From NCBI GenBank assembly GCA_946530965.1, contig CAMNAK010000001.1, positions 248,001-312,000 on the forward strand: DNA of 64,000 nucleotides. Reading direction: 5' to 3'. The DNA comes from an uncultured Candidatus Saccharibacteria bacterium. Lineage in GTDB: Bacteria > Patescibacteriota > Saccharimonadia > Saccharimonadales > Saccharimonadaceae. Under the pieces are notes generated by a model. The model saw nothing but the letters and a program-made list of their open reading frames with translations. It had not been told where the DNA came from and did not search any database. Position 1 is the stretch's first letter. Each line of letters opens with the position of its first letter. The position numbers and the translations under genes were made by a program. Positions 1 to 64,000 of this stretch are shown piece after piece.

Positions 1-1
1 T

Positions 2-433
2 GGATATAAAGGGCGCAAGTTCGGTCGCGAAACCGACCAACGCACTGCACTAACTCGCGGTCTGATGCGCTCCTTGTTTAAATACCAGGCAATCAATACG
101 ACTCTAGCAAAAGCTAAGGAAATTCGCCGCCCAGCCGAAAAGCTTATTACGCTTGCAAAGCGCGGCGACCTAGCTTCCCGCAGACTCGTGATTGCTCGTC
201 TTGACGATACTGAAATGGGCAACTACCTCGTAGATGTTATCGCACCACAGGTCAAGCGCGACAGCGGTTATCTCCGCATCGAACGCAACGGCTTCCGTGT
301 TGGCGACAACACCGAAATGGCAACCATTTCCTTCGTTGATGACATCAAAGACATGCCAAAGCCAGCAAAGAAAGCTGCTACAAAAGCTGCTCCAAAAGCT
401 GAGAAAAAGGCAGATAAGAAGGAGGAGAAATAA
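2..433 (+). CDS. rplQ: 50S ribosomal protein L17 (5'-truncated by window edge)
   Basis: The reading frame is open from base 2 and begins with the L17 N-terminal core (GYKGRKFGRETDQRTALTRG), so only the first few residues lie outside the window. L17 is a large-subunit protein near the peptide exit tunnel. The visible 143 residues end in a Lys/Ala-rich tail (about residues 120-143), an extension beyond the conserved fold. An internal ATG at 65 is not the start because the family signature continues upstream of it. The stop lies 2 nt before rplM, so it is cotranscribed with rplM and rpsI. Confidence 0.96.
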   Translation, partial: GYKGRKFGRETDQRTALTRGLMRSLFKYQAINTTLAKAKEIRRPAEKLITLAKRGDLASRRLVIARLDDTEMGNYLVDVIAPQVKRDSGYLRIERNGFRVGDNTEMATISFVDDIKDMPKPAKKAATKAAPKAEKKADKKEEK

Positions 434-435
434 GT

Positions 436-861
436 ATGAAAACTTATAGCCAAAAGTCCTCCGAGATCGCACGTGAATGGTGGATTATCGACGCTTCCAC
501 TTTGCCACTAGGTAAATTGGCCGTCGTAATCGCAGACAAGCTCATGGGCAAGTCTAAAGTTACCTACACGCCTCACACCGATAACGGTGACTATGTCGTC
601 GTTGTTAACGCTAAGAACATCAAAGTTACTGGCGACAAGATGACAGACAAGCATTACTACCGCCACTCTGGCTTCCCAGGCGGCTTGACTGATCTTACTC
701 TCGCTGAAATCATCGAGAAAGATCCAACTCTAGCTGTTAAAAGCGCAGTTGCCGGTATGCTCCCAAAGAACAAACTTCAAGCTGAACGCATGAAGCGTCT
801 CCGCGTCTTCGCAGGTGCAGAGCACACTCATACCGCTCAGACCCCAAAGGAGATTAAGTAA
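436..861 (+). CDS. rplM: 50S ribosomal protein L13
   Basis: This 141-residue protein matches L13 over its full length: WWIIDASTLPLGKLAVVIAD near the N-terminus, then the HTDNGDYVVVVNA segment and the YYRHSGFPGG loop. L13 is an early-assembling 50S protein. The start follows a GGAGGAGAAATAAGT Shine-Dalgarno stretch inside the end of rplQ. Its stop codon overlaps the rpsI start by one base (TAATG), which indicates translational coupling in the usual L13-S9 pair. Confidence 0.97.
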   Translation: MKTYSQKSSEIAREWWIIDASTLPLGKLAVVIADKLMGKSKVTYTPHTDNGDYVVVVNAKNIKVTGDKMTDKHYYRHSGFPGGLTDLTLAEIIEKDPTLAVKSAVAGMLPKNKLQAERMKRLRVFAGAEHTHTAQTPKEIK

Positions 862-1265
862 TGCCAGCAAAGAATGCTAAATACACCTACGGCAACGGTA
901 GCCGCAAGGCTGCTACTGCCTCTGCTCGTCTTTACAAGGGCAAGGGTGAACTTACTATCAACGGCAAGAGCGCTGCAGATTACTTCTGCAACAACAAGAG
1001 CCTTATCGCTGAAGTAACAGATCCACTAGCTCTAGTTCAGAAGCAGAAAGAGTTCGACGTTACTGTACTCGTAAAAGGCGGCGGTTCCGCCGGCCAGGTC
1101 GACGCAATCAAGCTAGCTATCTCTCGTGCATTGGTCCTCGAATTCCCAGAATTCCGCCCAGTACTCAAGAAGGCAGGCCTCATGAAGCGCGATCCACGCG
1201 AAAAGGAACGCAAGCACTACGGTCTTCGTGGCGCTCGCAAACGCGAACAGTTCAGCAAGCGTTAA
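861..1265 (+). CDS. rpsI: 30S ribosomal protein S9
   Basis: This 134-residue protein has the S9 architecture: YGNGSRKAATASARLY at the N-terminus and the conserved basic C-terminal tail ending in EQFSKR, which reaches the P-site tRNA in ribosomes. It overlaps rplM by one base and is the last gene of the operon. A strong hairpin follows at 1286. Confidence 0.97.
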   Translation: MPAKNAKYTYGNGSRKAATASARLYKGKGELTINGKSAADYFCNNKSLIAEVTDPLALVQKQKEFDVTVLVKGGGSAGQVDAIKLAISRALVLEFPEFRPVLKKAGLMKRDPREKERKHYGLRGARKREQFSKR

Positions 1266-1285
1266 TCTTATTAACGAAGAGAACA

Positions 1286-1316
1286 CAAGAACCACTCCGA
1301 AAGGGGTGGTTCTTGG
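1286..1316 (+). terminator. Terminator hairpin after rpsI
   Basis: A 13-bp stem (1286-1298 with 1303-1315, one T-G pair) closes a GAAA tetraloop. The following tract is only GTTTGG, so efficient termination probably also relies on the second hairpin at 1337. Confidence 0.75.
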
Positions 1317-1336
1317 TTTGGATAAAAACAGCAATC

Positions 1337-1365
1337 AAAAAAGTTCCTCCGAAGAGGAACTTTTT
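1337..1365. terminator. Bidirectional terminator between rpsI and the pilin gene
   Basis: AGTTCCTC and GAGGAACT pair around a CGAA loop, flanked by an A run on the left and a T run on the right. It can therefore stop both the ribosomal operon (+) and the pilin gene (-). Confidence 0.85.
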
Positions 1366-1371
1366 AGCTAG

Positions 1372-1965
1372 CTATTGATTATCCGTGCAGTAAACAGAAT
1401 TACCTTCAAGGAGATATCTCAAGGCAAAATCATTTACGCCAGCACTCGATAAAACGGACTCTTCATTATCCGGATTACACTTAGCATGAGTATATACATG
1501 GATGACATGCCTATTACCATCAGCAGAAAAAGCAATATCATAATTCCAAATCGTATTAGGCGTCTGCTTTACGTCGTACTGATAATATAAAATATACGGC
1601 GTGCCATCAGGATCGCTGAACTGATCACCGCAGGTTGAATAAGAAACGCTAGGTACATGAGTAGTGCTTCCAACCTTAACATCGCTCAGTGCACCAGAGC
1701 AATCATTATCAATATAGTGAGTAATAAAGTCGGAATCAATCTTTAGAGTAGAACCATCAACATATGTCGGCAAGTGATTATTCGCTGCTAAATAATCAGT
1801 GAAAGCACTATTGATCCTGGAAAGATCCTGCCTGCGGCGAGTATTTCTTTGGCTTCGCTGCAAGGCCGGAAGCGCAATGAATACCATCAAGAAAATAAGG
1901 CCAGCGATCGCAAGAACCAAGACAACCTCGATAATCGTGAAGCCTTTTTTGTTATTTTTAGTCAT
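1372..1965 (-). CDS. Type IV prepilin-like protein
   Basis: The 197-residue protein starts with a class III prepilin signal: a short basic leader (MTKNNKKG), the cleavage site G/F with Glu at +5 (FTIIEV), then a hydrophobic helix of about 20 residues. This is the substrate of a PilD-type peptidase. The globular part carries four cysteines that could form disulfides. Type IV pili drive twitching and host attachment in several cultured Saccharibacteria. No pilus assembly genes are adjacent. It is the only gene between its two flanking intergenic regions. Confidence 0.85.
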   Translation of the reverse strand: MTKNNKKGFTIIEVVLVLAIAGLIFLMVFIALPALQRSQRNTRRRQDLSRINSAFTDYLAANNHLPTYVDGSTLKIDSDFITHYIDNDCSGALSDVKVGSTTHVPSVSYSTCGDQFSDPDGTPYILYYQYDVKQTPNTIWNYDIAFSADGNRHVIHVYTHAKCNPDNEESVLSSAGVNDFALRYLLEGNSVYCTDNQ

Positions 1966-2071
1966 AGCTTTTATATAACTCCATTAAGCTTATGTTTATC
2001 TTTTAAAATAATAGCATATTCATAAGCACAGGTCGAGCTTATGCTAAAATAGATACAAGCATAGGAGGTTT

Positions 2072-4069
2072 ATGAGCACTACTCAACGGATCAAAAATGT
2101 ATTCAAGATCCTATCAAATATCTTTTTCATTCTCATTTTTATCGCATTCTTCGCGATTATCATATATATGGCGGCAACTGGCCTCTTTCGTGGCCATGAA
2201 GCCCTAGAAGAAAAGCAAAGCCTAATTACGACCCAAGCTAGCTACGAGAAAGAATTCACGACAGACGGCACCAGTTTCGACAATCCAAAAGTCATCCTAA
2301 ACCCTTACAAAAACTCGCCTCTTACCGCCCTAGTAATCTTTCATAGCGATAAAGAAATCGCACCAACTATCAAAGTAGAAGGCAAAGACGACAAAACCAG
2401 CATTACTCATAGCTTCAAATCTGGCACAGACCACCTCCTACCAATTTATGGCCTCTATGCAGATTACGACAATAAAATCACGATCAGCTACGAAGATTCC
2501 GGCGAGGCAAAGAGCAAAGAAATCAGCATCAAAACCGACCCGCTCCCAGAAAACATCGCAAAAGCAGAAATTACTACCGCAAACAAAGAACAGCTAGACG
2601 ATAGCCTGTATTTCTTCTCCCCAAGTAGCAATTCACTAGCCGCAGCTTACGACATCAATGGCGAGGTTCGCTGGTATCTTACTCAAAAGACTTCCTGGGA
2701 TAACAAGAGACTCAAAAACGGCCACATCCTAATCAGCACCGAACGCATAATTAACACCCCATACTACATGTCTGGCATGTATGAGATAGATTTACTCGGC
2801 AAAACCTACAAGGAATACAGCATTCCTGGCGGTTATCATCATGATTATTTCGAGATGCCAAATGGCAACCTTCTTGTCGCAAGCGACAATTTTGACTCCA
2901 CTAACAACACCGTCGAGGATTACATCGTAGAGATTGACCGCGAATCAGGCGAAGTAGTCAAAGAATTCGACCTAAAGAAACTAATTCCAGCAGATAGTAC
3001 TGGCAACGAAAACTACTCCACGGCAGATTGGTTCCACAACAACTCTATCTGGTACGACGAAGTCACTAATAGCGTATTATTATCTGGCAGGCATGCCGAC
3101 GCAGTTCTTAGCCTAGACTACGAAAGCGCAACACTCAACTGGATTATTGGCGACCCGACAGGTTGGCCAGAATCCATGCAAAAATACTTCTTTACGCCAG
3201 TCGGCGAAGGCTTCGAATGGCAATGGAGTCAGCACGCCGCCATGGTTACCCCAGAAGGCTATATCTTCCTCTTTGATAACGGCAACAACAAAAGCAAAAA
3301 TAAAGAGAACTACATCTCGGCAGAAAACAGCTATTCCCGTGGCGTCATGTACAAAATCGATACAGAGAACAAAACCATCGAGCAAGTCTATCAATACGGC
3401 AAGGAGCGAGGCAGCGATTTCTATTCACCATACATCTCCGATGTAGATTATTTAGAGGCAAATCATTACCTAATATCTAGCGGTGGCATCGTCAAAAAAG
3501 ATGGCGTACCACAAAACCAACCATCGTCAGTCGCTGGTGCAAATGAACTCTTATCGGATACCGTAGAAATCAAAGACGGGGAAGTCATCTTCGAAATTAA
3601 GCTAAACAGCAATACCTATCGCGCTGAAAAGCTTAGCGCATACTACGAAGGCGAAAACTTCGAACATACAGAAGGCAAAAAGCTTGGCCACCTCGCAAAG
3701 AGCGAACCAATCAGCATCGAAACTGGGCTCTTGTCTGGTACAAAAAGCATAGATAACGAATATAAAAAGCATAATATCAAGCTAAGCAAAGAAGAAGATA
3801 GGCTCGTAATTAGCGGAAGCTTTACCAAAAACAGCAATCTCCGCGCCATCTTAACCAAAGGCTTCGAAAAGAGATATTACCGTTTCAAAGTAACCAACGA
3901 AATGCACGCCGCAATGTGCATATCCGTCTTCGATGAGAGAGCAGACGAGAATGCTGAAAGCATAGATATTACAAGATATATCAATGCCGAAGGCCTAGAT
4001 GGAACATATAACATCTACCTAGAAATCGGCAACACGGTTTACGACACAGGGAAAAGCGTAAAATTCTAA
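2072..4069 (+). CDS. Membrane-anchored arylsulfate sulfotransferase-like protein
   Basis: This 665-residue protein has an N-terminal membrane anchor (about residues 15-37) followed by a beta-propeller of the ASST family. The four catalytic elements known from E. coli AssT can be recognised in order: HHDYFEMPNGN (about 256), DWFHNNS (about 321), SGRHADA (about 339) and SQHAAMV (about 387, equivalent to the sulfated histidine). AssT moves sulfate between phenolic esters and phenols without PAPS. The protein has almost no cysteine, so the disulfide of periplasmic AssT is absent. An AGGAGG site lies 3 nt before the ATG and a TAAAAT -10 box lies near 2045. The substrate is unknown. Confidence 0.75.
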   Translation: MSTTQRIKNVFKILSNIFFILIFIAFFAIIIYMAATGLFRGHEALEEKQSLITTQASYEKEFTTDGTSFDNPKVILNPYKNSPLTALVIFHSDKEIAPTIKVEGKDDKTSITHSFKSGTDHLLPIYGLYADYDNKITISYEDSGEAKSKEISIKTDPLPENIAKAEITTANKEQLDDSLYFFSPSSNSLAAAYDINGEVRWYLTQKTSWDNKRLKNGHILISTERIINTPYYMSGMYEIDLLGKTYKEYSIPGGYHHDYFEMPNGNLLVASDNFDSTNNTVEDYIVEIDRESGEVVKEFDLKKLIPADSTGNENYSTADWFHNNSIWYDEVTNSVLLSGRHADAVLSLDYESATLNWIIGDPTGWPESMQKYFFTPVGEGFEWQWSQHAAMVTPEGYIFLFDNGNNKSKNKENYISAENSYSRGVMYKIDTENKTIEQVYQYGKERGSDFYSPYISDVDYLEANHYLISSGGIVKKDGVPQNQPSSVAGANELLSDTVEIKDGEVIFEIKLNSNTYRAEKLSAYYEGENFEHTEGKKLGHLAKSEPISIETGLLSGTKSIDNEYKKHNIKLSKEEDRLVISGSFTKNSNLRAILTKGFEKRYYRFKVTNEMHAAMCISVFDERADENAESIDITRYINAEGLDGTYNIYLEIGNTVYDTGKSVKF

Positions 4070-4076
4070 TAATAAT

Positions 4077-4105
4077 CCACCGGCTAGCGTCGGTGGTATT
4101 TTTTA
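4077..4105 (+). terminator. Terminator after the sulfotransferase-like gene
   Basis: CCACCG and CGGTGG pair around an 8-nt loop and are followed by TATTTTTTATTT. It sits directly after the stop at 4069. Confidence 0.8.
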
Positions 4106-4504
4106 TTTAATACGGATTTTATCTCCAGCAAATATTAAATCTGGATCCATAATATTATTCCAGACACAAAGCTGAGTCATATCTACACGAAACTTTGCAC
4201 TAATCTCACTCAAGGTGTCGCCAGGTTGAATTTCATAAAATTCATCACCAGGTAAAGACAAAACCGTAGGTTGTTCATCATCTTTAACTTCTGCTTCAGA
4301 CTCAACCATATCAGAAGGAACAGCATCGACATTGACGCACTCAAAAATATTTGGCAAAGGATAAATCTCGGCCATCTGAATATCCATCAAAACATCATTC
4401 TTTTGCAAGCTCGGCAAAACATTATCCTCGGCACTAATCGAGATTTTACGCCCAGAATCTAAGTTCTTCTGTTTTCTCTTAACGTCTATTTTCTGTAAAG
4501 ACAT
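4103..4504 (-). CDS. LysM-domain protein
   Basis: The 133-residue product ends in one LysM module (about residues 90-133: FYEIQPGDTLSEISAKF then VWNNIMDPDLIFAGDKI), a fold that binds N-acetylglucosamine-containing glycans such as peptidoglycan. No signal peptide or membrane segment is seen, so export is uncertain. The longer frame opens at 4531, but a TATAAT box (4511-4516 on the minus strand) lies 6 nt before the ATG at 4504, so the message is probably leaderless and starts there. Confidence 0.75.
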   Translation of the reverse strand: MSLQKIDVKRKQKNLDSGRKISISAEDNVLPSLQKNDVLMDIQMAEIYPLPNIFECVNVDAVPSDMVESEAEVKDDEQPTVLSLPGDEFYEIQPGDTLSEISAKFRVDMTQLCVWNNIMDPDLIFAGDKIRIK

Positions 4505-4590
4505 AAGCCTATTATACCAACATTCCAGCAAAATCTATCGCGAAGTATTAAATTGACATCTCGAATAAATATGTTGTACAATAGACCCAT

Positions 4591-4616
4591 CGTTCATCGA
4601 ACGAAATACGCACATT
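4591..4616 (+). promoter_or_regulatory. Leader hairpin plus TACGCACATT motif
   Basis: CGTTC and GAACG (4591-4595, 4599-4603) form a small hairpin. The motif TACGCACATT follows at 4607-4616 just before the Shine-Dalgarno site. The same order of hairpin, TAC(C)GCACATT and ribosome site is found upstream of 40686 and 41579. Confidence 0.5.
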
Positions 4617-4631
4617 ACAGGAGGCAAGGCC

Positions 4632-5084
4632 ATGGAAAATCTGATCAAAATTCAGAAACAGACCACTCAGAAGATTAACGATGCTGCAAAGCACGTAATC
4701 GAGACTAAGGAGGAGCTCCAGACGATGCTCAACTTCGCCACTCATCACAAGCACGCTTATGACGAGTCCGAAAACCAGAGTGAGCGCAGAAAGGCGCTCC
4801 GCTACTACGCCAAGGCTTGGAGATGTTATAACAGAATCATCGCCAGCCAGGAAGAGATGCGCTGGAACTGCAGAAGTGCTGCAGAGATCACCAAGAGCAA
4901 GATCAACCACATCATTCCGACACTCGAAGACGAAGTAGCTCTCAAGTCCGATTACGACTACTACACCCGCATGTTCGAACGCGTCACTGCAGAGCAGCAG
5001 GAGTTTATGAAGCAGAAAAGAGAAATTCTCGCTCTCGTTCGCGAACTTCGTGTAAGCGTAAGACCGGTCGCCGTAGCCGTTTAA
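4632..5084 (+). CDS. Hypothetical alpha-helical protein
   Basis: I do not recognise this 150-residue protein. It is charged and predicted almost wholly helical (long runs rich in Lys, Glu, Gln), with no signal or membrane segment. It is a self-contained unit: promoter TTGACA (4553-4558), 18-nt spacer and TACAAT (4577-4582), a leader hairpin at 4591-4603, the motif TACGCACATT, an AGGAGG site and a terminator. Its codon use leans to CAG, CTC and AAG. The leader motif is shared with the genes at 40686 and 41579. Confidence 0.7.
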   Translation: MENLIKIQKQTTQKINDAAKHVIETKEELQTMLNFATHHKHAYDESENQSERRKALRYYAKAWRCYNRIIASQEEMRWNCRSAAEITKSKINHIIPTLEDEVALKSDYDYYTRMFERVTAEQQEFMKQKREILALVRELRVSVRPVAVAV

Positions 5085-5108
5085 GTACGCTAACCTCCAT
5101 TTAGTAAC

Positions 5109-5139
5109 AAACCCCGTAAGAAATTACGGGGTTTCTTTT
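5109..5139 (+). terminator. Terminator after the 4632 gene
   Basis: An 11-bp perfect stem (AAACCCCGTAA with TTACGGGGTTT) closes a GAAA loop and is followed by a T-rich tract. Confidence 0.9.
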
Positions 5140-5160
5140 GTTTGGTTATCTTGAGCCATC

Positions 5161-5188
5161 TTGACATTTTGGCTTGACGTTATATAAT
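5161..5188 (+). promoter_or_regulatory. Sigma-70-type promoter of the 5229 gene
   Basis: TTGACA (5161-5166) and TATAAT (5183-5188) are separated by 16 nt. Both hexamers match the consensus exactly. Confidence 0.8.
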
Positions 5189-5228
5189 ATAGTTACTAGT
5201 CGTCACGAATCAAAAGGGAGGTGATTAT

Positions 5229-5576
5229 ATGACGGTACTAGAGTATATTCAGCAAATCTCTAGCCTTATCTTCGAAACAAAAGCTAAGCTTTCAAAAGAC
5301 GAAGAAGAGTTGGACCAGATCACTCTGGCCTATCTCGTAAGCAAGGACCCCAGACTCCTCGAACAAATCAAAACACAGAAAAACATCGTAATCAGGGGTT
5401 ATCAGCTTATTTCCGCCTGCTACGAAGACCAATCTATCAAATATCTTGAGCTGGCCGCACTAGAAAACGATTCTTTCGACAAACAAAACATCATCAAGCT
5501 GGCGGGCGAACGCATGAGATTAGCAGAAGAGGCTACAGCAAAAGCTAAAAAAGTTGCTGATAGCCACAAATTCTAA
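5229..5576 (+). CDS. Hypothetical small helical protein
   Basis: This 115-residue protein is not recognised. It is predicted to be all-helical and soluble, with Lys/Glu-rich amphipathic stretches. A very strong GGGAGGTGAT ribosome site precedes the ATG, a consensus promoter lies at 5161 and a terminator overlaps the stop. Like the preceding gene it is a monocistronic unit, and both may be highly expressed. Confidence 0.7.
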   Translation: MTVLEYIQQISSLIFETKAKLSKDEEELDQITLAYLVSKDPRLLEQIKTQKNIVIRGYQLISACYEDQSIKYLELAALENDSFDKQNIIKLAGERMRLAEEATAKAKKVADSHKF

Positions 5577-5602
5577 GACCCCTCACTCGAGGGGTCTTTT
5601 TC
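5576..5602 (+). terminator. Terminator after the 5229 gene
   Basis: AGACCCCTC and GAGGGGTCT pair around ACTC and are followed by a T run. The stem begins on the last base of the stop codon. Confidence 0.9.
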
Positions 5603-5610
5603 AATATCAG

Positions 5611-6495
5611 CTAATCGTTTCGTTTTCTGTATTCTTCTTTCATCTCTTCAAGTAGAGATTTCGCTTCATTTATCTTGAATAAAGCTTCCTTCTTTGTTTG
5701 CAATAGATCATTCTTAGTTTTCTCTAACTTGTCAGAAGTCTTAGCGGACATGCCAAAAGTAAAGCTATTCTTCATATCCATAGCGCGAACCTTCATATCC
5801 AAAGAATTAATCTTATTTCTATAAGATTCTTTAATGGTCGATAACTTACTTTTCTGCAAAGAAATATAAGACTTTAGCTCTTTTTTAGACAGAGATTTGT
5901 AATCAATCGACGCATCATCCAATACCGCATTATTCTCATTAATATCTTCTTCGTCATGGTCAATCTCGATATTCTCCAAAAGACATGGATAGAGCTTAAT
6001 ATATAGAGGTATTTTCTTTAATGCTTCTTCACGCAAGGACAACTGCTTATTTACAAATTCTCTTGAAGCCAAAGCCTTTTTCTTTGAAGAAATATTATTA
6101 GAATATTCAAATTCAAAAGCAGTCAATCTACCAATAAAATCATTTTCTTCAGGATGATTTTTAAGCCATTCATTAAGCTGTTCGCGAAGCTGAAACAATT
6201 CCTTATCGTCTGTAGACTCTTTCTTTTTTGATTCTTCATTGGATGACACCGGAATAGCCGGAGCAGCAACGGACGCAGAAGAAATACTGGCCTTAATCAT
6301 AGTCGCATAATATACAGTACATCGACGGGATCGATCAAAATCCGACGTAATATTGCCCTGCATAACATAGCCCTTGCGCATGTATTTTTGCGTTTCGCTA
6401 GATAAGCCACTGGTTGTGGTAGCCTGAAGCATAATAACATCATCATTCTTAGCCCACCCGGCCATCTTATTCATAGACCAATCATAAAAACCCAT
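5611..6495 (-). CDS. Hypothetical coiled-coil protein
   Basis: This 294-residue protein is not recognised. Residues 1-70 look globular and include a Cys and several aromatic residues. Residues 70-100 are Ser/Lys/Glu-rich and probably disordered. The rest is helical, with a strong coiled coil at about 205-290. There is no signal peptide. It lies just outside the integrated element, on the chromosomal side of the left attachment site. Confidence 0.6.
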   Translation of the reverse strand: MGFYDWSMNKMAGWAKNDDVIMLQATTTSGLSSETQKYMRKGYVMQGNITSDFDRSRRCTVYYATMIKASISSASVAAPAIPVSSNEESKKKESTDDKELFQLREQLNEWLKNHPEENDFIGRLTAFEFEYSNNISSKKKALASREFVNKQLSLREEALKKIPLYIKLYPCLLENIEIDHDEEDINENNAVLDDASIDYKSLSKKELKSYISLQKSKLSTIKESYRNKINSLDMKVRAMDMKNSFTFGMSAKTSDKLEKTKNDLLQTKKEALFKINEAKSLLEEMKEEYRKRND

Positions 6496-6690
6496 AAATA
6501 ACCCTCGAATAATTATCTTTTACCTATTATTATAGCGAGAAATCTACATATCTAGCATCATCTAATAAAAATCAGGACTCAAGAAGTCATAAGTATCAAA
6601 ACTACACTAGCTGTTTCTATCAGCACATGTGTTAGTGACCTAAACATACCGACTCGTCCTATATTGCACTCGTAAACCAACTATACTCAG

Positions 6691-6722
6691 AAAAAAAAAT
6701 AAAAGGCCTCCAAAGAGGGCCT
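6691..6722 (-). terminator. Stranded terminator, probably that of tRNA-Ala
   Basis: Read on the minus strand, AGGCCCTC and GAGGCCT form a hairpin followed by a T tract (TTTTATTTTTTTTT). No minus-strand gene ends just upstream. If the element at 6740-19965 is removed, this hairpin falls about 10 nt after the CCA end of tRNA-Ala(GGC), where a tRNA terminator is expected. Confidence 0.8.
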
Positions 6723-6729
6723 ATTCGTT

Positions 6730-6739
6730 AAATGGTGGA
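6730..6739. repeat. Left attachment site (direct repeat AAATGGTGGA)
   Basis: This 10-bp sequence recurs exactly at 19966-19975 and contains the tRNA 3' end (antisense of TCCACCA). It marks the left junction of the integrated element, and the chromosomal tRNA terminator lies immediately outside it. Confidence 0.75.
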
Positions 6740-6822
6740 CCTTAGTGCGAGAAGTTGGAACCATAATCCGAGCAGATCTCCTAGGCAATCAAGCCAAAGT
6801 AGAGGAGGCGAGTATGAAATAG
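6739..6822 (+). pseudogene. Separated 3' end of the serine integrase gene
   Basis: When the left end is joined to the right end at the AAATGGTGGA repeat, the integrase frame continues from its Lys-Trp-Trp codons into TLVREVGTIIRADLLGNQAK and seven more residues, ending at TAG (6820-6822). In the integrated state this fragment has no start of its own; its only ATG is the penultimate sense codon. I read it as the native integrase C-terminus left behind by recombination within the gene. Confidence 0.7.
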
Positions 6823-6861
6823 TAGCTCAAATCCAAGAACAAACTAATTAAAAGGAGAAGT

Positions 6862-7113
6862 ATGATTTCAATTCACGGAAGACAGGTAAGCCAACAATGT
6901 AGTATGTGCGGCCAAAAATCAGCAATAGACCTCTCAGAAGAGGAATTAGAGGCCTTCAGGAGCTATTTAGTGAAGCACAATAAGCCAATCCAGGACTGCC
7001 TACCCACGCTCAATAACTGCGAACGCGAGTTTCTTAAGAGTGGCTACTGCAAAAACTGCCAAAAACTATTGTTTAATAACGGGAAAAGTGCAAGAATATC
7101 CTACATATCCTAA
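6862..7113 (+). CDS. Small zinc-ribbon protein
   Basis: The 83-residue protein has two CxxC pairs (CSMC near residue 14 and CKNC near residue 64), which should bind one zinc ion. A good AAAAGGAGAAGT site precedes the ATG and a perfect terminator follows. No family is recognised. In the excised circle it would lie 40 nt downstream of the integrase stop, so it could be cotranscribed with the integrase. A regulatory or directionality role is possible but unproven. Confidence 0.65.
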   Translation: MISIHGRQVSQQCSMCGQKSAIDLSEEELEAFRSYLVKHNKPIQDCLPTLNNCEREFLKSGYCKNCQKLLFNNGKSARISYIS

Positions 7114-7131
7114 ATATTTTTCCATGGATAC

Positions 7132-7165
7132 AATATAATGGGGCCATTCCCATTATATTTTTTTG
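7132..7165 (+). terminator. Terminator after the zinc-ribbon gene
   Basis: AATATAATGGG and CCCATTATATT form an 11-bp perfect stem with a 6-nt loop, followed by TTTTTT. Confidence 0.9.
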
Positions 7166-7276
7166 CTTTGGCTATTCGAGGGGGCGAGAGACCCCCCATC
7201 TCAGAAGAACTATCACCCTGCTACCGCAAGGGTGATTTAAGTTATAATATCAACATCCTAAAAGACGTCGCCGCCA

Positions 7277-7879
7277 TTAATGATTAGTATTTACTCTAGT
7301 AAAAATAATTCCATCTTCAGACAAAAGAGAGGAGCCACCATCCGCTATAGTATATACTTTTTCCTCATACTGCTTTTCGTACAGAATCGTATAGCTATCA
7401 CCTTCAATCTCTCCAGTCCAGCCATCTCTCCTCTCGCCATACCGCTCCTCGAAAGAAGACTCATAAAAATGCCCCTCACTCTCCTCTAGACGCGCCCTCA
7501 TCTCTTCATTCGCAAAAGCAGAATAGATATGCCATGTAACAACTACAGCTCCATTCTTAATCTCGTACACGTATTCCGACCAGGACATAAACCATATACT
7601 ATCGTCAAATCTTAAATAAGTCTTATTGTAATCAACCTTTTTCTCAGCATCAGACCCTTCTATATATTTTCCGTCTTTCAACCAAAACATATCATACGTA
7701 CCATCTTTATTAGGAGTCTCGGAACGCCAAAGACCAACAAACTTTTCTTTTTGCTTCTCATCTCCTCGCGCTTCCAAGAGGCTAGGTGAATCCTTATTTA
7801 TTAAGAATAGGCCGCCTCCAATCACTAATCCAATCCCCAAAAGACTAATTATTATTAGACATACTGTCTTTTTCTTCAT
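7277..7879 (-). CDS. Hypothetical membrane-anchored or secreted protein
   Basis: This 200-residue protein begins with a basic stretch and one hydrophobic helix (about residues 5-27), which could be a signal anchor. The remainder is rich in aromatic and acidic residues and contains a GLWRSE segment that resembles lipocalin-like calycin repeats, though I cannot name the family. It is the first cargo gene on the minus strand from the left border and is separated from the nuclease gene by 36 nt. Confidence 0.55.
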   Translation of the reverse strand: MKKKTVCLIIISLLGIGLVIGGGLFLINKDSPSLLEARGDEKQKEKFVGLWRSETPNKDGTYDMFWLKDGKYIEGSDAEKKVDYNKTYLRFDDSIWFMSWSEYVYEIKNGAVVVTWHIYSAFANEEMRARLEESEGHFYESSFEERYGERRDGWTGEIEGDSYTILYEKQYEEKVYTIADGGSSLLSEDGIIFTRVNTNH

Positions 7880-7915
7880 TGTAAAATCTCTTCTTCTCTT
7901 AATTGAATGCCGGTT

Positions 7916-8371
7916 CTATTTGTAAATCTGGCTAGGCTTCAACTCCTCGGCATAGTATTCGCCATTGCTCCCCTTATAAGCTAAATATAGACGAATCTTT
8001 AGCTTCTTTAGGCCCTTATTATTTCTCATCAGTCTCAGGCAATCTTCCTTCTCGGTCATTGGCACAGCAATACCAAAGACCGAAGCACTGGATAATTCGC
8101 TCATCTGGAGAACAATCTGGGATATCGCCCAGCGAAATTCAGTTTCGAACTTTGATTTCTTCTCCGAATCGTCCTTAGCTCGAAGAGTGCCCTTCGCTTC
8201 GATATAATATCGATTAGACTGACGCCTACCCGAATAGGCAACGCCCTTCAAATCAATCCCATGATCTCCATCTTTTGCATATGAACGATGTATTATCTTA
8301 AAGCCGTCACGATGACGGTTCTTGTCTTTTAGGTAGTTAATCACACCATCAATAACATTATCTTCATTCAT
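7916..8371 (-). CDS. Putative PD-(D/E)XK nuclease downstream of hsdR
   Basis: The 151-residue protein has an Asp in GDHGIDLKG followed about 20 residues later by YYIEAKG. This is the D...ExK arrangement of the restriction-endonuclease fold, as in Mrr-like and DUF-type nucleases. It starts 2 nt after the hsdR stop, so it belongs to the hsdMS-x-hsdR operon. It could be an accessory nuclease for the defence system. No helicase or DNA-binding domain is attached. Confidence 0.55.
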   Translation of the reverse strand: MNEDNVIDGVINYLKDKNRHRDGFKIIHRSYAKDGDHGIDLKGVAYSGRRQSNRYYIEAKGTLRAKDDSEKKSKFETEFRWAISQIVLQMSELSSASVFGIAVPMTEKEDCLRLMRNNKGLKKLKIRLYLAYKGSNGEYYAEELKPSQIYK

Positions 8372-8373
8372 AA

Positions 8374-11300
8374 TTAACTTTCATTCCTCTCATTGTACTT
8401 TAGCTCAGCCTGCTTAACGACAGTTTCTACGGCCTTAGCACTCTTATTTGGCGGATAGTTATACTTGATTAGTAAACGCTTAATTTCCATGCGCATATGT
8501 GCCTGAGAGCTACGTTTAATGAAGCAGTCTACGGTTAGATTGTTATTTACGGTATCGACGAGCTCCTTTGCGATTTTAACAAGAGTCTCATCCTTCATCA
8601 GTTCCTTGACTTCTGGATCATCACCCAGAGCATCAAAGAATGCAATTTCTTCAGTCGACAGATTATAGTTATTGGTGCGATCTATATCCTTCTCGACATC
8701 TTGCTTAAGCGCAATCATATCCTCGATAATCTTCTCAATATCGGTAACCATTGTGCGATTGTTATAGAGATCAACAATCTTCTTGAACCTTTCAGAGAAC
8801 TTCTGAGCTTTTACGTAGTTAGTCTTTGCAATTTCGTCGATGTATTGCTTGAGGGCTTTCCTTAAAATCTCGGCCGCAATATTTTTGTTCTCCATAGTAG
8901 CAAGGCGCTGAAGCATCTGATCGCTAAGCATACTAAGAGCTTTGCCGTGTTTGATTTTGCCAATTTGAATCAATTCATCGTCTTGGATAGCCTGTTGAAG
9001 CATTTGTGCGACATCGCGATTAATTTCAGTAACATCAAGCTTGCCATCAATGAAAGTAAGCTTATTGATGAATGAGCGGACGGAAATAATAAACAAAGAT
9101 TCCCATCTATCCTCATAAGTAACCGAACCCGTCGAAATGGTATATAAGTTTTTAACGTCGCGACTATGGCGCATGAAACGCTTCTTTATGTCTTCGCTCT
9201 TCAAGATAAAGTTTGCCGCTTTGTTGAGCATTTGGTATTTGCCAAGATTATCGAGATTGTCATAATTCGAGTAATCAAAACCGTGAAGTAGAGCACGAAT
9301 AAGCTCGATCTTATCACGCAAGACCTTAATTACTTGATCAGTATCAACGATCTTGCCTTGGTCACGCTTGGTATAAGTGCTAAGAGCCTCCATGAGCCAC
9401 TTCTTGAGACCGATGTAATCAACAATAAGACCGCCCGTCTTATCTTTATACACGCGGTTCGTGCGAGCGATAGCCTGCATTAGGTTATGCGCTTTCATTG
9501 GCTTATCAACATACATTGTCCCGAGACAAGGAACATCAAAGCCGGTAAGCCACATATCGACCACAATAACGATCACGAACTCCGAATTCGGATCTTTAAA
9601 AAGCCTTTCTCGATCGCGCTTATCATTCTTGCTACCAATGGCTAATGCCATTTCCTCGGTATCCTTATTACTTGGCGTCATTACCATATATACCTTATTC
9701 TTGAGGTCCGGACGAAGCTCAAGAATTTTCTTATACATTGTATAGCCACTGTTACGAGAATAGGCGACAATCATTGCTTTGTTGGCTACTAAATCCTTGC
9801 GGCTTTCGTAGTGGGCGAGAATATCTCTTACGATCATTTCTAGGCGATCTGGATCTTCTATAACCTGCGAGATGCGAGTCATCATTTGCTTTGAGCGGTA
9901 TATCTTTTCCTCATCCGCTAAGCCTTCAGCCTCGATAGTATCGTAGTATGCGTCAATTTCCTGAAGAATCTTATCATTTAGGCCAACCTTCGCCATGCGA
10001 GCTTCATATGTAATGGGAACGGTCGCACCATCATCAATCGCCTGTGTCATATCGTAGACATCAATAATGTCACCAAACACATTAGAAGTGGAATGATCCT
10101 TGTTTTCGATTGGAGTGCCAGTGAAACCCACATATTTAGCGTTTGGTAGGGCGTCATGTAGGTATTTAGCGGTGCCATATTTTTCGACCGCAATCATCTT
10201 TTCCATATCCAGCTTAGTAGTTGGATCGATACCGTAGTGACTGCGGTGAGCCTCATCTGCAATTACGATAATATCGTCGCGATTCGATAACAGACCGGTT
10301 TCTTCCTCAAATTTTTGAAGGGTAGTAAAAATAATACCGCCAACCTGCTTATTCTCGAGACGATCAATCAAATCTTTGCGACTATCAACATGCTCAGGCT
10401 TTTGACGCAGATAATCGGAGCACTTAGCGAATGTTCCATACAACTGGTCATCCAAATCGTTGCGATCGGTCACTACTACAATAGTCGGATTCTTAAGTAG
10501 CTTAATCATATTACCGGCATAGAATACCATAGAGAAACTCTTACCAGAGCCCTGAGTGTGCCAAAATATGCCAATTCGACCATCCTCAGTTGTCAGAGTT
10601 CGCTCGATTGCTTTCTTGACGCCATAATACTGATGATAAGCCGGGAGAATCTTTGCGTCTTCTTGGTAGAGGATAAAATTGCCAATCAAGTCAAGCAAAG
10701 TTTTACGATCTAGCATGCCATGAATCATCGGCTCAAGGGTATTTAAGTTCTCTGGATTGTCGTCAGTGCTAGCTTTCTTCCAATCGGAAAAACGCTCCCA
10801 TTTACATGTAATAGTACCAGCTTTAGCTGAGACACCATCGGAGGCGATAAGAATCTGGTTATAGTAGAAGAGGCTAGGGATGTGAACTTTCTTATAGTTG
10901 TTTAGTTGATTATATGCGGCTTCTGGGGTAGTATCTTCTTCGTCGCGCGTTGCACTCTTAAGCTCCATAACAACTAGCGGCATACCATTAATAAAGATAA
11001 TAATGTCTGGGCGCTTCTCGCTGTGTTCGATGATAGTGAACTGATTTACTACTAAGAATTCGTTATTGTCGATATTATCGTAATCGATAAGCTTCACAGT
11101 TTTATACTCAGTACCGCGATCGGTATGCTCGGGCACTTTTACGCCCTCATGAAGCATGCGACTAAACTCTTGGTTATTGCGAATGAGATTATTCTGGTCT
11201 AGGTTCTTGATTTTACGAATCGCTTCAGTAATCGTGTTTTCTTGTAAGTCTGGGTTAAGCCTAGAAAGGGAGTTTTCTAAATGAGAGAGAAGAAGCACAT

Positions 11301-11403
11301 CGTGATAATCGCGTTCGATTTCTTCGCCAGGTCGATAGCTATAACCCTGGTTTTGCAGGGTCTCAATGATCATTCTTTCTAATGCTTCTTCATTAAAGTT
11401 CAT
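8374..11403 (-). CDS. hsdR: Type I restriction enzyme, R subunit
   Basis: This 1009-residue protein has the full HsdR layout. The N-terminal PD-(D/E)XK nuclease reads RPDIIIFINGMPLVVMELKS (about residues 132-151). A SF2 translocase follows with Walker A QGSGKSF (about 285), the DEAH box IADEAHRSHYG (about 385), FTGTPI and the later QAIARTNR motif. The C-terminus is helical and would contact the methylase core. HsdR cuts unmodified DNA after ATP-driven translocation. Its start overlaps the upstream small gene by 4 nt (ATGA), which indicates translational coupling. Confidence 0.96.
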   Translation of the reverse strand: MNFNEEALERMIIETLQNQGYSYRPGEEIERDYHDVLLLSHLENSLSRLNPDLQENTITEAIRKIKNLDQNNLIRNNQEFSRMLHEGVKVPEHTDRGTEYKTVKLIDYDNIDNNEFLVVNQFTIIEHSEKRPDIIIFINGMPLVVMELKSATRDEEDTTPEAAYNQLNNYKKVHIPSLFYYNQILIASDGVSAKAGTITCKWERFSDWKKASTDDNPENLNTLEPMIHGMLDRKTLLDLIGNFILYQEDAKILPAYHQYYGVKKAIERTLTTEDGRIGIFWHTQGSGKSFSMVFYAGNMIKLLKNPTIVVVTDRNDLDDQLYGTFAKCSDYLRQKPEHVDSRKDLIDRLENKQVGGIIFTTLQKFEEETGLLSNRDDIIVIADEAHRSHYGIDPTTKLDMEKMIAVEKYGTAKYLHDALPNAKYVGFTGTPIENKDHSTSNVFGDIIDVYDMTQAIDDGATVPITYEARMAKVGLNDKILQEIDAYYDTIEAEGLADEEKIYRSKQMMTRISQVIEDPDRLEMIVRDILAHYESRKDLVANKAMIVAYSRNSGYTMYKKILELRPDLKNKVYMVMTPSNKDTEEMALAIGSKNDKRDRERLFKDPNSEFVIVIVVDMWLTGFDVPCLGTMYVDKPMKAHNLMQAIARTNRVYKDKTGGLIVDYIGLKKWLMEALSTYTKRDQGKIVDTDQVIKVLRDKIELIRALLHGFDYSNYDNLDNLGKYQMLNKAANFILKSEDIKKRFMRHSRDVKNLYTISTGSVTYEDRWESLFIISVRSFINKLTFIDGKLDVTEINRDVAQMLQQAIQDDELIQIGKIKHGKALSMLSDQMLQRLATMENKNIAAEILRKALKQYIDEIAKTNYVKAQKFSERFKKIVDLYNNRTMVTDIEKIIEDMIALKQDVEKDIDRTNNYNLSTEEIAFFDALGDDPEVKELMKDETLVKIAKELVDTVNNNLTVDCFIKRSSQAHMRMEIKRLLIKYNYPPNKSAKAVETVVKQAELKYNERNES

Positions 11404-12101
11404 CGATTGCCTTTCTTTTTAAACTTTTCCAAGAATGTTTTATCCAAACGGATAAGATCTTCTACGCTATTCATGATTGATTTATCATTTGATAGTCTCT
11501 TTTCGGCTTCCTCTATTTTCTTGTATATTTTCCCAAACGAATAAAAATCACCTACAGCTCTTAAATCTTCGTCGCTCTCTACGGATAGTTTATAATCAAG
11601 CAGAGTAAGTAAATAGTCTCGATAGGAGGCTAAAAACAACTTTACGTATTTTATATCTTTCCCATTACGGAATAGCGGTTCAAGCTGGATGATCGCCTCA
11701 TCTAAATCATCTATGTACTCAGTTGCGATTTTTTCAACATTTGAATTTGTAATTTTTTCAAATAGGTACTTCTTGGCAATAACCACCTTATGCCCAGTCA
11801 TTAAATATAGTAGCGGCGTAGATTGTTCAACGAGGCCTTCGAGAAAATCATTTTCATTATCCCCACAAAACATCATTTTTTTACTACGAGCATAATTATC
11901 TAATGTCTTGCGCAGCAATGTATATACTTTTATTCTTTTATCAAATAAGTTTTGCTTATTCTGTATTTTTATGGAATATCTGGTCATAAGAATTGCAACG
12001 ACCGCTACTATGGCGCTAGCTATTCCAGCTATCGCCATAGCTTTTTCCCAGCCAGTTGGCTGTTGTATTGCCTCGGTTATTTTCTGGAGACCTTCTTCCA
12101 T
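11400..12101 (-). CDS. Hypothetical membrane protein embedded in the type I RM operon
   Basis: This 233-residue protein has one transmembrane helix (about residues 22-41) and a long helical, charged cytoplasmic part. No family is recognised. It lies between hsdS (2 nt away) and hsdR (4-nt overlap), so its expression is tied to the restriction subunits. Insertions between hsdS and hsdR are often defence accessories or immunity modulators, but nothing in this sequence proves such a role. Confidence 0.7.
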   Translation of the reverse strand: MEEGLQKITEAIQQPTGWEKAMAIAGIASAIVAVVAILMTRYSIKIQNKQNLFDKRIKVYTLLRKTLDNYARSKKMMFCGDNENDFLEGLVEQSTPLLYLMTGHKVVIAKKYLFEKITNSNVEKIATEYIDDLDEAIIQLEPLFRNGKDIKYVKLFLASYRDYLLTLLDYKLSVESDEDLRAVGDFYSFGKIYKKIEEAEKRLSNDKSIMNSVEDLIRLDKTFLEKFKKKGNR

Positions 12102-12103
12102 AA

Positions 12104-13321
12104 TTATATTTTGACCTTCTCTAAACTAATTTCGCCAGACATAAGTCTTGGAAGCAATGCATCTCGAATTGTTTCTAGTGCCGTATTTTCGTGCATAATA
12201 TTGTTTCTACGCTGAAGTGCCTTTTTAGCGATATCTACGAAACGATTTATTGCCGCATCGTCAGGCAAAACAAACTCATAGTTTTCGATAATGTCTTTCG
12301 GCAAGAATAAGACCGTAGTTCCGGTTGCACCACCGCCAGCAGCATCCGAAAAATCCTTTCTTAAGAGTAGATAGTACAAAAATAATGTAGGTATTTTTTC
12401 ACTTTTAATGCTGTAGATATGGTGAGAAAAGATAACATCGCCGTCATAAATGCTTGGAACGATAAGAGGCGTGCCTAAAACTTCTCGTTTTTGTGTCATA
12501 TCGGTATTTGCCATCACTAAATCACCTGCTTTTACTACAACTTTATTTTTGAATTCGCCAGTATAATATTTGTTTTTCTCCGATCTAAAAATTCCGCCAG
12601 GCATAATATTGCCCAAATTTATCATTGGGGTTCCCGAATCAGACAAAAACTGCCCTTTGTATGATAAGCCTCGATTAATTGTTACGAAATTACCGAGCTT
12701 TTCTTTTCTCCATTCACTTTGATCGCCATTGTAGTTTTTACGGATGAACCAGTCTTCAAAAATAGCATTTAGATTATTGTGGATTGTAAGGTCTAGCTGG
12801 TTATTTAATTCTATTTTTTGGTCGAGGGCGGAGAGGATGCGGACAATTTTTTTCTGAGTTTCTAAATCAGGCAAAATGACAGGCATATTCCGAAGGGTCT
12901 GTTCGTTAATGTTCCCACGAGTACTTCCAGTGATGGCACCACTAATCCAGTTGCGATACGTATTTGATATACAATAGTATTTCAAAAATCTAGGATGAAC
13001 TTTTGTCTCATCCGGAGTAAACTTAATTAAAAATCCTGCAAATACCATATTTGGTATCGTGCCTTCGTAGTAATATGATCTACCGGTACTAGCGCCAGTT
13101 CTTGCAAAAACAATATCCCCAGGGGACAATAGGTATTTTTCAGCATCGGGATCATTAAGCGATTTCAGGTCAGCTGTATTTAGCGTGCCATCATCATTTA
13201 TATCAGTGATGCGAAGATAGGTATATTTTGTTGTGCCATAGGGCTCCGCGCTGGCACCAATTCCGTATCGGCCCTTGCCGCCTATACATAGTTCGCCTAA
13301 TGTATGTTCGCTATATTCCAT
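12104..13321 (-). CDS. hsdS: Type I restriction enzyme, specificity subunit
   Basis: The 405-residue protein has two target-recognition domains, each followed by a helical spacer. The first ends with DLETQKKIVRILSALDQKIE (about residues 153-172) and the second ends near the C-terminus in DALLPRLMSGE. The two domains read the two halves of a bipartite DNA target. The gene overlaps the end of hsdM by 11 nt. Short near-duplicate segments flank each domain as usual for HsdS. No inverted spare hsdS fragment for phase switching is seen nearby. Confidence 0.93.
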   Translation of the reverse strand: MEYSEHTLGELCIGGKGRYGIGASAEPYGTTKYTYLRITDINDDGTLNTADLKSLNDPDAEKYLLSPGDIVFARTGASTGRSYYYEGTIPNMVFAGFLIKFTPDETKVHPRFLKYYCISNTYRNWISGAITGSTRGNINEQTLRNMPVILPDLETQKKIVRILSALDQKIELNNQLDLTIHNNLNAIFEDWFIRKNYNGDQSEWRKEKLGNFVTINRGLSYKGQFLSDSGTPMINLGNIMPGGIFRSEKNKYYTGEFKNKVVVKAGDLVMANTDMTQKREVLGTPLIVPSIYDGDVIFSHHIYSIKSEKIPTLFLYYLLLRKDFSDAAGGGATGTTVLFLPKDIIENYEFVLPDDAAINRFVDIAKKALQRRNNIMHENTALETIRDALLPRLMSGEISLEKVKI

Positions 13322-14807
13322 ACCCGATTTCGCCTAAAACTTCTTTAATTTCAGTGTCTAACTTAGCAGATTTTTTCATTTGTTCGGAAAGTTCAGAAGT
13401 TAGCCTTTTCATTTTTTCTTCAAATGGCTCGCCATCATCTTCGTCCTCTTTAAACCCAACATAGCGTCCTGGGGTTAGAACACAATCATTTGCCTTGATA
13501 TCATCAAGCGTTGCTTTCTTGCAGAATCCTGCAACGTCTTCATAGCCATCATTGCTTGCGTGTGCGTGGTATGTCTCGGCAATTTTTGTAATATCATCAT
13601 CAGAAAGCTCGCGTAGTTTGCGAGTTACCATCGTACCCATGTCATTGGCATTAATAAACAACGTGCAGCCTTTTTGCTTCTTGTTGCGGTTCAAAATCCA
13701 AATCGAGCACGGCACGGTAACGGTATAGAAAAGGTTTGCCGGCATAGAAAGAATGCAGTCTACCAAATCCGCCTCGATAAGTTTTTTACGAATTTCGGCT
13801 TCTTGGCCACTAGCAGAGAGCGAGCCATTTGCTAGAATGATTGCTGCTTTGCCGTTTTGGCTAAGCTTCGAAACCATGTGCTCAATCCAGGCATAGTTCG
13901 CGTTACCTTTTGGAGGCGTACCGTATTCCCAACGATAATCGTTAAGTAGTTTTTCTTGACCCCAATCGCTTAGATTGAAAGGCGGATTAGCCATGACAAA
14001 ATCAGCTTTGAGATCTTTGTGGAGATCTTCTGTAAAAGTATCGGCCGCAAATTTGCCAAGATTACCATCAATAGAGCGGATAGCTAGGTTCATTTTTGCT
14101 AGCTTCCAGGTTGTAGGATTCTTCTCTTGGCCGTAAATCGATAGGTTATGGACATTACCCTGGTGCTGCTGAATAAACTTCAAAGACTGCACAAACATAC
14201 CGCCCGAACCGCAGGCCGGATCATATACACGACCTTCGTACGGCTCAAGGATCTCAACCATAGTACGGACTAGGCAGGCAGGAGTGTAGAATTCGCCACC
14301 CTTCTGCAACTCATGTGCGGCAAACTCGCCAAGGAAGTATTCATAGATACGACCAAGCAGATCCTTCTCGACTGCTTCTTTGGTGCCGACTTTGATATTG
14401 GTAAAGAGGTCGATGATTTCGCCAAGGTTAACATTGCGATTGTCCGGATCGTTGTAGACCTTAAAAAGCACGCCTTTGAGCGAAGCGTTTTCGTTCTCGA
14501 TATCATCCATCGCCTTATCAAGAATCTCGCCAATATTATAGTCTTTAGCGTGTTCAACCAAGTATTGCCAGCGTGCCGTTTCTGGCACCCAGAAGACATT
14601 GGACTCAATATATGCATCGCGATCTTCCTCGAAGCCAAGCCCTTCTGCTTTAAGCTGCTGATAACGCTCCTCGAACGAATCAGAGATGTACTTGAGAAAA
14701 ATAATCCCAAGCACGATAAATTTATACTGTGAAACCGGGATACCGCCAATCATCTTATCGGCAGCAGCCCAGAGAGTCTTTTCTAGATCCTTGATATTAC
14801 TACTCAA
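13311..14807 (-). CDS. hsdM: Type I restriction enzyme, M subunit (N6-adenine methylase)
   Basis: The 498-residue protein has the helical HsdM N-terminus, the SAM-binding motif DPACGSGGMF (about residue 197) and the catalytic NPPF motif (MANPPFNLSDW, about 275). With HsdS it methylates adenine at the target, and with HsdR it forms the restriction complex. The start codon is TTG, supported by GGAGG 8-9 nt upstream, and a TATAAT box lies near 14850 on the minus strand. It is the first gene of the five-gene operon. Confidence 0.95.
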   Translation of the reverse strand: MSSNIKDLEKTLWAAADKMIGGIPVSQYKFIVLGIIFLKYISDSFEERYQQLKAEGLGFEEDRDAYIESNVFWVPETARWQYLVEHAKDYNIGEILDKAMDDIENENASLKGVLFKVYNDPDNRNVNLGEIIDLFTNIKVGTKEAVEKDLLGRIYEYFLGEFAAHELQKGGEFYTPACLVRTMVEILEPYEGRVYDPACGSGGMFVQSLKFIQQHQGNVHNLSIYGQEKNPTTWKLAKMNLAIRSIDGNLGKFAADTFTEDLHKDLKADFVMANPPFNLSDWGQEKLLNDYRWEYGTPPKGNANYAWIEHMVSKLSQNGKAAIILANGSLSASGQEAEIRKKLIEADLVDCILSMPANLFYTVTVPCSIWILNRNKKQKGCTLFINANDMGTMVTRKLRELSDDDITKIAETYHAHASNDGYEDVAGFCKKATLDDIKANDCVLTPGRYVGFKEDEDDGEPFEEKMKRLTSELSEQMKKSAKLDTEIKEVLGEIGYGI

Positions 14808-14880
14808 AACCAGTCCTCCACAACAATTCGTATTACCTGTATTTACAAAAATTATACCACGCCGTTCCCAATACTTTAGC

Positions 14881-14908
14881 TTGCAAATTTACGCAAACAT
14901 TATATAAT
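14881..14908 (+). promoter_or_regulatory. Promoter of the 14918 gene
   Basis: TTGCAA (14881-14886) and TATAAT (14903-14908) are spaced by 16 nt. The ATG follows 9 nt after the -10 box, so the leader would be at most a few bases. The hsdM promoter diverges from the same region. Confidence 0.65.
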
Positions 14909-14917
14909 ATTCTTAAT

Positions 14918-15691
14918 ATGGCGACCAGGAAAGCAGCTGTAGAGATTATGATGTTCAAAGATTCGGATGCGGCTATTTTTGATACCGTAGTAAAACAGCG
15001 TAACGAGAATTACGGCGAAGAACCCTTTATATACAGCATCAAAAAAGGTCTAGAGGCCTTAAAGAAAAGCGGAAAAGCCGACGAGCTAGGAATTGGCATA
15101 GATCAAATTCGAGACTCAATTCACAGCATGGCCAACAATAGAATTCTTAATGCCGACTGGATAGTCGAAAGAAAATGTCTTGATCCAAGGACATATAAAT
15201 TCGCTTTTCATGACCCGTGCTATATGTACAACACATACTGCGGCGAAACAGTCACCGATAGCGAAGAAGAGGAAGAAGACCGGATTTTTATAGATGTTAC
15301 TTATAAGCGCATAAAAGATATTAGAGATAATTGCATTCCGAAATATCAATGCGCCCTAACGTACGACGATACAGAAAAACGCTTCGTCGTAAAATGCAAG
15401 GAGCTCGGCGTCGCTTACATTATCAAAAGAATAAACTACGGCGCACAGGCAGCCGAGGTGCTACGCATCGCATTAGCCGAAAGTCCAAATCCAGTTACTA
15501 GGGGCGATCTTAAGAAAAAAGATATCAATGTAATGAAAATTTCGATTGCTACAAGAGTTTTCGACGACAATAGCGTGGCCAGAAACGAGCTTAAGTCTTT
15601 CGTGAAGCTAACAAGCAGTAGCATTACTGTTCATTCTGTAGCAGTGCTCACTCTTGCCCAGATAAGAGCAATCGCAAAAGCAAGTTTCTAG
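14918..15691 (+). CDS. Hypothetical element-encoded protein
   Basis: This 257-residue protein is not recognised. It has a helical N-terminus, an acidic patch (EEEEED, about residue 118), and a C-terminal part from about residue 180 (AAEVLRIALAESPNPVTRGDL) that resembles a winged-helix segment. It is divergent from hsdM and upstream of the replication module. A DNA-binding regulator of the element is one possibility, but the resemblance is weak. Confidence 0.6.
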   Translation: MATRKAAVEIMMFKDSDAAIFDTVVKQRNENYGEEPFIYSIKKGLEALKKSGKADELGIGIDQIRDSIHSMANNRILNADWIVERKCLDPRTYKFAFHDPCYMYNTYCGETVTDSEEEEEDRIFIDVTYKRIKDIRDNCIPKYQCALTYDDTEKRFVVKCKELGVAYIIKRINYGAQAAEVLRIALAESPNPVTRGDLKKKDINVMKISIATRVFDDNSVARNELKSFVKLTSSSITVHSVAVLTLAQIRAIAKASF

Positions 15692-15810
15692 GCTGAATTT
15701 CGGTTAAAACCTAGCTATATTTCTGTCGCTAAAGATAATGGCGACAAATTTTTTATGGATTTTTACGGCTAGCATATTAACTAAACTAGGCAATTGCTAA
15801 GATTGCGCGT

Positions 15811-15862
15811 AGGAAAGCAGACAGGGCTGCTGGACAAATAGCTTTCCTGGTCAAGCGGCCCT
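15811..15862 (+). promoter_or_regulatory. Interlaced inverted repeats (pseudoknot candidate) before the replication genes
   Basis: AGGAAAGC (15811-15818) pairs with GCTTTCCT (15841-15848). AGGGCTGCT (15823-15831) pairs with AGCGGCCCT (15854-15862, one G-U). The second stem opens inside the first and closes outside it, which is an H-type pseudoknot with short loops (4, 9 and 5 nt). The AGGAG ribosome site follows 8 nt later, so the structure could control translation of the small gene and the coupled primase. Confidence 0.55.
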
Positions 15863-15886
15863 CCGTAAACAGGAGAAGATTAGCAT

Positions 15887-16045
15887 ATGCGAATCTCCAC
15901 ATCGCTCATTGAGGCATATCAAAACCTCTACGAGCAACGCTTCTGTCAAAGCATAACCACTAGCGAGGCAGAGCATCAACTATTAGATTTAGTGGAATTA
16001 GTTCGGCTAATTACCGAAAGAAAGAAGAATTACTATGCTAAATAG
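15887..16045 (+). CDS. Small hypothetical protein translationally coupled to the primase
   Basis: This 52-codon ORF has AGGAG 11 nt upstream and overlaps the primase start by 11 nt (its last four codons contain the primase ATG). The product is helical and charged. Such small upstream genes often set translation of a replication protein. The function of the peptide itself is unknown. It follows the interlaced repeats at 15811. Confidence 0.6.
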   Translation: MRISTSLIEAYQNLYEQRFCQSITTSEAEHQLLDLVELVRLITERKKNYYAK

Positions 16046-18245
16046 CCATGATCACTTAGACGAAGGCGAGTTTATTGAATACCTTGCCCAAAACAGAATT
16101 ACGGATATTGAACGCAAGACTAACAGCAAAGGCGAAACAGAAATCTACTTCCCATGCCCATTCAATGGATGTGACGACGATCGGCGTCGCGGCGAAGAGG
16201 GGCACTGTTCGTACAATCTGGACAAAGGTGTCTATAACTGTTTTAAATGCAAAGAAAAAGGCAACTTCGTTACACTACAAAAGCATTTCGGCGACTATCA
16301 AGCAAAGACAGTCACGCAGGCTCCAAAGAAGAAAAAACGCGAAGCGTCACTAGATACTATCACGCGGAAAGCGTTCGAACGAGACCCAGAATATGTCAAG
16401 AAGTACTTCAATGCTCGCGGGATCAACGACGATAGTATCAGGAAGTATAAGCTCGGTATCGGAGAATTCTATGGACACAAAATGTTCGTAATTCCAATCA
16501 ACGACAGAAATGGAAATATTGCCTATCTGAAACTTCGCAGGACGCCTGAAGACGAACGGATTGCGGATGCTATGCAGAAAGACAGCGTAGTGCAGAAATA
16601 TATGAAATATCCGACAGGGTCAGAGACGTTGCTTGTTGGAGAAGATGAATTAGTCAAAAGCTCGTCAAGCGACGTTTTGATTTGCGAAGGCGAGCTAGAT
16701 CGCATTACTGCAATCCAGAACGGGGTAAAGATGCCTGTGGTGTCGGGTGGAGGCGGAGCTCAGACCTTTAAAGACGAGTGGCTCGATTCATTGCGGAGTA
16801 TGAGAAATATATACATCTGTATGGATCGCGATAAAACGGGCGAAAGCGGCGTAGGTAAGCTAGCTCAACGAATCGCAGAGCGAATTCCAAATGCGTCAGT
16901 TTTCAAAATCGCATTGCCATATCCAGAAGATTCAAAGGCAGACCTCTCGAACTATTTCGAAGACGAAAAAGGTACTACCGATGAATTGTTTAGCAAATAT
17001 GCCGAGTTTTATGCTGGAGCACAACCGATCGATGCGAGCAAATTTAAAGAGCTGACTGTGAATGATATTGCCGATATTCTTGATCTCACAATCAAGAAAA
17101 ACCGCATCAACAAGGTAATTACCTTTTTAGCAATGCTTCTCGCTTACACAGAAGATTCCCAGCTCAACGTCATGTTTAATGCACAAAGTTCTTCCGGTAA
17201 AACCTATATTACAACAGAAGTATCAAACTACTTCCCACAACAGGACGTAAAAGTCTACGGCAGGACGAGCAAAACGGCTTTCTATTACAACGAAAGCCTA
17301 ATGAAAACCGACGAAAAAGGCAGGCCTTTTATCGACCTCGAACGTCGAATCCTCGTGTTCGCCGAGCAGCCTGACATGCAGTTGTTGGAAAATTTAAGAT
17401 CGTTCCTGTCTCATGACATGAAGATGACCCCGTACATTATCACCAACAAAAGCAAAAACGGCAGGAATACAGCCAGAGAAAGTTATCTTCGCGGCTTCTC
17501 GACCGTACTATTCTGTTCGGCAAATCTCAGAATTGATGAGCAAGAACAAACTCGCTGCCTGCTACTTAGCCCTGAGAGCACAGAGGAAACCGTTCGTGCC
17601 GGCGTAGACCTAAGCATATCTCGCAATAGTGACAAGAAAGCCTATATTGAGCAACTCAATAGCAACGAGAATCGCAGGCAGCTGATGGATCGCATTCTTT
17701 ACATCAAAAGCCTAAACGTCGACCAAATCGACATCGATGATAGCGATTATCTCAGGAAACGCTTCTACGAGAAAAGACGTTCGGTACCTCCACGCACGCA
17801 ACGCGAAATCGGACACTTTATTTCTTTGGTCAAAGGCTTGGCACTAGTAAATGCGCCTTTCCGTACCAAGAATGGCAAAATCATCGCGAGCAACAAAGAT
17901 ATAGACGAAGCAATGAAACTATGGGCGGGCATTAGCGAGAGTATGTTCTATGGTGTCCCACCTCAGGCTTTGGACTACTACAAGAAATACATCTTGCCGG
18001 CTTACACCAAAGCAAACGAAGGTCGAGCCAAAAAGAAGGGTGTTACGTATGATCAGATTGCGGCGGAGTATTTCAAGCAAACCGGTAGCTATCCGAACCT
18101 CGACATGGTTCGCAAGATGATCATTCCAGCGCTCCAATGCGCGACACTAATCAGCTATGACAAGGACGAAGACGACAGGCGTCAAATGCTAGTCACTCCA
18201 CTTATCACGATTGGCGGCGAACTGGAAAAATCCGACGAAAAATAG
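16035..18245 (+). CDS. Primase/ATPase replication protein of the element
   Basis: The 736-residue protein starts with a primase-type zinc finger (CPFNGC at about 40, then GHCSYN and YNCFKCKEKGN to about 79). A Toprim domain follows (LICEGELDR near 217, CMDRDKTGE near 261). The C-terminal half is an ATPase with Walker A AQSSSGKTY (about 386), a Walker B-like ILVFAEQPD (about 437) and a sensor-like VLFCSAN (about 492). This resembles plasmid and phage primase-helicases that start replication of their own DNA. The presence of such a protein suggests that the excised circle can replicate. Confidence 0.85.
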   Translation: MLNSHDHLDEGEFIEYLAQNRITDIERKTNSKGETEIYFPCPFNGCDDDRRRGEEGHCSYNLDKGVYNCFKCKEKGNFVTLQKHFGDYQAKTVTQAPKKKKREASLDTITRKAFERDPEYVKKYFNARGINDDSIRKYKLGIGEFYGHKMFVIPINDRNGNIAYLKLRRTPEDERIADAMQKDSVVQKYMKYPTGSETLLVGEDELVKSSSSDVLICEGELDRITAIQNGVKMPVVSGGGGAQTFKDEWLDSLRSMRNIYICMDRDKTGESGVGKLAQRIAERIPNASVFKIALPYPEDSKADLSNYFEDEKGTTDELFSKYAEFYAGAQPIDASKFKELTVNDIADILDLTIKKNRINKVITFLAMLLAYTEDSQLNVMFNAQSSSGKTYITTEVSNYFPQQDVKVYGRTSKTAFYYNESLMKTDEKGRPFIDLERRILVFAEQPDMQLLENLRSFLSHDMKMTPYIITNKSKNGRNTARESYLRGFSTVLFCSANLRIDEQEQTRCLLLSPESTEETVRAGVDLSISRNSDKKAYIEQLNSNENRRQLMDRILYIKSLNVDQIDIDDSDYLRKRFYEKRRSVPPRTQREIGHFISLVKGLALVNAPFRTKNGKIIASNKDIDEAMKLWAGISESMFYGVPPQALDYYKKYILPAYTKANEGRAKKKGVTYDQIAAEYFKQTGSYPNLDMVRKMIIPALQCATLISYDKDEDDRRQMLVTPLITIGGELEKSDEK

Positions 18246-18257
18246 TAAAATATAAGT

Positions 18258-18363
18258 GTTCTCACTTCCAATATTAAACATAAAACCGCTATTATTTTCT
18301 GCCCAATCTAGGGTGCTGATGCGGAAAGGTTTTGTGCCTGGAAGTGAGAACAATCAGCACCCT
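18258..18363 (+). promoter_or_regulatory. Interlaced perfect inverted repeats with terminator upstream of the integrase
   Basis: A 13-nt arm (18258-18270, GTTCTCACTTCCA) is complementary to 18339-18351. An 11-nt arm (18310-18320, AGGGTGCTGAT) is complementary to 18353-18363, which is followed by a T tract. Both pairings are perfect and they interleave. The second alone is a Rho-independent terminator placed before the integrase start. The two stems could form a pseudoknot, or refolding could decide between termination and integrase expression. Confidence 0.65.
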
Positions 18364-18384
18364 TTTTGGTAAAGGAATAATAAT

Positions 18385-20055
18385 ATGAAATTCGATAATT
18401 TTAGCTACAAAGCAGTGTTATATGCACGCAAGTCTACTGAATCGGAAGACAAACAGGTTCAGTCGATTGATGACCAAATTCGAATAATGAAACAGGTCGC
18501 GAAGACTGAAGGCTTAAGAATCATCGACATCATCTACGAGGCAAAAAGCGCTAAAGCTCCAGGCAAGCGCCCTGTGTTTAAACAGATGATGCGTGATATT
18601 GAAGATGGCAAATATAACGTCATACTTGCATGGGATACAAGTCGCTTATCGCGCAACCCAAAAGACGGTGGCGACCTTCAGTGGCTCCTAAGTGAAGGCT
18701 CGCTACGCGGCATACGCACTCATGAAAAATGGTACCATGACGACGACGATCTACTATTCTCGATCGAAAATAGTATGAACGGACGATACATCAAAGAGCT
18801 TAGCGTAAAAGTAACGCGAGGAATGTCCTCAAAGGCAGATAAGGGCGACTATCCAGGATCAGCACCAGTAGGTTACCTAAATGACAGAATCAACCGCAAG
18901 ATTCTCAAAGATCCCGTAATGTTCGATCGCGTGGCAAAACTTTGGCAGTATGCCCTAACTGGCACATATTCCGTATCAGAACTTACAAGAATCGCAAAGA
19001 AGCTAGGAATTAAAACTCCGCAGCACAAGAGAAGGGGCGGAAATGACCTTTCGTACAATTGTGTGTTAAAGCTACTTCAAAGCCCTTTCTATGCAGGGAA
19101 ACTAAAATGGGGTAAGAAAATATATAATGGGAACCACCCCGCTATGGTTTCTGATGCGGAGTTCAAAAAGATGCAAAACATCTTACATCCCAACAAGCAC
19201 GCGAGCAGGCCAAAAACAAACCCACTAGATTTTATCCTCAGAGGATTGCTAACATGTTCTGAATGCGGTTATGCTATAGTCACCGAAAAGAAATACAAAA
19301 AGCTTAGCGACGGAACCACGAAAGAATACCGTTATTGTCATTGTTGCGGCAAAAATCGCAAACAGAAATGCAAATACAAAAAAATTTACGTTCGCGAAGA
19401 AGAGCTTCTTAGCCAAATCAAAAATGAATTATCAAAATATACCATCGACGAAGACTTCTATAAGCTAGCCATTGAAGCACTAATAGAAGAGGACGAGCTT
19501 GAGGTTTCTCAACAAAACCTAAAGATTTCAGAAATCAATGCTAGCATTGCTAAGAAGAAAACGGAGCTCGACGGACTAAGACGAGCTCTTTACACCGGTC
19601 TCATAACAGATCAGGGCTACTTTATAATCGAGCAAGAGAATCTCGAAAAGGAATTAGCACGCCTAGAAGAAGAGCGAAATAAAGTAGCAGATATAGCTAA
19701 AGACTGGAAAGAAATCGCAAATGACGTGTTCTTGTTTGCTAGATATGCAAAAGAAGATTTCGATTCCGACGATTGGGAACGCAAAAGGGCGGTCATTAAA
19801 AGGCTCGGTGCCAACCTGAAATTATCGGGTCGAACCATCGAATTCACCCCTGTTAAATACCTAGTTCCGATCGCCGAAAACCGCGATTCTCTAGAAGCTA
19901 AAAAAGAGGCGGCTCGAACCGCTCCCCAACAGATTAAAAAAGACCTCAAAGAGGACTTAATTGAAAAATGGTGGAGCACAGGAGATTCGAACTCCTCACC
20001 TCTTCCATGCCATGGAAGCGCTCTACCAAATGAGCTAGTGCCCCGAAATATGTAA
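18385..20055 (+). CDS. Large serine integrase (site-specific recombinase)
   Basis: The 556-residue protein has the resolvase catalytic domain (catalytic Ser17 in YARKSTES, then the arginine-rich active site), a recombinase domain (about 160-270), a zinc ribbon (TCSECGY near 290, CHCCGK and KCKYKK to about 330) and a coiled coil (about 360-460). Large serine integrases join attP and attB without host factors. The last 27 codons are an antisense reading of tRNA-Ala (WWSTGDSNSSPLPCHGSALP and on), so the present C-terminus was created by integration. The native tail is at 6739-6819. Confidence 0.93.
   Translation: MKFDNFSYKAVLYARKSTESEDKQVQSIDDQIRIMKQVAKTEGLRIIDIIYEAKSAKAPGKRPVFKQMMRDIEDGKYNVILAWDTSRLSRNPKDGGDLQWLLSEGSLRGIRTHEKWYHDDDDLLFSIENSMNGRYIKELSVKVTRGMSSKADKGDYPGSAPVGYLNDRINRKILKDPVMFDRVAKLWQYALTGTYSVSELTRIAKKLGIKTPQHKRRGGNDLSYNCVLKLLQSPFYAGKLKWGKKIYNGNHPAMVSDAEFKKMQNILHPNKHASRPKTNPLDFILRGLLTCSECGYAIVTEKKYKKLSDGTTKEYRYCHCCGKNRKQKCKYKKIYVREEELLSQIKNELSKYTIDEDFYKLAIEALIEEDELEVSQQNLKISEINASIAKKKTELDGLRRALYTGLITDQGYFIIEQENLEKELARLEEERNKVADIAKDWKEIANDVFLFARYAKEDFDSDDWERKRAVIKRLGANLKLSGRTIEFTPVKYLVPIAENRDSLEAKKEAARTAPQQIKKDLKEDLIEKWWSTGDSNSSPLPCHGSALPNELVPRNM
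19966..19975. repeat. Right attachment site (direct repeat AAATGGTGGA)
   Basis: An exact copy of 6730-6739. It covers the 3' end of tRNA-Ala including CCA, so the tRNA stays intact after integration. Confidence 0.75.
19969..20044 (-). tRNA. tRNA-Ala (anticodon GGC)
   Basis: The 76-nt gene folds as a cloverleaf: acceptor GGGGCAC with GTGCTCC, discriminator A, encoded CCA, and an anticodon stem CTTCC/GGAAG with loop ATGGCAT (anticodon GGC). It is the integration site of the element, and its 3' flank is now the integrase gene on the opposite strand. Confidence 0.95.
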
Positions 20056-20188
20056 TTATCTTAGCACAAATGTACCGCCAGCTCAAGCGTCAGGGGCAAA
20101 GCCAGCTTCCTTGAGTTTTAAGCCATTTTATGGTATAATATATATGTTCTTTTTGCACTTTTTACTACTTAAGGAGGTTGAGCAAACA

Positions 20189-20947
20189 ATGAAAAAGGAC
20201 AAGAAAAACACTGACTTCCTGGATACCATGGAACTCCCGGTTATTCGACCCAGGCCTACTAGCAAGAGCAAAATCGAGTACGACGGCAGCTACGACAGAC
20301 ACAACGACCCCGCCGAAGCAATCAGCAAAAGAGTCGAAGCAGAGGTCAAGCGTCTCAAAATTGCCAAAACTACCCAGAAAGCCAAGCAGGCCACAATCAA
20401 AAGAGCGAAAACTAGCAGTAGCAGTCGCTACGGCGAAACCAAAGCCTATAGCGATGAAGCTCCGCTCGACGCAAGGGCAATCGTGTCTATCATTATGGCT
20501 CTTATTCTCATCGCGATCTTTGCTATCGTCTTCATGGTTATTATGACCCAGACAAGAAAAGGCAGAGAATCTGATCCCAATGGCCCAAACCTGCCCGCAT
20601 TCGTAGCTAGCGAAACAACGGAAGCCACAACTTCGGCTGCAACCGAAGCGCAGACAACCGAGGCAACTACGGAAGCCACGACTTCAGCTACAACCGAAGC
20701 TACGACCGAAACCACGGTCCCTACCACAGAAGCAACTACGCAGACAACACAAGCACAGCTGACCGAGGCTATCGTAACGGAAGCCCAGGCTACCAAAGCC
20801 ACTGAGCTCGAAATTATCGTTACAGATCCGCCCATGCCAACTGAAGCAACAACGGAACCTGCAATCGAAACCACTCTCGAGCCGCCTCCGCCTGCAGACG
20901 TCGAAGATCTTGATCCGGACACACCCGGAATCCAAGGCGCATGGTAA
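20189..20947 (+). CDS. Single-pass surface protein with Thr/Ala/Glu-rich stalk
   Basis: The 252-residue protein has a basic cytoplasmic region (1-95), one transmembrane helix (about 98-120) and an extracellular low-complexity stalk (about 138-215) built of TTEAT-like repeats and ending in a Pro/Asp-rich tail. It is a candidate for heavy O-glycosylation or a cell-surface spacer. The start at 20189 is set by AAGGAGGTTGAG just upstream and by a TATAAT box near 20136; the longer frame from 20111 would begin inside the promoter. The repeat codons vary (ACA, ACT, ACG), so the repeat is old or under selection. Confidence 0.75.
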   Translation: MKKDKKNTDFLDTMELPVIRPRPTSKSKIEYDGSYDRHNDPAEAISKRVEAEVKRLKIAKTTQKAKQATIKRAKTSSSSRYGETKAYSDEAPLDARAIVSIIMALILIAIFAIVFMVIMTQTRKGRESDPNGPNLPAFVASETTEATTSAATEAQTTEATTEATTSATTEATTETTVPTTEATTQTTQAQLTEAIVTEAQATKATELEIIVTDPPMPTEATTEPAIETTLEPPPPADVEDLDPDTPGIQGAW

Positions 20948-20958
20948 GGTATCCCTCC

Positions 20959-20989
20959 AAAATCCCGCACATTACGTACGGGATTTTTT
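20959..20989 (+). terminator. Terminator after the stalk protein gene
   Basis: AAAATCCCG and CGGGATTTT pair around an 11-nt loop and are followed by a T run. Confidence 0.85.
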
Positions 20990-21138
20990 CTGCCTCAAAA
21001 AAATCAACAAAAACGCTTGCATTCTCTGAAAATAATGCTATACTATCATCTATCAGGCGCGCGAGCGCCTTTGAACATTATCTATTCTGGACCGAGCTGT
21101 TCGGCCCGTTTCTATATATTTGAAAGGAGGTAAGGACT

Positions 21139-22215
21139 ATGACAATCCTTACTGCTATGATTAACGTACTGAAGAGCATCTTTGATCTCTTCAAAACCAT
21201 CATCATCGAGTCCGCAAAGGCCATCACCGGCTTTTATAAGAAGCACCCTGTAATCGCTGCCTACCTTACTGGCGCAATTGCAGTTGCTATCACAGCGGTC
21301 GTAGCTTACAACTACGGTGCAAATGGCAGCGAAAACCCCTTTGCAGCTCTCCACTCATTCACAGAAACCACCACGACAGCTCAGAGCGAGGACAACAAGT
21401 CTTCCGCTCAGGAAACTCACACAGAAGCAAACAACGAGTCTGAAGCCCCCGCGGCTAAGCCTCTTGTCGCTACTGACGAATGTGAGCCCAACGAAATCAG
21501 CGAAACGCCAATTCAGCAGCCGGTAAGTCCCGCCAAAAACGAGACTCACAGCCTGAAGGGAATCGACGTATCACAGCACAACCCACCTAGCGTTTGGGAA
21601 GACAAGGCCGACCAGTTCGACTTTGTTATCGTTAAGTTAACCGAAGGTTATACTTATACGGATCCTAAAGCCACCGAGAATATCGCAGCAGCAAAAGATT
21701 GCAACAAGCTTATCGGGGCTTATCACCTCGTACGACCCGACTCCGGTGTCGATGCAGTCACTGAAGCCAACTTCTTTGTGGAGCAGCTCAAAGCTAGCGG
21801 TTGGGACCATAACTGGCTCCTGGCTTGCGACTTTGAACCGCAGTTTTCCATCAAGAAAGACGGCAAAATTGACTACAAAGCTAACGCAGACTTCTGCAAA
21901 GCATTTCTCGACGAGGTTACACGTCTCACAGATGGCGTGAAACCTTTGATGTACGCTTGTGCTAGAGATATCAATAACGGCGGCGACAACTGGAAAGCTG
22001 TTGCTACAAGTTACGGTCTTTGGATGGCCGGATATCCCAACACTGAAACCACCGACTCAGGCACTTTTCTTGATTCGCAGGAAAACATGCCTTATCAGAT
22101 TGGCCCTTGGAACTACTTGACCATCTGGCAGTATTCCAGCGCTGGACATCTCGACAAAGATGTCGCTTACATGTCCACAGAGGCATGGAGCAAATTCGCT
22201 AACCCAACCAGCTAA
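21139..22215 (+). CDS. Membrane-anchored GH25 muramidase (lysozyme)
   Basis: The 358-residue protein has an amphipathic N-terminus, a transmembrane anchor (about 38-55), a Thr/Glu/Pro linker (about 70-130) and a GH25 domain from about 137 to the end. GH25 signatures are visible: GIDVSQHN, FVIVKLTEGYTYTDP, GAYHLVRP and the catalytic DFEP. GH25 enzymes cut MurNAc-GlcNAc bonds. The export topology suggests action on the cell's own wall or on the host wall. Promoter TTGCAT-N17-TATACT, a leader with two hairpins (GGCGC/GCGCC, GGACCGAGC/GTTCGGCCC) and AAAGGAGGTAAGG precede it. Confidence 0.9.
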   Translation: MTILTAMINVLKSIFDLFKTIIIESAKAITGFYKKHPVIAAYLTGAIAVAITAVVAYNYGANGSENPFAALHSFTETTTTAQSEDNKSSAQETHTEANNESEAPAAKPLVATDECEPNEISETPIQQPVSPAKNETHSLKGIDVSQHNPPSVWEDKADQFDFVIVKLTEGYTYTDPKATENIAAAKDCNKLIGAYHLVRPDSGVDAVTEANFFVEQLKASGWDHNWLLACDFEPQFSIKKDGKIDYKANADFCKAFLDEVTRLTDGVKPLMYACARDINNGGDNWKAVATSYGLWMAGYPNTETTDSGTFLDSQENMPYQIGPWNYLTIWQYSSAGHLDKDVAYMSTEAWSKFANPTS

Positions 22216-22259
22216 ACGTTCAGCTCGGTTCAGATTAATATATATAGATAATGTAGGTA

Positions 22260-22283
22260 GCCGCTAGAAGAGCGGATTTTTTG
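22260..22283 (+). terminator. Terminator after the muramidase gene
   Basis: CCGCT and AGCGG pair around AGAAG and are followed by TTTTTT. Confidence 0.75.
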
Positions 22284-22302
22284 TGTTTTAAGGTGTTCAT
22301 GG

Positions 22303-22308
22303 TATAAT
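22303..22308 (+). promoter_or_regulatory. -10 box of the trpS leader transcript
   Basis: TATAAT lies 7 nt before the ATG of the leader peptide at 22316, so the transcript probably starts at or next to that ATG. Confidence 0.65.
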
Positions 22309-22315
22309 TAATGGC

Positions 22316-22357
22316 ATGAACTATCAATCCGCATTTATTCCTTATTGGCAAGACTAA
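22316..22357 (+). CDS. Candidate leader peptide upstream of trpS
   Basis: A 13-residue ORF (MNYQSAFIPYWQD) starts at the predicted transcription start and contains a Trp codon as its eleventh codon. A hairpin (CTGAC/GTCAG) follows shortly after its stop, then trpS. The order of leader peptide with Trp codon, stem and tryptophanyl-tRNA synthetase fits control by Trp-tRNA supply. One Trp codon is few for classical attenuation. No T-box motif is present. Confidence 0.5.
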   Translation: MNYQSAFIPYWQD

Positions 22358-22413
22358 CTCCTCGCTGACTTAGTCAGTATTCTGATGCTAATAACAATAA
22401 ACAAGGATAACTT

Positions 22414-23439
22414 ATGAAAACTATATTAACTGGCGTACGCGCAAACGAAGAACCGACTATCGGCAACTTTCTTGGTGCTTATATGCCAATGATTAACCTC
22501 GCGCACAAGCATGCTGCAGACTGCAACATTAATATGTTTGTGCCAGATCTACACTCATTCACAACTCCAATCGACCACAGTAAGCTCTATGCTCAGGTTA
22601 TCAAGGGAATTAAATACTACATGGCCGCTGGACTAGATACAGACAATCCAAACGTCCACATCTATAGACAATCGCACGTGCCAGCCCACAGCGAACTTGC
22701 ATGGATATTAGATTGCTTCACGCCATTCGGTGAAGCTAGCCGCATGACGCAGTTCAAGGAAAAGTCCGAAGAACATCACGATGCTATTACTGTAGGCTTA
22801 TTCAACTATCCAATCCTTATGGCCGCAGATATTTTGCTCTACGATGCAGAATATATTCCGCTTGGCGAAGATCAGTTCCAGCACCTAGAGCTTGCTCGCA
22901 ATATCGCAATGCGCATGAATAACAAGTTCGAAACTGAACTATTCACGATTCCAGCTCCAGAAAAAGAGCAGGTCGCTTTCATGGGCCTAGACAAAGGCCT
23001 ACGCATTCGCTCGCTTACTGAACCTACCAAGAAGATGAGCAAGAGTAGCAATAACGAAAAGTCTAAGATTTCTCTAAACGACGACCCAGCAGAAGCCAAG
23101 AAAAAGATCATGTCCGCCACGACCGATAGTGAAGGCGTAATTCACTTTGATATGCAAAAGCAGCCAGGCGTTAGCAATCTTCTCATGATCGAAGCCCTTA
23201 TCAATAACAAGCCGCTCGAAGAAGTTATCGCACAATTTGATGGCCAGACTCGCTACGGCGATTTGAAGAAACAGGTAGCTGAAAGCGTTTCTAACTTCCT
23301 TACAAGTTTCCAAGCCAAAGTCGCAAGCATTTCCGACGAAGATGTCGAGAAAGTCCTAGAAAAGGGCGAAGCTTACGCTAACGAAGTCGCAAACAAGAAG
23401 CTTTACGAAATCCAAAAGCAAGTCGGAGTACGTAAATAA
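22414..23439 (+). CDS. trpS: Tryptophanyl-tRNA synthetase
   Basis: This 341-residue class I synthetase has the HIGH-equivalent TIGN near residue 16 and the KMSKSS loop (about residue 209). It charges tRNA-Trp. An AAGGATAAC site precedes the ATG. The upstream region carries the leader peptide described at 22316. The stop overlaps the next start by one base. Confidence 0.96.
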   Translation: MKTILTGVRANEEPTIGNFLGAYMPMINLAHKHAADCNINMFVPDLHSFTTPIDHSKLYAQVIKGIKYYMAAGLDTDNPNVHIYRQSHVPAHSELAWILDCFTPFGEASRMTQFKEKSEEHHDAITVGLFNYPILMAADILLYDAEYIPLGEDQFQHLELARNIAMRMNNKFETELFTIPAPEKEQVAFMGLDKGLRIRSLTEPTKKMSKSSNNEKSKISLNDDPAEAKKKIMSATTDSEGVIHFDMQKQPGVSNLLMIEALINNKPLEEVIAQFDGQTRYGDLKKQVAESVSNFLTSFQAKVASISDEDVEKVLEKGEAYANEVANKKLYEIQKQVGVRK

Positions 23440-24236
23440 TGAATCCGTACCCTGGGTGGGAGCTTGCTGGCGGCAACATTGGGCTATTCATCTGTATTTT
23501 AGCTATCCTTTTCTTTACATATAGCCTTTTTGGTTGGATTTGGGAATCCGCCATTCTTCCAATGGCGCGAGGCGAAAAATTCGTAAATAGAGGCTTCCTG
23601 ACTGGCCCTTATTGCCCAATATATGGCGTAGGTGCACTCATTTTCCTACTTGTAGGTTGCTTTACAGATAACAAAATTGAGTTGTTTTTCCTTGGCGGCA
23701 TTTTCGCCTGTATTCTCGAATATATCGTGTCCTGGGTGCTCGAAAAACTATTCCACGCCCGTTGGTGGGACTATTCGGATTTTCCAGCAAATCTCAACGG
23801 ACGCATCTGCCTATATGGCTTCCTGGTTTTTGGGCTCTTTTCAGTTCTAATCCAATACGTAAATAATCTACCAATACAGCTACTACAAAACCTACCGCTC
23901 AACACAATTTACCTAAGCGGCATCACAATAATCGTAGCTATCATAATTGATACCGTCGTCACAACCGAGAGCATCAAGAAGATTAACTTCAGGCTAAAGA
24001 AATACCAGGTCATGCTCGAACAAAAGCACCCAGAACTTTACGATTTCTTTACAAAGAACCGCAAGTTAACGTTCAAGCAGACGATCCTAGACAAGCAGTT
24101 CCATCGTATTTTGAAGGCCTTCCCGAAGTTTAAATCTACTAGATATAATGAGGCTCTAAAAGAACTCATTAACTTCCAAAAAAATCTACGCGCCAAAATC
24201 AAGAAATCCAAGTTCAAACCAATCAAGAAGAAATAA
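23439..24236 (+). CDS. CmpB-family putative ABC transporter membrane protein
   Basis: The 265-residue protein has about six membrane helices and the conserved core of the CmpB (ABC_trans_CmpB) family: SLFGWIWE, FVNRGFLTGPYCPIYG and LEYIVSWVLEKLFHARWWDY. The C-terminal 70 residues are basic and cytoplasmic. The family function is not established. It overlaps trpS by one base, so the two are coexpressed. Confidence 0.75.
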   Translation: MNPYPGWELAGGNIGLFICILAILFFTYSLFGWIWESAILPMARGEKFVNRGFLTGPYCPIYGVGALIFLLVGCFTDNKIELFFLGGIFACILEYIVSWVLEKLFHARWWDYSDFPANLNGRICLYGFLVFGLFSVLIQYVNNLPIQLLQNLPLNTIYLSGITIIVAIIIDTVVTTESIKKINFRLKKYQVMLEQKHPELYDFFTKNRKLTFKQTILDKQFHRILKAFPKFKSTRYNEALKELINFQKNLRAKIKKSKFKPIKKK

Positions 24237-24303
24237 AATAATTCTTGCATTTTGCCAAGCGTTAGCGTTTTTAATTCTATCTGTTTTTTGCTAAAATACT
24301 CTT

Positions 24304-25191
24304 ATGGCAAAGAAATTCAGCAAGCCGGAATTATCAAGGAAAATCAACGGAGATATTCCTTTTGATACCCCAAAAGACAACAAAGAAGAAGATAGTCGCA
24401 AGCGCCTAGATGTTGCATTGCTGAATTTTTATCCTCGCTATAGCCGTGGAGATTTACAAAAGTTCATCCGCCTTGGCCATGTTACTGTAAATGGCGAAGT
24501 CGAGACTATTTCTAGCACACTCGTCGATGATGATGCTGAGCTAGTACTGAGTCTCCCTGCTAACGATTCTGACCGCCCAGAAGTCATTTATGAAGACGAC
24601 AATGTAACCGTCTTCAACAAGCCAAAAGGCATGCTTTCAATTAAAAAGGGTGCATACGTTCCAGAAGCTTCCATTGATGATTTTGGCGAGATTGTACATC
24701 GCCTAGACCGCGATACGTCTGGCGTTATTATTACTGCCAAGAATCTTGAAACTAAAGGCTTTTTACAGAAGCAGTTCCAAGAGCGCCATGCGCACAAAGT
24801 TTATTACGCCATCACAACCAGCATTCCTCAGGTCCCACACGCAATTATTAGCGTTCCGCTAACTAGAAACCTCAAGCGTCCAACCACTTTCATTCCTGAT
24901 CCAGATGGTCGTGAAGCAATTACCGAATATGAAGTCATTAAGACTGGTGAAAAATACGCCCTTATCAAATTAAAGCCAAAGACTGGCCGCACTCATCAGT
25001 TGCGCATCCATCTTGCACACATTGGCTGCCCAATTCTTGGCGACCCAATCTATAATCCAAAAGGTCCAAAAGCCGACAGAATGTATCTCCATGCCGCATC
25101 GCTAGAGATTACCATTCCAGGCAAGCCTAACAACATCCGAAAAACCTTCGAAGCCAGCCTTCCGGAGCATTTTCTAGATGCACTTAAGTAG
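24304..25191 (+). CDS. RluA/RluD-family pseudouridine synthase
   Basis: The 295-residue protein has an N-terminal S4 RNA-binding domain (RLDVALLNFYPRYSRGDLQK onward, about 33-85) and the pseudouridine synthase domain with the catalytic motif HRLDRDTSG (about 137) and KTGRTHQLRIH (about 226). It isomerises uridines in rRNA; the site cannot be told from sequence. A TAAAAT box (24292-24297) lies 6 nt before the ATG, so the mRNA is probably leaderless. Confidence 0.92.
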   Translation: MAKKFSKPELSRKINGDIPFDTPKDNKEEDSRKRLDVALLNFYPRYSRGDLQKFIRLGHVTVNGEVETISSTLVDDDAELVLSLPANDSDRPEVIYEDDNVTVFNKPKGMLSIKKGAYVPEASIDDFGEIVHRLDRDTSGVIITAKNLETKGFLQKQFQERHAHKVYYAITTSIPQVPHAIISVPLTRNLKRPTTFIPDPDGREAITEYEVIKTGEKYALIKLKPKTGRTHQLRIHLAHIGCPILGDPIYNPKGPKADRMYLHAASLEITIPGKPNNIRKTFEASLPEHFLDALK

Positions 25192-25846
25192 CATTAAAGC
25201 TATAGATAATATCGTAGAAAAGTGCGGTTTTTGTATTTTTGATATTGCCGCAAATATCGACCAAAGCAAAATTCTGCCAAAATCCATACATATTAGGCCA
25301 GCGGACGACGAAAACTCAATCAAAATTGAGCAAATCCGCGATATCTCCGAGCTAACCAATACCAAGCAGCTACAAAGCATCTCGATTGTTATCGAAAATG
25401 CCGAGCTCATGACCTTATCCGCCAATAACTGCTTCCTGAAGAAGCTCGAAGAGCCCGGCGAGAATATTCACTACGTTTTCCTAACCAGTCAAAGCGGCAA
25501 GATCATCCCAACCATCCGTTCGCGCGCCTTTTTGTTCTATATTAACCGCGAGAAGTTTAGCCCAGACCACTACGATAAAGATATTTTCGAAGAAGCAAAG
25601 CTCTATCTAGCCGCGAAACCAGAAAAAATCGACGAAATAGCAAACAAAATAGCTAAAGACAAGAAAAATCCACCACGCATTCATGCTTTAAAGATGCTAG
25701 AAACTGCCATAGATCTCGCATTAGCAAGCTACAGCAAAACCTCGCAGAAAGCTTTCGCACAGAAAATAGAAAAACTAATTAACGCTCATCAAGCTATCAC
25801 TAATGGCGGAAACGTCCGTTTACAGCTAGTAGCAAACATGCTCTAG
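25178..25846 (+). CDS. holB: DNA polymerase III delta'-like clamp-loader subunit (short)
   Basis: The 222-residue protein matches the central part of delta': IEQIRDISELTNTKQ, then ENAELMTLSANNCFLKKLEEP and PTIRSRAF. The N-terminal P-loop region of longer delta' proteins is missing, although delta' does not need ATP hydrolysis. With DnaX (46504) it would form the clamp loader. It overlaps the pseudouridine synthase gene by 14 nt. Confidence 0.75.
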   Translation: MHLSSIKAIDNIVEKCGFCIFDIAANIDQSKILPKSIHIRPADDENSIKIEQIRDISELTNTKQLQSISIVIENAELMTLSANNCFLKKLEEPGENIHYVFLTSQSGKIIPTIRSRAFLFYINREKFSPDHYDKDIFEEAKLYLAAKPEKIDEIANKIAKDKKNPPRIHALKMLETAIDLALASYSKTSQKAFAQKIEKLINAHQAITNGGNVRLQLVANML

Positions 25847-25885
25847 GCATTTGGGCGATAAAAGAGCTTGTGATATAATAAACCT

Positions 25886-26755
25886 ATGTTAGCAGCAGTG
25901 CTTCTACTTGTATTATGTCTTTTTATTGTATTTTTCATACCCAATTATCATGGCGGCGAAAAGCAAAAAGTAGCCGAAAAAGACCCTCGTTTCAAGAAAC
26001 TATGGAACGTTGCTCAGACTGCAATCCGCGAAAAGAAACCAGTCCGCGCCGAAAAAGCCTTGCTTACAATCCTTCAATTTGACGAAAAGAATGCCGCAGC
26101 ATACAACCGCCTAGGTATTATTTATGCTAAGGAAAGAAAATACGACGAAGCTATCGAATGCTTCGAGATTGCTCAGAGCCTAGATAATAACGCATCTAGC
26201 CTTCATAACGTTGGTCTAATTTACTACGAAACAGGCAATTATGATAAAGCCGCTCAGGCTTTCGAGCATGCCCTAGAACTTGATGGCGGCGAGCCAGCAA
26301 GATACATCGCCTATGCAAAAGCTCTAGAAAAACTCGGCAAGCGCAGCAAAGCCATCGAATCCCTCGAAGGCGCATACGAACTTAAGCCAGATACAGCCAT
26401 CTTGAAGCATCTTTTGCAGTTCTACGAAAACAATAACGACGAAAAGAATATCGAGCTAACCAAGCAGCGTATCCAAAGAACCGCGCAAAGAGAGAAGAAG
26501 CTTTTTGGTTTCACAATCGATAGTACGAGCGAAAAAATGGCAAAGAGCAGCGATCGCAAATCAATCAGCAAAGAAGAACGCGCTCAGCTCGCAAAGCAAG
26601 TCAAAGAAGAGCACAAGAAAGCCAAAGAATTAAAGGCCCAAAAGAAAGCAGAAGCAAAGAAAGCTGCTGCTATTGCTAAGGCCGCAAAGAAAACTAGCGG
26701 ACAGAACGCCCGCGTAGCCAACAAAAAGCTTCCCAAAAATAAGAAAATAGTATAG
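25886..26755 (+). CDS. Membrane-anchored TPR protein
   Basis: The 289-residue protein has an N-terminal transmembrane helix (1-18) and about four tetratricopeptide repeats (about 60-195; for example AAAYNRLGIIYAKERKYDEA). A Lys/Ala-rich, probably disordered tail follows. TPRs mediate protein contacts. TATAAT (25874-25879) lies 6 nt before the ATG, so the mRNA is probably leaderless. Confidence 0.85.
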   Translation: MLAAVLLLVLCLFIVFFIPNYHGGEKQKVAEKDPRFKKLWNVAQTAIREKKPVRAEKALLTILQFDEKNAAAYNRLGIIYAKERKYDEAIECFEIAQSLDNNASSLHNVGLIYYETGNYDKAAQAFEHALELDGGEPARYIAYAKALEKLGKRSKAIESLEGAYELKPDTAILKHLLQFYENNNDEKNIELTKQRIQRTAQREKKLFGFTIDSTSEKMAKSSDRKSISKEERAQLAKQVKEEHKKAKELKAQKKAEAKKAAAIAKAAKKTSGQNARVANKKLPKNKKIV

Positions 26756-26769
26756 AATATAAACATTAC

Positions 26770-26845
26770 GCCGCAATAGCTCAGTTGGTAGAGCAGCCGC
26801 CTTGTAAGCGGCAGGTCATCAGTTCAAGTCTGATTTGCGGCTCCA
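26770..26845 (+). tRNA. tRNA-Thr (anticodon TGT)
   Basis: The 76-nt cloverleaf has acceptor GCCGCAA with TTGCGGC, anticodon stem GCCGC/GCGGC with loop CTTGTAA, T-arm loop TTCAAGT, and encoded CCA. A terminator follows at 26864. Confidence 0.95.
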
Positions 26846-26863
26846 TGCGAATAAGAAGCGAGC

Positions 26864-26888
26864 AATAAAAAACGCTCGCGTTTTTATT
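26864..26888 (+). terminator. Terminator after tRNA-Thr
   Basis: AATAAAAAACGC and GCGTTTTTATT form an AT-rich stem with a two-base loop and a T run in the right arm. Confidence 0.7.
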
Positions 26889-26894
26889 GGAGCT

Positions 26895-26973
26895 TATTTG
26901 AGCATGCAGGCAAATATCAAAAATGTTTGCTTACTCCTGCGAGAGTCAAAACGGGTAAAGATACCCGTATTTT
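26895..26973 (+). ncRNA. Possible small RNA with terminator
   Basis: A long hairpin (TGCAGG with CCTGC, inner CAAATAT with ATGTTTG, 26905-26942) is followed by ACGGGTA/TACCCGT and a T-rich tract (26951-26973). No coding potential is evident. It could be a short independent RNA or a processed tail of the tRNA-Thr transcript. No clear promoter is seen. Confidence 0.3.
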
Positions 26974-27003
26974 TATGTCTTAAGTATTTAAAAAGTGTAT
27001 GCT

Positions 27004-27082
27004 TTAACTTGCCATTTCGGAAAGTTAATACACCTTAGCATTATTGGCTCATCTGTTAAAACTTTCCATTTTGGCAAGTTAA
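27004..27082. repeat. Long imperfect inverted repeat
   Basis: Arms 27004-27026 and 27060-27082 pair through TTAACTTGCCA/TGGCAAGTTAA and GGAAAGTT/AACTTTCC, with a 4x4 internal mismatch. The loop is about 33 nt. It lies in the 364-nt gap between tRNA-Thr and the 27210 gene, where I see no gene. Its role is unknown. Confidence 0.6.
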
Positions 27083-27209
27083 TCCATATATAGCGAAGCA
27101 AAATAGCCTACAGCAAAAAAACTAGAACAAGTCTACAAAATTGACTAAACACCCTAAAAATGATATAATATACGAATACGTTTCTATTCATCAGATTAGG
27201 AGGGATATT

Positions 27210-27656
27210 ATGAATAAAACGATAGCTCTTACCATCCGGAATGGTAGATGCACAGGAAAGGCAATTGTCAATGTCGCCTACGAAACCAAAGACTTCGGCG
27301 AGATGCTTGCTTCGTCCGATCCAACCACCAAATACCTCGTACTCTTCGACCCCAAGACCAAGACAATCTATGTCGACAATCGAGCGGACGCAAAGTACAA
27401 GACTTTTGCGGCTCTACACGAAGAAATCTGCTGCGGTGGCTTACACAGCGACCTTATCAGTCTCAAAGACGTCGATGCAACGCAGAGATGCCGCGAAGTC
27501 GAGAAGTTCATCGCAAGTGCCTGCGGAGATTACGGACGGGAATACCTCAAGAAGCGAAAAGCAATGTTCGAGTACATCATCAACGAGAAACTCAACAACG
27601 ACCCCGCACTTACGGTAACCCTGGACTGGATCAACGAAGCCCTGACATCTACCTAA
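27210..27656 (+). CDS. Hypothetical protein
   Basis: This 148-residue protein is not recognised. It appears soluble and alpha/beta at the N-terminus (about 1-65) with a helical C-terminus, and it has Cys/His clusters (HEEICCGGLH near residue 71, later CREV and CGDYG). These are suggestive of metal binding but not of a classical HExxH protease. The start is fixed by TAGGAGGGATATT and by a TATAAT box near 27165; the longer frame from 27141 is rejected. A terminator follows at 27662. Confidence 0.65.
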   Translation: MNKTIALTIRNGRCTGKAIVNVAYETKDFGEMLASSDPTTKYLVLFDPKTKTIYVDNRADAKYKTFAALHEEICCGGLHSDLISLKDVDATQRCREVEKFIASACGDYGREYLKKRKAMFEYIINEKLNNDPALTVTLDWINEALTST

Positions 27657-27661
27657 TTCCA

Positions 27662-27690
27662 GCCCGCCACTCATGGCGGGCAATTCTTTT
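27662..27690 (+). terminator. Terminator after the 27210 gene
   Basis: GCCCGCCA and TGGCGGGC pair around CTCA and are followed by AATTCTTTTCTTT. Confidence 0.85.
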
Positions 27691-27748
27691 CTTTCGAACC
27701 TATAGAACTCTTTATTTTTCTTAAATCTTTTGCTAAAATAAACATATC

Positions 27749-27834
27749 GCTGGGATAGCGAAGTGGTCAAACGCATCAGACTGTAAATCTGCCGGCTCAC
27801 GCCTTCGTAGGTTCGACTCCTACTCCCAGCACCA
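27749..27834 (+). tRNA. tRNA-Tyr (anticodon GTA)
   Basis: The 86-nt type II tRNA has acceptor GCTGGGA with TCCCAGC, anticodon loop CTGTAAA (GTA), a long variable arm (CCGGCTCACGCCTTCG) and encoded CCA. A TAAAAT -10 box lies at 27733-27738. Confidence 0.95.
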
Positions 27835-27840
27835 AAAGAA

Positions 27841-27870
27841 AACCCCGAACTTAGGTTCGGGTTTTTCTTT
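27841..27870 (+). terminator. Terminator after tRNA-Tyr
   Basis: AACCCCGAAC and GTTCGGGTTT form a stem around a TTAG loop, followed by T-rich sequence. Confidence 0.85.
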
Positions 27871-27999
27871 TGTTCTGAACCAAGCAATTCTTGAAAAGAA
27901 TTGCGCTCTCATACTTCGCTCATAATAAGTAAATCATAAACGAAGAGTGCATTAACTTAGAAATAGTTATAGAATATAACAAATATAGGAGCAAGAAAG

Positions 28000-29430
28000 A
28001 TGAAAAGATATATAATTACGGCCCTAGCTTGCACTGGTCTCATAGCGACTATCGGTTTTGCATTTATTAATCTTCATAAAGATTCCGAGGAATCTGAAAT
28101 AGTTGGAAAAGATTTCGAATGGTACAAGGCTTACGTAGATAAGTATTTATACATGGATAATGTTGGACTAAATATATTTAGAGATGGCCTTACCGAAGAG
28201 GCGAAATTATATATTACTTGGACCAAGTTTACGCCTACGAACTACAATAGTTTTTCATATGACGAAATCAACGAAGTATATAAGTCACTATTCGAAGGTA
28301 ATTTGCCAAAAGAAAACATAGAGAACAAAAAGTATTGTATGTCTATTTATGACTACGACGAAAAAGATAATACTTTCAAAGCCCGACCTATCGCAATGGG
28401 ATGCGGAGGCACAGATCCAACGCCAAGATATTCTTCAATTTCGAAAATAGAAGACTTCGGCAACTACTTTGTAGCAGAGGTAGCTTTTGGAAAAGGCGAA
28501 CTAGAAGAGAGCTCATATTTCGTTAGCAACAATACAAGCTTTCAGCTACCACTAATCAATAATGAAACCGTAGAAATAAAATGCGATTACGAAAACTGCG
28601 ACAATGAATTCATTTCTAGATATAGCAAATTAAAAAAATATTATTTTACCTTTACTAAAAAAGGGGACGATTACGTTCTTAAAGACCTAAGCAATACTCT
28701 TGAAGAGAAGAAGCAAACAATAGAACCCTATGTTATTTCATTTAGTAGGCACCCTCAATCGTGGTACTTAGAAAATACAGAAAACCAAATAGTTGCAGAT
28801 GATAATTACAATATTTTTAATAGCAATGGCGAAATAGACGACAAGATAAAAATCTATATGTCTATAGATAAACAAAATAAATACACTGATTATCTAAACG
28901 CCAATGATAACTACGAAGAATTAACAGGCGAATATCTAAAGAAACAAAACTACTCTTTGGACAATTGCTATGATTTAGAATTTCAAAATCGAGACGAATT
29001 ATTAAGCGACGAAATGGGTTACCATTACGAATCGGGCGCTTTTAAAAACAAAAAGGCAAAAAAATTGGACGAATGGCGCAAGGATTGTAATACGAACAAA
29101 ACAGGCACGATACGAATCAGTAAGGTAAAAAGTGTAACCGAAAACAATGATGGATATATAGCTGAAGTCGAATACCTTGAAGCCAGCATAAAAACAAACG
29201 AAGAAACATCCGAGGTATGGTATGAGCTAGATCTCAAAAATAATAAAGAAAAAATAGAATGCGGCTACGACAAGAATAGCTGCAAGGCAGAAAAAGTAAA
29301 AAAATTCTTCGAAGAAAATAAGCAAAAAGTTAAACTATATACTTTAAAATTCAATACCAACAAAGAAAGAGAAGTATTGAAATCTATTGAGCTAATAGAA
29401 GACTATCAAGACAAGGCGAAACAGCATTAA
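28000..29430 (+). CDS. Hypothetical secreted or membrane-anchored protein
   Basis: This 476-residue protein has an N-terminal hydrophobic helix (about 5-25, possibly a signal peptide, with a weak ALAC lipobox-like site). A long hydrophilic region follows, rich in Asn, Lys, Glu, Asp and Tyr, with Cys residues in short motifs. Two halves with similar phrases (YISF/LKFN and EEKK) suggest an old internal duplication, which I cannot prove. The gene is markedly more AT-rich than its neighbours, suggesting transfer. No family is recognised. Confidence 0.6.
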   Translation: MKRYIITALACTGLIATIGFAFINLHKDSEESEIVGKDFEWYKAYVDKYLYMDNVGLNIFRDGLTEEAKLYITWTKFTPTNYNSFSYDEINEVYKSLFEGNLPKENIENKKYCMSIYDYDEKDNTFKARPIAMGCGGTDPTPRYSSISKIEDFGNYFVAEVAFGKGELEESSYFVSNNTSFQLPLINNETVEIKCDYENCDNEFISRYSKLKKYYFTFTKKGDDYVLKDLSNTLEEKKQTIEPYVISFSRHPQSWYLENTENQIVADDNYNIFNSNGEIDDKIKIYMSIDKQNKYTDYLNANDNYEELTGEYLKKQNYSLDNCYDLEFQNRDELLSDEMGYHYESGAFKNKKAKKLDEWRKDCNTNKTGTIRISKVKSVTENNDGYIAEVEYLEASIKTNEETSEVWYELDLKNNKEKIECGYDKNSCKAEKVKKFFEENKQKVKLYTLKFNTNKEREVLKSIELIEDYQDKAKQH

Positions 29431-29459
29431 ATCTATACTATATCAGAAAGAAAGATAAT

Positions 29460-29810
29460 CTATTTCTTAATCTTCGCCATCTTCTTCAAGCTACATTTCT
29501 TACACCTATACTGCGGATGTTTATCCTCAGTGCGATCATAATTCCCCCAAGAAACAATCCTGTATCCACGCTTTTTCTTGCCGCAATCGTAGCATTTTAC
29601 GTGATCCTTAATTTCCCAAAGCGGCACATCGCTCTTCTTTTTAAAGATAATCTTGTCCACCCAAAAGAAAATCAGGCCGCCAATAAAATTGGCAATAATC
29701 GTAGCCCACAAAGTCGACATATTAGATAGCAACTTCAAGACAATCGCCAAGATTGGAGTGCTCAACTGCCAACGAATAAGATATAAGGAATACTTCTTTG
29801 CTAACTCCAT
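29460..29810 (-). CDS. Small membrane protein with zinc ribbon
   Basis: The 116-residue protein has two membrane helices (about 15-50) and a cytoplasmic zinc ribbon (CYDC near 74 and CKKC near 104). The helices (ANFIGGLIFFWVDKIIF) resemble half of a GtrA-like domain. The start is the ATG at 29810, preceded by GGAGG with a 5-nt spacer; the TTG at 29822 would place that site inside the gene. Function unknown. Confidence 0.65.
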   Translation of the reverse strand: MELAKKYSLYLIRWQLSTPILAIVLKLLSNMSTLWATIIANFIGGLIFFWVDKIIFKKKSDVPLWEIKDHVKCYDCGKKKRGYRIVSWGNYDRTEDKHPQYRCKKCSLKKMAKIKK

Positions 29811-29884
29811 AATAACCTCCAAATAATATAACTAATATAATAGCACAAGCCTTACCTGTATTTCTTGATATAATCATAAATACA

Positions 29885-30595
29885 ATGCACGCAATAATCC
29901 GTCTAGGTCAAGGAAAGTTTTATACCTCAGCAGTTTTCGGTAAATACCATGACGAAAATGGCGATTATTATATTGTTTACGATCAAACAAAAACAAAACT
30001 AGTCAAAATCCATAGCATCAATACTAACCTCCTAGACAGAAGTCTCGCATCCCGTATTATTATCTTCGACGATAGTGATATTGGCTGGAAGTTCGAAATG
30101 GGCTCAAACCGCAAATACGGAGGCCTCAGCTTCTTATCCAAAAACGAAGCACTAAACCTAGTAAAATCGGGCAAAATGCCAGGGCTACCAAGCACACTCG
30201 CTACAGAATGTCAGCTGGCAGACAACGCAACAGTACTTCCAAAATGGTTCACAGTTGCGTCAGAAAGGGAAGCGGAGCGCCTCAAAATCATTTCTGACGG
30301 CTTCAAGGACGCCTTTGTTTCTGAGTGCCAAAAGCATACCAAAACCGGAGATATTCGCGTTCTATTCGAAGGTCTACCAGGCTATCAGCTAGAATTAATC
30401 TTCACGGGCGATGCCTACTGCCACCTTCACGATCCAGAACAAGACCAGCCATGGTGGTACGATTCCTTAATCGAGTATAAAAACGGCTATATATATTTGA
30501 TAGATTCAGCTGAGGCTAGCATCTCCCAATTCTTCAACTGGAGCACAGACTGCTTCCGCGCCAAAAAACTATTTTATAGAATTCATATTCTATAG
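29885..30595 (+). CDS. Hypothetical cytoplasmic protein
   Basis: This 236-residue protein is not recognised. It is soluble with mixed alpha/beta character and a Trp/Tyr-rich C-terminal part (DQPWWYDSL, FNWSTDCF). A TATAAT box (29869-29874) lies 10 nt before the ATG, so the leader is only a few bases. The next gene has its own promoter. Confidence 0.6.
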   Translation: MHAIIRLGQGKFYTSAVFGKYHDENGDYYIVYDQTKTKLVKIHSINTNLLDRSLASRIIIFDDSDIGWKFEMGSNRKYGGLSFLSKNEALNLVKSGKMPGLPSTLATECQLADNATVLPKWFTVASEREAERLKIISDGFKDAFVSECQKHTKTGDIRVLFEGLPGYQLELIFTGDAYCHLHDPEQDQPWWYDSLIEYKNGYIYLIDSAEASISQFFNWSTDCFRAKKLFYRIHIL

Positions 30596-30597
30596 AT

Positions 30598-30663
30598 TGA
30601 CATATATACCTTTTTGATGCATAATATCATCTATCGTTTTATGCGATAGTTCTTCGAAAAGGA
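30598..30663 (+). promoter_or_regulatory. Promoter and hairpin leader of the 30673 gene
   Basis: TTGACA (30598-30603) is followed after about 19 nt by TAATAT. The leader then has CTATCG/CGATAG as a hairpin and AAAAGGAGGTG before the ATG. Confidence 0.6.
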
Positions 30664-30672
30664 GGTGTAAAC

Positions 30673-30891
30673 ATGGGAAAAGTCATTTTTGGCATTAGCC
30701 TCGTACTTGCTGCAGCCGCTGGCGTTATGCTTTATTGCGTATGCAAAGGCGGAGACAAGGAAGATGACATTGATTTCGACTTTACTCCGAGTAACCCCGA
30801 AGAGGGCGAAAACGATTTCGATATCGATGTTAACGTACCTGAGGAAAGCGGCGAGGAAAACACTGCAGAAACAGAAGAAGAGGAGTCTTGA
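30673..30891 (+). CDS. Small single-pass membrane protein with acidic tail
   Basis: The 72-residue protein has one N-terminal transmembrane helix (about 3-24) with two Cys at its end (YCVCK), then a very acidic tail (Asp/Glu-rich, about 30-72). With a basic N-terminus the tail could be inside or outside. It has its own promoter, AAGGAGGTG site and terminator. No family is recognised. Confidence 0.65.
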   Translation: MGKVIFGISLVLAAAAGVMLYCVCKGGDKEDDIDFDFTPSNPEEGENDFDIDVNVPEESGEENTAETEEEES

Positions 30892-30946
30892 GTTTTATAA
30901 GCTCCCCACATAATTCATTTTCGAAAACACCATCCTATTATTATTA

Positions 30947-30974
30947 CCCCACGCTTCTCCGTGGGGATTTTTTT
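30947..30974 (+). terminator. Terminator after the 30673 gene
   Basis: CCCCACG and CGTGGGG pair around a 6-nt loop and are followed by seven Ts. Confidence 0.85.
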
Positions 30975-31064
30975 GTAAAATTTCTCAAATCTCTAGAGTT
31001 TTGATTGGTTATCATATAAAATCTGTCTAAAGGGTGAGTACATTACACAGAAGGGGTGATATGA

Positions 31065-31826
31065 ATGAGCAAAAACAAGAAAACTAGCGGCGAAGCTTTA
31101 ACTCTCGACCAGAGAGCAAAGGTATTCTGCCAGATTTTCAACACTTTGCTTGAGTCAAATACCGTAAACCGCATGGGATTTCTTGCACTTGGATACGTTT
31201 CTAACTCAGACGACATCCAGGAATTTTCCGCTTCGGAACGCTGCGAGTCCGATAGTGAGCACATGATCAGCTTTGTATGGGCTGCATGGCTCATGGGAGC
31301 GCTCTTCAAAGACGAACTCCCTGGATTCAAGCCCGGAAAGGTTAAATATATCGGGGCATTACATGATGGCGCCGAATACCTGATTGGCGGCGACATTCCC
31401 GACGACGGCAACCGCAACAACGAGCTGAAGGACGAGCGCGAGCTCGAAGCCATGAAGCTCCTCGTTAAAGACTTGCCCAAGAAAGCTCGTAAGAAGGCCA
31501 TTAAAGCCTTCGCGGACTTCCAGAAGAAAGACAGTTACGCTTACGTTATCGACAAAATGCTGTTTCCTCTCGTTCAGCTCTGGCGAATCAAGCAGGGTTG
31601 GCCCGAAGGCAGCATGAAGACAAAGGAAAGTTTCGGTATCCTCACGGGTACCGACGCTGATTTTATGAAGATTACCGAATCAGACGAACCGGTTATCGTC
31701 ACAACCGCTCACACGCTGTCCATCACTAAAGGGAAACCTGGATATGATGTTGCATGCGCAATTATCAAGGCTCAGTTCGCTGAGGCCGAAAAGGAAATTC
31801 CCGATTCGCTGATGAACTTGTTCTAA
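31065..31826 (+). CDS. HD-domain phosphohydrolase-like protein
   Basis: The 253-residue protein carries the HD-superfamily metal ligands: His in SDSEHMISF (about 66), the HD pair in ALHDGAEYLIGGDIP (about 100), and a later Asp near 165. The arrangement resembles YfbR-type 5'-deoxynucleotidases, so a nucleotide phosphohydrolase role is likely but unproven. A GAAGGGGTGAT site precedes the ATG, and the gene uses CCC/CCT for proline, unlike chromosomal housekeeping genes. It is monocistronic with its own terminator. Confidence 0.7.
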   Translation: MSKNKKTSGEALTLDQRAKVFCQIFNTLLESNTVNRMGFLALGYVSNSDDIQEFSASERCESDSEHMISFVWAAWLMGALFKDELPGFKPGKVKYIGALHDGAEYLIGGDIPDDGNRNNELKDERELEAMKLLVKDLPKKARKKAIKAFADFQKKDSYAYVIDKMLFPLVQLWRIKQGWPEGSMKTKESFGILTGTDADFMKITESDEPVIVTTAHTLSITKGKPGYDVACAIIKAQFAEAEKEIPDSLMNLF

Positions 31827-31845
31827 ACCTCACCCTATACTTTAA

Positions 31846-31874
31846 AGCCCTCTCTTAGGAGAGGGCTATTTTTA
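31846..31874 (+). terminator. Terminator after the HD-domain gene
   Basis: AGCCCTCTC and GAGAGGGCT pair around TTAG and are followed by ATTTTTAT. It faces the end of the prsW-like gene. Confidence 0.85.
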
Positions 31875-32882
31875 TATTACGGTTGGATTTATATCAGTTT
31901 TTGGCGCTTCGGTATTTTGCAGCTCAGCAGTTAACGGCGTAGCATTAACTGGAGTAATGGTAGCAGGCGCGACATTTGCCGTATTTGCAGGAGTCGTTTC
32001 TATTGGGGTTGCACTAAGCACTGGTGGCAAATCTGCAGGCTTCGCTACTACCGGAACAGGACTGACAACAGGCGCATTCACGGCCGGAACCGCACCATAA
32101 GTAACCACTGTACTCTGTACAAAATTAACTTCTTCTAGAATATTTTTACCGTAGAAATCTGTTTTAATCTGAGAAGTCCTATTAATCAGAACTAGAGCAA
32201 TCGAAATCGCAAAGATAAAGCTAAGAATAAACAATGCGATATATAACACCGAGTTAGCATTATTGCCAAGATAACCAGAAGCCGTAGACATCATCAAAGC
32301 CCAGTCATAAACCGTATGTACGAACACTGGCATCACTAGCGCAAGAACTACATTGCCAGTATATCCTACAGACTTCTTAATTTTTGCCTCTTTTGCTTTG
32401 CCAATGAAGTAACCCATAATCACACCAAACATGGCATGACCAGGAATAGAGAATATTGCACGTCCAATCACAGTAGTAATAACACCGCTAATTGCGGTAC
32501 TACTCATGACGTAAAGGAAGTTTTCAACAAAAGCAAAGCCAAGCGAACTATATACGCAGTAAACTATAGCATCGTAACGACAGTCAAACTCAGCATTCTT
32601 CATCGCAAGCAGCATCACGCCAGAAAGTTTCATACCTTCTTCGATCAATGCAATACCAAGAAATACATACGTAAACATCAGGCCAGGATTAGTAGTGCTA
32701 TCAACTGGAACAAAATAGCCCATAAACATTTCAAGGAAAAGTACAGATACAGAGCTCAAACATCCATAGATAAAAATCTTCCTAAGAAGCGAGCGTGGCT
32801 CTTTTACTAAATCCTTTTTGTTTACATAATACAAGACGCCAAGCACAGGAAGAGCCGCAAGAAGTACGATAATGTATAGCAT
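31872..32882 (-). CDS. PrsW-family intramembrane metalloprotease
   Basis: The 336-residue protein has about eight membrane helices and the PrsW motifs: IEEGMK (EExxK type), FAFVENFLY (ExxxY type) and the His residues in SIPGHAMFG and VFVHTVYDW. PrsW in Bacillus clips anti-sigma factors. A Pro/Ala/Val-rich tail of about 80 residues ends the protein. The longer frame begins with TTG at 32912, but TATAAT (32889-32894 on the minus strand) is 6 nt before the ATG at 32882, so that ATG is the likely start of a leaderless mRNA. Confidence 0.85.
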   Translation of the reverse strand: MLYIIVLLAALPVLGVLYYVNKKDLVKEPRSLLRKIFIYGCLSSVSVLFLEMFMGYFVPVDSTTNPGLMFTYVFLGIALIEEGMKLSGVMLLAMKNAEFDCRYDAIVYCVYSSLGFAFVENFLYVMSSTAISGVITTVIGRAIFSIPGHAMFGVIMGYFIGKAKEAKIKKSVGYTGNVVLALVMPVFVHTVYDWALMMSTASGYLGNNANSVLYIALFILSFIFAISIALVLINRTSQIKTDFYGKNILEEVNFVQSTVVTYGAVPAVNAPVVSPVPVVAKPADLPPVLSATPIETTPANTANVAPATITPVNATPLTAELQNTEAPKTDINPTVI

Positions 32883-32929
32883 ACTAATATTATACATTAG
32901 CATAATGCCCAAAATGATATAATTAACTC

Positions 32930-33640
32930 ATGTTTAAGGCCCTAAAAACGGATTTCTTAAATCTACCAAAAGCGGACCGTAATTGGCTCACGATCTGGAG
33001 CCTTATTTATATTACCTTCCTGACCATCGACGCAGTTTACGTGAATTTTTGGGGCAGCTCGGTTCTAAAATATATCGGCATTTTTCTTTGCATCATCTAT
33101 GCTTACCAAAAATCCAGCAACGACGCCCCGCTAATCCTAGCCTTATTCTTTACCTTCCTAGCCGACACCATCCTGGTCTGGACAAAATGGGAAGTCTTTG
33201 GCGTCTTTTGTTTCTGCTTCGCACAGTTCATGCATCTAATCCGTCATGGTTTGATTCAGCCAAAGAACATCGGCATCTTTACTTTACTCGTTGCCGTGTT
33301 CTTTATTTACGCCACAACTCAAAACATTCCGGCTATCTACGCAATTACCGCAGTTTATGCCGTCATGCTCGTAACGAACGTAGTTCTATCCATCAATCGG
33401 TATAGCAAAAACAAAAAAGATATTCATGCAAGATATGGCATGTACGGCTTCTTGGCATTCATAGCTTGCGACATCTGCGTCGGCACCAGGCACCTAATTC
33501 TAGATGGTGCTCTGCCGGCTACAGCACTCCCGCTCATCGCGTATTTGGTCTGGTTTTTCTACTATCCATCACAAGTTTTAATCGCCAACAGTTCGAACAA
33601 AACTCAAACAGATACAAAATTGCAAAAAGCCAAAGATTAA
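32930..33640 (+). CDS. YhhN/TMEM86-like membrane protein (lysoplasmalogenase family)
   Basis: The 236-residue protein has about eight membrane helices with the family features FFTFLADTILVW, FCFAQFMHLIRH and FIACDICVG, the Asp and His of which form the proposed active site. Family members hydrolyse lysoplasmalogens or act on related lipids. TATAAT (32918-32923) is 6 nt before the ATG. The promoter diverges closely from that of the prsW-like gene. Confidence 0.65.
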   Translation: MFKALKTDFLNLPKADRNWLTIWSLIYITFLTIDAVYVNFWGSSVLKYIGIFLCIIYAYQKSSNDAPLILALFFTFLADTILVWTKWEVFGVFCFCFAQFMHLIRHGLIQPKNIGIFTLLVAVFFIYATTQNIPAIYAITAVYAVMLVTNVVLSINRYSKNKKDIHARYGMYGFLAFIACDICVGTRHLILDGALPATALPLIAYLVWFFYYPSQVLIANSSNKTQTDTKLQKAKD

Positions 33641-33657
33641 GGTAAACTCAAATATAT

Positions 33658-34158
33658 ATGAATGGGAAGTCTAAGCCATACGCAATCCTAGTTTTCGGTG
33701 CTCCGATGAGCGGCAAGACAACTTTCGCAGAAAAATTTAGCGAACGTTTTAATGCGCCATACTTGAATCTATCCGAGCTTCACGAACAATACCGCGTCAG
33801 TAGAAAAGTCGCACTTATTTTGATTACTCAAATTACAAAATGTAAACAAACTCTTATTATCGAGGGTGCTATCGATAGCGAACGCCAGCGCAACGAAGTT
33901 CGCGATCTACTTACCAAAGCTGGATATATCCCAGTACTCGTATGGGTTCAGACCGACCTTAATGCCATCAAGCAACGCATGCGCCACAAATACAGCCGCG
34001 CATCCGAAGCTAAGGCCGTCCTTGAAGAATCTTATCGCAAGATCGAAGCTCCAGCAGACTACGAAGACCCTATCGTTATCTCTGGCAAACATATGTTCCA
34101 GACGCAATGCCGCAACATCTTGACCGGCATCTCTGATCGCAGAAAAGCAAAACGCTAA
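33658..34158 (+). CDS. P-loop kinase-like protein
   Basis: The 166-residue protein begins with a Walker A motif (GAPMSGKTTFAEKF, about residues 14-27) and has the size of AAA_33-type predicted kinases and small nucleoside/sugar kinases. IIEGAID may be the Walker B region, and RMRHKYSRA resembles a lid. The substrate is unknown. It is followed 2 nt later by the YgjP-like gene. Confidence 0.75.
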   Translation: MNGKSKPYAILVFGAPMSGKTTFAEKFSERFNAPYLNLSELHEQYRVSRKVALILITQITKCKQTLIIEGAIDSERQRNEVRDLLTKAGYIPVLVWVQTDLNAIKQRMRHKYSRASEAKAVLEESYRKIEAPADYEDPIVISGKHMFQTQCRNILTGISDRRKAKR

Positions 34159-34160
34159 TC

Positions 34161-34706
34161 ATGATTCTCATTGATAAAGAATTTGGCGAAGTCATCGTGC
34201 GCAAAAACGCATTCTCGACAGGCGCCAGATTTAGCGTGTCTACATCGGGCAGACTATCTATTTCTATCCCAAGCAGCAGAAGCGAGCGCTACGCCAAGAA
34301 AGCGCTAGAATCTTGCCGTGAACAAATCCGAGAAAAACTACTCGTCAAAGATCCAGCTACACAACGCGCTCGTGACGCACAAAAGAAAATCCTACAGAAA
34401 AAGGCAAAGGAGTATCTACCATACCGCCTAGATTTTTGGGCAAAAAAGTTTGGTTATAGTTATTCCGGCATTCGATTATCTCATGCCAACACTCGATGGG
34501 GAAGTCGCTCAAGTACAGGCACAATATCTTTAAATATTGGCCTCATGAAACTTCCAGAACCGCTACGAGATTATGTCATTATTCATGAGCTAGCCCACAT
34601 TAACCACATGGATCATTCTAGTGCATTCTGGCATGAAGTTGGCGAGCATGACCCCAACTATAAACGCCATGAAAAAGCTCTCAAGATGTTTAGCCCTGGT
34701 GTTTAG
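34161..34706 (+). CDS. YgjP-like zinc metallopeptidase (DUF45)
   Basis: The 181-residue protein has the conserved WGS motif (NTRWGSRSSTG, about 113) and the zinc-binding HELAHINHMDHSSAFW segment (about 143), as in the YgjP/WLM group of minimal metallopeptidase-fold proteins. It probably forms an operon with the upstream kinase-like gene. Its substrate is unknown. Confidence 0.85.
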   Translation: MILIDKEFGEVIVRKNAFSTGARFSVSTSGRLSISIPSSRSERYAKKALESCREQIREKLLVKDPATQRARDAQKKILQKKAKEYLPYRLDFWAKKFGYSYSGIRLSHANTRWGSRSSTGTISLNIGLMKLPEPLRDYVIIHELAHINHMDHSSAFWHEVGEHDPNYKRHEKALKMFSPGV

Positions 34707-34735
34707 CAAAAATTCAAATATGTTACAATAAAATT

Positions 34736-35092
34736 ATGAATACAATCTCGGAATTGGTGGGTCCGATTTACCAGAAGCTACTCGCGCTTTTTGCGAAGTA
34801 CGATATTTCTCTTAATCTAGACATTCAAGATCCATCACTTAGCTTTGACGATTTATCTCAAGTCCGAGACTTTTTGCGCGAACAACTTTCCCGCGCCATC
34901 CGCAACTGCGAACCAGGCGATACAATTACGATTTCCGAACAGCACAACGACAAGCAAGTTCGCTTTTCTGTCAGAGATAGCGGCCGCAGTCTAACTAAAG
35001 ACGAACAAGAAGAACTACGCGCCAAAGATTACGAAGTCCGCGCCAGGTACGGCTATGACAATATCGTAACGATTAAATTTGATATCGTTTAA
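34736..35092 (+). CDS. Orphan GHKL/histidine-kinase ATPase-like domain
   Basis: The 118-residue protein resembles the ATP-binding half of a sensor kinase: an N-box-like helix (FLREQLSRAIRNC), a beta strand pair and a G1-like motif (FSVRDSGRSL). It lacks the usual Asn of the N box, the G2 box and any phosphoacceptor domain, so it may be a degenerate or non-catalytic relative. TACAAT (34724-34729) lies 6 nt before the ATG. Confidence 0.5.
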   Translation: MNTISELVGPIYQKLLALFAKYDISLNLDIQDPSLSFDDLSQVRDFLREQLSRAIRNCEPGDTITISEQHNDKQVRFSVRDSGRSLTKDEQEELRAKDYEVRARYGYDNIVTIKFDIV

Positions 35093-35252
35093 GCAGTCTC
35101 CTGCGAGACAGAACAATAATTCCCAAACCCGCAGCGATGATTAGTAGCGGAAAGAATAATCCGCTCGAAATAAGATCAATATCTACGAAACCAAAGCCTA
35201 CGCAATAAAATCTGCGATACTTTTTCATTTTCCTTACATCGAGCCTAACCAT
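35073..35252 (-). CDS. Small single-pass membrane protein
   Basis: This 59-codon ORF starts at ATG 35252 with AAGGAAAT 7 nt upstream. The product has a basic N-terminus, one transmembrane helix (about 30-48, LFFPLLIIAAGLGIIVL) and a basic tail (SRRRLLKRY). It overlaps the end of the 34736 gene on the opposite strand by 20 nt. It is the only gene I see in the gap 35093-35474; the remainder holds a weak hairpin at 35360. Confidence 0.45.
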   Translation of the reverse strand: MVRLDVRKMKKYRRFYCVGFGFVDIDLISSGLFFPLLIIAAGLGIIVLSRRRLLKRYQI

Positions 35253-35351
35253 TGTTTTATTTCCTTTCTTTTTGCCGTACTTAAGTTTTGCATGCCAATA
35301 TATAAAAAATATTTTTCAAACGCAAACACAAGCAAGATGAGTTTAATAAAT

Positions 35352-35390
35352 CAAAAAATCACCCTTGCAACGATACGGGTTCGGTGCTTT
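35352..35390 (-). terminator. Weak terminator after the GH97 gene
   Basis: On the minus strand CACCGAACCC pairs imperfectly with GGGTG and is followed by ATTTTTTGATTT. The stem is short. Confidence 0.35.
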
Positions 35391-35474
35391 AATTAGGAAA
35401 TCTCAAGAAATTAACTCCATGTCTCTGGAACCGCATAGAAGAAAAGCTAGAGAAATCGGACTTTAATAATCTTT

Positions 35475-37442
35475 TTAGTATTTATGAATTTCTAATGCAA
35501 AACCACCACCAGGCGCCATATAGACTTCGAGCTTATCGCCACGGCGAAGAACCTTTTCTTCGACCACATGACCAAGCTGATTATCGCGATAATGCGCATC
35601 GTCAGAATCACGATATAGCTTTGCCTTATAGCTCGAGCCTTCTTCAAGGAAATCAAAATTAAGCATTACTCTGCGGCCATCTTCGTTAGTTACACCACCA
35701 ACATACCAATCCTGCGAATTCCAAGCCTGTCTTGCCACAACATAACTCTTTCCAATCTCGCCAACTAGCGGAAGAGTCCTTTCCCAACTCGTAGGCAAGT
35801 TACGAATGAACTCGAAGAGATCAGGGAAGTTTTCTTCATAGAAACGCGGTCTATCTGCAGCCATCTGCATACCAGAGTAAATCGTGACATAATAAGCAAT
35901 CTGCCTTGTAACGGTAGTCGCAATACGTTTCGTAGGGTTACCGACATCAAAAATACCAGAAGTGTAATCCATGCCACCAGCAAGCAATCGGGTGTATGGC
36001 AAGAAGCAAGTGTGAGACGGAGTTAAACCGCCACCTTCATATTCTTGACCACGAGCACCTTCGCGCGTCATAAGGTTTGGCCAAGTTCTCTCGATGCCTG
36101 TGCTCTTGATAGGTTCGTGAACATCGAGCATAATGCCGTACTTTGCGGCAAGCTCAAGTGCATACTGGTAATGCATAACGCCAAGCTGTGAATGATGGTA
36201 TTCGCGCTGACCATTGATAACCATGCGAGAACCAGCATATCCAGACTTGATATACTTCACGCCATGATCGCGCATGTATTTATAGGCGTTCTCGATTTGC
36301 TCTTCATAATTGTCAACAAAGCCAACCGTCTCGTGATGACCAACAATCTCGACACCTTTTTCTTTGGCATAATTACAAACTTCATCCAGATCAAAATCTG
36401 GTGTTGGATCTAGGAATTTGTTATTGACACCATTCTGGAGCCAATCACCCTCCCAACCGTCATTCCAGCCTTCAATAAGTAGTCCAGAAATACCAAGCCT
36501 TACACAAGCATCGATATATTCCTTGGCATGTTCAGTCGTCGCGCCATGTCTATCCCCAAGCGCCCAAGTCCATTCGCCAACAAACATCGCCCACCAAATG
36601 CCCAAGAATTTAATAGGTTTAACCCAAGAGAAATCCTCGCGCGGAGCAGGGTTAAGGTTCAGCATCAAGCGGCTCGTCGTAAGATCGAGCGGATTCTCGG
36701 CAACAATCATCATGCGCCAAGGCGTACTAAACGGCAAGCTAACGTGAGCCTTCGTGCCATCCGAAAGCGGAGTAATATCCGCCTGCAAAGCACGCTTATT
36801 CATCTTCAAAGTCATACCGCCATAGTTATAAAGCGCAGCTTCATGCACAGCGACATAAAAGCCATCGGTTGTAAGAACCGTCATTGGCGTATGAACAGAA
36901 TCACGCAAATCAAAAACCGGCTTTTCGGTATAGCAATATTCGTAGCGATCAGGCTGGTAAGCAGGAATACTCCAAGAACGATCATTAGAGTTAAAGGCGA
37001 ATTCTGTTAACTCTTCTGTAATCACCAAACGAGACATCTGAGGCTGAACTGGGATTTCATAGCGGAAAGCTACGCCATCATCATAGGCACGAAAGCGCAA
37101 AGTTAAAAGCCTGGCAGGCTTAATAACTTCTTCGAGATAAATCACGGTTTCGGAATAGTTATTACGAATATAGTGCTCTTCGCCCCAATAGGCTTCCCAA
37201 GTTTCGTCAAACTGCCTATTAAAAGCACGAACTACGCTCATACCATGCTCAAAGGAGCGTTCACCGCGTAGCTCTAGACCAAGCTTAGATCGTTTAATAA
37301 TAATCTTGTCATCCTTGCGAACATAGTAGGACATTTCGCCATGCTCGATAACAAAAACAATCTTCAAACGACCGTTTGGAGAAGCAGTCTCAAAAACAGC
37401 ATCAGTCTTTGGTTTTTTGAAAAGCTTACTAAGAATTCCCAC
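35475..37442 (-). CDS. Glycoside hydrolase family 97 (alpha-glucosidase or alpha-galactosidase)
   Basis: The 655-residue protein has the GH97 layout: an N-terminal beta-sandwich (about 20-260) and a TIM-barrel domain with WWAMFVGEWTW, GISGLLIEGWNDGWEGDW and VGHHETVGF, then a C-terminal beta domain. Family members cut terminal alpha-glucosyl or alpha-galactosyl groups. There is no signal peptide, so it probably acts in the cytoplasm. The frame opens at TTG 37469, but GAGGG 7 nt before GTG 37442 makes that the better start, with TATAAT about 25 nt upstream. Confidence 0.88.
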   Translation of the reverse strand: MGILSKLFKKPKTDAVFETASPNGRLKIVFVIEHGEMSYYVRKDDKIIIKRSKLGLELRGERSFEHGMSVVRAFNRQFDETWEAYWGEEHYIRNNYSETVIYLEEVIKPARLLTLRFRAYDDGVAFRYEIPVQPQMSRLVITEELTEFAFNSNDRSWSIPAYQPDRYEYCYTEKPVFDLRDSVHTPMTVLTTDGFYVAVHEAALYNYGGMTLKMNKRALQADITPLSDGTKAHVSLPFSTPWRMMIVAENPLDLTTSRLMLNLNPAPREDFSWVKPIKFLGIWWAMFVGEWTWALGDRHGATTEHAKEYIDACVRLGISGLLIEGWNDGWEGDWLQNGVNNKFLDPTPDFDLDEVCNYAKEKGVEIVGHHETVGFVDNYEEQIENAYKYMRDHGVKYIKSGYAGSRMVINGQREYHHSQLGVMHYQYALELAAKYGIMLDVHEPIKSTGIERTWPNLMTREGARGQEYEGGGLTPSHTCFLPYTRLLAGGMDYTSGIFDVGNPTKRIATTVTRQIAYYVTIYSGMQMAADRPRFYEENFPDLFEFIRNLPTSWERTLPLVGEIGKSYVVARQAWNSQDWYVGGVTNEDGRRVMLNFDFLEEGSSYKAKLYRDSDDAHYRDNQLGHVVEEKVLRRGDKLEVYMAPGGGFALEIHKY

Positions 37443-37499
37443 TAAAATTCCCTCGTTTGCATAAGTCAATTATAACACGCTTATGCTATATTTAGATTA

Positions 37500-38417
37500 A
37501 TGCATTGGATTATTCTATGCCTAATAGCCGCGTTTGGCTACTCGATTGCCGCTTTTATCGATAACTACAATACCGATATTATTTTCAAGAGCAGAAAACC
37601 TCAAGCCATCAAAGTAATAAATGGTTTTCATTATCTCATAATCGCCGCAATTGTCTTTATCTTCATCGGCATAAAAGAGAGCTCACTAGAAATCATCCTA
37701 CTGTCGGCTTTAGCTGGCGCAATCGCTTCGATCGCATCAATCCCATACTATCTTGGCCTAAGAAAAGAAGAATCAACCACTGCCGCCATCTATTATCAGC
37801 TAATCCCAGTATTTTGTATCTTCGCCGACGTCTTCTTACTCGGCAAAACTCTAACAACTCTCCAGGTATTCGGCTTTTGCATAATACTAACCGCACCATT
37901 CATTATGATCTTGGCGCGCAGGCGTAAATCTGCCCGCAAGTTCGAAATTCAAGCCTCGCTATTCTTCTTGGCATACGCAGCACTAGTAAGCGTCAGCGAC
38001 ATTATCTTTGCTAAAACCGAGCAACAAAATACCGATCAAATAACCATGTTCTTTTGGTTTGCTTTAGGTCGCGCTGCCTTCGATATTATCTCAGCCGCCA
38101 TAATGCCATCTTGGCGCAAACGCATCAAACAAGTCCGCAAAGATTTCCCGATCAAGCTATTTGTAATGACCGCACTCACAGTCGGAATTTGTAGCGCAGC
38201 GGATTTCCTTATCATGCTCAGCTTTACCATAACAAACACATCTTTTGCGACCGTAGTATCAAACACGTCAGAATTGATCATGACCTTCATGTTAGGCATC
38301 ATACTAACTGTAATATGGCCAAACTTCGGCAGAGAAAAGCTCAATAGGCATATTGTACTTTCACACCTCATTGCAATAGTAATTGTTGTTGTAGGCGTAA
38401 TTCTAACACAAATTTAA
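37500..38417 (+). CDS. EamA/DMT-type transporter
   Basis: The 305-residue protein has about ten membrane helices in two similar halves, typical of drug/metabolite exporters (PYYLGLRKEESTTAAIYYQL in the first half, SFTITNTSFATVVSNTSELI in the second). The substrate is unknown. TATATT (37487-37492) lies 7 nt before the ATG. Confidence 0.8.
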   Translation: MHWIILCLIAAFGYSIAAFIDNYNTDIIFKSRKPQAIKVINGFHYLIIAAIVFIFIGIKESSLEIILLSALAGAIASIASIPYYLGLRKEESTTAAIYYQLIPVFCIFADVFLLGKTLTTLQVFGFCIILTAPFIMILARRRKSARKFEIQASLFFLAYAALVSVSDIIFAKTEQQNTDQITMFFWFALGRAAFDIISAAIMPSWRKRIKQVRKDFPIKLFVMTALTVGICSAADFLIMLSFTITNTSFATVVSNTSELIMTFMLGIILTVIWPNFGREKLNRHIVLSHLIAIVIVVVGVILTQI

Positions 38418-38448
38418 GCTACTGCTTTTGTTGTGTTACACTAAAATT

Positions 38449-38997
38449 ATGATAAACACAGCGATAGTTATACCAGAAGCAGTCGTGACGCTTATCTTAG
38501 CGATTCTAGTCTGCCTCTTTGGTTACAAGCTAAAGAAAATAGCGTTCTTTATAATTTGGTTTATTATTGGCTATCACGTAGGAAAGCTAATACCGCCAAG
38601 CGTCTTTAATAACGACCAGATTTGGGGATTCGTTATTCCAATCGCTATCGGTATTTTATTCTCGATGATAGGTCTAAGCGTCGAACGCCTCTGCGTAGCC
38701 TTGCTCGCTGGCGCCATCGGCTTCTTCCTAACTATCGACTATCTTGGCGGAGCATACACCTTTATGCCGAACGTTCTAATCGCAGTTATCGTAGCGGTCA
38801 TTCTTGGTTGCATTGCAGTAGCAGCAATCAAGCCAATGATCATCTTCGTAACAGCGGTCGGCGGTGCGTACTACATAGGCTTAACACTAATCCCACTCTT
38901 TGGATTAGCAACGGTACCATTCTTCTATATCATCACAATCGCATCCGCAGTCTTTGGCCTAGGATTCCAGTTTACACAAAATAAAGGGCAAATATAA
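38449..38997 (+). CDS. Multi-pass membrane protein (TMEM198/DUF4203-like)
   Basis: The 182-residue protein consists of about seven hydrophobic helices with glycines spaced as in DUF4203/TMEM198-like proteins. Function unknown. The frame opens at 38428, but TACACT (38437-38442) lies exactly 6 nt before the ATG at 38449, which is the likely start of a leaderless mRNA. Confidence 0.65.
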   Translation: MINTAIVIPEAVVTLILAILVCLFGYKLKKIAFFIIWFIIGYHVGKLIPPSVFNNDQIWGFVIPIAIGILFSMIGLSVERLCVALLAGAIGFFLTIDYLGGAYTFMPNVLIAVIVAVILGCIAVAAIKPMIIFVTAVGGAYYIGLTLIPLFGLATVPFFYIITIASAVFGLGFQFTQNKGQI

Positions 38998-39004
38998 TTT
39001 AATC

Positions 39005-39035
39005 AAAAAAGACGCTCTACAAGGGGCGTCTTTTT
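39005..39035. terminator. Bidirectional terminator
   Basis: An A run, GACGC...GCGTC stem and a T run lie between two convergent genes and can serve both. Confidence 0.85.
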
Positions 39036-39039
39036 GTTT

Positions 39040-40110
39040 CTAAACAGATTTCTTTGCCGCCTGACTAATATTATTGCCAGCATACTTTACCATATCAACA
39101 ACAAGCTTTTTGCTTTCTTCGTCTACGGTCTTGAGATTCTTGGCAAGAGCAACTAGCTTTTTGGCGTTTGCGATATCTACCGTTTCTTTAATTCCAGATT
39201 TTTCAAACAAATCAAACACACCATCAATAATCTTCTTTCGATCTTTGTCAGAATGACCATCAAGCCACTCCGTCAAACTCTTTTCAAGCGCAAGACTCTT
39301 AGCAGTCAATTTGCTACGGCGAAGCTTATCATCAATAATCTCCCAGGTTAGCATCGAGTGAGCAAACACGCCATAAGTGTTACTCTTAATCGGGTAATGT
39401 TTATCGTGGCGAAGAAGCATACCAACAATACTGCAATGCGGAACAATATGGTTTAGTTTTGAACGAACCGTTCTATAAGCCTTCGACTCCATTTCGCGCT
39501 TTCTGAGACCCGGACCATCATTACTATAAACCTTAGAAATTTTTCGCTGCTTCAAGCCAGTAACTAACATAGCCGACACAAGGGCAGTATTGCCGCCCTT
39601 AGAGTGGCCACCAACAATCACATTCGGACCAGTAAGAGAAATATGTTTCTTCAGATATTCAGCGCCCAAAGTATGGCTCTCGACAGGGAAGCGACAAGCA
39701 AGCAAACAGTCTTCCTTCCAGCCACTCATCGTCTGGTCAGTGCCCTCAAAAGCCACGAAAGATAACTTCGGCGTAATCGTAAAAGTCATAGCGCCAAACT
39801 GCGTCTCTTCGTCAAGCAAATAAACATAGTCATACATACCGACATTAGCAAAACGTGGCGCATTTATAACTTCAACAAGAGTTTTATAGGCATCTTTTAT
39901 AGAAAGGCCAAGCTTCGACACATCCTTAAAACGATGCGTCTTTAAATAATCTTGACCAATCTCTTTGATACTATGAAGTCCAGAATCAACACAGGTCCCA
40001 GAATAATCGAGGTAAGCAAGGGAACAAAAAACCAAATTATCCAAATCATTAAAAGACATCTTCTTAAAGCTAATCTGCCCGTATTTTTGAATATAGTTAA
40101 TTAGATTCAT
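39040..40110 (-). CDS. Lipase-like alpha/beta hydrolase (DUF2974/Mbeg1-like)
   Basis: The 356-residue protein has the alpha/beta-hydrolase elements FVAFEGTDQTMSGWKEDC (about 113) and the nucleophile elbow GGHSKGGNTA (about 168), with Asp in SNDGPGL (about 200) and a later His. This matches Mbeg1-like proteins related to lipases. There is no signal peptide. The C-terminal 100 residues are helical. Confidence 0.8.
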   Translation of the reverse strand: MNLINYIQKYGQISFKKMSFNDLDNLVFCSLAYLDYSGTCVDSGLHSIKEIGQDYLKTHRFKDVSKLGLSIKDAYKTLVEVINAPRFANVGMYDYVYLLDEETQFGAMTFTITPKLSFVAFEGTDQTMSGWKEDCLLACRFPVESHTLGAEYLKKHISLTGPNVIVGGHSKGGNTALVSAMLVTGLKQRKISKVYSNDGPGLRKREMESKAYRTVRSKLNHIVPHCSIVGMLLRHDKHYPIKSNTYGVFAHSMLTWEIIDDKLRRSKLTAKSLALEKSLTEWLDGHSDKDRKKIIDGVFDLFEKSGIKETVDIANAKKLVALAKNLKTVDEESKKLVVDMVKYAGNNISQAAKKSV

Positions 40111-40140
40111 ATGACTCCTAAATGGATGTATTATATCATT

Positions 40141-40569
40141 CTACGCGTGGTGATAAGGATGTCCTAGATATATCTCCTGCGCACGGTAAATCTGCTCAGC
40201 CAAAATCAAGCGGCAAATCTGATGTGGGAACACCATCTTAGAAAAACTTAGAATCAGATCTGCGCGAGCCTGCATTTCTGGCGAAAAATGCCCAAATGCA
40301 CCGCCAACCACAAAAACAATATTCTTGGCAGACCCAAAAGCATCCGCCATCTTCTCGGAAAGTTCAGGCGAGCTCAAAATCTTACCGCGCTCATCAAGCA
40401 AGATTACGAAGTTATCTCTATCTAGAGATAAAACCTTAGAATCAAGTTCGGATTCTTCAACAAACTGCCAAGTAAGGTCAAAAGGCTTACGGAGGCGCTT
40501 CTCATATTCGCCACAAGCCTCAGCTAGCCAATCTTTGTTCTTTTTGCCGCCTGCAAGAATCTTTATCAT
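40141..40569 (-). CDS. rlmH: 23S rRNA (pseudouridine1915-N3)-methyltransferase
   Basis: The 142-residue protein matches RlmH throughout: an N-terminal strand (MIKILAGGKK), LLDERGKILSSPELSEK, VVGGAFGHF and the knotted SPOUT C-terminus ending in IYLGHPYHHA. It methylates the universally modified pseudouridine in helix 69. The longer frame from 40665 is rejected because TATATT (minus strand, 40576-40581) sits 6 nt before the ATG at 40569. Confidence 0.93.
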   Translation of the reverse strand: MIKILAGGKKNKDWLAEACGEYEKRLRKPFDLTWQFVEESELDSKVLSLDRDNFVILLDERGKILSSPELSEKMADAFGSAKNIVFVVGGAFGHFSPEMQARADLILSFSKMVFPHQICRLILAEQIYRAQEIYLGHPYHHA

Positions 40570-40627
40570 AAGATAAATATAACATATTTTGCTTTGACGA
40601 ACCAGCAAAAACATTATATAATTATAC

Positions 40628-40677
40628 AATCCGCGCGCCAGATACAGTCTTGGCGTACCGCACATTTTTAGAAAGGA
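40628..40677 (+). promoter_or_regulatory. Structured leader, copy 1
   Basis: The sequence AATCCGCGCGCCAGAT, a CGCCA/TGGCG hairpin, TACCGCACATT (40656-40666) and AGAAAGGAT recurs almost unchanged at 41523-41570. It lies between a TTGACG-N17-TATAAT promoter and the ATG at 40686. Confidence 0.7.
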
Positions 40678-40685
40678 TGATTAGA

Positions 40686-41447
40686 ATGGATTATCTAAAA
40701 ATCGCATGCGATGTCCTTGGCGTCGAAGATGCCGCGCTGACCAGAAAGCAAATCGATTACCTCAAAGGCTGCATTGCTGGTCTTCAGGGTATCGAGCAAC
40801 GTGCCCTTGAGGACGACAAGTTTTCAGAATACGGCAAAAAGGAAAGCTCACTGCATACCCGCGCTATCCAGGAACTCAAGAATAATAAAGTCCTGTATTC
40901 TATCCTCGCGCTCAGCACTCTCGACCATAGTGATCTCCTTGGTGTCACAATCGACTTCTTAACAGGAGAGATTGCAGACGGCGAAGAAATCGAGATCGAA
41001 GATGTAAGAGAAATCCCCGCAACTGACAACGAAGCCAATACGGAAGCTTCCACTACAAGCGAAGACAAAACCCACAAGCGCCCTAAGCCTATCGAGGACT
41101 TCCTCGATGCAAAAGTCTGCATTCGTATGCCAACATTCGACCATGACTGCGGAGGATATGTCGACGACGATAACTGTCCGCTCGATACCGCTTATAGCGA
41201 ACTCTGGAAAACACGCGAGAAAAGAGCGGTTTGGCTCGAAGATGTATCTATCGATATTCTCGAACTTAAGGCCTATTACAATAATGCCAACAAGAAGTTC
41301 ACAAATAGAGAACTCTTCAAAATTCTCACTGAAGGAGTTGCTGATAACAAAAAGCCTATCAAGCGCGAGACCGAAAAAGCAATCGAGAGATACCTCAGAT
41401 TCTGGCTCGCCGATTGGTTCACCTATTGCCAGCGCAACCTCAGTTAA
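40686..41447 (+). CDS. Hypothetical protein, paralogue of the 41579 gene
   Basis: The 253-residue protein is not recognised. It shares with the next gene an N-terminal LT--Q--YL---I--L helix, a central acidic region, an I-DF--A-V segment followed by a GGY-D-D motif (about 137-165), and a C-terminal YLRFWLADWF (paralogue YLEYWVGADF). Both have the same promoter type and leader, so this is a tandem duplication that included the control region. It is cytoplasmic by sequence and uses CTC and CCC/CCT codons often. Confidence 0.75.
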   Translation: MDYLKIACDVLGVEDAALTRKQIDYLKGCIAGLQGIEQRALEDDKFSEYGKKESSLHTRAIQELKNNKVLYSILALSTLDHSDLLGVTIDFLTGEIADGEEIEIEDVREIPATDNEANTEASTTSEDKTHKRPKPIEDFLDAKVCIRMPTFDHDCGGYVDDDNCPLDTAYSELWKTREKRAVWLEDVSIDILELKAYYNNANKKFTNRELFKILTEGVADNKKPIKRETEKAIERYLRFWLADWFTYCQRNLS

Positions 41448-41468
41448 TCATCCTCTTGGGTCCTCTCC

Positions 41469-41494
41469 GGAGGACCCTTTTTATATCTTTGACG
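41469..41494 (+). terminator. Terminator after the 40686 gene
   Basis: GGGTCCTC and GAGGACCC pair around TCCG and are followed by five Ts. Confidence 0.9.
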
Positions 41495-41522
41495 AATTTA
41501 ATAGATTATTGTATAATATCTA

Positions 41523-41570
41523 AATCCGCGCGCCAGATTCTTTTTGGCGTACCGCACATTGAGAGAAAGG
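41523..41570 (+). promoter_or_regulatory. Structured leader, copy 2
   Basis: This leader matches 40628-40677 in the AATCCGCGCGCCAGAT block, the CGCCA/TGGCG hairpin, TACCGCACATT (41550-41560) and AGAAAGGAT, while the hairpin loop differs. The promoter just upstream is TTGACG-N17-TATAAT. Confidence 0.7.
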
Positions 41571-41578
41571 ATCTAACT

Positions 41579-42316
41579 ATGGACGAGAGAATCAACTACT
41601 ATGCCCTCGCAAGCGTGTTGCTTGCCGCACCAGGAAGAAACGGCATCCTCTTGACCCCGATGCAGCTCGAGTATCTCGATGCAAGCATCAACGAACTCCT
41701 GACGGAAGAAGAGAAGGACGCCCTCAGAAACAACGATGAGGACTGGGTCCTCAAAATCAAAGGCCAGAGCGCTATTAACAAGCTCAGAAAAGACCCCGAG
41801 CTAATGGTAGTCCTCACCCTGGGAGAAGTCCCCGTCAAACAGCTTATTGATGCTATGGTCTGCGTAATCTCCGGAGAATACAAAGCAGTAATCGGAGAGG
41901 ACAAGGAAAATGGCGGCTACAGCCTCGAATTCGAGCTCAAAGAGCCAAAGGAATATGAGAGTGAAGACGACAGAATCATTAACGACTTCATGAACGCAAG
42001 AGTCTATCACGGCCCCTTCAGACCTTACCAGGGAGGCAGCTACATGGACGCCGACGGCGAAGTGATCGACTCTATCTACGGCGAAATCATCCACAAGAAG
42101 TCCGATTATGTCTACTCCGCGCAGTATCTCAACCTCAGCAAAGAGCAGAGCAAAGCGATCGCGCCAAGCGGCAATCTCATAAACTCCCAGCTCCTGGATT
42201 ATTACGTCTGCAATGAAGCCAAACCTATCGCCCCCTTTACGGCAGAACATTTCGAGCAGATCAAAGCATATCTCGAGTACTGGGTTGGCGCAGATTTCCA
42301 CGAGTACACGCCTTGA
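41579..42316 (+). CDS. Hypothetical protein, paralogue of the 40686 gene
   Basis: The 245-residue protein aligns with its upstream neighbour in the segments named there, with conserved IINDFMNARVY, GGSYMDADGE and YLEYWVGADF. No known family is seen. The start at 41579 is fixed by the leader and the GAAAGGATC site; the longer frame from 41414 crosses the upstream terminator and promoter. Confidence 0.75.
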   Translation: MDERINYYALASVLLAAPGRNGILLTPMQLEYLDASINELLTEEEKDALRNNDEDWVLKIKGQSAINKLRKDPELMVVLTLGEVPVKQLIDAMVCVISGEYKAVIGEDKENGGYSLEFELKEPKEYESEDDRIINDFMNARVYHGPFRPYQGGSYMDADGEVIDSIYGEIIHKKSDYVYSAQYLNLSKEQSKAIAPSGNLINSQLLDYYVCNEAKPIAPFTAEHFEQIKAYLEYWVGADFHEYTP

Positions 42317-42332
42317 GCATCCTTTTCTATTA

Positions 42333-42358
42333 GAGTCCTCAAAAGAGGGCTCTTTTTC
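42333..42358 (+). terminator. Terminator after the 41579 gene
   Basis: GAGTCCTC and GAGGGCTC pair (one T-G) around AAAA and are followed by a T run. Confidence 0.85.
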
Positions 42359-42381
42359 TTGCATTTTGAAGTCCTATCTGT

Positions 42382-42495
42382 TATAATACTCCCAGTTACC
42401 AAAGACAGCGGCGGCTGAGCAATCAGCTTAATCACGCCGCCGAGGATAAATATTCTTATATATTCTTGGTGACGCGCTATATCTAGCGCTTTTTA
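42382..42495 (+). promoter_or_regulatory. Ribosomal protein L10 leader with attenuator
   Basis: TATAAT (42382-42387) precedes an L10-leader-like RNA: AGTTACCAAAGACAG followed by a CGGCGGC/GCCGCCG stem (42409-42442). A terminator hairpin (GCGCTA/TAGCGC plus T5, 42474-42494) lies between the leader and rplJ. In other bacteria L10-L12 binds such leaders and represses its own operon. Confidence 0.85.
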
Positions 42496-42556
42496 AGTGC
42501 TAAATAGCAATTAACAATCTGGCTAAAACGAATAAACCAAAAGGAGATTTCTATCT

Positions 42557-43081
42557 ATGGCAATTAGCAAAGATAAGAAACAACAATTGGTTGCCGACTT
42601 AAACGAGCTTCTCAGCGATGCAAAGATGACAGTTTTTGCTAAATACCAGGGCCTTACGGTCGCTGAAATGCAGGAACTTCGCAAAGCTGCTCGCGAGAAC
42701 GACGTAAAAATCAAGATTGTCAAGAACCGCCTCGTCCGTGTCGCCATGGGCGAAATCGCAGTTTACAAAGACACCGATACAAGCGCTCTAGAAGGTCAGC
42801 TACTTTATGCCGTTTCTAATAACGACGAAGTCGCTCCAGCACAGGTTCTAGCAAAGTTTGCTAAGAATCATGCCGCCCTAGAACTTAAGGGTGCTTTCTC
42901 TGGTGACGGTAAAGCTCTCAACGAAGAAGATGTCGTTGCGCTTTCCAAGCTTCCAAGCAAGGAACAGCTCATCGGCCAGGTCGTCGATATGCTTCTCAGC
43001 CCAGTCAACGATGTCACGAATGCACTTTCTGGCAATCTACACGCCTTGCTCGACGGTATCGCCGACAAAGCAACCAATTAA
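42557..43081 (+). CDS. rplJ: 50S ribosomal protein L10
   Basis: The 174-residue protein matches L10: KYQGLTVAEMQELRKAAREN near the N-terminus, VKNRLVRVAM, and a helical C-terminus that would carry the L7/L12 dimers. It forms the base of the ribosomal stalk. AAAAGGAG precedes the ATG, and the L10 leader lies upstream. Confidence 0.96.
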   Translation: MAISKDKKQQLVADLNELLSDAKMTVFAKYQGLTVAEMQELRKAARENDVKIKIVKNRLVRVAMGEIAVYKDTDTSALEGQLLYAVSNNDEVAPAQVLAKFAKNHAALELKGAFSGDGKALNEEDVVALSKLPSKEQLIGQVVDMLLSPVNDVTNALSGNLHALLDGIADKATN

Positions 43082-43123
43082 TTATTATTTATCAACCGTT
43101 AAATCATAAAGGAGTCCAATAAA

Positions 43124-43501
43124 ATGGCTGCTGATGTAAAGAAAATCGCAGAGGAATTGGTTAAGCTCACCGTCCTCGAAGTTAACGAGCTAAAGAATGT
43201 CCTAAAGGACGAATACGGCATCGAGCCAGCTGCTGCTGCTGTTGCTGTTGCTGCTGCACCTGCTGAAGGTGGCGCTGCTGCTGAAGAAAAATCTGAATTC
43301 GACGTCGTTTTGAAAGACGCCGGTGCTTCCAAGATCCCAGTCATCAAGGCTGTTAAGGAAGCTACTGGTCTTGGTCTCGGTGAGGCTAAGGCTCTCGTTG
43401 ATGGTGCTCCAGCTACCATCAAGGAAAAGGTTGCAAAGGAAGAAGCTGAAGCTCTTAAGAAGACTTTGGAAGAAGCTGGCGCAACAATCGAACTCGCTTA
43501 A
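43124..43501 (+). CDS. rplL: 50S ribosomal protein L7/L12
   Basis: The 125-residue protein has the N-terminal dimerisation helices, an Ala-rich hinge (about 38-53) and the C-terminal factor-binding domain ([35 protein letters not shown]). It recruits translational GTPases. It is 42 nt downstream of rplJ with its own AAAGGAG site. Confidence 0.97.
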
Positions 43502-43538
43502 GTTATTAAAAATTATTAGCCAGATTGTAAACAAAATT

Positions 43539-43562
43539 GAGCCTCGTAAGGGGCTCTTTTTT
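43539..43562 (+). terminator. Terminator of the rplJL operon
   Basis: GAGCCTC and GGGGCTC pair around GTAA (one wobble) and are followed by TTTTTT. Confidence 0.85.
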
Positions 43563-43651
43563 GTGCTTTCAATTTGACAGTTTTAGGATAAAAGCGTGTA
43601 ATTATAATATTAAACGTCCAATCGTAGCACCTTAGAAAAGGAGATGACATT

Positions 43652-44188
43652 ATGAACAATCGCGGAATCTTCATCGAAATGACAAAGTCGCTTTTCGCGT
43701 CTGGCGCAAGAAGAGTCACAACCGATCCCTTCAAAGCGGGGGAAGGCAACGAGTTTGCAATCCCTATCAATGACCTCGTGATCATTGATGGCCATTGCAA
43801 CTCAAAGACAATCCTCGAGCACAATGGCACTACAAAATACGTCATTGTGTCCGACAACAAATTTATCTTTAATGGTCTCGAGTATGCTACTGTCTACACC
43901 ATTGAAGAAAGCCCCGGAAAAAGCGCCAAGCTCTATACCGCGCTATCCAATGCCGAGACACTTGCACTCCACTGCGAATCGAACCCAACACCCGTATTAC
44001 CGATAGGAGGCGACGCGAACTTCATTAGCTCACCAAGCGATTTTCATATGACCAGATACGCTAAGACTAAGCAGGAAGGCGTTTATCTGCGCCAAGACCT
44101 TAACCTTGATATAACAAGCAAACTTAGCGTTTCTATCAAAGACTCGAAAATCTTCGTCACTCCTAAAACCACTCAGCCCTCGCAGTAA
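43652..44188 (+). CDS. Hypothetical protein
   Basis: This 178-residue protein is not recognised. It is soluble and probably rich in beta strands. It has a TTGACA promoter element, a TATAAT-like box, the leader phrase GTAGCACCTTAGAAAAGGAG and a terminator overlapping its stop. The leader phrase partly matches the TACCGCACATT..AGAAAGGA leaders of 40686 and 41579. Confidence 0.65.
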   Translation: MNNRGIFIEMTKSLFASGARRVTTDPFKAGEGNEFAIPINDLVIIDGHCNSKTILEHNGTTKYVIVSDNKFIFNGLEYATVYTIEESPGKSAKLYTALSNAETLALHCESNPTPVLPIGGDANFISSPSDFHMTRYAKTKQEGVYLRQDLNLDITSKLSVSIKDSKIFVTPKTTQPSQ

Positions 44189-44203
44189 CCGAGGGCTTTT
44201 TCT
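44175..44203 (+). terminator. Terminator overlapping the end of the 43652 gene
   Basis: AGCCCTCG and CGAGGGCT pair across the stop codon and are followed by a T run. Confidence 0.85.
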
Positions 44204-44383
44204 TTTTCATAAAAGCAAAAAGAGATTAAACAAAAGCACAATAGTCAATGGTAATATTTACAACAAATTTCATCCCACCTCTGTTATGGCTGTGGAAAAA
44301 GCGAATTTTACAACATTGACACTAGTGCTAGAGTCATATATTATAGACTTAGTAATATTAAATACAGACAGAGGATGCGAGGT

Positions 44384-44902
44384 ATGTCTGATCTACCAGA
44401 AAAACAAATAAAACGTCTGCGAAGTCTTTTGACCGAAGCAGAGACCAACTTAGCAGCAGCTAAGGAACTTTTGACTTCAATGTTGGGTGATGGCGGCACA
44501 ATTACCGCTCCAACCCAGACTATAACTGATAGCCCAGAAGGTAAAATTATCGAAGGTGTCTTCGATGGACAAATTATGATTGGTCCTGACGGCAAGAACT
44601 ATCCAGTTCCAGCGAACTACGCCAGCAAGTCCAAGCTAGTCGAAGGTGACATCTTGAAGCTAACAATTGGCGAAACCGGCAAGTTCATGTACAAACAAAT
44701 TGGCCCAGTCGAGCGCCGCACAGTTATCGGCACATTGACTAGCCACGACGATCAGTACTTCGTCGAAGTAAACGGCAAAGAGTACAAAATTCTTTACGCA
44801 TCCGTTACTTATTTCCGCCTAAAGGTTGGCGATCAGGTTAGCGTCGTAATCCCAGCAGACAACGACGAAGCAACCTGGGCAGCAGTCGAAGCAAGCTTAT
44901 AA
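44384..44902 (+). CDS. Conserved hypothetical protein with coiled coil and beta domain
   Basis: The 172-residue protein has an N-terminal coiled coil (about 5-35) and a beta-rich domain beginning GVFDGQIMIGPDGKNYPVPA, then LVEGDILKLTI and a repeat-like second unit. I recall similar proteins in many CPR genomes but cannot check. ATG 44384 is preferred to ATG 44375 because GAGG lies at the right distance only for the former. Confidence 0.6.
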   Translation: MSDLPEKQIKRLRSLLTEAETNLAAAKELLTSMLGDGGTITAPTQTITDSPEGKIIEGVFDGQIMIGPDGKNYPVPANYASKSKLVEGDILKLTIGETGKFMYKQIGPVERRTVIGTLTSHDDQYFVEVNGKEYKILYASVTYFRLKVGDQVSVVIPADNDEATWAAVEASL

Positions 44903-44910
44903 TAAAAAAT

Positions 44911-44942
44911 AAAACCATATCTTCTGAAGATATGGTTTTTTG
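44911..44942 (+). terminator. Terminator after the 44384 gene
   Basis: AAAACCATATCTTC and GAAGATATGGTTTT form a long perfect stem followed by TTTTTT (partly in the arm). Confidence 0.9.
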
Positions 44943-44951
44943 CTCAATTAA

Positions 44952-45674
44952 CTAATCTTTCTTACAATACCTAACCGAGCCGTCTTCGTAAGTAATCTCA
45001 ATATTTCTAAAATCATTTACCTTAACGTTGTAGCTAGTGGCATCAAGATTCATCTTAGATCCTTTAGCATGATTCTCGGCAATTAATGAGTGAACCTTAA
45101 TTTCATCATCAGATAGCCTATCGATACTAAAACTACCATTTACATAAGTATCGCCGTTGTAGTAATTCCAGAAACGGAACTCTTTACCAGAAAACTGCAT
45201 CGTAACAGAATATCTGTTGTTCTCAAGTAATTCCTGATGATCAGCACAGTCATAGCGACCAGAAAGTCTAATATCAGAATCTCTAAGACCATTCGGCATG
45301 ATGGCCGCCAATACTAAAATCAATAGTTCTGCACAGAAGCACAAACCAGCAATCGCCAAAACTACAATCGAAGCCGCAAGCTCAAACTTCCTGGACTTAT
45401 ACTTAACAATGTTTCTAAGCGCCAAAGCGGAAGCAAGCACAGCTAGAGCCGGAGCAAGCACCATCAAGCTTGGTTCAAGATCGTCCTGTCCACCGGTAAA
45501 GAAGAGAGTAAAATTGAAAGCAAGAACAGCAAGCGACAAAAACATCACACAGTAGCTTGCCATGCGCCAAGTATGAGCTTTATCTCGCACTTCGGAGGCC
45601 GACAATCTTTTCTTTTTAATAGCAAAAGACTTCAGCGACTTTTTCGTGCTGTTTATTTTTGTTTTACTAGCCAT
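44952..45674 (-). CDS. Hypothetical membrane protein
   Basis: The 240-residue protein has a basic N-terminus, four membrane helices (about 38-130) and a soluble beta-rich C-terminal domain (about 135-240) with two Cys. No family is recognised. Its promoter region diverges from that of the aquaporin gene. Confidence 0.6.
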   Translation of the reverse strand: MASKTKINSTKKSLKSFAIKKKRLSASEVRDKAHTWRMASYCVMFLSLAVLAFNFTLFFTGGQDDLEPSLMVLAPALAVLASALALRNIVKYKSRKFELAASIVVLAIAGLCFCAELLILVLAAIMPNGLRDSDIRLSGRYDCADHQELLENNRYSVTMQFSGKEFRFWNYYNGDTYVNGSFSIDRLSDDEIKVHSLIAENHAKGSKMNLDATSYNVKVNDFRNIEITYEDGSVRYCKKD

Positions 45675-45724
45675 AAATTACGATATAATTATATCATAAG
45701 CATTATAAATAAGGACATAATCTT

Positions 45725-46396
45725 ATGAAAAAATCTATCAAAAAATATATCGCCGAGTTTATCGGTACCTTTATTTTAGTACTCTTTGGCTGCGGCGTAG
45801 CAGCAATAACATCGGGCAGCCTAGTAGCCACATCACTCGCATTTGGCCTCAGCATCGTAGCGGCCGCCTATGCAATCGGGGACGTCTCTGGCTGTCACGT
45901 AAACCCAGCAGTATCTCTAGCAATGCTCATTACAAAGAGAATGAACATTAAAGATTTCTGCGGCTATGTACTAGCTCAAATCGCAGGCGCATTTGCAGGT
46001 GCAGGCGTACTTTACGCAATCTTTAGCTCAACAAGTGTCGGCGTGTCTGGTTTTGGCCTTGGCGCCAACACGTTAACCGAAGAGCTTGGCATTACAGCCT
46101 GCGCAGGCTTCCTAATCGAGCTTATCCTAACCTTCGTATTCGTTTATACGATCCTAGGCGTAACAGCAGATAGCAAGAAATCCCACATGGCCGGAATCGT
46201 AATCGGTCTAACGCTTTGCTTCGTGCATCTACTAGGCATTTTATTTACCGGCACTTCCGTAAACCCAGCAAGAAGTCTTGCTCCAGCAATCCTTACTGGT
46301 GGCGCAGCTTTGAGCCAGCTCTGGATCTTCCTTACAGCTCCGCTATGTGGTGCAGCCGTAGCGGCTTGCGCATATTCTCTAATCAATAAGAAATAG
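45725..46396 (+). CDS. Aquaporin (MIP family, AqpZ-like)
   Basis: The 223-residue protein has six membrane helices and both NPA motifs (GCHVNPAVSLAM near 61 and GTSVNPARSLAPA near 181). The Arg after the second NPA belongs to the selectivity filter of water channels. The length and ARS motif favour a water-type channel over a glycerol facilitator. AAGGA lies upstream of the ATG. Confidence 0.9.
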   Translation: MKKSIKKYIAEFIGTFILVLFGCGVAAITSGSLVATSLAFGLSIVAAAYAIGDVSGCHVNPAVSLAMLITKRMNIKDFCGYVLAQIAGAFAGAGVLYAIFSSTSVGVSGFGLGANTLTEELGITACAGFLIELILTFVFVYTILGVTADSKKSHMAGIVIGLTLCFVHLLGILFTGTSVNPARSLAPAILTGGAALSQLWIFLTAPLCGAAVAACAYSLINKK

Positions 46397-46408
46397 CTAA
46401 GCTCATGC

Positions 46409-46439
46409 AAAATACCCGACTTCCATGCCGGGTATTTTT
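46409..46439 (+). terminator. Terminator after the aquaporin gene
   Basis: AATACCCG and CGGGTATT pair around a 10-nt loop and are followed by TTTTTG. Confidence 0.85.
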
Positions 46440-46503
46440 GTTTCATATATATCTTTATTTATCAAGAGCGACAGAGAGAGTTTCAAGTGTTAAAATAATA
46501 AGT

Positions 46504-47985
46504 ATGAAAGCGTTATATAGGAGGTACCGCCCAAAAACTCTTGCCGAAGTCATCGGACAAGAAAATGTCACAGAGCCGCTAGCAAGCTCTATCAAAAAAG
46601 GCAACTTTGGACACGCTTTTCTTTTGACTGGCCCACGCGGTTGCGGTAAAACGTCCGTTGCGCGTATTTTAGCTCATGAAGTCAACGGTTTTAAATACGA
46701 GCTCGAAGATAGCTATATCGACATCATAGAAATCGATGCCGCCAGCAACACTGGCGTAGACAATATTCGCGACCTCCGCGAAAAGGCTATTATCGCTCCA
46801 GTAGAAGGCAAATATAAGGTATACATCATCGACGAGGTGCACATGCTCTCGAAATCCGCCTTCAACGCTCTTCTTAAAACCCTCGAGGAACCACCAGAGC
46901 ACGTTATCTTTATCATGGCTACGACCGACCCACAAAAAGTCCCAGTAACCATCATGTCGCGCTGCCAGGTATACAATTTCCAGCTCGCTTCACCAAAAGC
47001 AATGCTAAAGTATATCAAGGATGTCTGCAAAAAAGAAAAAATCGACATCGAGGACGAAGCCCTAGAAATCATCGTCAAACGCGGCGGCTATTCTTTTCGC
47101 GATACTTTGTCTCTACTCGACCAAATCTCGACCATTAGCGACAAGAAAATCACCGCCAAACAGGTACAAGATATCTTGGGCTTACCTCAGAACGTCTTTA
47201 TTTCTGACCTAGTTAGTAGCTACAAAAACCAAGATCTAGCCGCAATTCACCAAGCTATCGAAAAAATCCAGAACGACAATATTTCGCCAGACGTTATCGC
47301 TGAAGAACTTATTCGTCAAGCTGTAGATTCTATAGACTTACAGCTACTTTCACTCGTACCAAAGCTTAGCGAAGTAAAGCTATCGCCATTCCCACTAGCC
47401 AAACTCGTTGTCGCGCTAACTACGCCAAGCATCAATGCACCAGTAGTTCAGGTCATTCAACAGAACGCGCCCGTTGTCGCTCCTGCGCCAGCTCCAGTCA
47501 AAGCCGAGCCAGTAAAAACACCAGAGCCAGTAAAAGTCCCTGAGACGCCAAAAGAAGAGCCAAAAGCCGAAGCCCCAAGCGCCCCAGCTCCAGAACCGGC
47601 CAAAACTCCAACACCAAAGCCAACTGATGCCCCAAAAGAAGAATCACCAAAAGCAGAAGCAGCAACAACCGTCAATATTTCTACTGAGTTCTCGTCTCCT
47701 GCCGAACTTTGGTCACATATTATTGAAAACATCACAAAAAAAGCAAAGCCGATGCTTACGTTTTTCAAAGACAGTGAATATGAGCTTCTAAACAACACGC
47801 TAACAATCTATGCCAATCACAAATTCAACAAAAACCAGATCGAGAAGAAACGTGGCATTATTTCAGAGGTCGTGCCGAAAGAGATTGAGATTGTTATTAG
47901 CGAGGATTCCCTAAGAAGCGACGACACGATGTCTAATATTGCGGATTTAATGGGTGGGGGAGAGGAAATTCAAATCGATGAATGA
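46504..47985 (+). CDS. dnaX: DNA polymerase III subunit gamma/tau (lacking the zinc module)
   Basis: The 493-residue protein has Walker A GPRGCGKTS (about 41), Walker B IIDEVHML (about 100), the sensor and LKTLEEPPEH, a Pro/Ala-rich linker (about 320-395) and a C-terminal tau-like domain. The usual four-Cys zinc module between Walker A and IDAASNTGVD is replaced by about ten residues. TAAAAT (46491-46496) lies 7 nt before the ATG, so the mRNA is probably leaderless; the longer frame from 46405 is rejected. Confidence 0.94.
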   Translation: MKALYRRYRPKTLAEVIGQENVTEPLASSIKKGNFGHAFLLTGPRGCGKTSVARILAHEVNGFKYELEDSYIDIIEIDAASNTGVDNIRDLREKAIIAPVEGKYKVYIIDEVHMLSKSAFNALLKTLEEPPEHVIFIMATTDPQKVPVTIMSRCQVYNFQLASPKAMLKYIKDVCKKEKIDIEDEALEIIVKRGGYSFRDTLSLLDQISTISDKKITAKQVQDILGLPQNVFISDLVSSYKNQDLAAIHQAIEKIQNDNISPDVIAEELIRQAVDSIDLQLLSLVPKLSEVKLSPFPLAKLVVALTTPSINAPVVQVIQQNAPVVAPAPAPVKAEPVKTPEPVKVPETPKEEPKAEAPSAPAPEPAKTPTPKPTDAPKEESPKAEAATTVNISTEFSSPAELWSHIIENITKKAKPMLTFFKDSEYELLNNTLTIYANHKFNKNQIEKKRGIISEVVPKEIEIVISEDSLRSDDTMSNIADLMGGGEEIQIDE

Positions 47986-49357
47986 TGAAGAAGGCTTCGA
48001 AGACGTAAAAAAGCGCGCCGAGCGTATACCGCCACAGAATATCGACGCCGAAAAATCACTCCTAAGCTCCATTTTGATTTCCGAAGAATCATTGCCAGAT
48101 ATTACCGAAATCGTAAAGCCGCTAGATTTTTATGACGAAAGAAACCAGCACATCTACAATGCAATGTGGAATCTCTACGAACGCCACCAGCCAGTAGATT
48201 TGCTTACCGTAACCGATGAATTAAAACGCCACAAGCTAATCACAAAAGCTGGCGGCGCAGCATATATTTCCGAGCTTTCGACCTACGCACCAACCGCCGC
48301 CCACGCAAAAGCCTACGCAGAACTTATTGCAAACTGCGCCGTTCGTCGACGTCTTATTGGCGCCGCCGCAGATATTACCGAATCTGCCTACAACGAATCC
48401 ATCGAAACCGACGAGATCCTTGGCGATGCCGAACAATCACTCTTTAAGGTTTCCGAGCAGAATACTCATGGCGACATGATCTCCATGGCGGACCTTCTTT
48501 CAGATACTTGGAATCACCTTGAGGAACTCCATGAAAAGAAGGGCTCTATTGCAGGCTACAAAACCGGCTATCCAGATCTCGATCGCATGACGGCAGGCTT
48601 CCACAAATCCGACCTCGTGATCTTGGCTGCACGTCCTGCTATGGGCAAGACCGCTTTGGCTCTAAACTTCGCACAGAACGTCGCAAACATCAATAAAAAA
48701 GCTGTTTTGATTTTCTCCCTTGAGATGGGTAAAGAGCAGCTAATCAACCGTATGCTTGCCGATGCTTCTGGCGTTGATTCCTTCAAACTTGAAACTGGTA
48801 ATTTTGATGTCGAAGATTTCGAAAAGATCGCCGAAGCTATGTCCGAGATGAGCGAATCAGATATCTTTATTGACGATACACCAGGTCTAACCGTCCTTCA
48901 GATGCGCACAAAAGCTCGCCGCGTTGCTCACAATAACGAGCTAGGTCTAATCATCGTAGACTACCTCCAGCTTATGTCTGGCAGCTCAAGAAAAGCACAG
49001 GACAACCGCGTACAGGAAATCTCCGAGATTTCTCGTGGTCTAAAGCTTGTTGCGCGCGAATTAAACGTACCAGTTATTGCCTTGTCACAGCTATCCCGTT
49101 CCGTAGAAAACCGCGTTCCACAGATTCCAATGCTATCCGACCTTCGTGAATCTGGTTCCATCGAGCAGGATGCCGACATCGTCATGTTCTTGTACCGCGA
49201 AGATTACTACAACCCAGAAACCGACCGCCAAAACATTACGGATTTGATTCTTGCCAAGCACCGCCGCGGTGCGACTGGCTCCGTTGGCCTATACTTCGAT
49301 AAGGCTCGCGTCCGCTTTATGTCACTCGATACGCATCACGACGAAATGGAGATGTAG
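47978..49357 (+). CDS. dnaB: Replicative DNA helicase
   Basis: The 459-residue protein has the DnaB N-terminal domain (PPQNIDAEKSLLSSILI) and the RecA-like domain with Walker A AARPAMGKTALALN (about 220), LIIVDYLQLM (Walker B) and LAKHRRGATG. It unwinds the fork. Its ATG overlaps the dnaX stop by 8 nt, so clamp loader and helicase are translationally coupled. The frame also opens at GTG 47954, but GAGAGG favours the ATG. Confidence 0.95.
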   Translation: MNDEEGFEDVKKRAERIPPQNIDAEKSLLSSILISEESLPDITEIVKPLDFYDERNQHIYNAMWNLYERHQPVDLLTVTDELKRHKLITKAGGAAYISELSTYAPTAAHAKAYAELIANCAVRRRLIGAAADITESAYNESIETDEILGDAEQSLFKVSEQNTHGDMISMADLLSDTWNHLEELHEKKGSIAGYKTGYPDLDRMTAGFHKSDLVILAARPAMGKTALALNFAQNVANINKKAVLIFSLEMGKEQLINRMLADASGVDSFKLETGNFDVEDFEKIAEAMSEMSESDIFIDDTPGLTVLQMRTKARRVAHNNELGLIIVDYLQLMSGSSRKAQDNRVQEISEISRGLKLVARELNVPVIALSQLSRSVENRVPQIPMLSDLRESGSIEQDADIVMFLYREDYYNPETDRQNITDLILAKHRRGATGSVGLYFDKARVRFMSLDTHHDEMEM

Positions 49358-49413
49358 CCGCCTGAAGCTTGACCATATTTGCCAAGCAAAAACATTATGC
49401 TAAAATAATAGCA

Positions 49414-50877
49414 GTGAAAGACAAAACAAAGGAATTTTTTCTTTTCCGCCACCGTTTCATAATTGGCTACATTCTAATAATGGTGATTTTTGTGGCACTA
49501 CTATTTATCTTGCCATCAATCGCGCCAGAAGGTCTTAGTCATGATGAAATGAATTCTGCCGTCACTTCAGATAATCTTCACTTGGATTTCATGAAGCAGG
49601 GAAACGTCGTAAACCTTCCGTATTATGCTTTGCAAAAATTAAGCATCAAGATATTCGGTTTAACACTTTACGCTATTAAAATCCCTTCCATCATCTTTGG
49701 CGCATTTTCTGCATTATTTATTACCTTACTCCTAAACCGTTGGTTTAAATCTGATGTCGCTATTATTGGCTCTGCTCTAGCGACACTTTCTACAGCCTTT
49801 TTGTCGCTTGCAAACTTCGGTACGCCAGATATTCTATATATCTTCTGGATCTCTCTAATCCTCTGGCTTGGCAGTAAAATTGTTGGCAATAAGAATATTC
49901 ACCCATTCTTCGTAATACTATTCACGAGCTCAATCGCATTGTCTCTATACACGCCACATCTTTGCTATATCGCACTTGCAATCCTTATCGCAGGTATCGC
50001 GCACCCACATCTTCGCTACTCGATTAAGGTCCTAAAGCCATGGCAGCTGATCCTTGCGATTCTTATCTTCGCTGTCGGCGTAGCCCCACTTGGCATTTCT
50101 GTTTTCTATCATCACAACCTCATCCAAGAACTTGCGTTCATGGAGAACTTCTCCCAGAGAGCTTACATCCAGAACCTAAAGAACGCCTTTGCACCATATT
50201 TCTCATTTACACTTGCTTACGACAGCGTGCATCTAGCACCACTATTTGGCCTAGCGACAGTAGCGCTTATCGCAATTGGCTTTATTAGCTCGCTAGACAA
50301 GCTATTTGCATCGCGCAACTCTGTTACATATATGCTCATAGCTTTTGCAGTGATTATTTCTGGCCTTAACGTAACCTGCGCTGCAATTATTATTGTCCCA
50401 GTAGCAATTATGTGTTCCGCTGCCATCGATTCTATGATCATGCGCTGGAAGAGCATCTTCCCAAAAAATCCGTACGCACACCTTATCGGCGCAGCTCCGA
50501 TTGTCATCATCTTAGCTATTATGCTCATTTCTGGCCTCGCTCATTATATTCAGGGCTATCATTACACGCCGCGCGTCACGAAGAACTTTAGCGAAGATCT
50601 AGCCTTGTTTACAAAAGAGCTAAAAGCTGGCGACACGCTAATCTTGAATACAGAGGACGAGAACCACGACTTCTATAAACTATTTGCAAAGAAGAACAAT
50701 ATTAAAGTTAACTATGAGTTCCCAAAGAATAGCGAAGGTCGCGTAGCGGTTATTGAAGCACCAGTCGAAGCTAAAGGATATGAACTATCCCATATCTCAA
50801 CATCGTCAAAAAGCCGAAACTCTGATAGACTATACATATATACCAAAGTTACAGATAAGCAAGAAACAGGAGAATAA
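49414..50877 (+). CDS. GT39-like membrane glycosyltransferase (GT-C fold)
   Basis: The 487-residue protein has about eleven membrane helices and the N-terminal acidic motif SHDEMNSAV typical of ArnT/PMT-like transferases using lipid-linked sugars. A C-terminal extracellular domain of about 90 residues follows. TAAAAT (49401-49406) is 7 nt before the GTG at 49414, which makes GTG the likely start of a leaderless message. The acceptor is unknown. Confidence 0.75.
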   Translation: MKDKTKEFFLFRHRFIIGYILIMVIFVALLFILPSIAPEGLSHDEMNSAVTSDNLHLDFMKQGNVVNLPYYALQKLSIKIFGLTLYAIKIPSIIFGAFSALFITLLLNRWFKSDVAIIGSALATLSTAFLSLANFGTPDILYIFWISLILWLGSKIVGNKNIHPFFVILFTSSIALSLYTPHLCYIALAILIAGIAHPHLRYSIKVLKPWQLILAILIFAVGVAPLGISVFYHHNLIQELAFMENFSQRAYIQNLKNAFAPYFSFTLAYDSVHLAPLFGLATVALIAIGFISSLDKLFASRNSVTYMLIAFAVIISGLNVTCAAIIIVPVAIMCSAAIDSMIMRWKSIFPKNPYAHLIGAAPIVIILAIMLISGLAHYIQGYHYTPRVTKNFSEDLALFTKELKAGDTLILNTEDENHDFYKLFAKKNNIKVNYEFPKNSEGRVAVIEAPVEAKGYELSHISTSSKSRNSDRLYIYTKVTDKQETGE

Positions 50878-50882
50878 ATACT

Positions 50883-51179
50883 ATGGGTCAGACAATGGAC
50901 CAGATGAAAATGCTTAACGAACTCCGCAAAGCCCAGAAGAGTCTCAAGAACGAAATCGTAGAAGTTGAAGCTGGCGACGGCGCAGTCGTTATCCAGATTA
51001 CCGGCGAACTAAAAATCAAGAAGGTCTCCCTTGATCCAAAAAAAATCGATCTAGACGACATCCACGAGACTGAACGCTGGATCGAAAACGCATTGCGTGA
51101 TGGCTATGCAAAGGCACAGGAAATCGCAACAGACAAGATGAAGCCATTGATGGGTTCACTAGGAAATCTAGGTTTGTAG
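50883..51179 (+). CDS. YbaB/EbfC-family nucleoid-associated protein
   Basis: The 98-residue protein matches the family (LNELRKAQKSLKNEIVEVE, then a beta region and the C-terminal MKPLMGSLGNLGL). It binds DNA and is commonly linked with dnaX and recR, as here. It starts 5 nt after the preceding stop; a leader-internal Met at residue 5 is an alternative start. Confidence 0.9.
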   Translation: MGQTMDQMKMLNELRKAQKSLKNEIVEVEAGDGAVVIQITGELKIKKVSLDPKKIDLDDIHETERWIENALRDGYAKAQEIATDKMKPLMGSLGNLGL

Positions 51180-51181
51180 TC

Positions 51182-51236
51182 AAAAAAATAGCTCTTATTT
51201 AAGAAAAGAACATCTTAAATAAAGAGCTATTTTTTA
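51182..51236 (+). terminator. Long terminator after ybaB
   Basis: AAAAATAGCTCTT with ATTTAAG pair with CTTAAAT and AAAGAGCTATTTTT over more than 20 bp, with a 10-nt loop and a T run. Confidence 0.9.
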
Positions 51237-51284
51237 TTCTTCATAAATCCTAGATTTCTAGAGGGCCTTTATTATTTGCGCAGG

Positions 51285-51347
51285 TTGGACTAGTTTGACA
51301 AGTTTGACTAGCTTGACAGGTTGGACTAGCTTGACAAGTTTGACTAG
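51285..51347. repeat. Tandem array of seven 9-bp units
   Basis: Seven consecutive 9-mers of the type TTTGACTAG (variants TTGGACTAG, TTTGACAAG, CTTGACAGG, CTTGACAAG) fill 63 bp with no spacers. TTGGACTAG recurs after 36 bp, giving a higher-order period of four units. The array is framed by GCGCAGGTT on the left and AACCTGCGC-like sequence (51359-51367) on the right. It is non-coding by frame: one frame hits TAG in several units and no start codon exists. Confidence 0.85.
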
Positions 51348-51480
51348 TTAACCTGTCAAACCTGCGCGCCGCCAGAATTCTAATGATTAATTTATGCTTT
51401 CCGAGCTCTGTTTGTTTTTTGCTACGGATTAATTAGCTTTTGCTTTTTATACATAATATGAACTTAGCTATACGATCTGC

Positions 51481-51532
51481 GATTCTATAGCTTTCGATAG
51501 TTTGTTCTTTAACTAGAGAAAGCTATAGAATC
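51481..51532. repeat. Perfect 15-bp inverted repeat at the recR promoter
   Basis: GATTCTATAGCTTTC (51481-51495) is the exact reverse complement of 51518-51532. The loop carries a shorter TAGTT/AACTA pair. It ends 7 nt before the TATAAT box of recR and covers the -35 region. Confidence 0.8.
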
Positions 51533-51551
51533 TAGATGATATAATAAGTTC

Positions 51552-52157
51552 ATGTTACCATCCGCCCTCAATGACCTAATTGAATGTCTTGGCAGGCTAC
51601 CTGGAGTTGGCCCACGTACTGCCGAGCGCTATGCATATTTCTTGCTCAAGAACGACCGAGTCATTTCCAAAAACCTCGCGAACGCCCTAGATAAACTTCA
51701 CGACAGCGTCAAAACCTGCCCAAAGACCTTCGCACTTATTAGCGAAGAAAACGAGCTATCTCCGCTTTACGATAGTCCAGACAGAGACAAATCTACCATC
51801 CTAGTCGTAGAAGAGCCGCTAGATATTTATGCTATCGAGCATACTAAGTCTTATCATGGTACCTATCATGTCCTTGGCGGCGCAATCTCCCCAATGGATG
51901 GAATTACGGCAGACCAGTTGCACATCAAAGAGCTAATCGACCGCGTCAAGGAAGATTCCGTAAAAGAAATCATTATTGCCACAAACCCATCAGTCGAGGG
52001 AGAATCCACAGCAGTATTGCTCGAGAAATTGCTCCACGAAAAATACCCAGAACTCCAAATCACACGCCTAGCTCGTGGTCTACCTCTTGGTATTAGTCTA
52101 GAATACGCCGACCAAATCACGCTCGCATCAGCACTAAACAACCGCACAAAAATCTAA
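51552..52157 (+). CDS. recR: Recombination mediator RecR (zinc finger degenerated)
   Basis: The 201-residue protein has the RecR helix-hairpin-helix (LGRLPGVGPRTAERYA), the Toprim domain (TILVVEEPLDIYAIE) and the C-terminal ARGLPLGISLEYAD motif. Of the four zinc-binding Cys only one remains (TCPKTF); the region between has no further Cys. RecR acts with RecO or RecF in gap repair. TATAAT (51540-51545) lies 6 nt before the ATG, so the mRNA is probably leaderless. Confidence 0.93.
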   Translation: MLPSALNDLIECLGRLPGVGPRTAERYAYFLLKNDRVISKNLANALDKLHDSVKTCPKTFALISEENELSPLYDSPDRDKSTILVVEEPLDIYAIEHTKSYHGTYHVLGGAISPMDGITADQLHIKELIDRVKEDSVKEIIIATNPSVEGESTAVLLEKLLHEKYPELQITRLARGLPLGISLEYADQITLASALNNRTKI

Positions 52158-52160
52158 CAA

Positions 52161-52188
52161 AAATCCCCCGATCGCTCGGGGGATTTTC
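52161..52188 (+). terminator. Terminator after recR
   Basis: AAATCCCCCG and CGGGGGATTTT pair around ATCGCT. It faces the end of glyA and may serve both. Confidence 0.9.
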
Positions 52189-52201
52189 TAATGCTTTAAT
52201 C

Positions 52202-53548
52202 TTATTTCTTATCGCTTGGCAATGGATGAGCTAGAGCCATCTTGCGAACTTCTTCGCGAAGCCTACCATCAGTAACAGCATCCTGCCTCTTATCCTTGCA
52301 GATATCTACGACCTGCTTCATCCAATCGGCAATCTGAACCATATCCTTCTCGTTCAAGCCGCGAGAAGTAATCGCTGGCGTACCAAGGCGAACACCGGAA
52401 GGCGTAAAGCGAGGCATTGTATCGTTTGGAATTGCGTTTGCGTTCAAAGTTAAACCAATACGATCAAGCGCACGCTCATAAGTCTTGCCATCAACACCAA
52501 AGGAAGACATAATATCGATCAAGATTAGATGGTTTTCCGTACCATCGCCGACAAGCTTAAAACCGCGTTCCTTGAGTGCCTCAGCCAAAGCCTTGGCGTT
52601 CTTTACGATATTCTTAGCATATTCCTTAAACTCTGGCTGCTCAGCTTCATACAAAGCAACTGCTTTAGCCGCAACAACATGCATCAATGGGCCACCCTGA
52701 GTACCAGGGAAGACGGAGCGATCAATAAGAGTAGGAATATTCTCGATCGTATGTTCAGGCTTCTTGAGCGGGTTAGTGACCTTACCCTTAGAAAGAATCA
52801 TACCGCCGCGTGGGCCACGAAGCGTCTTGTGGGTCGTAGTTGTCATAACATTGAAACCAAAATCTAGTGGATTTGGATGTACACCACCAGCAATCAAACC
52901 AGCGACGTGAGCCATATCTGCCATAAGCAAAGCATCAGGGCAGAACTCGTCACGAATCTTTACGACACGCTCAAAATCAGGAATCTTCATAAAGGCAGAA
53001 TAACCAATCAAGATAATCTTTGGCTGATATTCCTTAACCTTTGCCTCGATATCATCGTAGTCCAAATCGCCAGTCTCAGGATTTGTGCCATAGTTTACAA
53101 AGTTGTAAATCTGAGCACTTTGAGTAACCTTTGCACCATGAGTTAAATGACCACCCTGTGCCAAATCCATACCAAGGACAGTATCGCCAGGCTGAAGCCA
53201 TGCGTTATAAACTGCGTTGTTTGCCTGAGCGCCGCTATGTGGCTGAACGTTTGCATGATCAGCATGAAAAATCCTACGCGCACGAGCAATTGCTAGACGC
53301 TCAATCTTGTCAGTATTGTCCTGACCACCGTAGTAGCGATAATCTTCCGTAGTAGCAAGAAGAGCCAAATCATCATCGCCGTCTAGGCCAGCAAAATTTG
53401 GATAACCTTCAGAATACTTGTTCGTAAGTACAGAACCCATTGCTTCGAGAACTTCTGCTGAAACATAGTTCTCGCTTGGGATAAGTTCAAGTCCTTCGCT
53501 CTGGCGTTTTTGCTCAGATTTGATTAAGTTTAATACTTTCTCGTCCAT
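52202..53548 (-). CDS. glyA: Serine hydroxymethyltransferase
   Basis: The 448-residue PLP enzyme has the N-terminal ELIPSENYVSAEVLEAMGSV, the YYGGQDN loop and the PLP-Lys motif TTTTHKTLRGPRGG (about 233). It interconverts serine and glycine with tetrahydrofolate. GGAGG precedes the ATG on the minus strand. It is the only folate enzyme in the window. Confidence 0.97.
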   Translation of the reverse strand: MDEKVLNLIKSEQKRQSEGLELIPSENYVSAEVLEAMGSVLTNKYSEGYPNFAGLDGDDDLALLATTEDYRYYGGQDNTDKIERLAIARARRIFHADHANVQPHSGAQANNAVYNAWLQPGDTVLGMDLAQGGHLTHGAKVTQSAQIYNFVNYGTNPETGDLDYDDIEAKVKEYQPKIILIGYSAFMKIPDFERVVKIRDEFCPDALLMADMAHVAGLIAGGVHPNPLDFGFNVMTTTTHKTLRGPRGGMILSKGKVTNPLKKPEHTIENIPTLIDRSVFPGTQGGPLMHVVAAKAVALYEAEQPEFKEYAKNIVKNAKALAEALKERGFKLVGDGTENHLILIDIMSSFGVDGKTYERALDRIGLTLNANAIPNDTMPRFTPSGVRLGTPAITSRGLNEKDMVQIADWMKQVVDICKDKRQDAVTDGRLREEVRKMALAHPLPSDKK

Positions 53549-53751
53549 ATAACCTCCGTTGAAACTGCAAAAATATGCATAATGTTAGTAATAAACTTTT
53601 TGCGAAAAGCTATTCTATTCCATGAGGTCATTATAGCATGCAAGAGAAGAAATATAGCGTTTTATAAAAAACAATAGCATCTTGATTTTTTAGCCCAAAT
53701 CTGGTATAATATAGGTACGACTGTCACATATACACTATAGGAGGTGATCAT

Positions 53752-54204
53752 ATGACAATGACAGTAGCAATCCTTTGGCTTGGCGTAGCAATCGAAGCGC
53801 TTACTCTTGCCAAGGTTTTACAGAGGAACTCATATTCACCCAAAGAATTCGCTTATTCTACACCCGAAATAGACCTCACTTACGCAGACTCCTGTCAGGC
53901 CATGGAAGTACCGGACAACGTTATGCTTATCGGACCCTACGGTGGGCCTCCTGGTGGAGGACCTCCTCCTGGCGCACCTGGCGGACCTCCTCCTGGAGGA
54001 CCTTGGGGCGGCTCAAATGGTTTCGGTAGCTACGGAGGCTATTGGGGAGGCTTCGGCGGCTACGGCTACGGCATGGGCCCATGGGGCCCTAACGGCCTTA
54101 CTCCTGGCGGAGAACAGAAGGGCGGCAAAGTCGCTCATCCTCCAAAAGTAAAGAGAAGCGCCTGGACCCGCTTTTGCGAAAGCCTCGACAGATTCTTCAA
54201 GTAA
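53752..54204 (+). CDS. Gly/Pro-rich putative surface protein
   Basis: The 150-residue protein has an N-terminal hydrophobic helix (about 3-20), a short linker and a Gly/Pro/Tyr/Trp-rich region (about 63-118) of PPGG and YGG repeats. A basic C-terminal segment follows (KVKRSAWTRFCESLDRFFK). The composition resembles adhesive or matrix proteins. Promoter TTGATT-N17-TATAAT, AGGAGGTGATC and a strong terminator mark a single-gene unit. No family is recognised. Confidence 0.7.
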   Translation: MTMTVAILWLGVAIEALTLAKVLQRNSYSPKEFAYSTPEIDLTYADSCQAMEVPDNVMLIGPYGGPPGGGPPPGAPGGPPPGGPWGGSNGFGSYGGYWGGFGGYGYGMGPWGPNGLTPGGEQKGGKVAHPPKVKRSAWTRFCESLDRFFK

Positions 54205-54222
54205 CAACCGAGTTCCTACTAC

Positions 54223-54256
54223 AAAAATCCCGCAAGTTCGCTTGCGGGATTTTTCA
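54223..54256 (+). terminator. Terminator after the Gly/Pro-rich gene
   Basis: AAAAATCCCGCAAG and CTTGCGGGATTTTT form a 14-bp perfect stem with a TTCG loop. It is symmetric and could serve both strands. Confidence 0.9.
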
Positions 54257-54263
54257 TTTCACG

Positions 54264-55295
54264 CTAAAGATTCTTCATTAGCTCTTTAGTATATTCTAAC
54301 GTCATGCCTTTTGCCGTAGAAAGACGACCTTCCTTCAAATGCACAAAATTAGCGAACATTATAGATATTCCACCACAATAACTTAGACATTTAGAATTAT
54401 TAATCCAATCGTCGAGTTCTTCATCAGAGATATCGTCGACGCTCATTCTGGCCGTATCTGTAATATTAATACTTTGAAGAACCTTGCCTTTCTCGGCTAG
54501 AAGTATTGCATTTCCAGTATAGGCATAGACTTCTTCCGAGCCACGCATTTGTTTTAGTAACTCACGCGCAGCATGCTTGTCCTTTGGTTTACCATACATT
54601 TTTCCATCAAAGACAATATTTTGATCAGCCGCAACAATCAGGCGACGACCGCGAGTCTTGGTTTTAGACAAGACAGCCTGCGCCTTGCGCATGGATATTT
54701 CCGCCAATTGATCCCTGAAAGACTTAGAATTATCTGGCGTCTCATCAGCATCGCTAACCATAACCTCAAAAGGAATATCCGCATCGACCATCTGCTGTTT
54801 GCGCACGGCGGACTTTGAAGCTAAAATTACGCGCGGAAAATTCTTCGCAATCTCCGTAAATGGTTTTACTAGGTCACTCGGCTTATCGTAAAAGATAACC
54901 TTGGTTGCGATATTTGCCATCGTAGTAGAGATGTCGCTACCTTTTTTCGCGATAACATATACCGGCTTTTCGGCAGCATAACAAAAGCCACCATTCATAC
55001 CAAGGCCAACGCCTTTTTCGCTAAACTCAATAATATTACAGTCACACTGAAGCATCGCAGGGAAGGCAAAATCTTTCATCAAGGTCTTTCCTTCTGGAAT
55101 TTCCGCCTGGCCCCATTTCTCAACATCACGAGCCATTACGGTAATAGTAATGCCAGCCTTATTTAAAGCTTTCTCTATCGCCTCAAGTTTAGTTTTATCC
55201 TGGTCGCCATCATGAAATTTTAGAGCAAAGAAAGAATGAAGCGTTCCTGGCTTCCTTTCTTTAGAAATCTTTACTGGCTTAGCAATATCCGTCAC
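54264..55295 (-). CDS. Fusion of a deoxyribosyltransferase-like domain and a Maf nucleotide pyrophosphatase
   Basis: The 343-residue protein has two parts. Residues about 20-150 look like a nucleoside 2-deoxyribosyltransferase-like Rossmann domain (VMARDVEKWGQ, CDCNIIEF, GVGLGMNGGFCYAAE). Residues about 158-343 are a Maf domain (RVILASKSAVRKQQM, then SDADETPD, AADQNIVF and GKPKDK). Maf proteins hydrolyse non-canonical NTPs. The fusion suggests a house-cleaning role. The first assignment is weaker than the second. Confidence 0.7.
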   Translation of the reverse strand: MTDIAKPVKISKERKPGTLHSFFALKFHDGDQDKTKLEAIEKALNKAGITITVMARDVEKWGQAEIPEGKTLMKDFAFPAMLQCDCNIIEFSEKGVGLGMNGGFCYAAEKPVYVIAKKGSDISTTMANIATKVIFYDKPSDLVKPFTEIAKNFPRVILASKSAVRKQQMVDADIPFEVMVSDADETPDNSKSFRDQLAEISMRKAQAVLSKTKTRGRRLIVAADQNIVFDGKMYGKPKDKHAARELLKQMRGSEEVYAYTGNAILLAEKGKVLQSINITDTARMSVDDISDEELDDWINNSKCLSYCGGISIMFANFVHLKEGRLSTAKGMTLEYTKELMKNL

Positions 55296-55394
55296 AAATA
55301 ACCCCTGTTATATTTGGTTAAACTATAGCACGAAAATAGCCAAATTACTTATGCGATATTATAAAAAGCAGAAACACGATACAAGGAAGAAATA

Positions 55395-55856
55395 ATGGAG
55401 AATCAAGCAAATAATCCAATAACGCCTGGAACTAACAACGCAACGGATACTGGAGCTGAGCAGTTAAATAATCCAGCCAATATCCAGCCATCAATCCCTA
55501 TCACGAACACCGCAAATACTAGTAATACAACTACTAACCCGCCCATACCTATAGTGCAACCCAAAATGGACGACTATAGTAAATACGCTATCGCATCACT
55601 CATAATTGCTTTGATCCCTATCGTGCTTTCTCTCTATTGCTACATAGTCTCAGGCGGTAGCCAAAATGAGAGTGGCGCAGGGGCAGTCTGGTGGATGGTA
55701 ATTTTCTATTATTGGTCTCTAGGCATCCCACTAGCAATCGCATCCATAGTTCTTGGCATTATGGGCTTAAAATCAAACTTACGCTGGGTATCTATTATCA
55801 GTTTATCGTCTAAGGCATTCCTACTTGTCTTGCTTTTGCTTCCTAGATTCTTCTAA
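55395..55856 (+). CDS. Hypothetical membrane protein (DUF4190-like)
   Basis: The 153-residue protein has a low-complexity Asn/Thr/Pro-rich N-terminus (about 1-55), then three membrane helices with the DUF4190-type phrase KYAIASLIIALIPIV and AIASIVLGIMGL. Function unknown. The gap 55857-55975 shows no further gene. Confidence 0.65.
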   Translation: MENQANNPITPGTNNATDTGAEQLNNPANIQPSIPITNTANTSNTTTNPPIPIVQPKMDDYSKYAIASLIIALIPIVLSLYCYIVSGGSQNESGAGAVWWMVIFYYWSLGIPLAIASIVLGIMGLKSNLRWVSIISLSSKAFLLVLLLLPRFF

Positions 55857-55987
55857 GATACCTAAATAATCACCTAATGCACAGGTGGGTATTAGTAGCT
55901 GCATAGGCGCAGCTATTTCTCAGCAATTGTTTTTAAACTCTTGTTTTTAGCAAGACATAATAGTCCAGTTATTGTATGATAAAGAAA

Positions 55988-56776
55988 ATGAGTGTGAAGA
56001 ATATATTACTTTTTATACCAGGCTATAATTGCGAAAAACAAATTCCGCGCGTCTTAGAGAAAGTTAAAAAGTCAGGCGCAATGGAATATATTAATGAAAT
56101 TATTTTTGTTAATAACCGTAGCACCGACAATACGGAAAAAGCCGTACTAGATTTCAAGAACAAGAATAAGCTCCCAATCCACGTATTAAGAAATGACGAT
56201 AATTATAATTTAGGCGGTTCGCATAAAGTAGCTTTTGATTATGCAATACAGAATAAATACAAATATGTAATTATTCTTCACGGCGACGATCAGGGTGATA
56301 TTAACGACATTATGCCGATCTTAAAATCTAGAGAGTACAAGAAACACGATTGCATGCTCGGCGCACGTTTTATGAAGGGCTCAAAGCTAAATGGCTATTC
56401 AGGATTCCGAACATTTGGCAACCGTGTCTATAATATTTTGTTCTCAATTGTAGTGCGTCGCCGTATCTACGATTTAGGCTCTGGTCTTAATATATATTCA
56501 ACTAAGATGCTTACAAACAAATACTATTTCAAGTTCCCAGATCGCCTTACTTTCAACTATCTAATGGTGCTTTCTTTGCAATATTACAAGCAGAATGCTA
56601 AATTCTTCCCAATTACTTGGAGTGAAGACGATCAAAAGTCCAACGTAAAGATGACCAGCCAGGCACTTTCTGTTTTAAAAATGTTGTTTTGCTACGCTTT
56701 CCATCATAAATATATCGAGCGCGAATTTCGCGATAAAGTAATTGAAGAATATACCTACAAAGAAATAAAGAAATGA
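55988..56776 (+). CDS. Family 2 glycosyltransferase (dolichol-phosphate mannosyltransferase-like)
   Basis: The 262-residue GT-A protein has IPGYNCEKQIPRVLEKV at the N-terminus, EIIFVNNRSTDNT and the metal-binding HGDDQGD (about 95). It resembles enzymes that load lipid carriers with sugars. TATGAT (55975-55980) lies 7 nt before ATG 55988, the likely start; the frame opens at 55976. It is the first gene of a tight operon ending at 60615. Confidence 0.85.
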   Translation: MSVKNILLFIPGYNCEKQIPRVLEKVKKSGAMEYINEIIFVNNRSTDNTEKAVLDFKNKNKLPIHVLRNDDNYNLGGSHKVAFDYAIQNKYKYVIILHGDDQGDINDIMPILKSREYKKHDCMLGARFMKGSKLNGYSGFRTFGNRVYNILFSIVVRRRIYDLGSGLNIYSTKMLTNKYYFKFPDRLTFNYLMVLSLQYYKQNAKFFPITWSEDDQKSNVKMTSQALSVLKMLFCYAFHHKYIEREFRDKVIEEYTYKEIKK

Positions 56777-57627
56777 GAAGATTAATATACAATCTAATTA
56801 ATATAGCAGTAATCGCAGCATCGCTAATATTTATTAATCTCGACGCTTTTACCATACTAAATAATTTTCAAGCAGGCATTTTAATCTCTCTTTTCATAAT
56901 CATTTTCCTGATTCATGGTATTAAATTTTTGCGTTTATATTTTATTATCCTCGAAGAGAAAATGATTATTCCTGACGCGCTACGTCTTTATATAAAAACT
57001 ACTTTTGTAAATATCTTGTTACCATTTAAAATCGGCGAACTATTCAAGATGTATTGTATAGGCTATAAAACACGCAATTATCGCAAAGGCGTGTCGGTAG
57101 TCCTGATCGAAAAGTTCTTTGACGCAATTATGGTATTGTCGAGCGTAGCACTATGTTTACTGCTTGGCGGCACCATAACATGGAATGTCCTAATTGCGAT
57201 ACTAATCATATTCATGATTATATTTATTCTTTTCTACTATTTTTTCGGTCAAACTTACGAATATATGAATCGCTTCTTCATGTCCAAATCTAGCGGCAAG
57301 AAAAGCTTGAATAGTTTGCGTGCACTAGATTGGATGAATAACTTTCATAAATCCCTGCAAAAAATGTTGCATGGTCGCCAGCTAGTCGTATTCCTACTAA
57401 CGTTCTTGAGCTGGGCGATGGAATTTGTTTTTGTAAGTCTTGTCCAAAATGGCCTGAAGATTAACATAGACTTTAATAGCTTTGTTTCCTACATATCCAG
57501 CGCATTCGTGGGCGACCAGAACACGATTATTCAATACTATATTTACACATGCATTTTAATGTTAGTTAGTGCGCTGATTTTGTCGTACGTTTGGAAACTA
57601 TTAAGTATGCGCAGGAGGAATAAATAA
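56773..57627 (+). CDS. Lysylphosphatidylglycerol synthase TM-like flippase-family protein
   Basis: The 284-residue protein has about eight membrane helices and the family phrase LLPFKIGELFKMYCIGYKT followed by SVVLIEKFFDAIMV. This domain (UPF0104/LPG_synthase_TM) occurs alone in many glycan loci, where a role in lipid-linked substrate handling is proposed. The gene overlaps the glycosyltransferase by 4 nt. Confidence 0.75.
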   Translation: MRRLIYNLINIAVIAASLIFINLDAFTILNNFQAGILISLFIIIFLIHGIKFLRLYFIILEEKMIIPDALRLYIKTTFVNILLPFKIGELFKMYCIGYKTRNYRKGVSVVLIEKFFDAIMVLSSVALCLLLGGTITWNVLIAILIIFMIIFILFYYFFGQTYEYMNRFFMSKSSGKKSLNSLRALDWMNNFHKSLQKMLHGRQLVVFLLTFLSWAMEFVFVSLVQNGLKINIDFNSFVSYISSAFVGDQNTIIQYYIYTCILMLVSALILSYVWKLLSMRRRNK

Positions 57628-59066
57628 TGAAAAATGTAATCGTTATATATGATGATACAGTACCAGTAGTTGGACGTATTAAAAATATTCTCGGCAAGAA
57701 GAGTTTTGGCGAGATGGTCTTGAAACGCCGTTCAATGTTTGTACGCCTGAAGGATGCTTTAAAAAAATGCGACTGCTCACCGAAGGTTGTGCGCGTTTTT
57801 GATAAAGCTCAATTTGACGAGATAACAAAGAATCCGGTCGATGCTATATATGTACACATTCTGGCCAATGCAGCAATTTTGAACGATGAAGAATTAGCCA
57901 TCAGCATCGATAAAGCACAGTTCGCCGTAAAAACCACCATTTTCAGTAACAACAATCATACATCTGGTGCAATTTTCCCAGACACGAAGGCTTACGCTTC
58001 CTTCCTTGCGAAGTATCGCGATAACGGTAATATGGATTTCGTGAACGGCGATACGCTAGATGCACCGATCTTCATTGATATCTCTAATTATGATGCGCTT
58101 TTAATGTATATTTCTGGCGGCTTTGACGCTCGTTATTTTAACTCTCTTTCTGGCGATAATTACACGGTAACAAAGCGCAGTGCAGATAAAAAGAAAATGG
58201 AAGCAGAATACAGATACTATTGGTTGTTGCCGGAGCGCATGCGCAGCTTTATGGTAATGCCATATGACTTTAAAGATGAGGGCGATACAGCTTGCTACAC
58301 AATGGAGCGCATGCCAATGACAGACATCGCGATTCGTTGGACACACGGCGCCATAGATCTAGACGAGCTTGACGCTATTTTAGACAAATCCTTCTATTTT
58401 ATTAACCAACGAGAAAGCCAAGCAGTCGACAAAGAAGAATATCTAACTCGCGCCAATAAGCTATATCTCAACAAGCTCGAAGAGCGCATACAAAAGCTTA
58501 AAACCTTGCCAGAATATGCACAAATTGCCGAAATGATAAAGACTGGTACTAGTTACGACAATATCGATGAAATCGTGGCGGACTACAAAAAATTATACGA
58601 AAAAGCAATCAAGAAAATACTAAAGTCAAAGAAGACTGTTTCCGTAATTGGTCACGGTGATATGTTCTTCGCTAATATGCTTTATAGTAAGGAAGTAAAT
58701 TTATTGCGTTTAATTGACCCGAAGGGTGCCATAAAAGAACAAGACCTATGGACGGACCCATACTATGATATCGCAAAACTATCGCATTCGATTTGCGGTA
58801 ACTACGATTTCTTCAATACTGGTTCCTATGATATCTGCCTCGGAAAAGATATGCACTATATTCTGCACGTTCATACCGACAATCAACACGCAAAGGAACT
58901 GTTCGCAGCTTATCTAGACAAGAATGGCTTCGATTATACCGCCGTACGCATCTTTGAGGCGAGCCTATTCTTATCAATGTTGCCACTACATATCGATAAT
59001 CCACATAAAGTATTCGGCTTTATTTTAAACGCAATTAATATAATGGAGGAAAATAAAAATGTATGA
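57627..59066 (+). CDS. APH/choline kinase-like phosphotransferase
   Basis: The 479-residue protein has an N-terminal part of about 200 residues with no recognised family and a C-terminal aminoglycoside-phosphotransferase-like kinase domain with the catalytic VIGHGDMFFANML (about 340) and the metal-binding LIDPKG (about 362). Such kinases in glycan loci activate small alcohols or sugars. AGGAGG precedes the ATG, which overlaps the upstream stop. Confidence 0.7.
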   Translation: MKNVIVIYDDTVPVVGRIKNILGKKSFGEMVLKRRSMFVRLKDALKKCDCSPKVVRVFDKAQFDEITKNPVDAIYVHILANAAILNDEELAISIDKAQFAVKTTIFSNNNHTSGAIFPDTKAYASFLAKYRDNGNMDFVNGDTLDAPIFIDISNYDALLMYISGGFDARYFNSLSGDNYTVTKRSADKKKMEAEYRYYWLLPERMRSFMVMPYDFKDEGDTACYTMERMPMTDIAIRWTHGAIDLDELDAILDKSFYFINQRESQAVDKEEYLTRANKLYLNKLEERIQKLKTLPEYAQIAEMIKTGTSYDNIDEIVADYKKLYEKAIKKILKSKKTVSVIGHGDMFFANMLYSKEVNLLRLIDPKGAIKEQDLWTDPYYDIAKLSHSICGNYDFFNTGSYDICLGKDMHYILHVHTDNQHAKELFAAYLDKNGFDYTAVRIFEASLFLSMLPLHIDNPHKVFGFILNAINIMEENKNV

Positions 59067-59478
59067 AGGCATTAGCTTAGTTTTTGATGTCGACGGTACA
59101 CTTTGCCCAATCAAAGAAACTGGCGAAGAATATATCGATTTACCACCAGACGAAGAAATGGTCAAAAAATTACGCGAATACAAAGCTGGCGGCGCACGTA
59201 TCGTATTACTTACTAGTCGCAATATGAGAACTTATAACGGCAATCTTGGTCTTATTAATGCAAATACTGCAGTCGTGATGCAAGAATGGCTAAAAAAGAA
59301 CGATATTCCTTATGACGAAATCTATTTCGCAAAGCCTTGGCCAGGCCATCGCGGCATCTATATCGACGATCGCGCCGTGCGTCCAGATGAATTCCTAAAG
59401 CACGATTTCGACGAGCTAGAGGAGATTTGCCGTAAGTCTACTCGCGTACGCAAAAACGCTAAAAAAGGAGAGAGATAA
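59059..59478 (+). CDS. HAD-family phosphatase (capsule biosynthesis type)
   Basis: The 139-residue protein has HAD motif I (FDVDGTLCP), motif II (LLTSRNMRT) and the late IYIDDRAVRPDEF motif. It matches small HAD proteins annotated as capsule biosynthesis phosphatases. Overlaps of 8 nt and 1 nt with its neighbours tie it to the kinase and the nucleotidyltransferase. Confidence 0.8.
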   Translation: MYEGISLVFDVDGTLCPIKETGEEYIDLPPDEEMVKKLREYKAGGARIVLLTSRNMRTYNGNLGLINANTAVVMQEWLKKNDIPYDEIYFAKPWPGHRGIYIDDRAVRPDEFLKHDFDELEEICRKSTRVRKNAKKGER

Positions 59479-60200
59479 TGAATATCGTAATTACGATGGC
59501 AGGCCTCGGTTCAAGATTCCGCAAGGTTGGCTACACCGTACCAAAGTTCGAGATTGAAGTTAAAGGCAAAACACTTTTTGAGTGGTCAATGCTAAGCCTA
59601 AGCGATTATTTTAATGACGACGAATCGCGTTTCATCTTTATTGTTCGCAAAGAAGACAAAGCAAAAGATTTTATCTTAGATAAGTGCGAAGCGCTCAATA
59701 TCAAGAATCCAGCCATCATCGAAATTGACGCGTTAACCGATGGTCAAGCCACTACCGCAATGCTTGCAAAAGACAAGTGTGCCTCTGAAGATGGCATGGT
59801 TGTTTATAATATCGACACCTATATTGAACCAGGCTATCTCTTGAAGAAAAATATAATCGGCGATGGCTTTATTCCATGTTTCAAAGCAGAAGGTGATCAC
59901 TGGAGCTTTGTAAAGCTCGACGAGAATGGTAATGCGATTGAAGTGCGCGAAAAGCAACGCATTTCCGACAACTGCACACTCGGACTGTATTACTTTAAGA
60001 ACTTTGCACTCTATGAGCAAATTTATAACGAATATTACTCTAACGACGCAAATCTCGAAAAGGGCGAGAAGTATATCGCTCCGCTCTATAACTATATGAT
60101 TAGCAAGGGCTATGAAGTTAAGATTGATAACGTTCCATCTGAACGCGTTCATGTTTTAGGAACGCCAGAAGAGGTGGAAATATTTAAGAATGAAAAATAG
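59478..60200 (+). CDS. Sugar-phosphate nucleotidyltransferase
   Basis: The 240-residue protein has the nucleotidyltransferase signature MAGLGSRFRKVGYTVPKFEI at the N-terminus and YNIDTYIEPG with the metal-binding Asp (about 113). It would convert a phosphorylated compound from the kinase/HAD pair into a nucleotide-activated donor. AAGGAGAGAG precedes the ATG. Confidence 0.85.
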   Translation: MNIVITMAGLGSRFRKVGYTVPKFEIEVKGKTLFEWSMLSLSDYFNDDESRFIFIVRKEDKAKDFILDKCEALNIKNPAIIEIDALTDGQATTAMLAKDKCASEDGMVVYNIDTYIEPGYLLKKNIIGDGFIPCFKAEGDHWSFVKLDENGNAIEVREKQRISDNCTLGLYYFKNFALYEQIYNEYYSNDANLEKGEKYIAPLYNYMISKGYEVKIDNVPSERVHVLGTPEEVEIFKNEK

Positions 60201-60615
60201 CAAGAAAAAAGCCCTCGAATTATATAAGAAAAACGAAGAAGTTATTAAATATCTCTTTTTCGGCGGCTGCGGTTTCTTTGTCGCGTTGATTTCGTTCGAA
60301 ATTCCACGCATGCTCGGCATAAGTATCGTTACGTCGAATATAATTTCTTGGATTATCGCTGTTATCTTTATGTACTTCACGAATCGTAAGTTCGTGTTTA
60401 AGAGTAACAAAAAAGACAAAAAGAGCGTTACGATTGAAATTGTCAGTTTCTTTGCAGCACGCGTATTTACTCTTATATTAGAAACGCTTTGTATTCTCTT
60501 AATTGCGAACGTACTGCGCTGGGGCGATCTCTTCGCGAAGTGCGTAGGGCAATTTGTTGTTATTGTAACAAACTATATCTTGAGTAAGTTTTGGATATTC
60601 AGAAAGAAAGATTAA
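60190..60615 (+). CDS. GtrA-family membrane protein
   Basis: The 141-residue protein has four membrane helices with the GtrA phrases KYLFFGGCGFFVALISFEI, SWIIAVIFMYFTNRKFVFKS and a Trp near the C-terminus. GtrA proteins are thought to move lipid-linked sugars across the membrane. It overlaps the preceding gene by 11 nt and closes the operon. Confidence 0.85.
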   Translation: MKNSKKKALELYKKNEEVIKYLFFGGCGFFVALISFEIPRMLGISIVTSNIISWIIAVIFMYFTNRKFVFKSNKKDKKSVTIEIVSFFAARVFTLILETLCILLIANVLRWGDLFAKCVGQFVVIVTNYILSKFWIFRKKD

Positions 60616-62304
60616 TTATTTCTGCTTTTTAGCTACCGTTTTCTTGGCGGTAGCTTTTTTCTTTGTTCTATCTTCGTAGAAGACAACAATAAATATAATA
60701 ATCGATGACAAATAAAACGGCATAAAATACATAAGATATGACGCCATACCAGTAGCAGAGACAATTACAGCACGCCCCGCAATTAGAACTATAATCCAAA
60801 GTAAGATCCATTTTTTGCGACGAATCGCGATAATAAACGCAGCAACAATTGCAACAGTTGGAATGATTAGACTGTAAAATAGCTGGTAATAAACTGGAAT
60901 AGCATAGGATGGCAACTCATATTTCTTGAGAAGATATTGCGAATTAAACTCAATATTCGGCATGCGGCCTGCAAGAAAGTTAACTATTGCATGACGAACG
61001 CGCGAGTTGCCCGGTTTATTAAGCGGTATATCGACACGATGGAAGAATGCAGACCCCACTTCTTCGGCTTGCGATGAAAAAAAGTAGTTTGACCAATCAG
61101 CTATAAAAGTAGCGCCGGTTTGGCCTGTATTATATACACCGCATTTAATACCTAAAAAAGCATCGCATAACACGTCTGAATATTTCTCAACAATAGAACC
61201 AAGGTATTTCGGAGCAAGTTTGATAGTAGTTTTTGTTACAAGTGAAATTACTTCATTGCCATCAGAACGAGAGCAGTCCCAAAAGATACGCTCTGGCATT
61301 TTAGCAATACCGTTTTCTTTAATACATTGAACATTAAAAGCCTTATCATAGATAGCAAGCGTTTTCTCGTCATTTGATTCAATAGCGCCATCAATAATGC
61401 CGCTAATAGGTACCATTAACGCGCCAAGCGAATAGCGGTCATTGCCAATAAGCCTATTATTGATTTTCGAGATACCAAGCGCAGCGACTACGAGAACAAG
61501 GCTATAAATAGCAATTTGACGCATCGTAAATAGCGGTTTGCGAATAATATAAAATAACACCGGCAAGCCAACTAGATAGTAGATACCCTCACTGCGCCAT
61601 GAACAAAGCAAGATCATTAAGAATAACAAATAAACCATCTTTAGAGTATTGATTTTTTCCGCCTTCTTATAGTGGATATAAAGATATAGCAGGATAAAGA
61701 TCTCAAAATACTGATAAATCGACATTCTGTAACCGCATAGAACATGAAGAATAACTGGTGGCAAAAGAAATACAACAAACAACGCGATGGTTAATTTCTT
61801 TTGTTTTTTAATGCCTTTAACTAGAACAGTTGGCACATAAGTTGAAATATAACCAACAATCAACGACGCAAACAAACACTGAAAAATCACCGGCGCGCTA
61901 GCGATTGGTAATAACATAATAGCCGTAATCATATGAAAGCTAGAGAGAAAATGTTGCCACGGGTCCATAATTAACATAGTAGCCTTACTGAAGACTCCAA
62001 TATCGTCATGGACATAAATACCCGGCCATACCAATAACAAAAATACAAACATAATGCCGAAATATAACAATGAGCGTTTGAGGAAAGACTTATGAAGTTG
62101 ATCAACCTTCGCTCTACGTATTTGCGCAGCAATAAAGTTAGCAAATGCAATGACAGCAATCAATGCCACACTTTTAAAAAAAGCTATAGTAAAGAGTGAC
62201 GATTTACCATAGAAATACCCATCCACATAGACAATATTGATAAATAGCCAATAAGCAAAGGCTAACGCGGTTGGAATTTTTGCTTTACTGAGATACTTCA
62301 ACAT
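60616..62304 (-). CDS. Multi-pass membrane protein, probably a GT-C glycosyltransferase (DUF6020-like)
   Basis: The 562-residue protein has about twelve membrane helices and an acidic motif after the second or third helix (YVHDDIGVF), which is typical of GT-C enzymes. A soluble loop follows in the second half and the C-terminus is basic (Lys/Thr/Ala). The stop directly adjoins the GtrA stop. It converges on the glycan operon and probably belongs to the same surface-glycan pathway. Confidence 0.7.
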   Translation of the reverse strand: MLKYLSKAKIPTALAFAYWLFINIVYVDGYFYGKSSLFTIAFFKSVALIAVIAFANFIAAQIRRAKVDQLHKSFLKRSLLYFGIMFVFLLLVWPGIYVHDDIGVFSKATMLIMDPWQHFLSSFHMITAIMLLPIASAPVIFQCLFASLIVGYISTYVPTVLVKGIKKQKKLTIALFVVFLLPPVILHVLCGYRMSIYQYFEIFILLYLYIHYKKAEKINTLKMVYLLFLMILLCSWRSEGIYYLVGLPVLFYIIRKPLFTMRQIAIYSLVLVVAALGISKINNRLIGNDRYSLGALMVPISGIIDGAIESNDEKTLAIYDKAFNVQCIKENGIAKMPERIFWDCSRSDGNEVISLVTKTTIKLAPKYLGSIVEKYSDVLCDAFLGIKCGVYNTGQTGATFIADWSNYFFSSQAEEVGSAFFHRVDIPLNKPGNSRVRHAIVNFLAGRMPNIEFNSQYLLKKYELPSYAIPVYYQLFYSLIIPTVAIVAAFIIAIRRKKWILLWIIVLIAGRAVIVSATGMASYLMYFMPFYLSSIIIFIVVFYEDRTKKKATAKKTVAKKQK

Positions 62305-62337
62305 TATTAGGATTCCTTTGTTTTGCTGTTTTCAAGT

Positions 62338-62430
62338 TCTTACAATAAACTTTTACTAGCCGTTTCGGCCTGTTATGGCCTGGTAAACCCGATTCTCGGT
62401 ACTACCGCCAACTTTGGCATTCATACACTA
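62338..62430 (-). promoter_or_regulatory. Structured leader of the 60616-62304 gene
   Basis: A TATACT box (near 62430 on the minus strand) starts a leader of about 110 nt with four consecutive small hairpins: GGTAGTACC, CCGA/TCGG, GGCC/GGCC and GCC/GGC. I cannot match it to a known riboswitch. The remainder of the gap to 62582 shows no gene. Confidence 0.35.
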
Positions 62431-62582
62431 TAGTATAGCACGGAAGATAAGCAATCTCCCTATGCAGAAATACCATACAAGCAACACATATAGCTCTAAT
62501 ATAAGAAACAATAAACTATAGATTTATCTCACAAAGCAATTCGTACATGCCTAGCCTGCCTAAACGCCACTCATTTGCATAC

Positions 62583-62610
62583 AAAAAAAGAACACCCTTT
62601 CGGGTATTCT
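62583..62610 (-). terminator. Terminator of tRNA-Phe
   Basis: On the minus strand AGAATACCC and GGGTGTTCT pair around GAAA and are followed by TTTTTTT. Confidence 0.85.
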
Positions 62611-62627
62611 ATTAAATGCGTCATATT

Positions 62628-62703
62628 TGGTGGTCACGGCTGGACTTGAACCAGCGACACGCGGCTCTTCAGGCCGCTGCTCTACCAACTGAGCTACATG
62701 ACC
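62628..62703 (-). tRNA. tRNA-Phe (anticodon GAA)
   Basis: The 76-nt cloverleaf has acceptor GGTCATG with CGTGACC, an anticodon stem GCGGC/GCCGC with loop CTGAAGA (GAA), a T-loop TTCAAGT and encoded CCA. Confidence 0.95.
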
Positions 62704-62938
62704 AACTCAATAGTTAAACTTTATCACATATTCCCCCCGAACGCAAACAATTAGTTACCTACCAGTCCAAGACCAAAAGTAACAATCAAATCGATTAACT
62801 AAAAAAAACAACCTTCCAAAGTTTCTTTCCAAAGCTAATCTTTTCTTTTTCTGCCATTCACTAACATTATAGAATATTTTGACGTATTTATAAAAATATT
62901 GCCTAACAACAGATAAGATAAGATGCTATAATAGAATC

Positions 62939-64000
62939 ATGAAAAAATTCAATACGTCGCCACTATCTGGCATGCAAGAACTCCTACCAACTGAGCAGGT
63001 CGTTTTTGACAAGCTCAAACAACAAATTAGCGACGTATACCATCATTACGGCTTCCAAAGTATCGAAACCCCACTTATCGACCGCACAGAAATTCTTTTT
63101 GCTAAGGCTGGCGGCGACACAGAGAAGCAAATCTATCGCGTCATGAAGACTGCCGAAACTGCAGATTCCGCCGATCAAGCTCTTCGCTTTGACCATACCG
63201 TGCCTCTAGCTCGCTACGTAGTAGAGCACAATAACGATCTAGCTTTTCCATTCAGCGTTACTCAGATCAACCGCAACTTCCGTGGCGAACGCGCCCAGCG
63301 TGGTCGTTTCCGCGAATTCTACCAGTGCGATGCGGATATTATTGGTCGCGACAGCCTTCCAATTGCCTACGACGCACAGGTTATTTCCTGCATCTACGAA
63401 GCACTCAAGGCTTTCAAGCTTCCAAACATGCAAGTTCGCATCAGTAACCGCAAGGTTCTTTCTGGCTTCCTTAGCGCTCTAGAGCTCGAAACAAAGAATG
63501 CCGAGATCGCAGAGATTATCGACCACATCGAAAAAGTTCCACTAGACGTTACTAGAGAAAAGCTAGCCAAGTTAGATGTCGACTCCGATAAAGTCGAAAA
63601 AATCATCAAGTTTACAGACATTAAGGGCGATTACGAAACTGTCGAGAAAGCCCTCACTGAGCTCCTTAGCGACACTTCAGCTATCGCAGAAGGCCTAAGC
63701 GAACTCAAAACCATATTTGACCTCCTAAACGCTCAGGAAAGCCTAGACGACGTCATTATCGACCTCATGATTATCCGTGGCCTAGATTACTACACTGGCA
63801 CCGTCTTCGAAACTTTCATTACTGATCACCGCGAACTCGGTTCAATCTCAAGCGGCGGCCGCTACGACAACCTTGCCAGCAACTTCTCGAGCCAATCTTT
63901 CCCAGGCGTTGGCGGAAGCATCGGCCTAACTCGCCTCTTCTTCGTCTTGAAAGAATGCGGCCTTATCGACATCAACGAAGAGAAGAATCCAGTAGATTAC
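62939..64000 (+). CDS. hisS: Histidyl-tRNA synthetase (3' end beyond window)
   Basis: The 354 visible codons show class II synthetase motifs: the N-terminal GMQELLP, motif 2 (FRGERAQRGRFREFYQCDAD) and the histidine-specific RGLDYYTGTVFE near residue 280, then the start of motif 3 (GGSIGLTRLFF). It charges tRNA-His. TATAAT (62927-62932) lies 6 nt before the ATG, so the message is probably leaderless. Confidence 0.95.
   Translation, partial: MKKFNTSPLSGMQELLPTEQVVFDKLKQQISDVYHHYGFQSIETPLIDRTEILFAKAGGDTEKQIYRVMKTAETADSADQALRFDHTVPLARYVVEHNNDLAFPFSVTQINRNFRGERAQRGRFREFYQCDADIIGRDSLPIAYDAQVISCIYEALKAFKLPNMQVRISNRKVLSGFLSALELETKNAEIAEIIDHIEKVPLDVTREKLAKLDVDSDKVEKIIKFTDIKGDYETVEKALTELLSDTSAIAEGLSELKTIFDLLNAQESLDDVIIDLMIIRGLDYYTGTVFETFITDHRELGSISSGGRYDNLASNFSSQSFPGVGGSIGLTRLFFVLKECGLIDINEEKNPVDY

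What the first reader, a model, noticed from the sequence alone, without database searches (positions are those of the whole stretch)
18258..18363. Interlaced perfect repeats form a switch-like leader before the integrase
Two perfect inverted repeats (13 bp and 11 bp) interleave so that each stem's loop contains one arm of the other. The second stem followed by T5 is a terminator placed before the integrase start. The layout fits either a pseudoknot or a terminator/antiterminator choice. Perfect pairing over 24 bp in a short leader is unlikely by chance.
Basis: seen in the sequence. Interest (0 to 1): 0.7.

Follow-up and report, generated by a model that had tools for sequence, protein, structure and literature searches.

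The report
Pseudoknot RNA leader before bacterial integrases
The short stretch before this integrase gene encodes a knotted RNA ending in what looks like a stop signal for transcription; the same RNA sits before serine recombinase genes in many Patescibacteria but is in no RNA database searched, and it probably keeps the DNA-integrating enzyme turned down.

Summary
P1 (14 bp, not 13; 18257-18270/18339-18352) and P4 (11 bp; 18310-18320/18353-18363) interleave, with U5 and then the start of a large serine recombinase (LSR). It is the only such pair in the 64 kb; 40 shuffles gave none. Relatives reveal two inner stems, P2 and P3. All four helices show compensatory changes, so this is a pseudoknotted RNA. 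Covariance-model scans found it across the phylum: 51 of 53 genome-wide hits lie directly before an LSR, one of them decayed. A -10 box lies 5-7 nt before P1 in nearly all, so the transcript should start at the P1 base and end at the U-run. LSRs lacking it nest among LSRs that have it. Rfam has no such family; no paper was found.

Best explanation: a cis-acting attenuator whose terminator stem is the pseudoknot helix. P1 and P4 share no base, so they are not a terminator/antiterminator pair. A weakly supported hairpin, P5, competes with P3 and P4 and could be the other state. Probable relatives before membrane-protein genes favour cis-regulation over a recombinase cofactor RNA. Termination, sensing and ligand are untested.

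The parts
18223..18251 (+). Promoter: -35-like TGGAAA (18223-18228), 17 nt spacer, -10 TAAAAT (18246-18251); predicted start at about 18257
   Evidence: Consensus scan; in 48 of 49 relatives a -10 box (at least 5 of 6 of TATAAT) lies just before P1, in 46 of them 5-7 nt away
18257..18270 (+). P1 5' arm (14 bp)
   Evidence: covariation
18279..18287 (+). P2 5' arm (9 bp)
   Evidence: covariation
18296..18302 (+). P3 5' arm (7 bp)
   Evidence: covariation
18299..18304 (+). P5 5' arm (competing hairpin, excludes P3 and P4; 5 of 6 pairs in the window)
   Evidence: modest:
18310..18320 (+). P4 5' arm (11 bp pseudoknot helix); 18311-18316 is also the P5 3' arm
18321..18327 (+). P3 3' arm
18328..18336 (+). 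P2 3' arm
18339..18352 (+). P1 3' arm
18353..18363 (+). P4 3' arm, terminator-like stem
18363..18367 (+). U-run; predicted 3' end of the short transcript
   Evidence: sequence; U-rich tract kept in nearly all relatives
18371..18376 (+). Shine-Dalgarno-like AAAGGA, outside the structure
   Evidence: sequence
18385..20055 (+). Large serine recombinase (integrase) gene
   Evidence: Pfam Resolvase, Recombinase, Zn_ribbon_recom

Best explanation
It is the DNA of a cis-acting leader RNA of about 110 nt that folds while it is being made. Transcription starts at the base of P1. The RNA forms P1, P2 and either P3 or the competing hairpin P5. When the last arm emerges it pairs with the apical loop to form P4, giving a compact pseudoknot in which P1 stacks on P4 and P2+P3 (16 bp) lie back along P1 (14 bp). 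P4 directly before the U-run acts as the stem of an intrinsic terminator, so most transcripts end before the integrase gene and the integrase is made at low level from read-through. P5 blocks the P4 5' arm and would be the read-through state if something stabilises it. Shown: the four helices, their covariation, the fixed place between -10 box, U-run and recombinase gene, and the co-inheritance with the recombinase. Inferred: transcription start, termination, low expression, any regulation through P5, and the three-dimensional arrangement. What is sensed, if anything, is unknown.
For: Covariation in all helices: 92.9% of cells paired, 20 pairs with two-sided changes against 9.0 in shuffles on 8 sequences; nested helices on 56 sequences 92.9% against 56.1% shuffled; P4 core 97.3% against 87.6%, 0/500; partner swap lowers the P4 score from 32.8 to 19.9. 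Fixed anatomy: -10 box 5-7 nt before P1 and a U-rich tract after P4 (mean 5.06 T in 8). Place: 51 of 53 hits from genome-wide model scans precede a serine recombinase, one of them decayed. LSRs without the RNA are nested among those with it. The ribosome binding site is outside the structure and the distance to the start codon varies from 7 to 45 nt, which points to transcription rather than translation. Probable relatives precede membrane-protein genes with U5-7 tracts and, in most, an extra local terminator hairpin.
Against: No expression or termination data. The U-run is only 3 nt in several relatives and lost in two (L014, L086). P5 covariation is modest (86.6% against 84.9%, 12/500) and one of two partner-swap tests is not significant (153/2000). 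A terminator with a 32 nt loop that contains other helices is unusual. The membrane-gene relatives score weakly with the model.
Confidence: 0.6

Rival explanations
1. Passive element: a constitutive pseudoknotted terminator, sealed at both ends, that only limits integrase expression or protects the transcript, without sensing or switching.
For: Terminator form and sealed ends; P5 evidence is modest.
Against: A plain terminator would not need P1-P3 and the conserved apical sequence, kept across the phylum. P5-compatible bases are kept in the loop, where P3 and P4 do not constrain them.
Confidence: 0.2
2. The short RNA is a trans-acting product or a cofactor of the recombinase (binding it or guiding it), and the terminator simply makes its 3' end.
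For: Near-exclusive and old association with the recombinase gene; discrete predicted ends.
Against: Almost all bases are paired, leaving no long variable loop that could serve as a guide. Always directly upstream on the same strand. Some related recombinases lack it. Probable relatives occur before unrelated genes. Studied large serine recombinases work without RNA (general knowledge).
Confidence: 0.12
3. The pseudoknot acts on translation or stability of the integrase mRNA rather than on termination.
For: In the window P4 ends about 20 nt before the start codon; some relatives have weak U-runs.
Against: The Shine-Dalgarno site is not in the structure and the spacing to the start varies from 7 to 45 nt; a U-rich tract is kept in nearly all.
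Confidence: 0.05
4. The repeats are a DNA operator or attachment site bound by the integrase.
For: Integrase autoregulation at the promoter is known for tRNA-associated prophage integrases (PMC2951348).
Against: Many kept G-U pairs and changes that preserve RNA pairing; nested-plus-knotted layout; the tRNA gene at the likely attachment end is 1.6 kb away, at the 3' end of the integrase gene.
Confidence: 0.03

Closest known systems
HMP-PP riboswitch (thiS motif; PMC6478431)
   Same: Small leader RNA in which a possible pseudoknot and an intrinsic terminator are merged, with mutually exclusive states
   Different: There the knot belongs to the read-through state; here the knot helix is itself the terminator-like stem. 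Different genes, larger RNA, no known ligand, not a match in Rfam
L10 leader-type transcription attenuators (RF00557; also PMC4538822)
   Same: Cis-acting leader with a terminator-like stem before the regulated gene
   Different: Regulated by a ribosomal protein; no Rfam match of our RNA; pseudoknot here
Autoregulated prophage integrase promoters (intS of KplE1; PMC2951348)
   Same: Keeps integrase expression low next to a tRNA-linked integrase gene
   Different: Works by proteins binding DNA at attL over the promoter, tyrosine recombinase; no RNA
IS110-type bridge RNA (general knowledge)
   Same: Structured RNA encoded next to a mobile-element recombinase gene
   Different: Different enzyme family; no guide-like single-stranded loops here; terminator-like 3' end directly before the gene

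Membership tests
Intrinsic (Rho-independent) terminator | G+C-rich stem directly followed by a U-run | tested here: met
   P4 11-17 bp in 49 of 50 relatives examined, the other with one mismatch; mean 5.06 T in the 8 nt after it, weak in a few
Intrinsic (Rho-independent) terminator | Short hairpin loop (about 3-8 nt) | tested here: not met
   32 nt in the window, containing arms of P1-P3; the plain consensus scan does not list it
Intrinsic (Rho-independent) terminator | Transcription ends there | not testable with these tools
   No expression data
Pseudoknotted structured RNA | Crossing helices supported by compensatory changes | tested here: met
Terminator/antiterminator attenuator | Two mutually exclusive helices sharing bases | tested here: inconclusive
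   P1 and P4 do not share bases; P5 excludes P3 and P4 but its covariation is modest
Riboswitch | Ligand-binding aptamer controlling the downstream gene | not testable with these tools
   No binding data; gene context is recombinases and membrane proteins, not metabolism
Any Rfam 15 family | Match to the family's covariance model | tested here: not met
   No match to the RNA in the window up to E 10, none over the RNA in 16 relatives; in 7 further loci only weak microRNA-family matches far below cut-off overlap it
IS110-type bridge RNA | Partner is an IS110 (DEDD) recombinase; target- and donor-binding loops | tested here: not met
   Partner is a serine recombinase; no long variable unpaired loop
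Type III toxin-antitoxin RNA | Tandem pseudoknot repeats before a terminator and a toxin gene | tested here: not met
   Single unit in the window; downstream gene is a recombinase

The most novel reading that the evidence does not exclude
A new phylum-wide class of switch RNA in Patescibacteria that senses a cell signal, a metabolite or the recombinase itself, and uses a pseudoknot as the terminator stem (with P5 as the read-through state) to decide when mobile elements make their integrase; a sister variant controls membrane-protein genes.
Probability: 0.3. Interest if true: 0.85.

Novelty: new variant of a known kind. Interest (0 to 1): 0.62.

Why it matters
Little is known about how Patescibacteria control their mobile DNA, and no RNA control of large serine recombinases turned up in the searches made here. 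This gives a defined, widespread RNA with clear test mutations. If the pseudoknot helix itself terminates transcription, it is also an unusual terminator design.

Tried and rejected
Terminator versus antiterminator made of the two reported stems: rejected, they share no base and both covary. DNA operator or attachment site: disfavoured by kept G-U pairs and by geometry. Known families: Rfam gave nothing credible over the RNA. Phage, plasmid and viral collections: three exact patterns, one protein scan and two blastn searches gave no real relative; the one viral pattern match (L099) is chance inside a coding sequence. DNA-similarity hits L004 and L005 are short chance matches inside genes. A duplicate of the tRNA end elsewhere in the window: none found; a remnant of a recombinase 3' end was found elsewhere in the genome instead. 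Weak model hits L108 and L110 lack the leader features and were discarded. Literature searches found no description; a 2017 catalogue of RNA motifs that I tried to check is not held.

Full report
Observation. The sequence holds a perfect 14 bp inverted repeat (18257-18270/18339-18352) and a perfect 11 bp one (18310-18320/18353-18363), interleaved, with T5 at 18363-18367 and an ATG at 18385. Only the arm length of the first (13 in the finding) needs correction. No other interleaved pair of perfect repeats (arms at least 10) exists in the 64 kb, and 40 dinucleotide shuffles gave none.

Anatomy. Inside the first repeat (P1) the strand can form P2 (18279-18287/18328-18336) and P3 (18296-18302/18321-18327); the second repeat (P4) pairs the P3 loop with the bases directly after P1 (and comparison with relatives). 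On the 3' side the order is P4 5' arm, P3, P2, 2 nt, P1, P4 3' arm, with no other linker. P2+P3 make 16 bp beside 14 bp of P1, so P1 can stack on P4 while P2/P3 fold back along P1 and all four helices can exist together. This three-dimensional statement is inference.

Relatives. The window lies in a 1 Mb genome whose nearest named relatives are Candidatus Saccharibacteria. The downstream gene is a large serine recombinase (Pfam Resolvase, Recombinase, Zn_ribbon_recom). DNA and protein searches of 394 family genomes gave seven close leaders beside the window's own and several distant ones, all at the same place before a recombinase. On these eight sequences 92.9% of cells are paired, with 20 pairs changed on both sides against 9.0 in shuffles; P1 97.3%, P2 84.3%, P3 85.7%, P4 98.8%.

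Spread. A covariance model (R1) and a broader one (R2) were run through whole genomes without reference to neighbouring genes: 15 of 394 family genomes (R1), 38 of 393 class genomes (R2) and 18 of 362 phylum genomes, 12 of them outside the class. Of the 53 hits of the two R2 scans, 50 are followed by a serine recombinase frame on the same strand, one (L075) by a decayed one, and two (L094, L095) by other genes. Two further weak hits, L109 and L111, also precede recombinases. On 56 aligned sequences the nested helices have 92.9% paired against 56.1% shuffled and a covariation score of 0.862 against 0.196; the core of P4 has 97.3% against 87.6%. Alignment A7 was fitted to the nested structure but not to P4, so the P4 result is the less biased one; swapping P4 partners between sequences drops the score from 32.8 to 19.9. 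Slid controls are far lower in every case. At one P4 position G-U is the commonest pair (33 of 56), which a DNA palindrome would not keep.

Ends of the RNA. In 48 of 49 relatives with enough upstream sequence a -10 box matching TATAAT at 5 or 6 bases lies just before P1, in 46 of them 5-7 nt away; in the window it is TAAAAT, 5 nt away. This puts the predicted start of transcription at the first base of P1. P4 is followed by a U-rich tract (mean 5.06 T in 8); runs of 4-5 are typical, 3 in several, and two relatives (L014, L086) have lost it. The ribosome binding site lies outside the structure.

Co-inheritance. In a maximum-likelihood tree of 56 recombinases the five that lack the RNA are nested among the 51 that have it; three changes suffice, which fits an old association with losses. 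The sample of recombinases without the RNA is small, because several of those fetched could not be extracted for the tree.

Competing state. The 3' part of the P3 5' arm plus the next bases (window 18299-18304) can pair with the P4 5' arm (18311-18316). This hairpin, P5, excludes P3 and P4. It is predicted just before the last arm is made in 38 of 50 relatives, and replacing it by P3 costs a median of 7.3 kcal/mol against -22 for P4 (the knot penalty of 9 kcal/mol used there is a guess). In the window itself P5 has 5 of 6 pairs, and at that last step P3 is predicted instead. The statistics are modest: 86.6% paired against 84.9% (12/500), covariation 2/500; a partner-swap test is met for energy (0/300) but not for pairing score (153/2000). 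I therefore treat the switch as plausible, not shown.

Other contexts. L094, L095, L113, L114 and L115 carry leaders with the same order of P1, P4 and a U5-7 tract, with a clear -10 box in three of them, before genes of small membrane or exported proteins with no Pfam family above cut-off. Model scores are weak (5e-4 and 2e-3 per genome for the first two; 0.018 to 0.38 within the loci of the other three with filters off), so kinship is probable rather than proven. In most of them a local hairpin (such as GACAGCC/GGCUGUC) also precedes the U-run and shares bases with P1 and P4, which is a plain terminator design. This favours cis-regulation.

Known or new. No Rfam family gives a credible match and no paper found describes it; the held library is incomplete. 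The nearest functional likeness is the HMP-PP riboswitch, in which pseudoknot and terminator are also merged but oppose each other. I call it a new variant of a known kind: a pseudoknotted attenuator leader, with serine recombinases as the unusual gene context.

Limits. Only Patescibacteria could be searched with the model. There are no expression data. Hits are one genome per species and partly from incomplete assemblies. The 16 sequences in model R2 match it by construction, although most were recovered by location-blind scans.

Noticed in passing
L094:1505-1630, L095:1588-1712, L113:1500-1619 (-), L114:1416-1540, L115:1479-1612 (-): Probable sister leaders before small membrane or exported protein genes instead of recombinases, most with an extra local terminator hairpin that shares bases with P1 and P4.
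   Followed up: partly
window 19969-20055: The recombinase frame runs antisense through the whole tRNA-Ala gene before its stop, so integration seems to have changed its C-terminus; no second copy of the tRNA end was found in the window.
   Followed up: partly
G000:C1:454163-454332 (L056, L100): Remnant of a second recombinase 3' end near a tRNA-Leu gene, 94% identical over 63 bases to the end before tRNA-Ala in the window: a decayed element.
   Followed up: partly
L075:1500-2100: A decayed serine recombinase (early stop and a frame break) still carries a well-paired leader RNA.
   Followed up: no
window 11400-18245: Genes upstream of the leader look like a type I restriction-modification set by reading and a Toprim primase-like protein (Pfam Toprim_2), probably cargo and replication genes of the same element.
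   Followed up: no
window 42381-42504: Ribosomal protein L10 leader (RF00557, 53.4 bits).
   Followed up: no
window 51183-51532: Two long perfect inverted repeats (14 and 15 bp arms) within 350 bases of each other.
   Followed up: no
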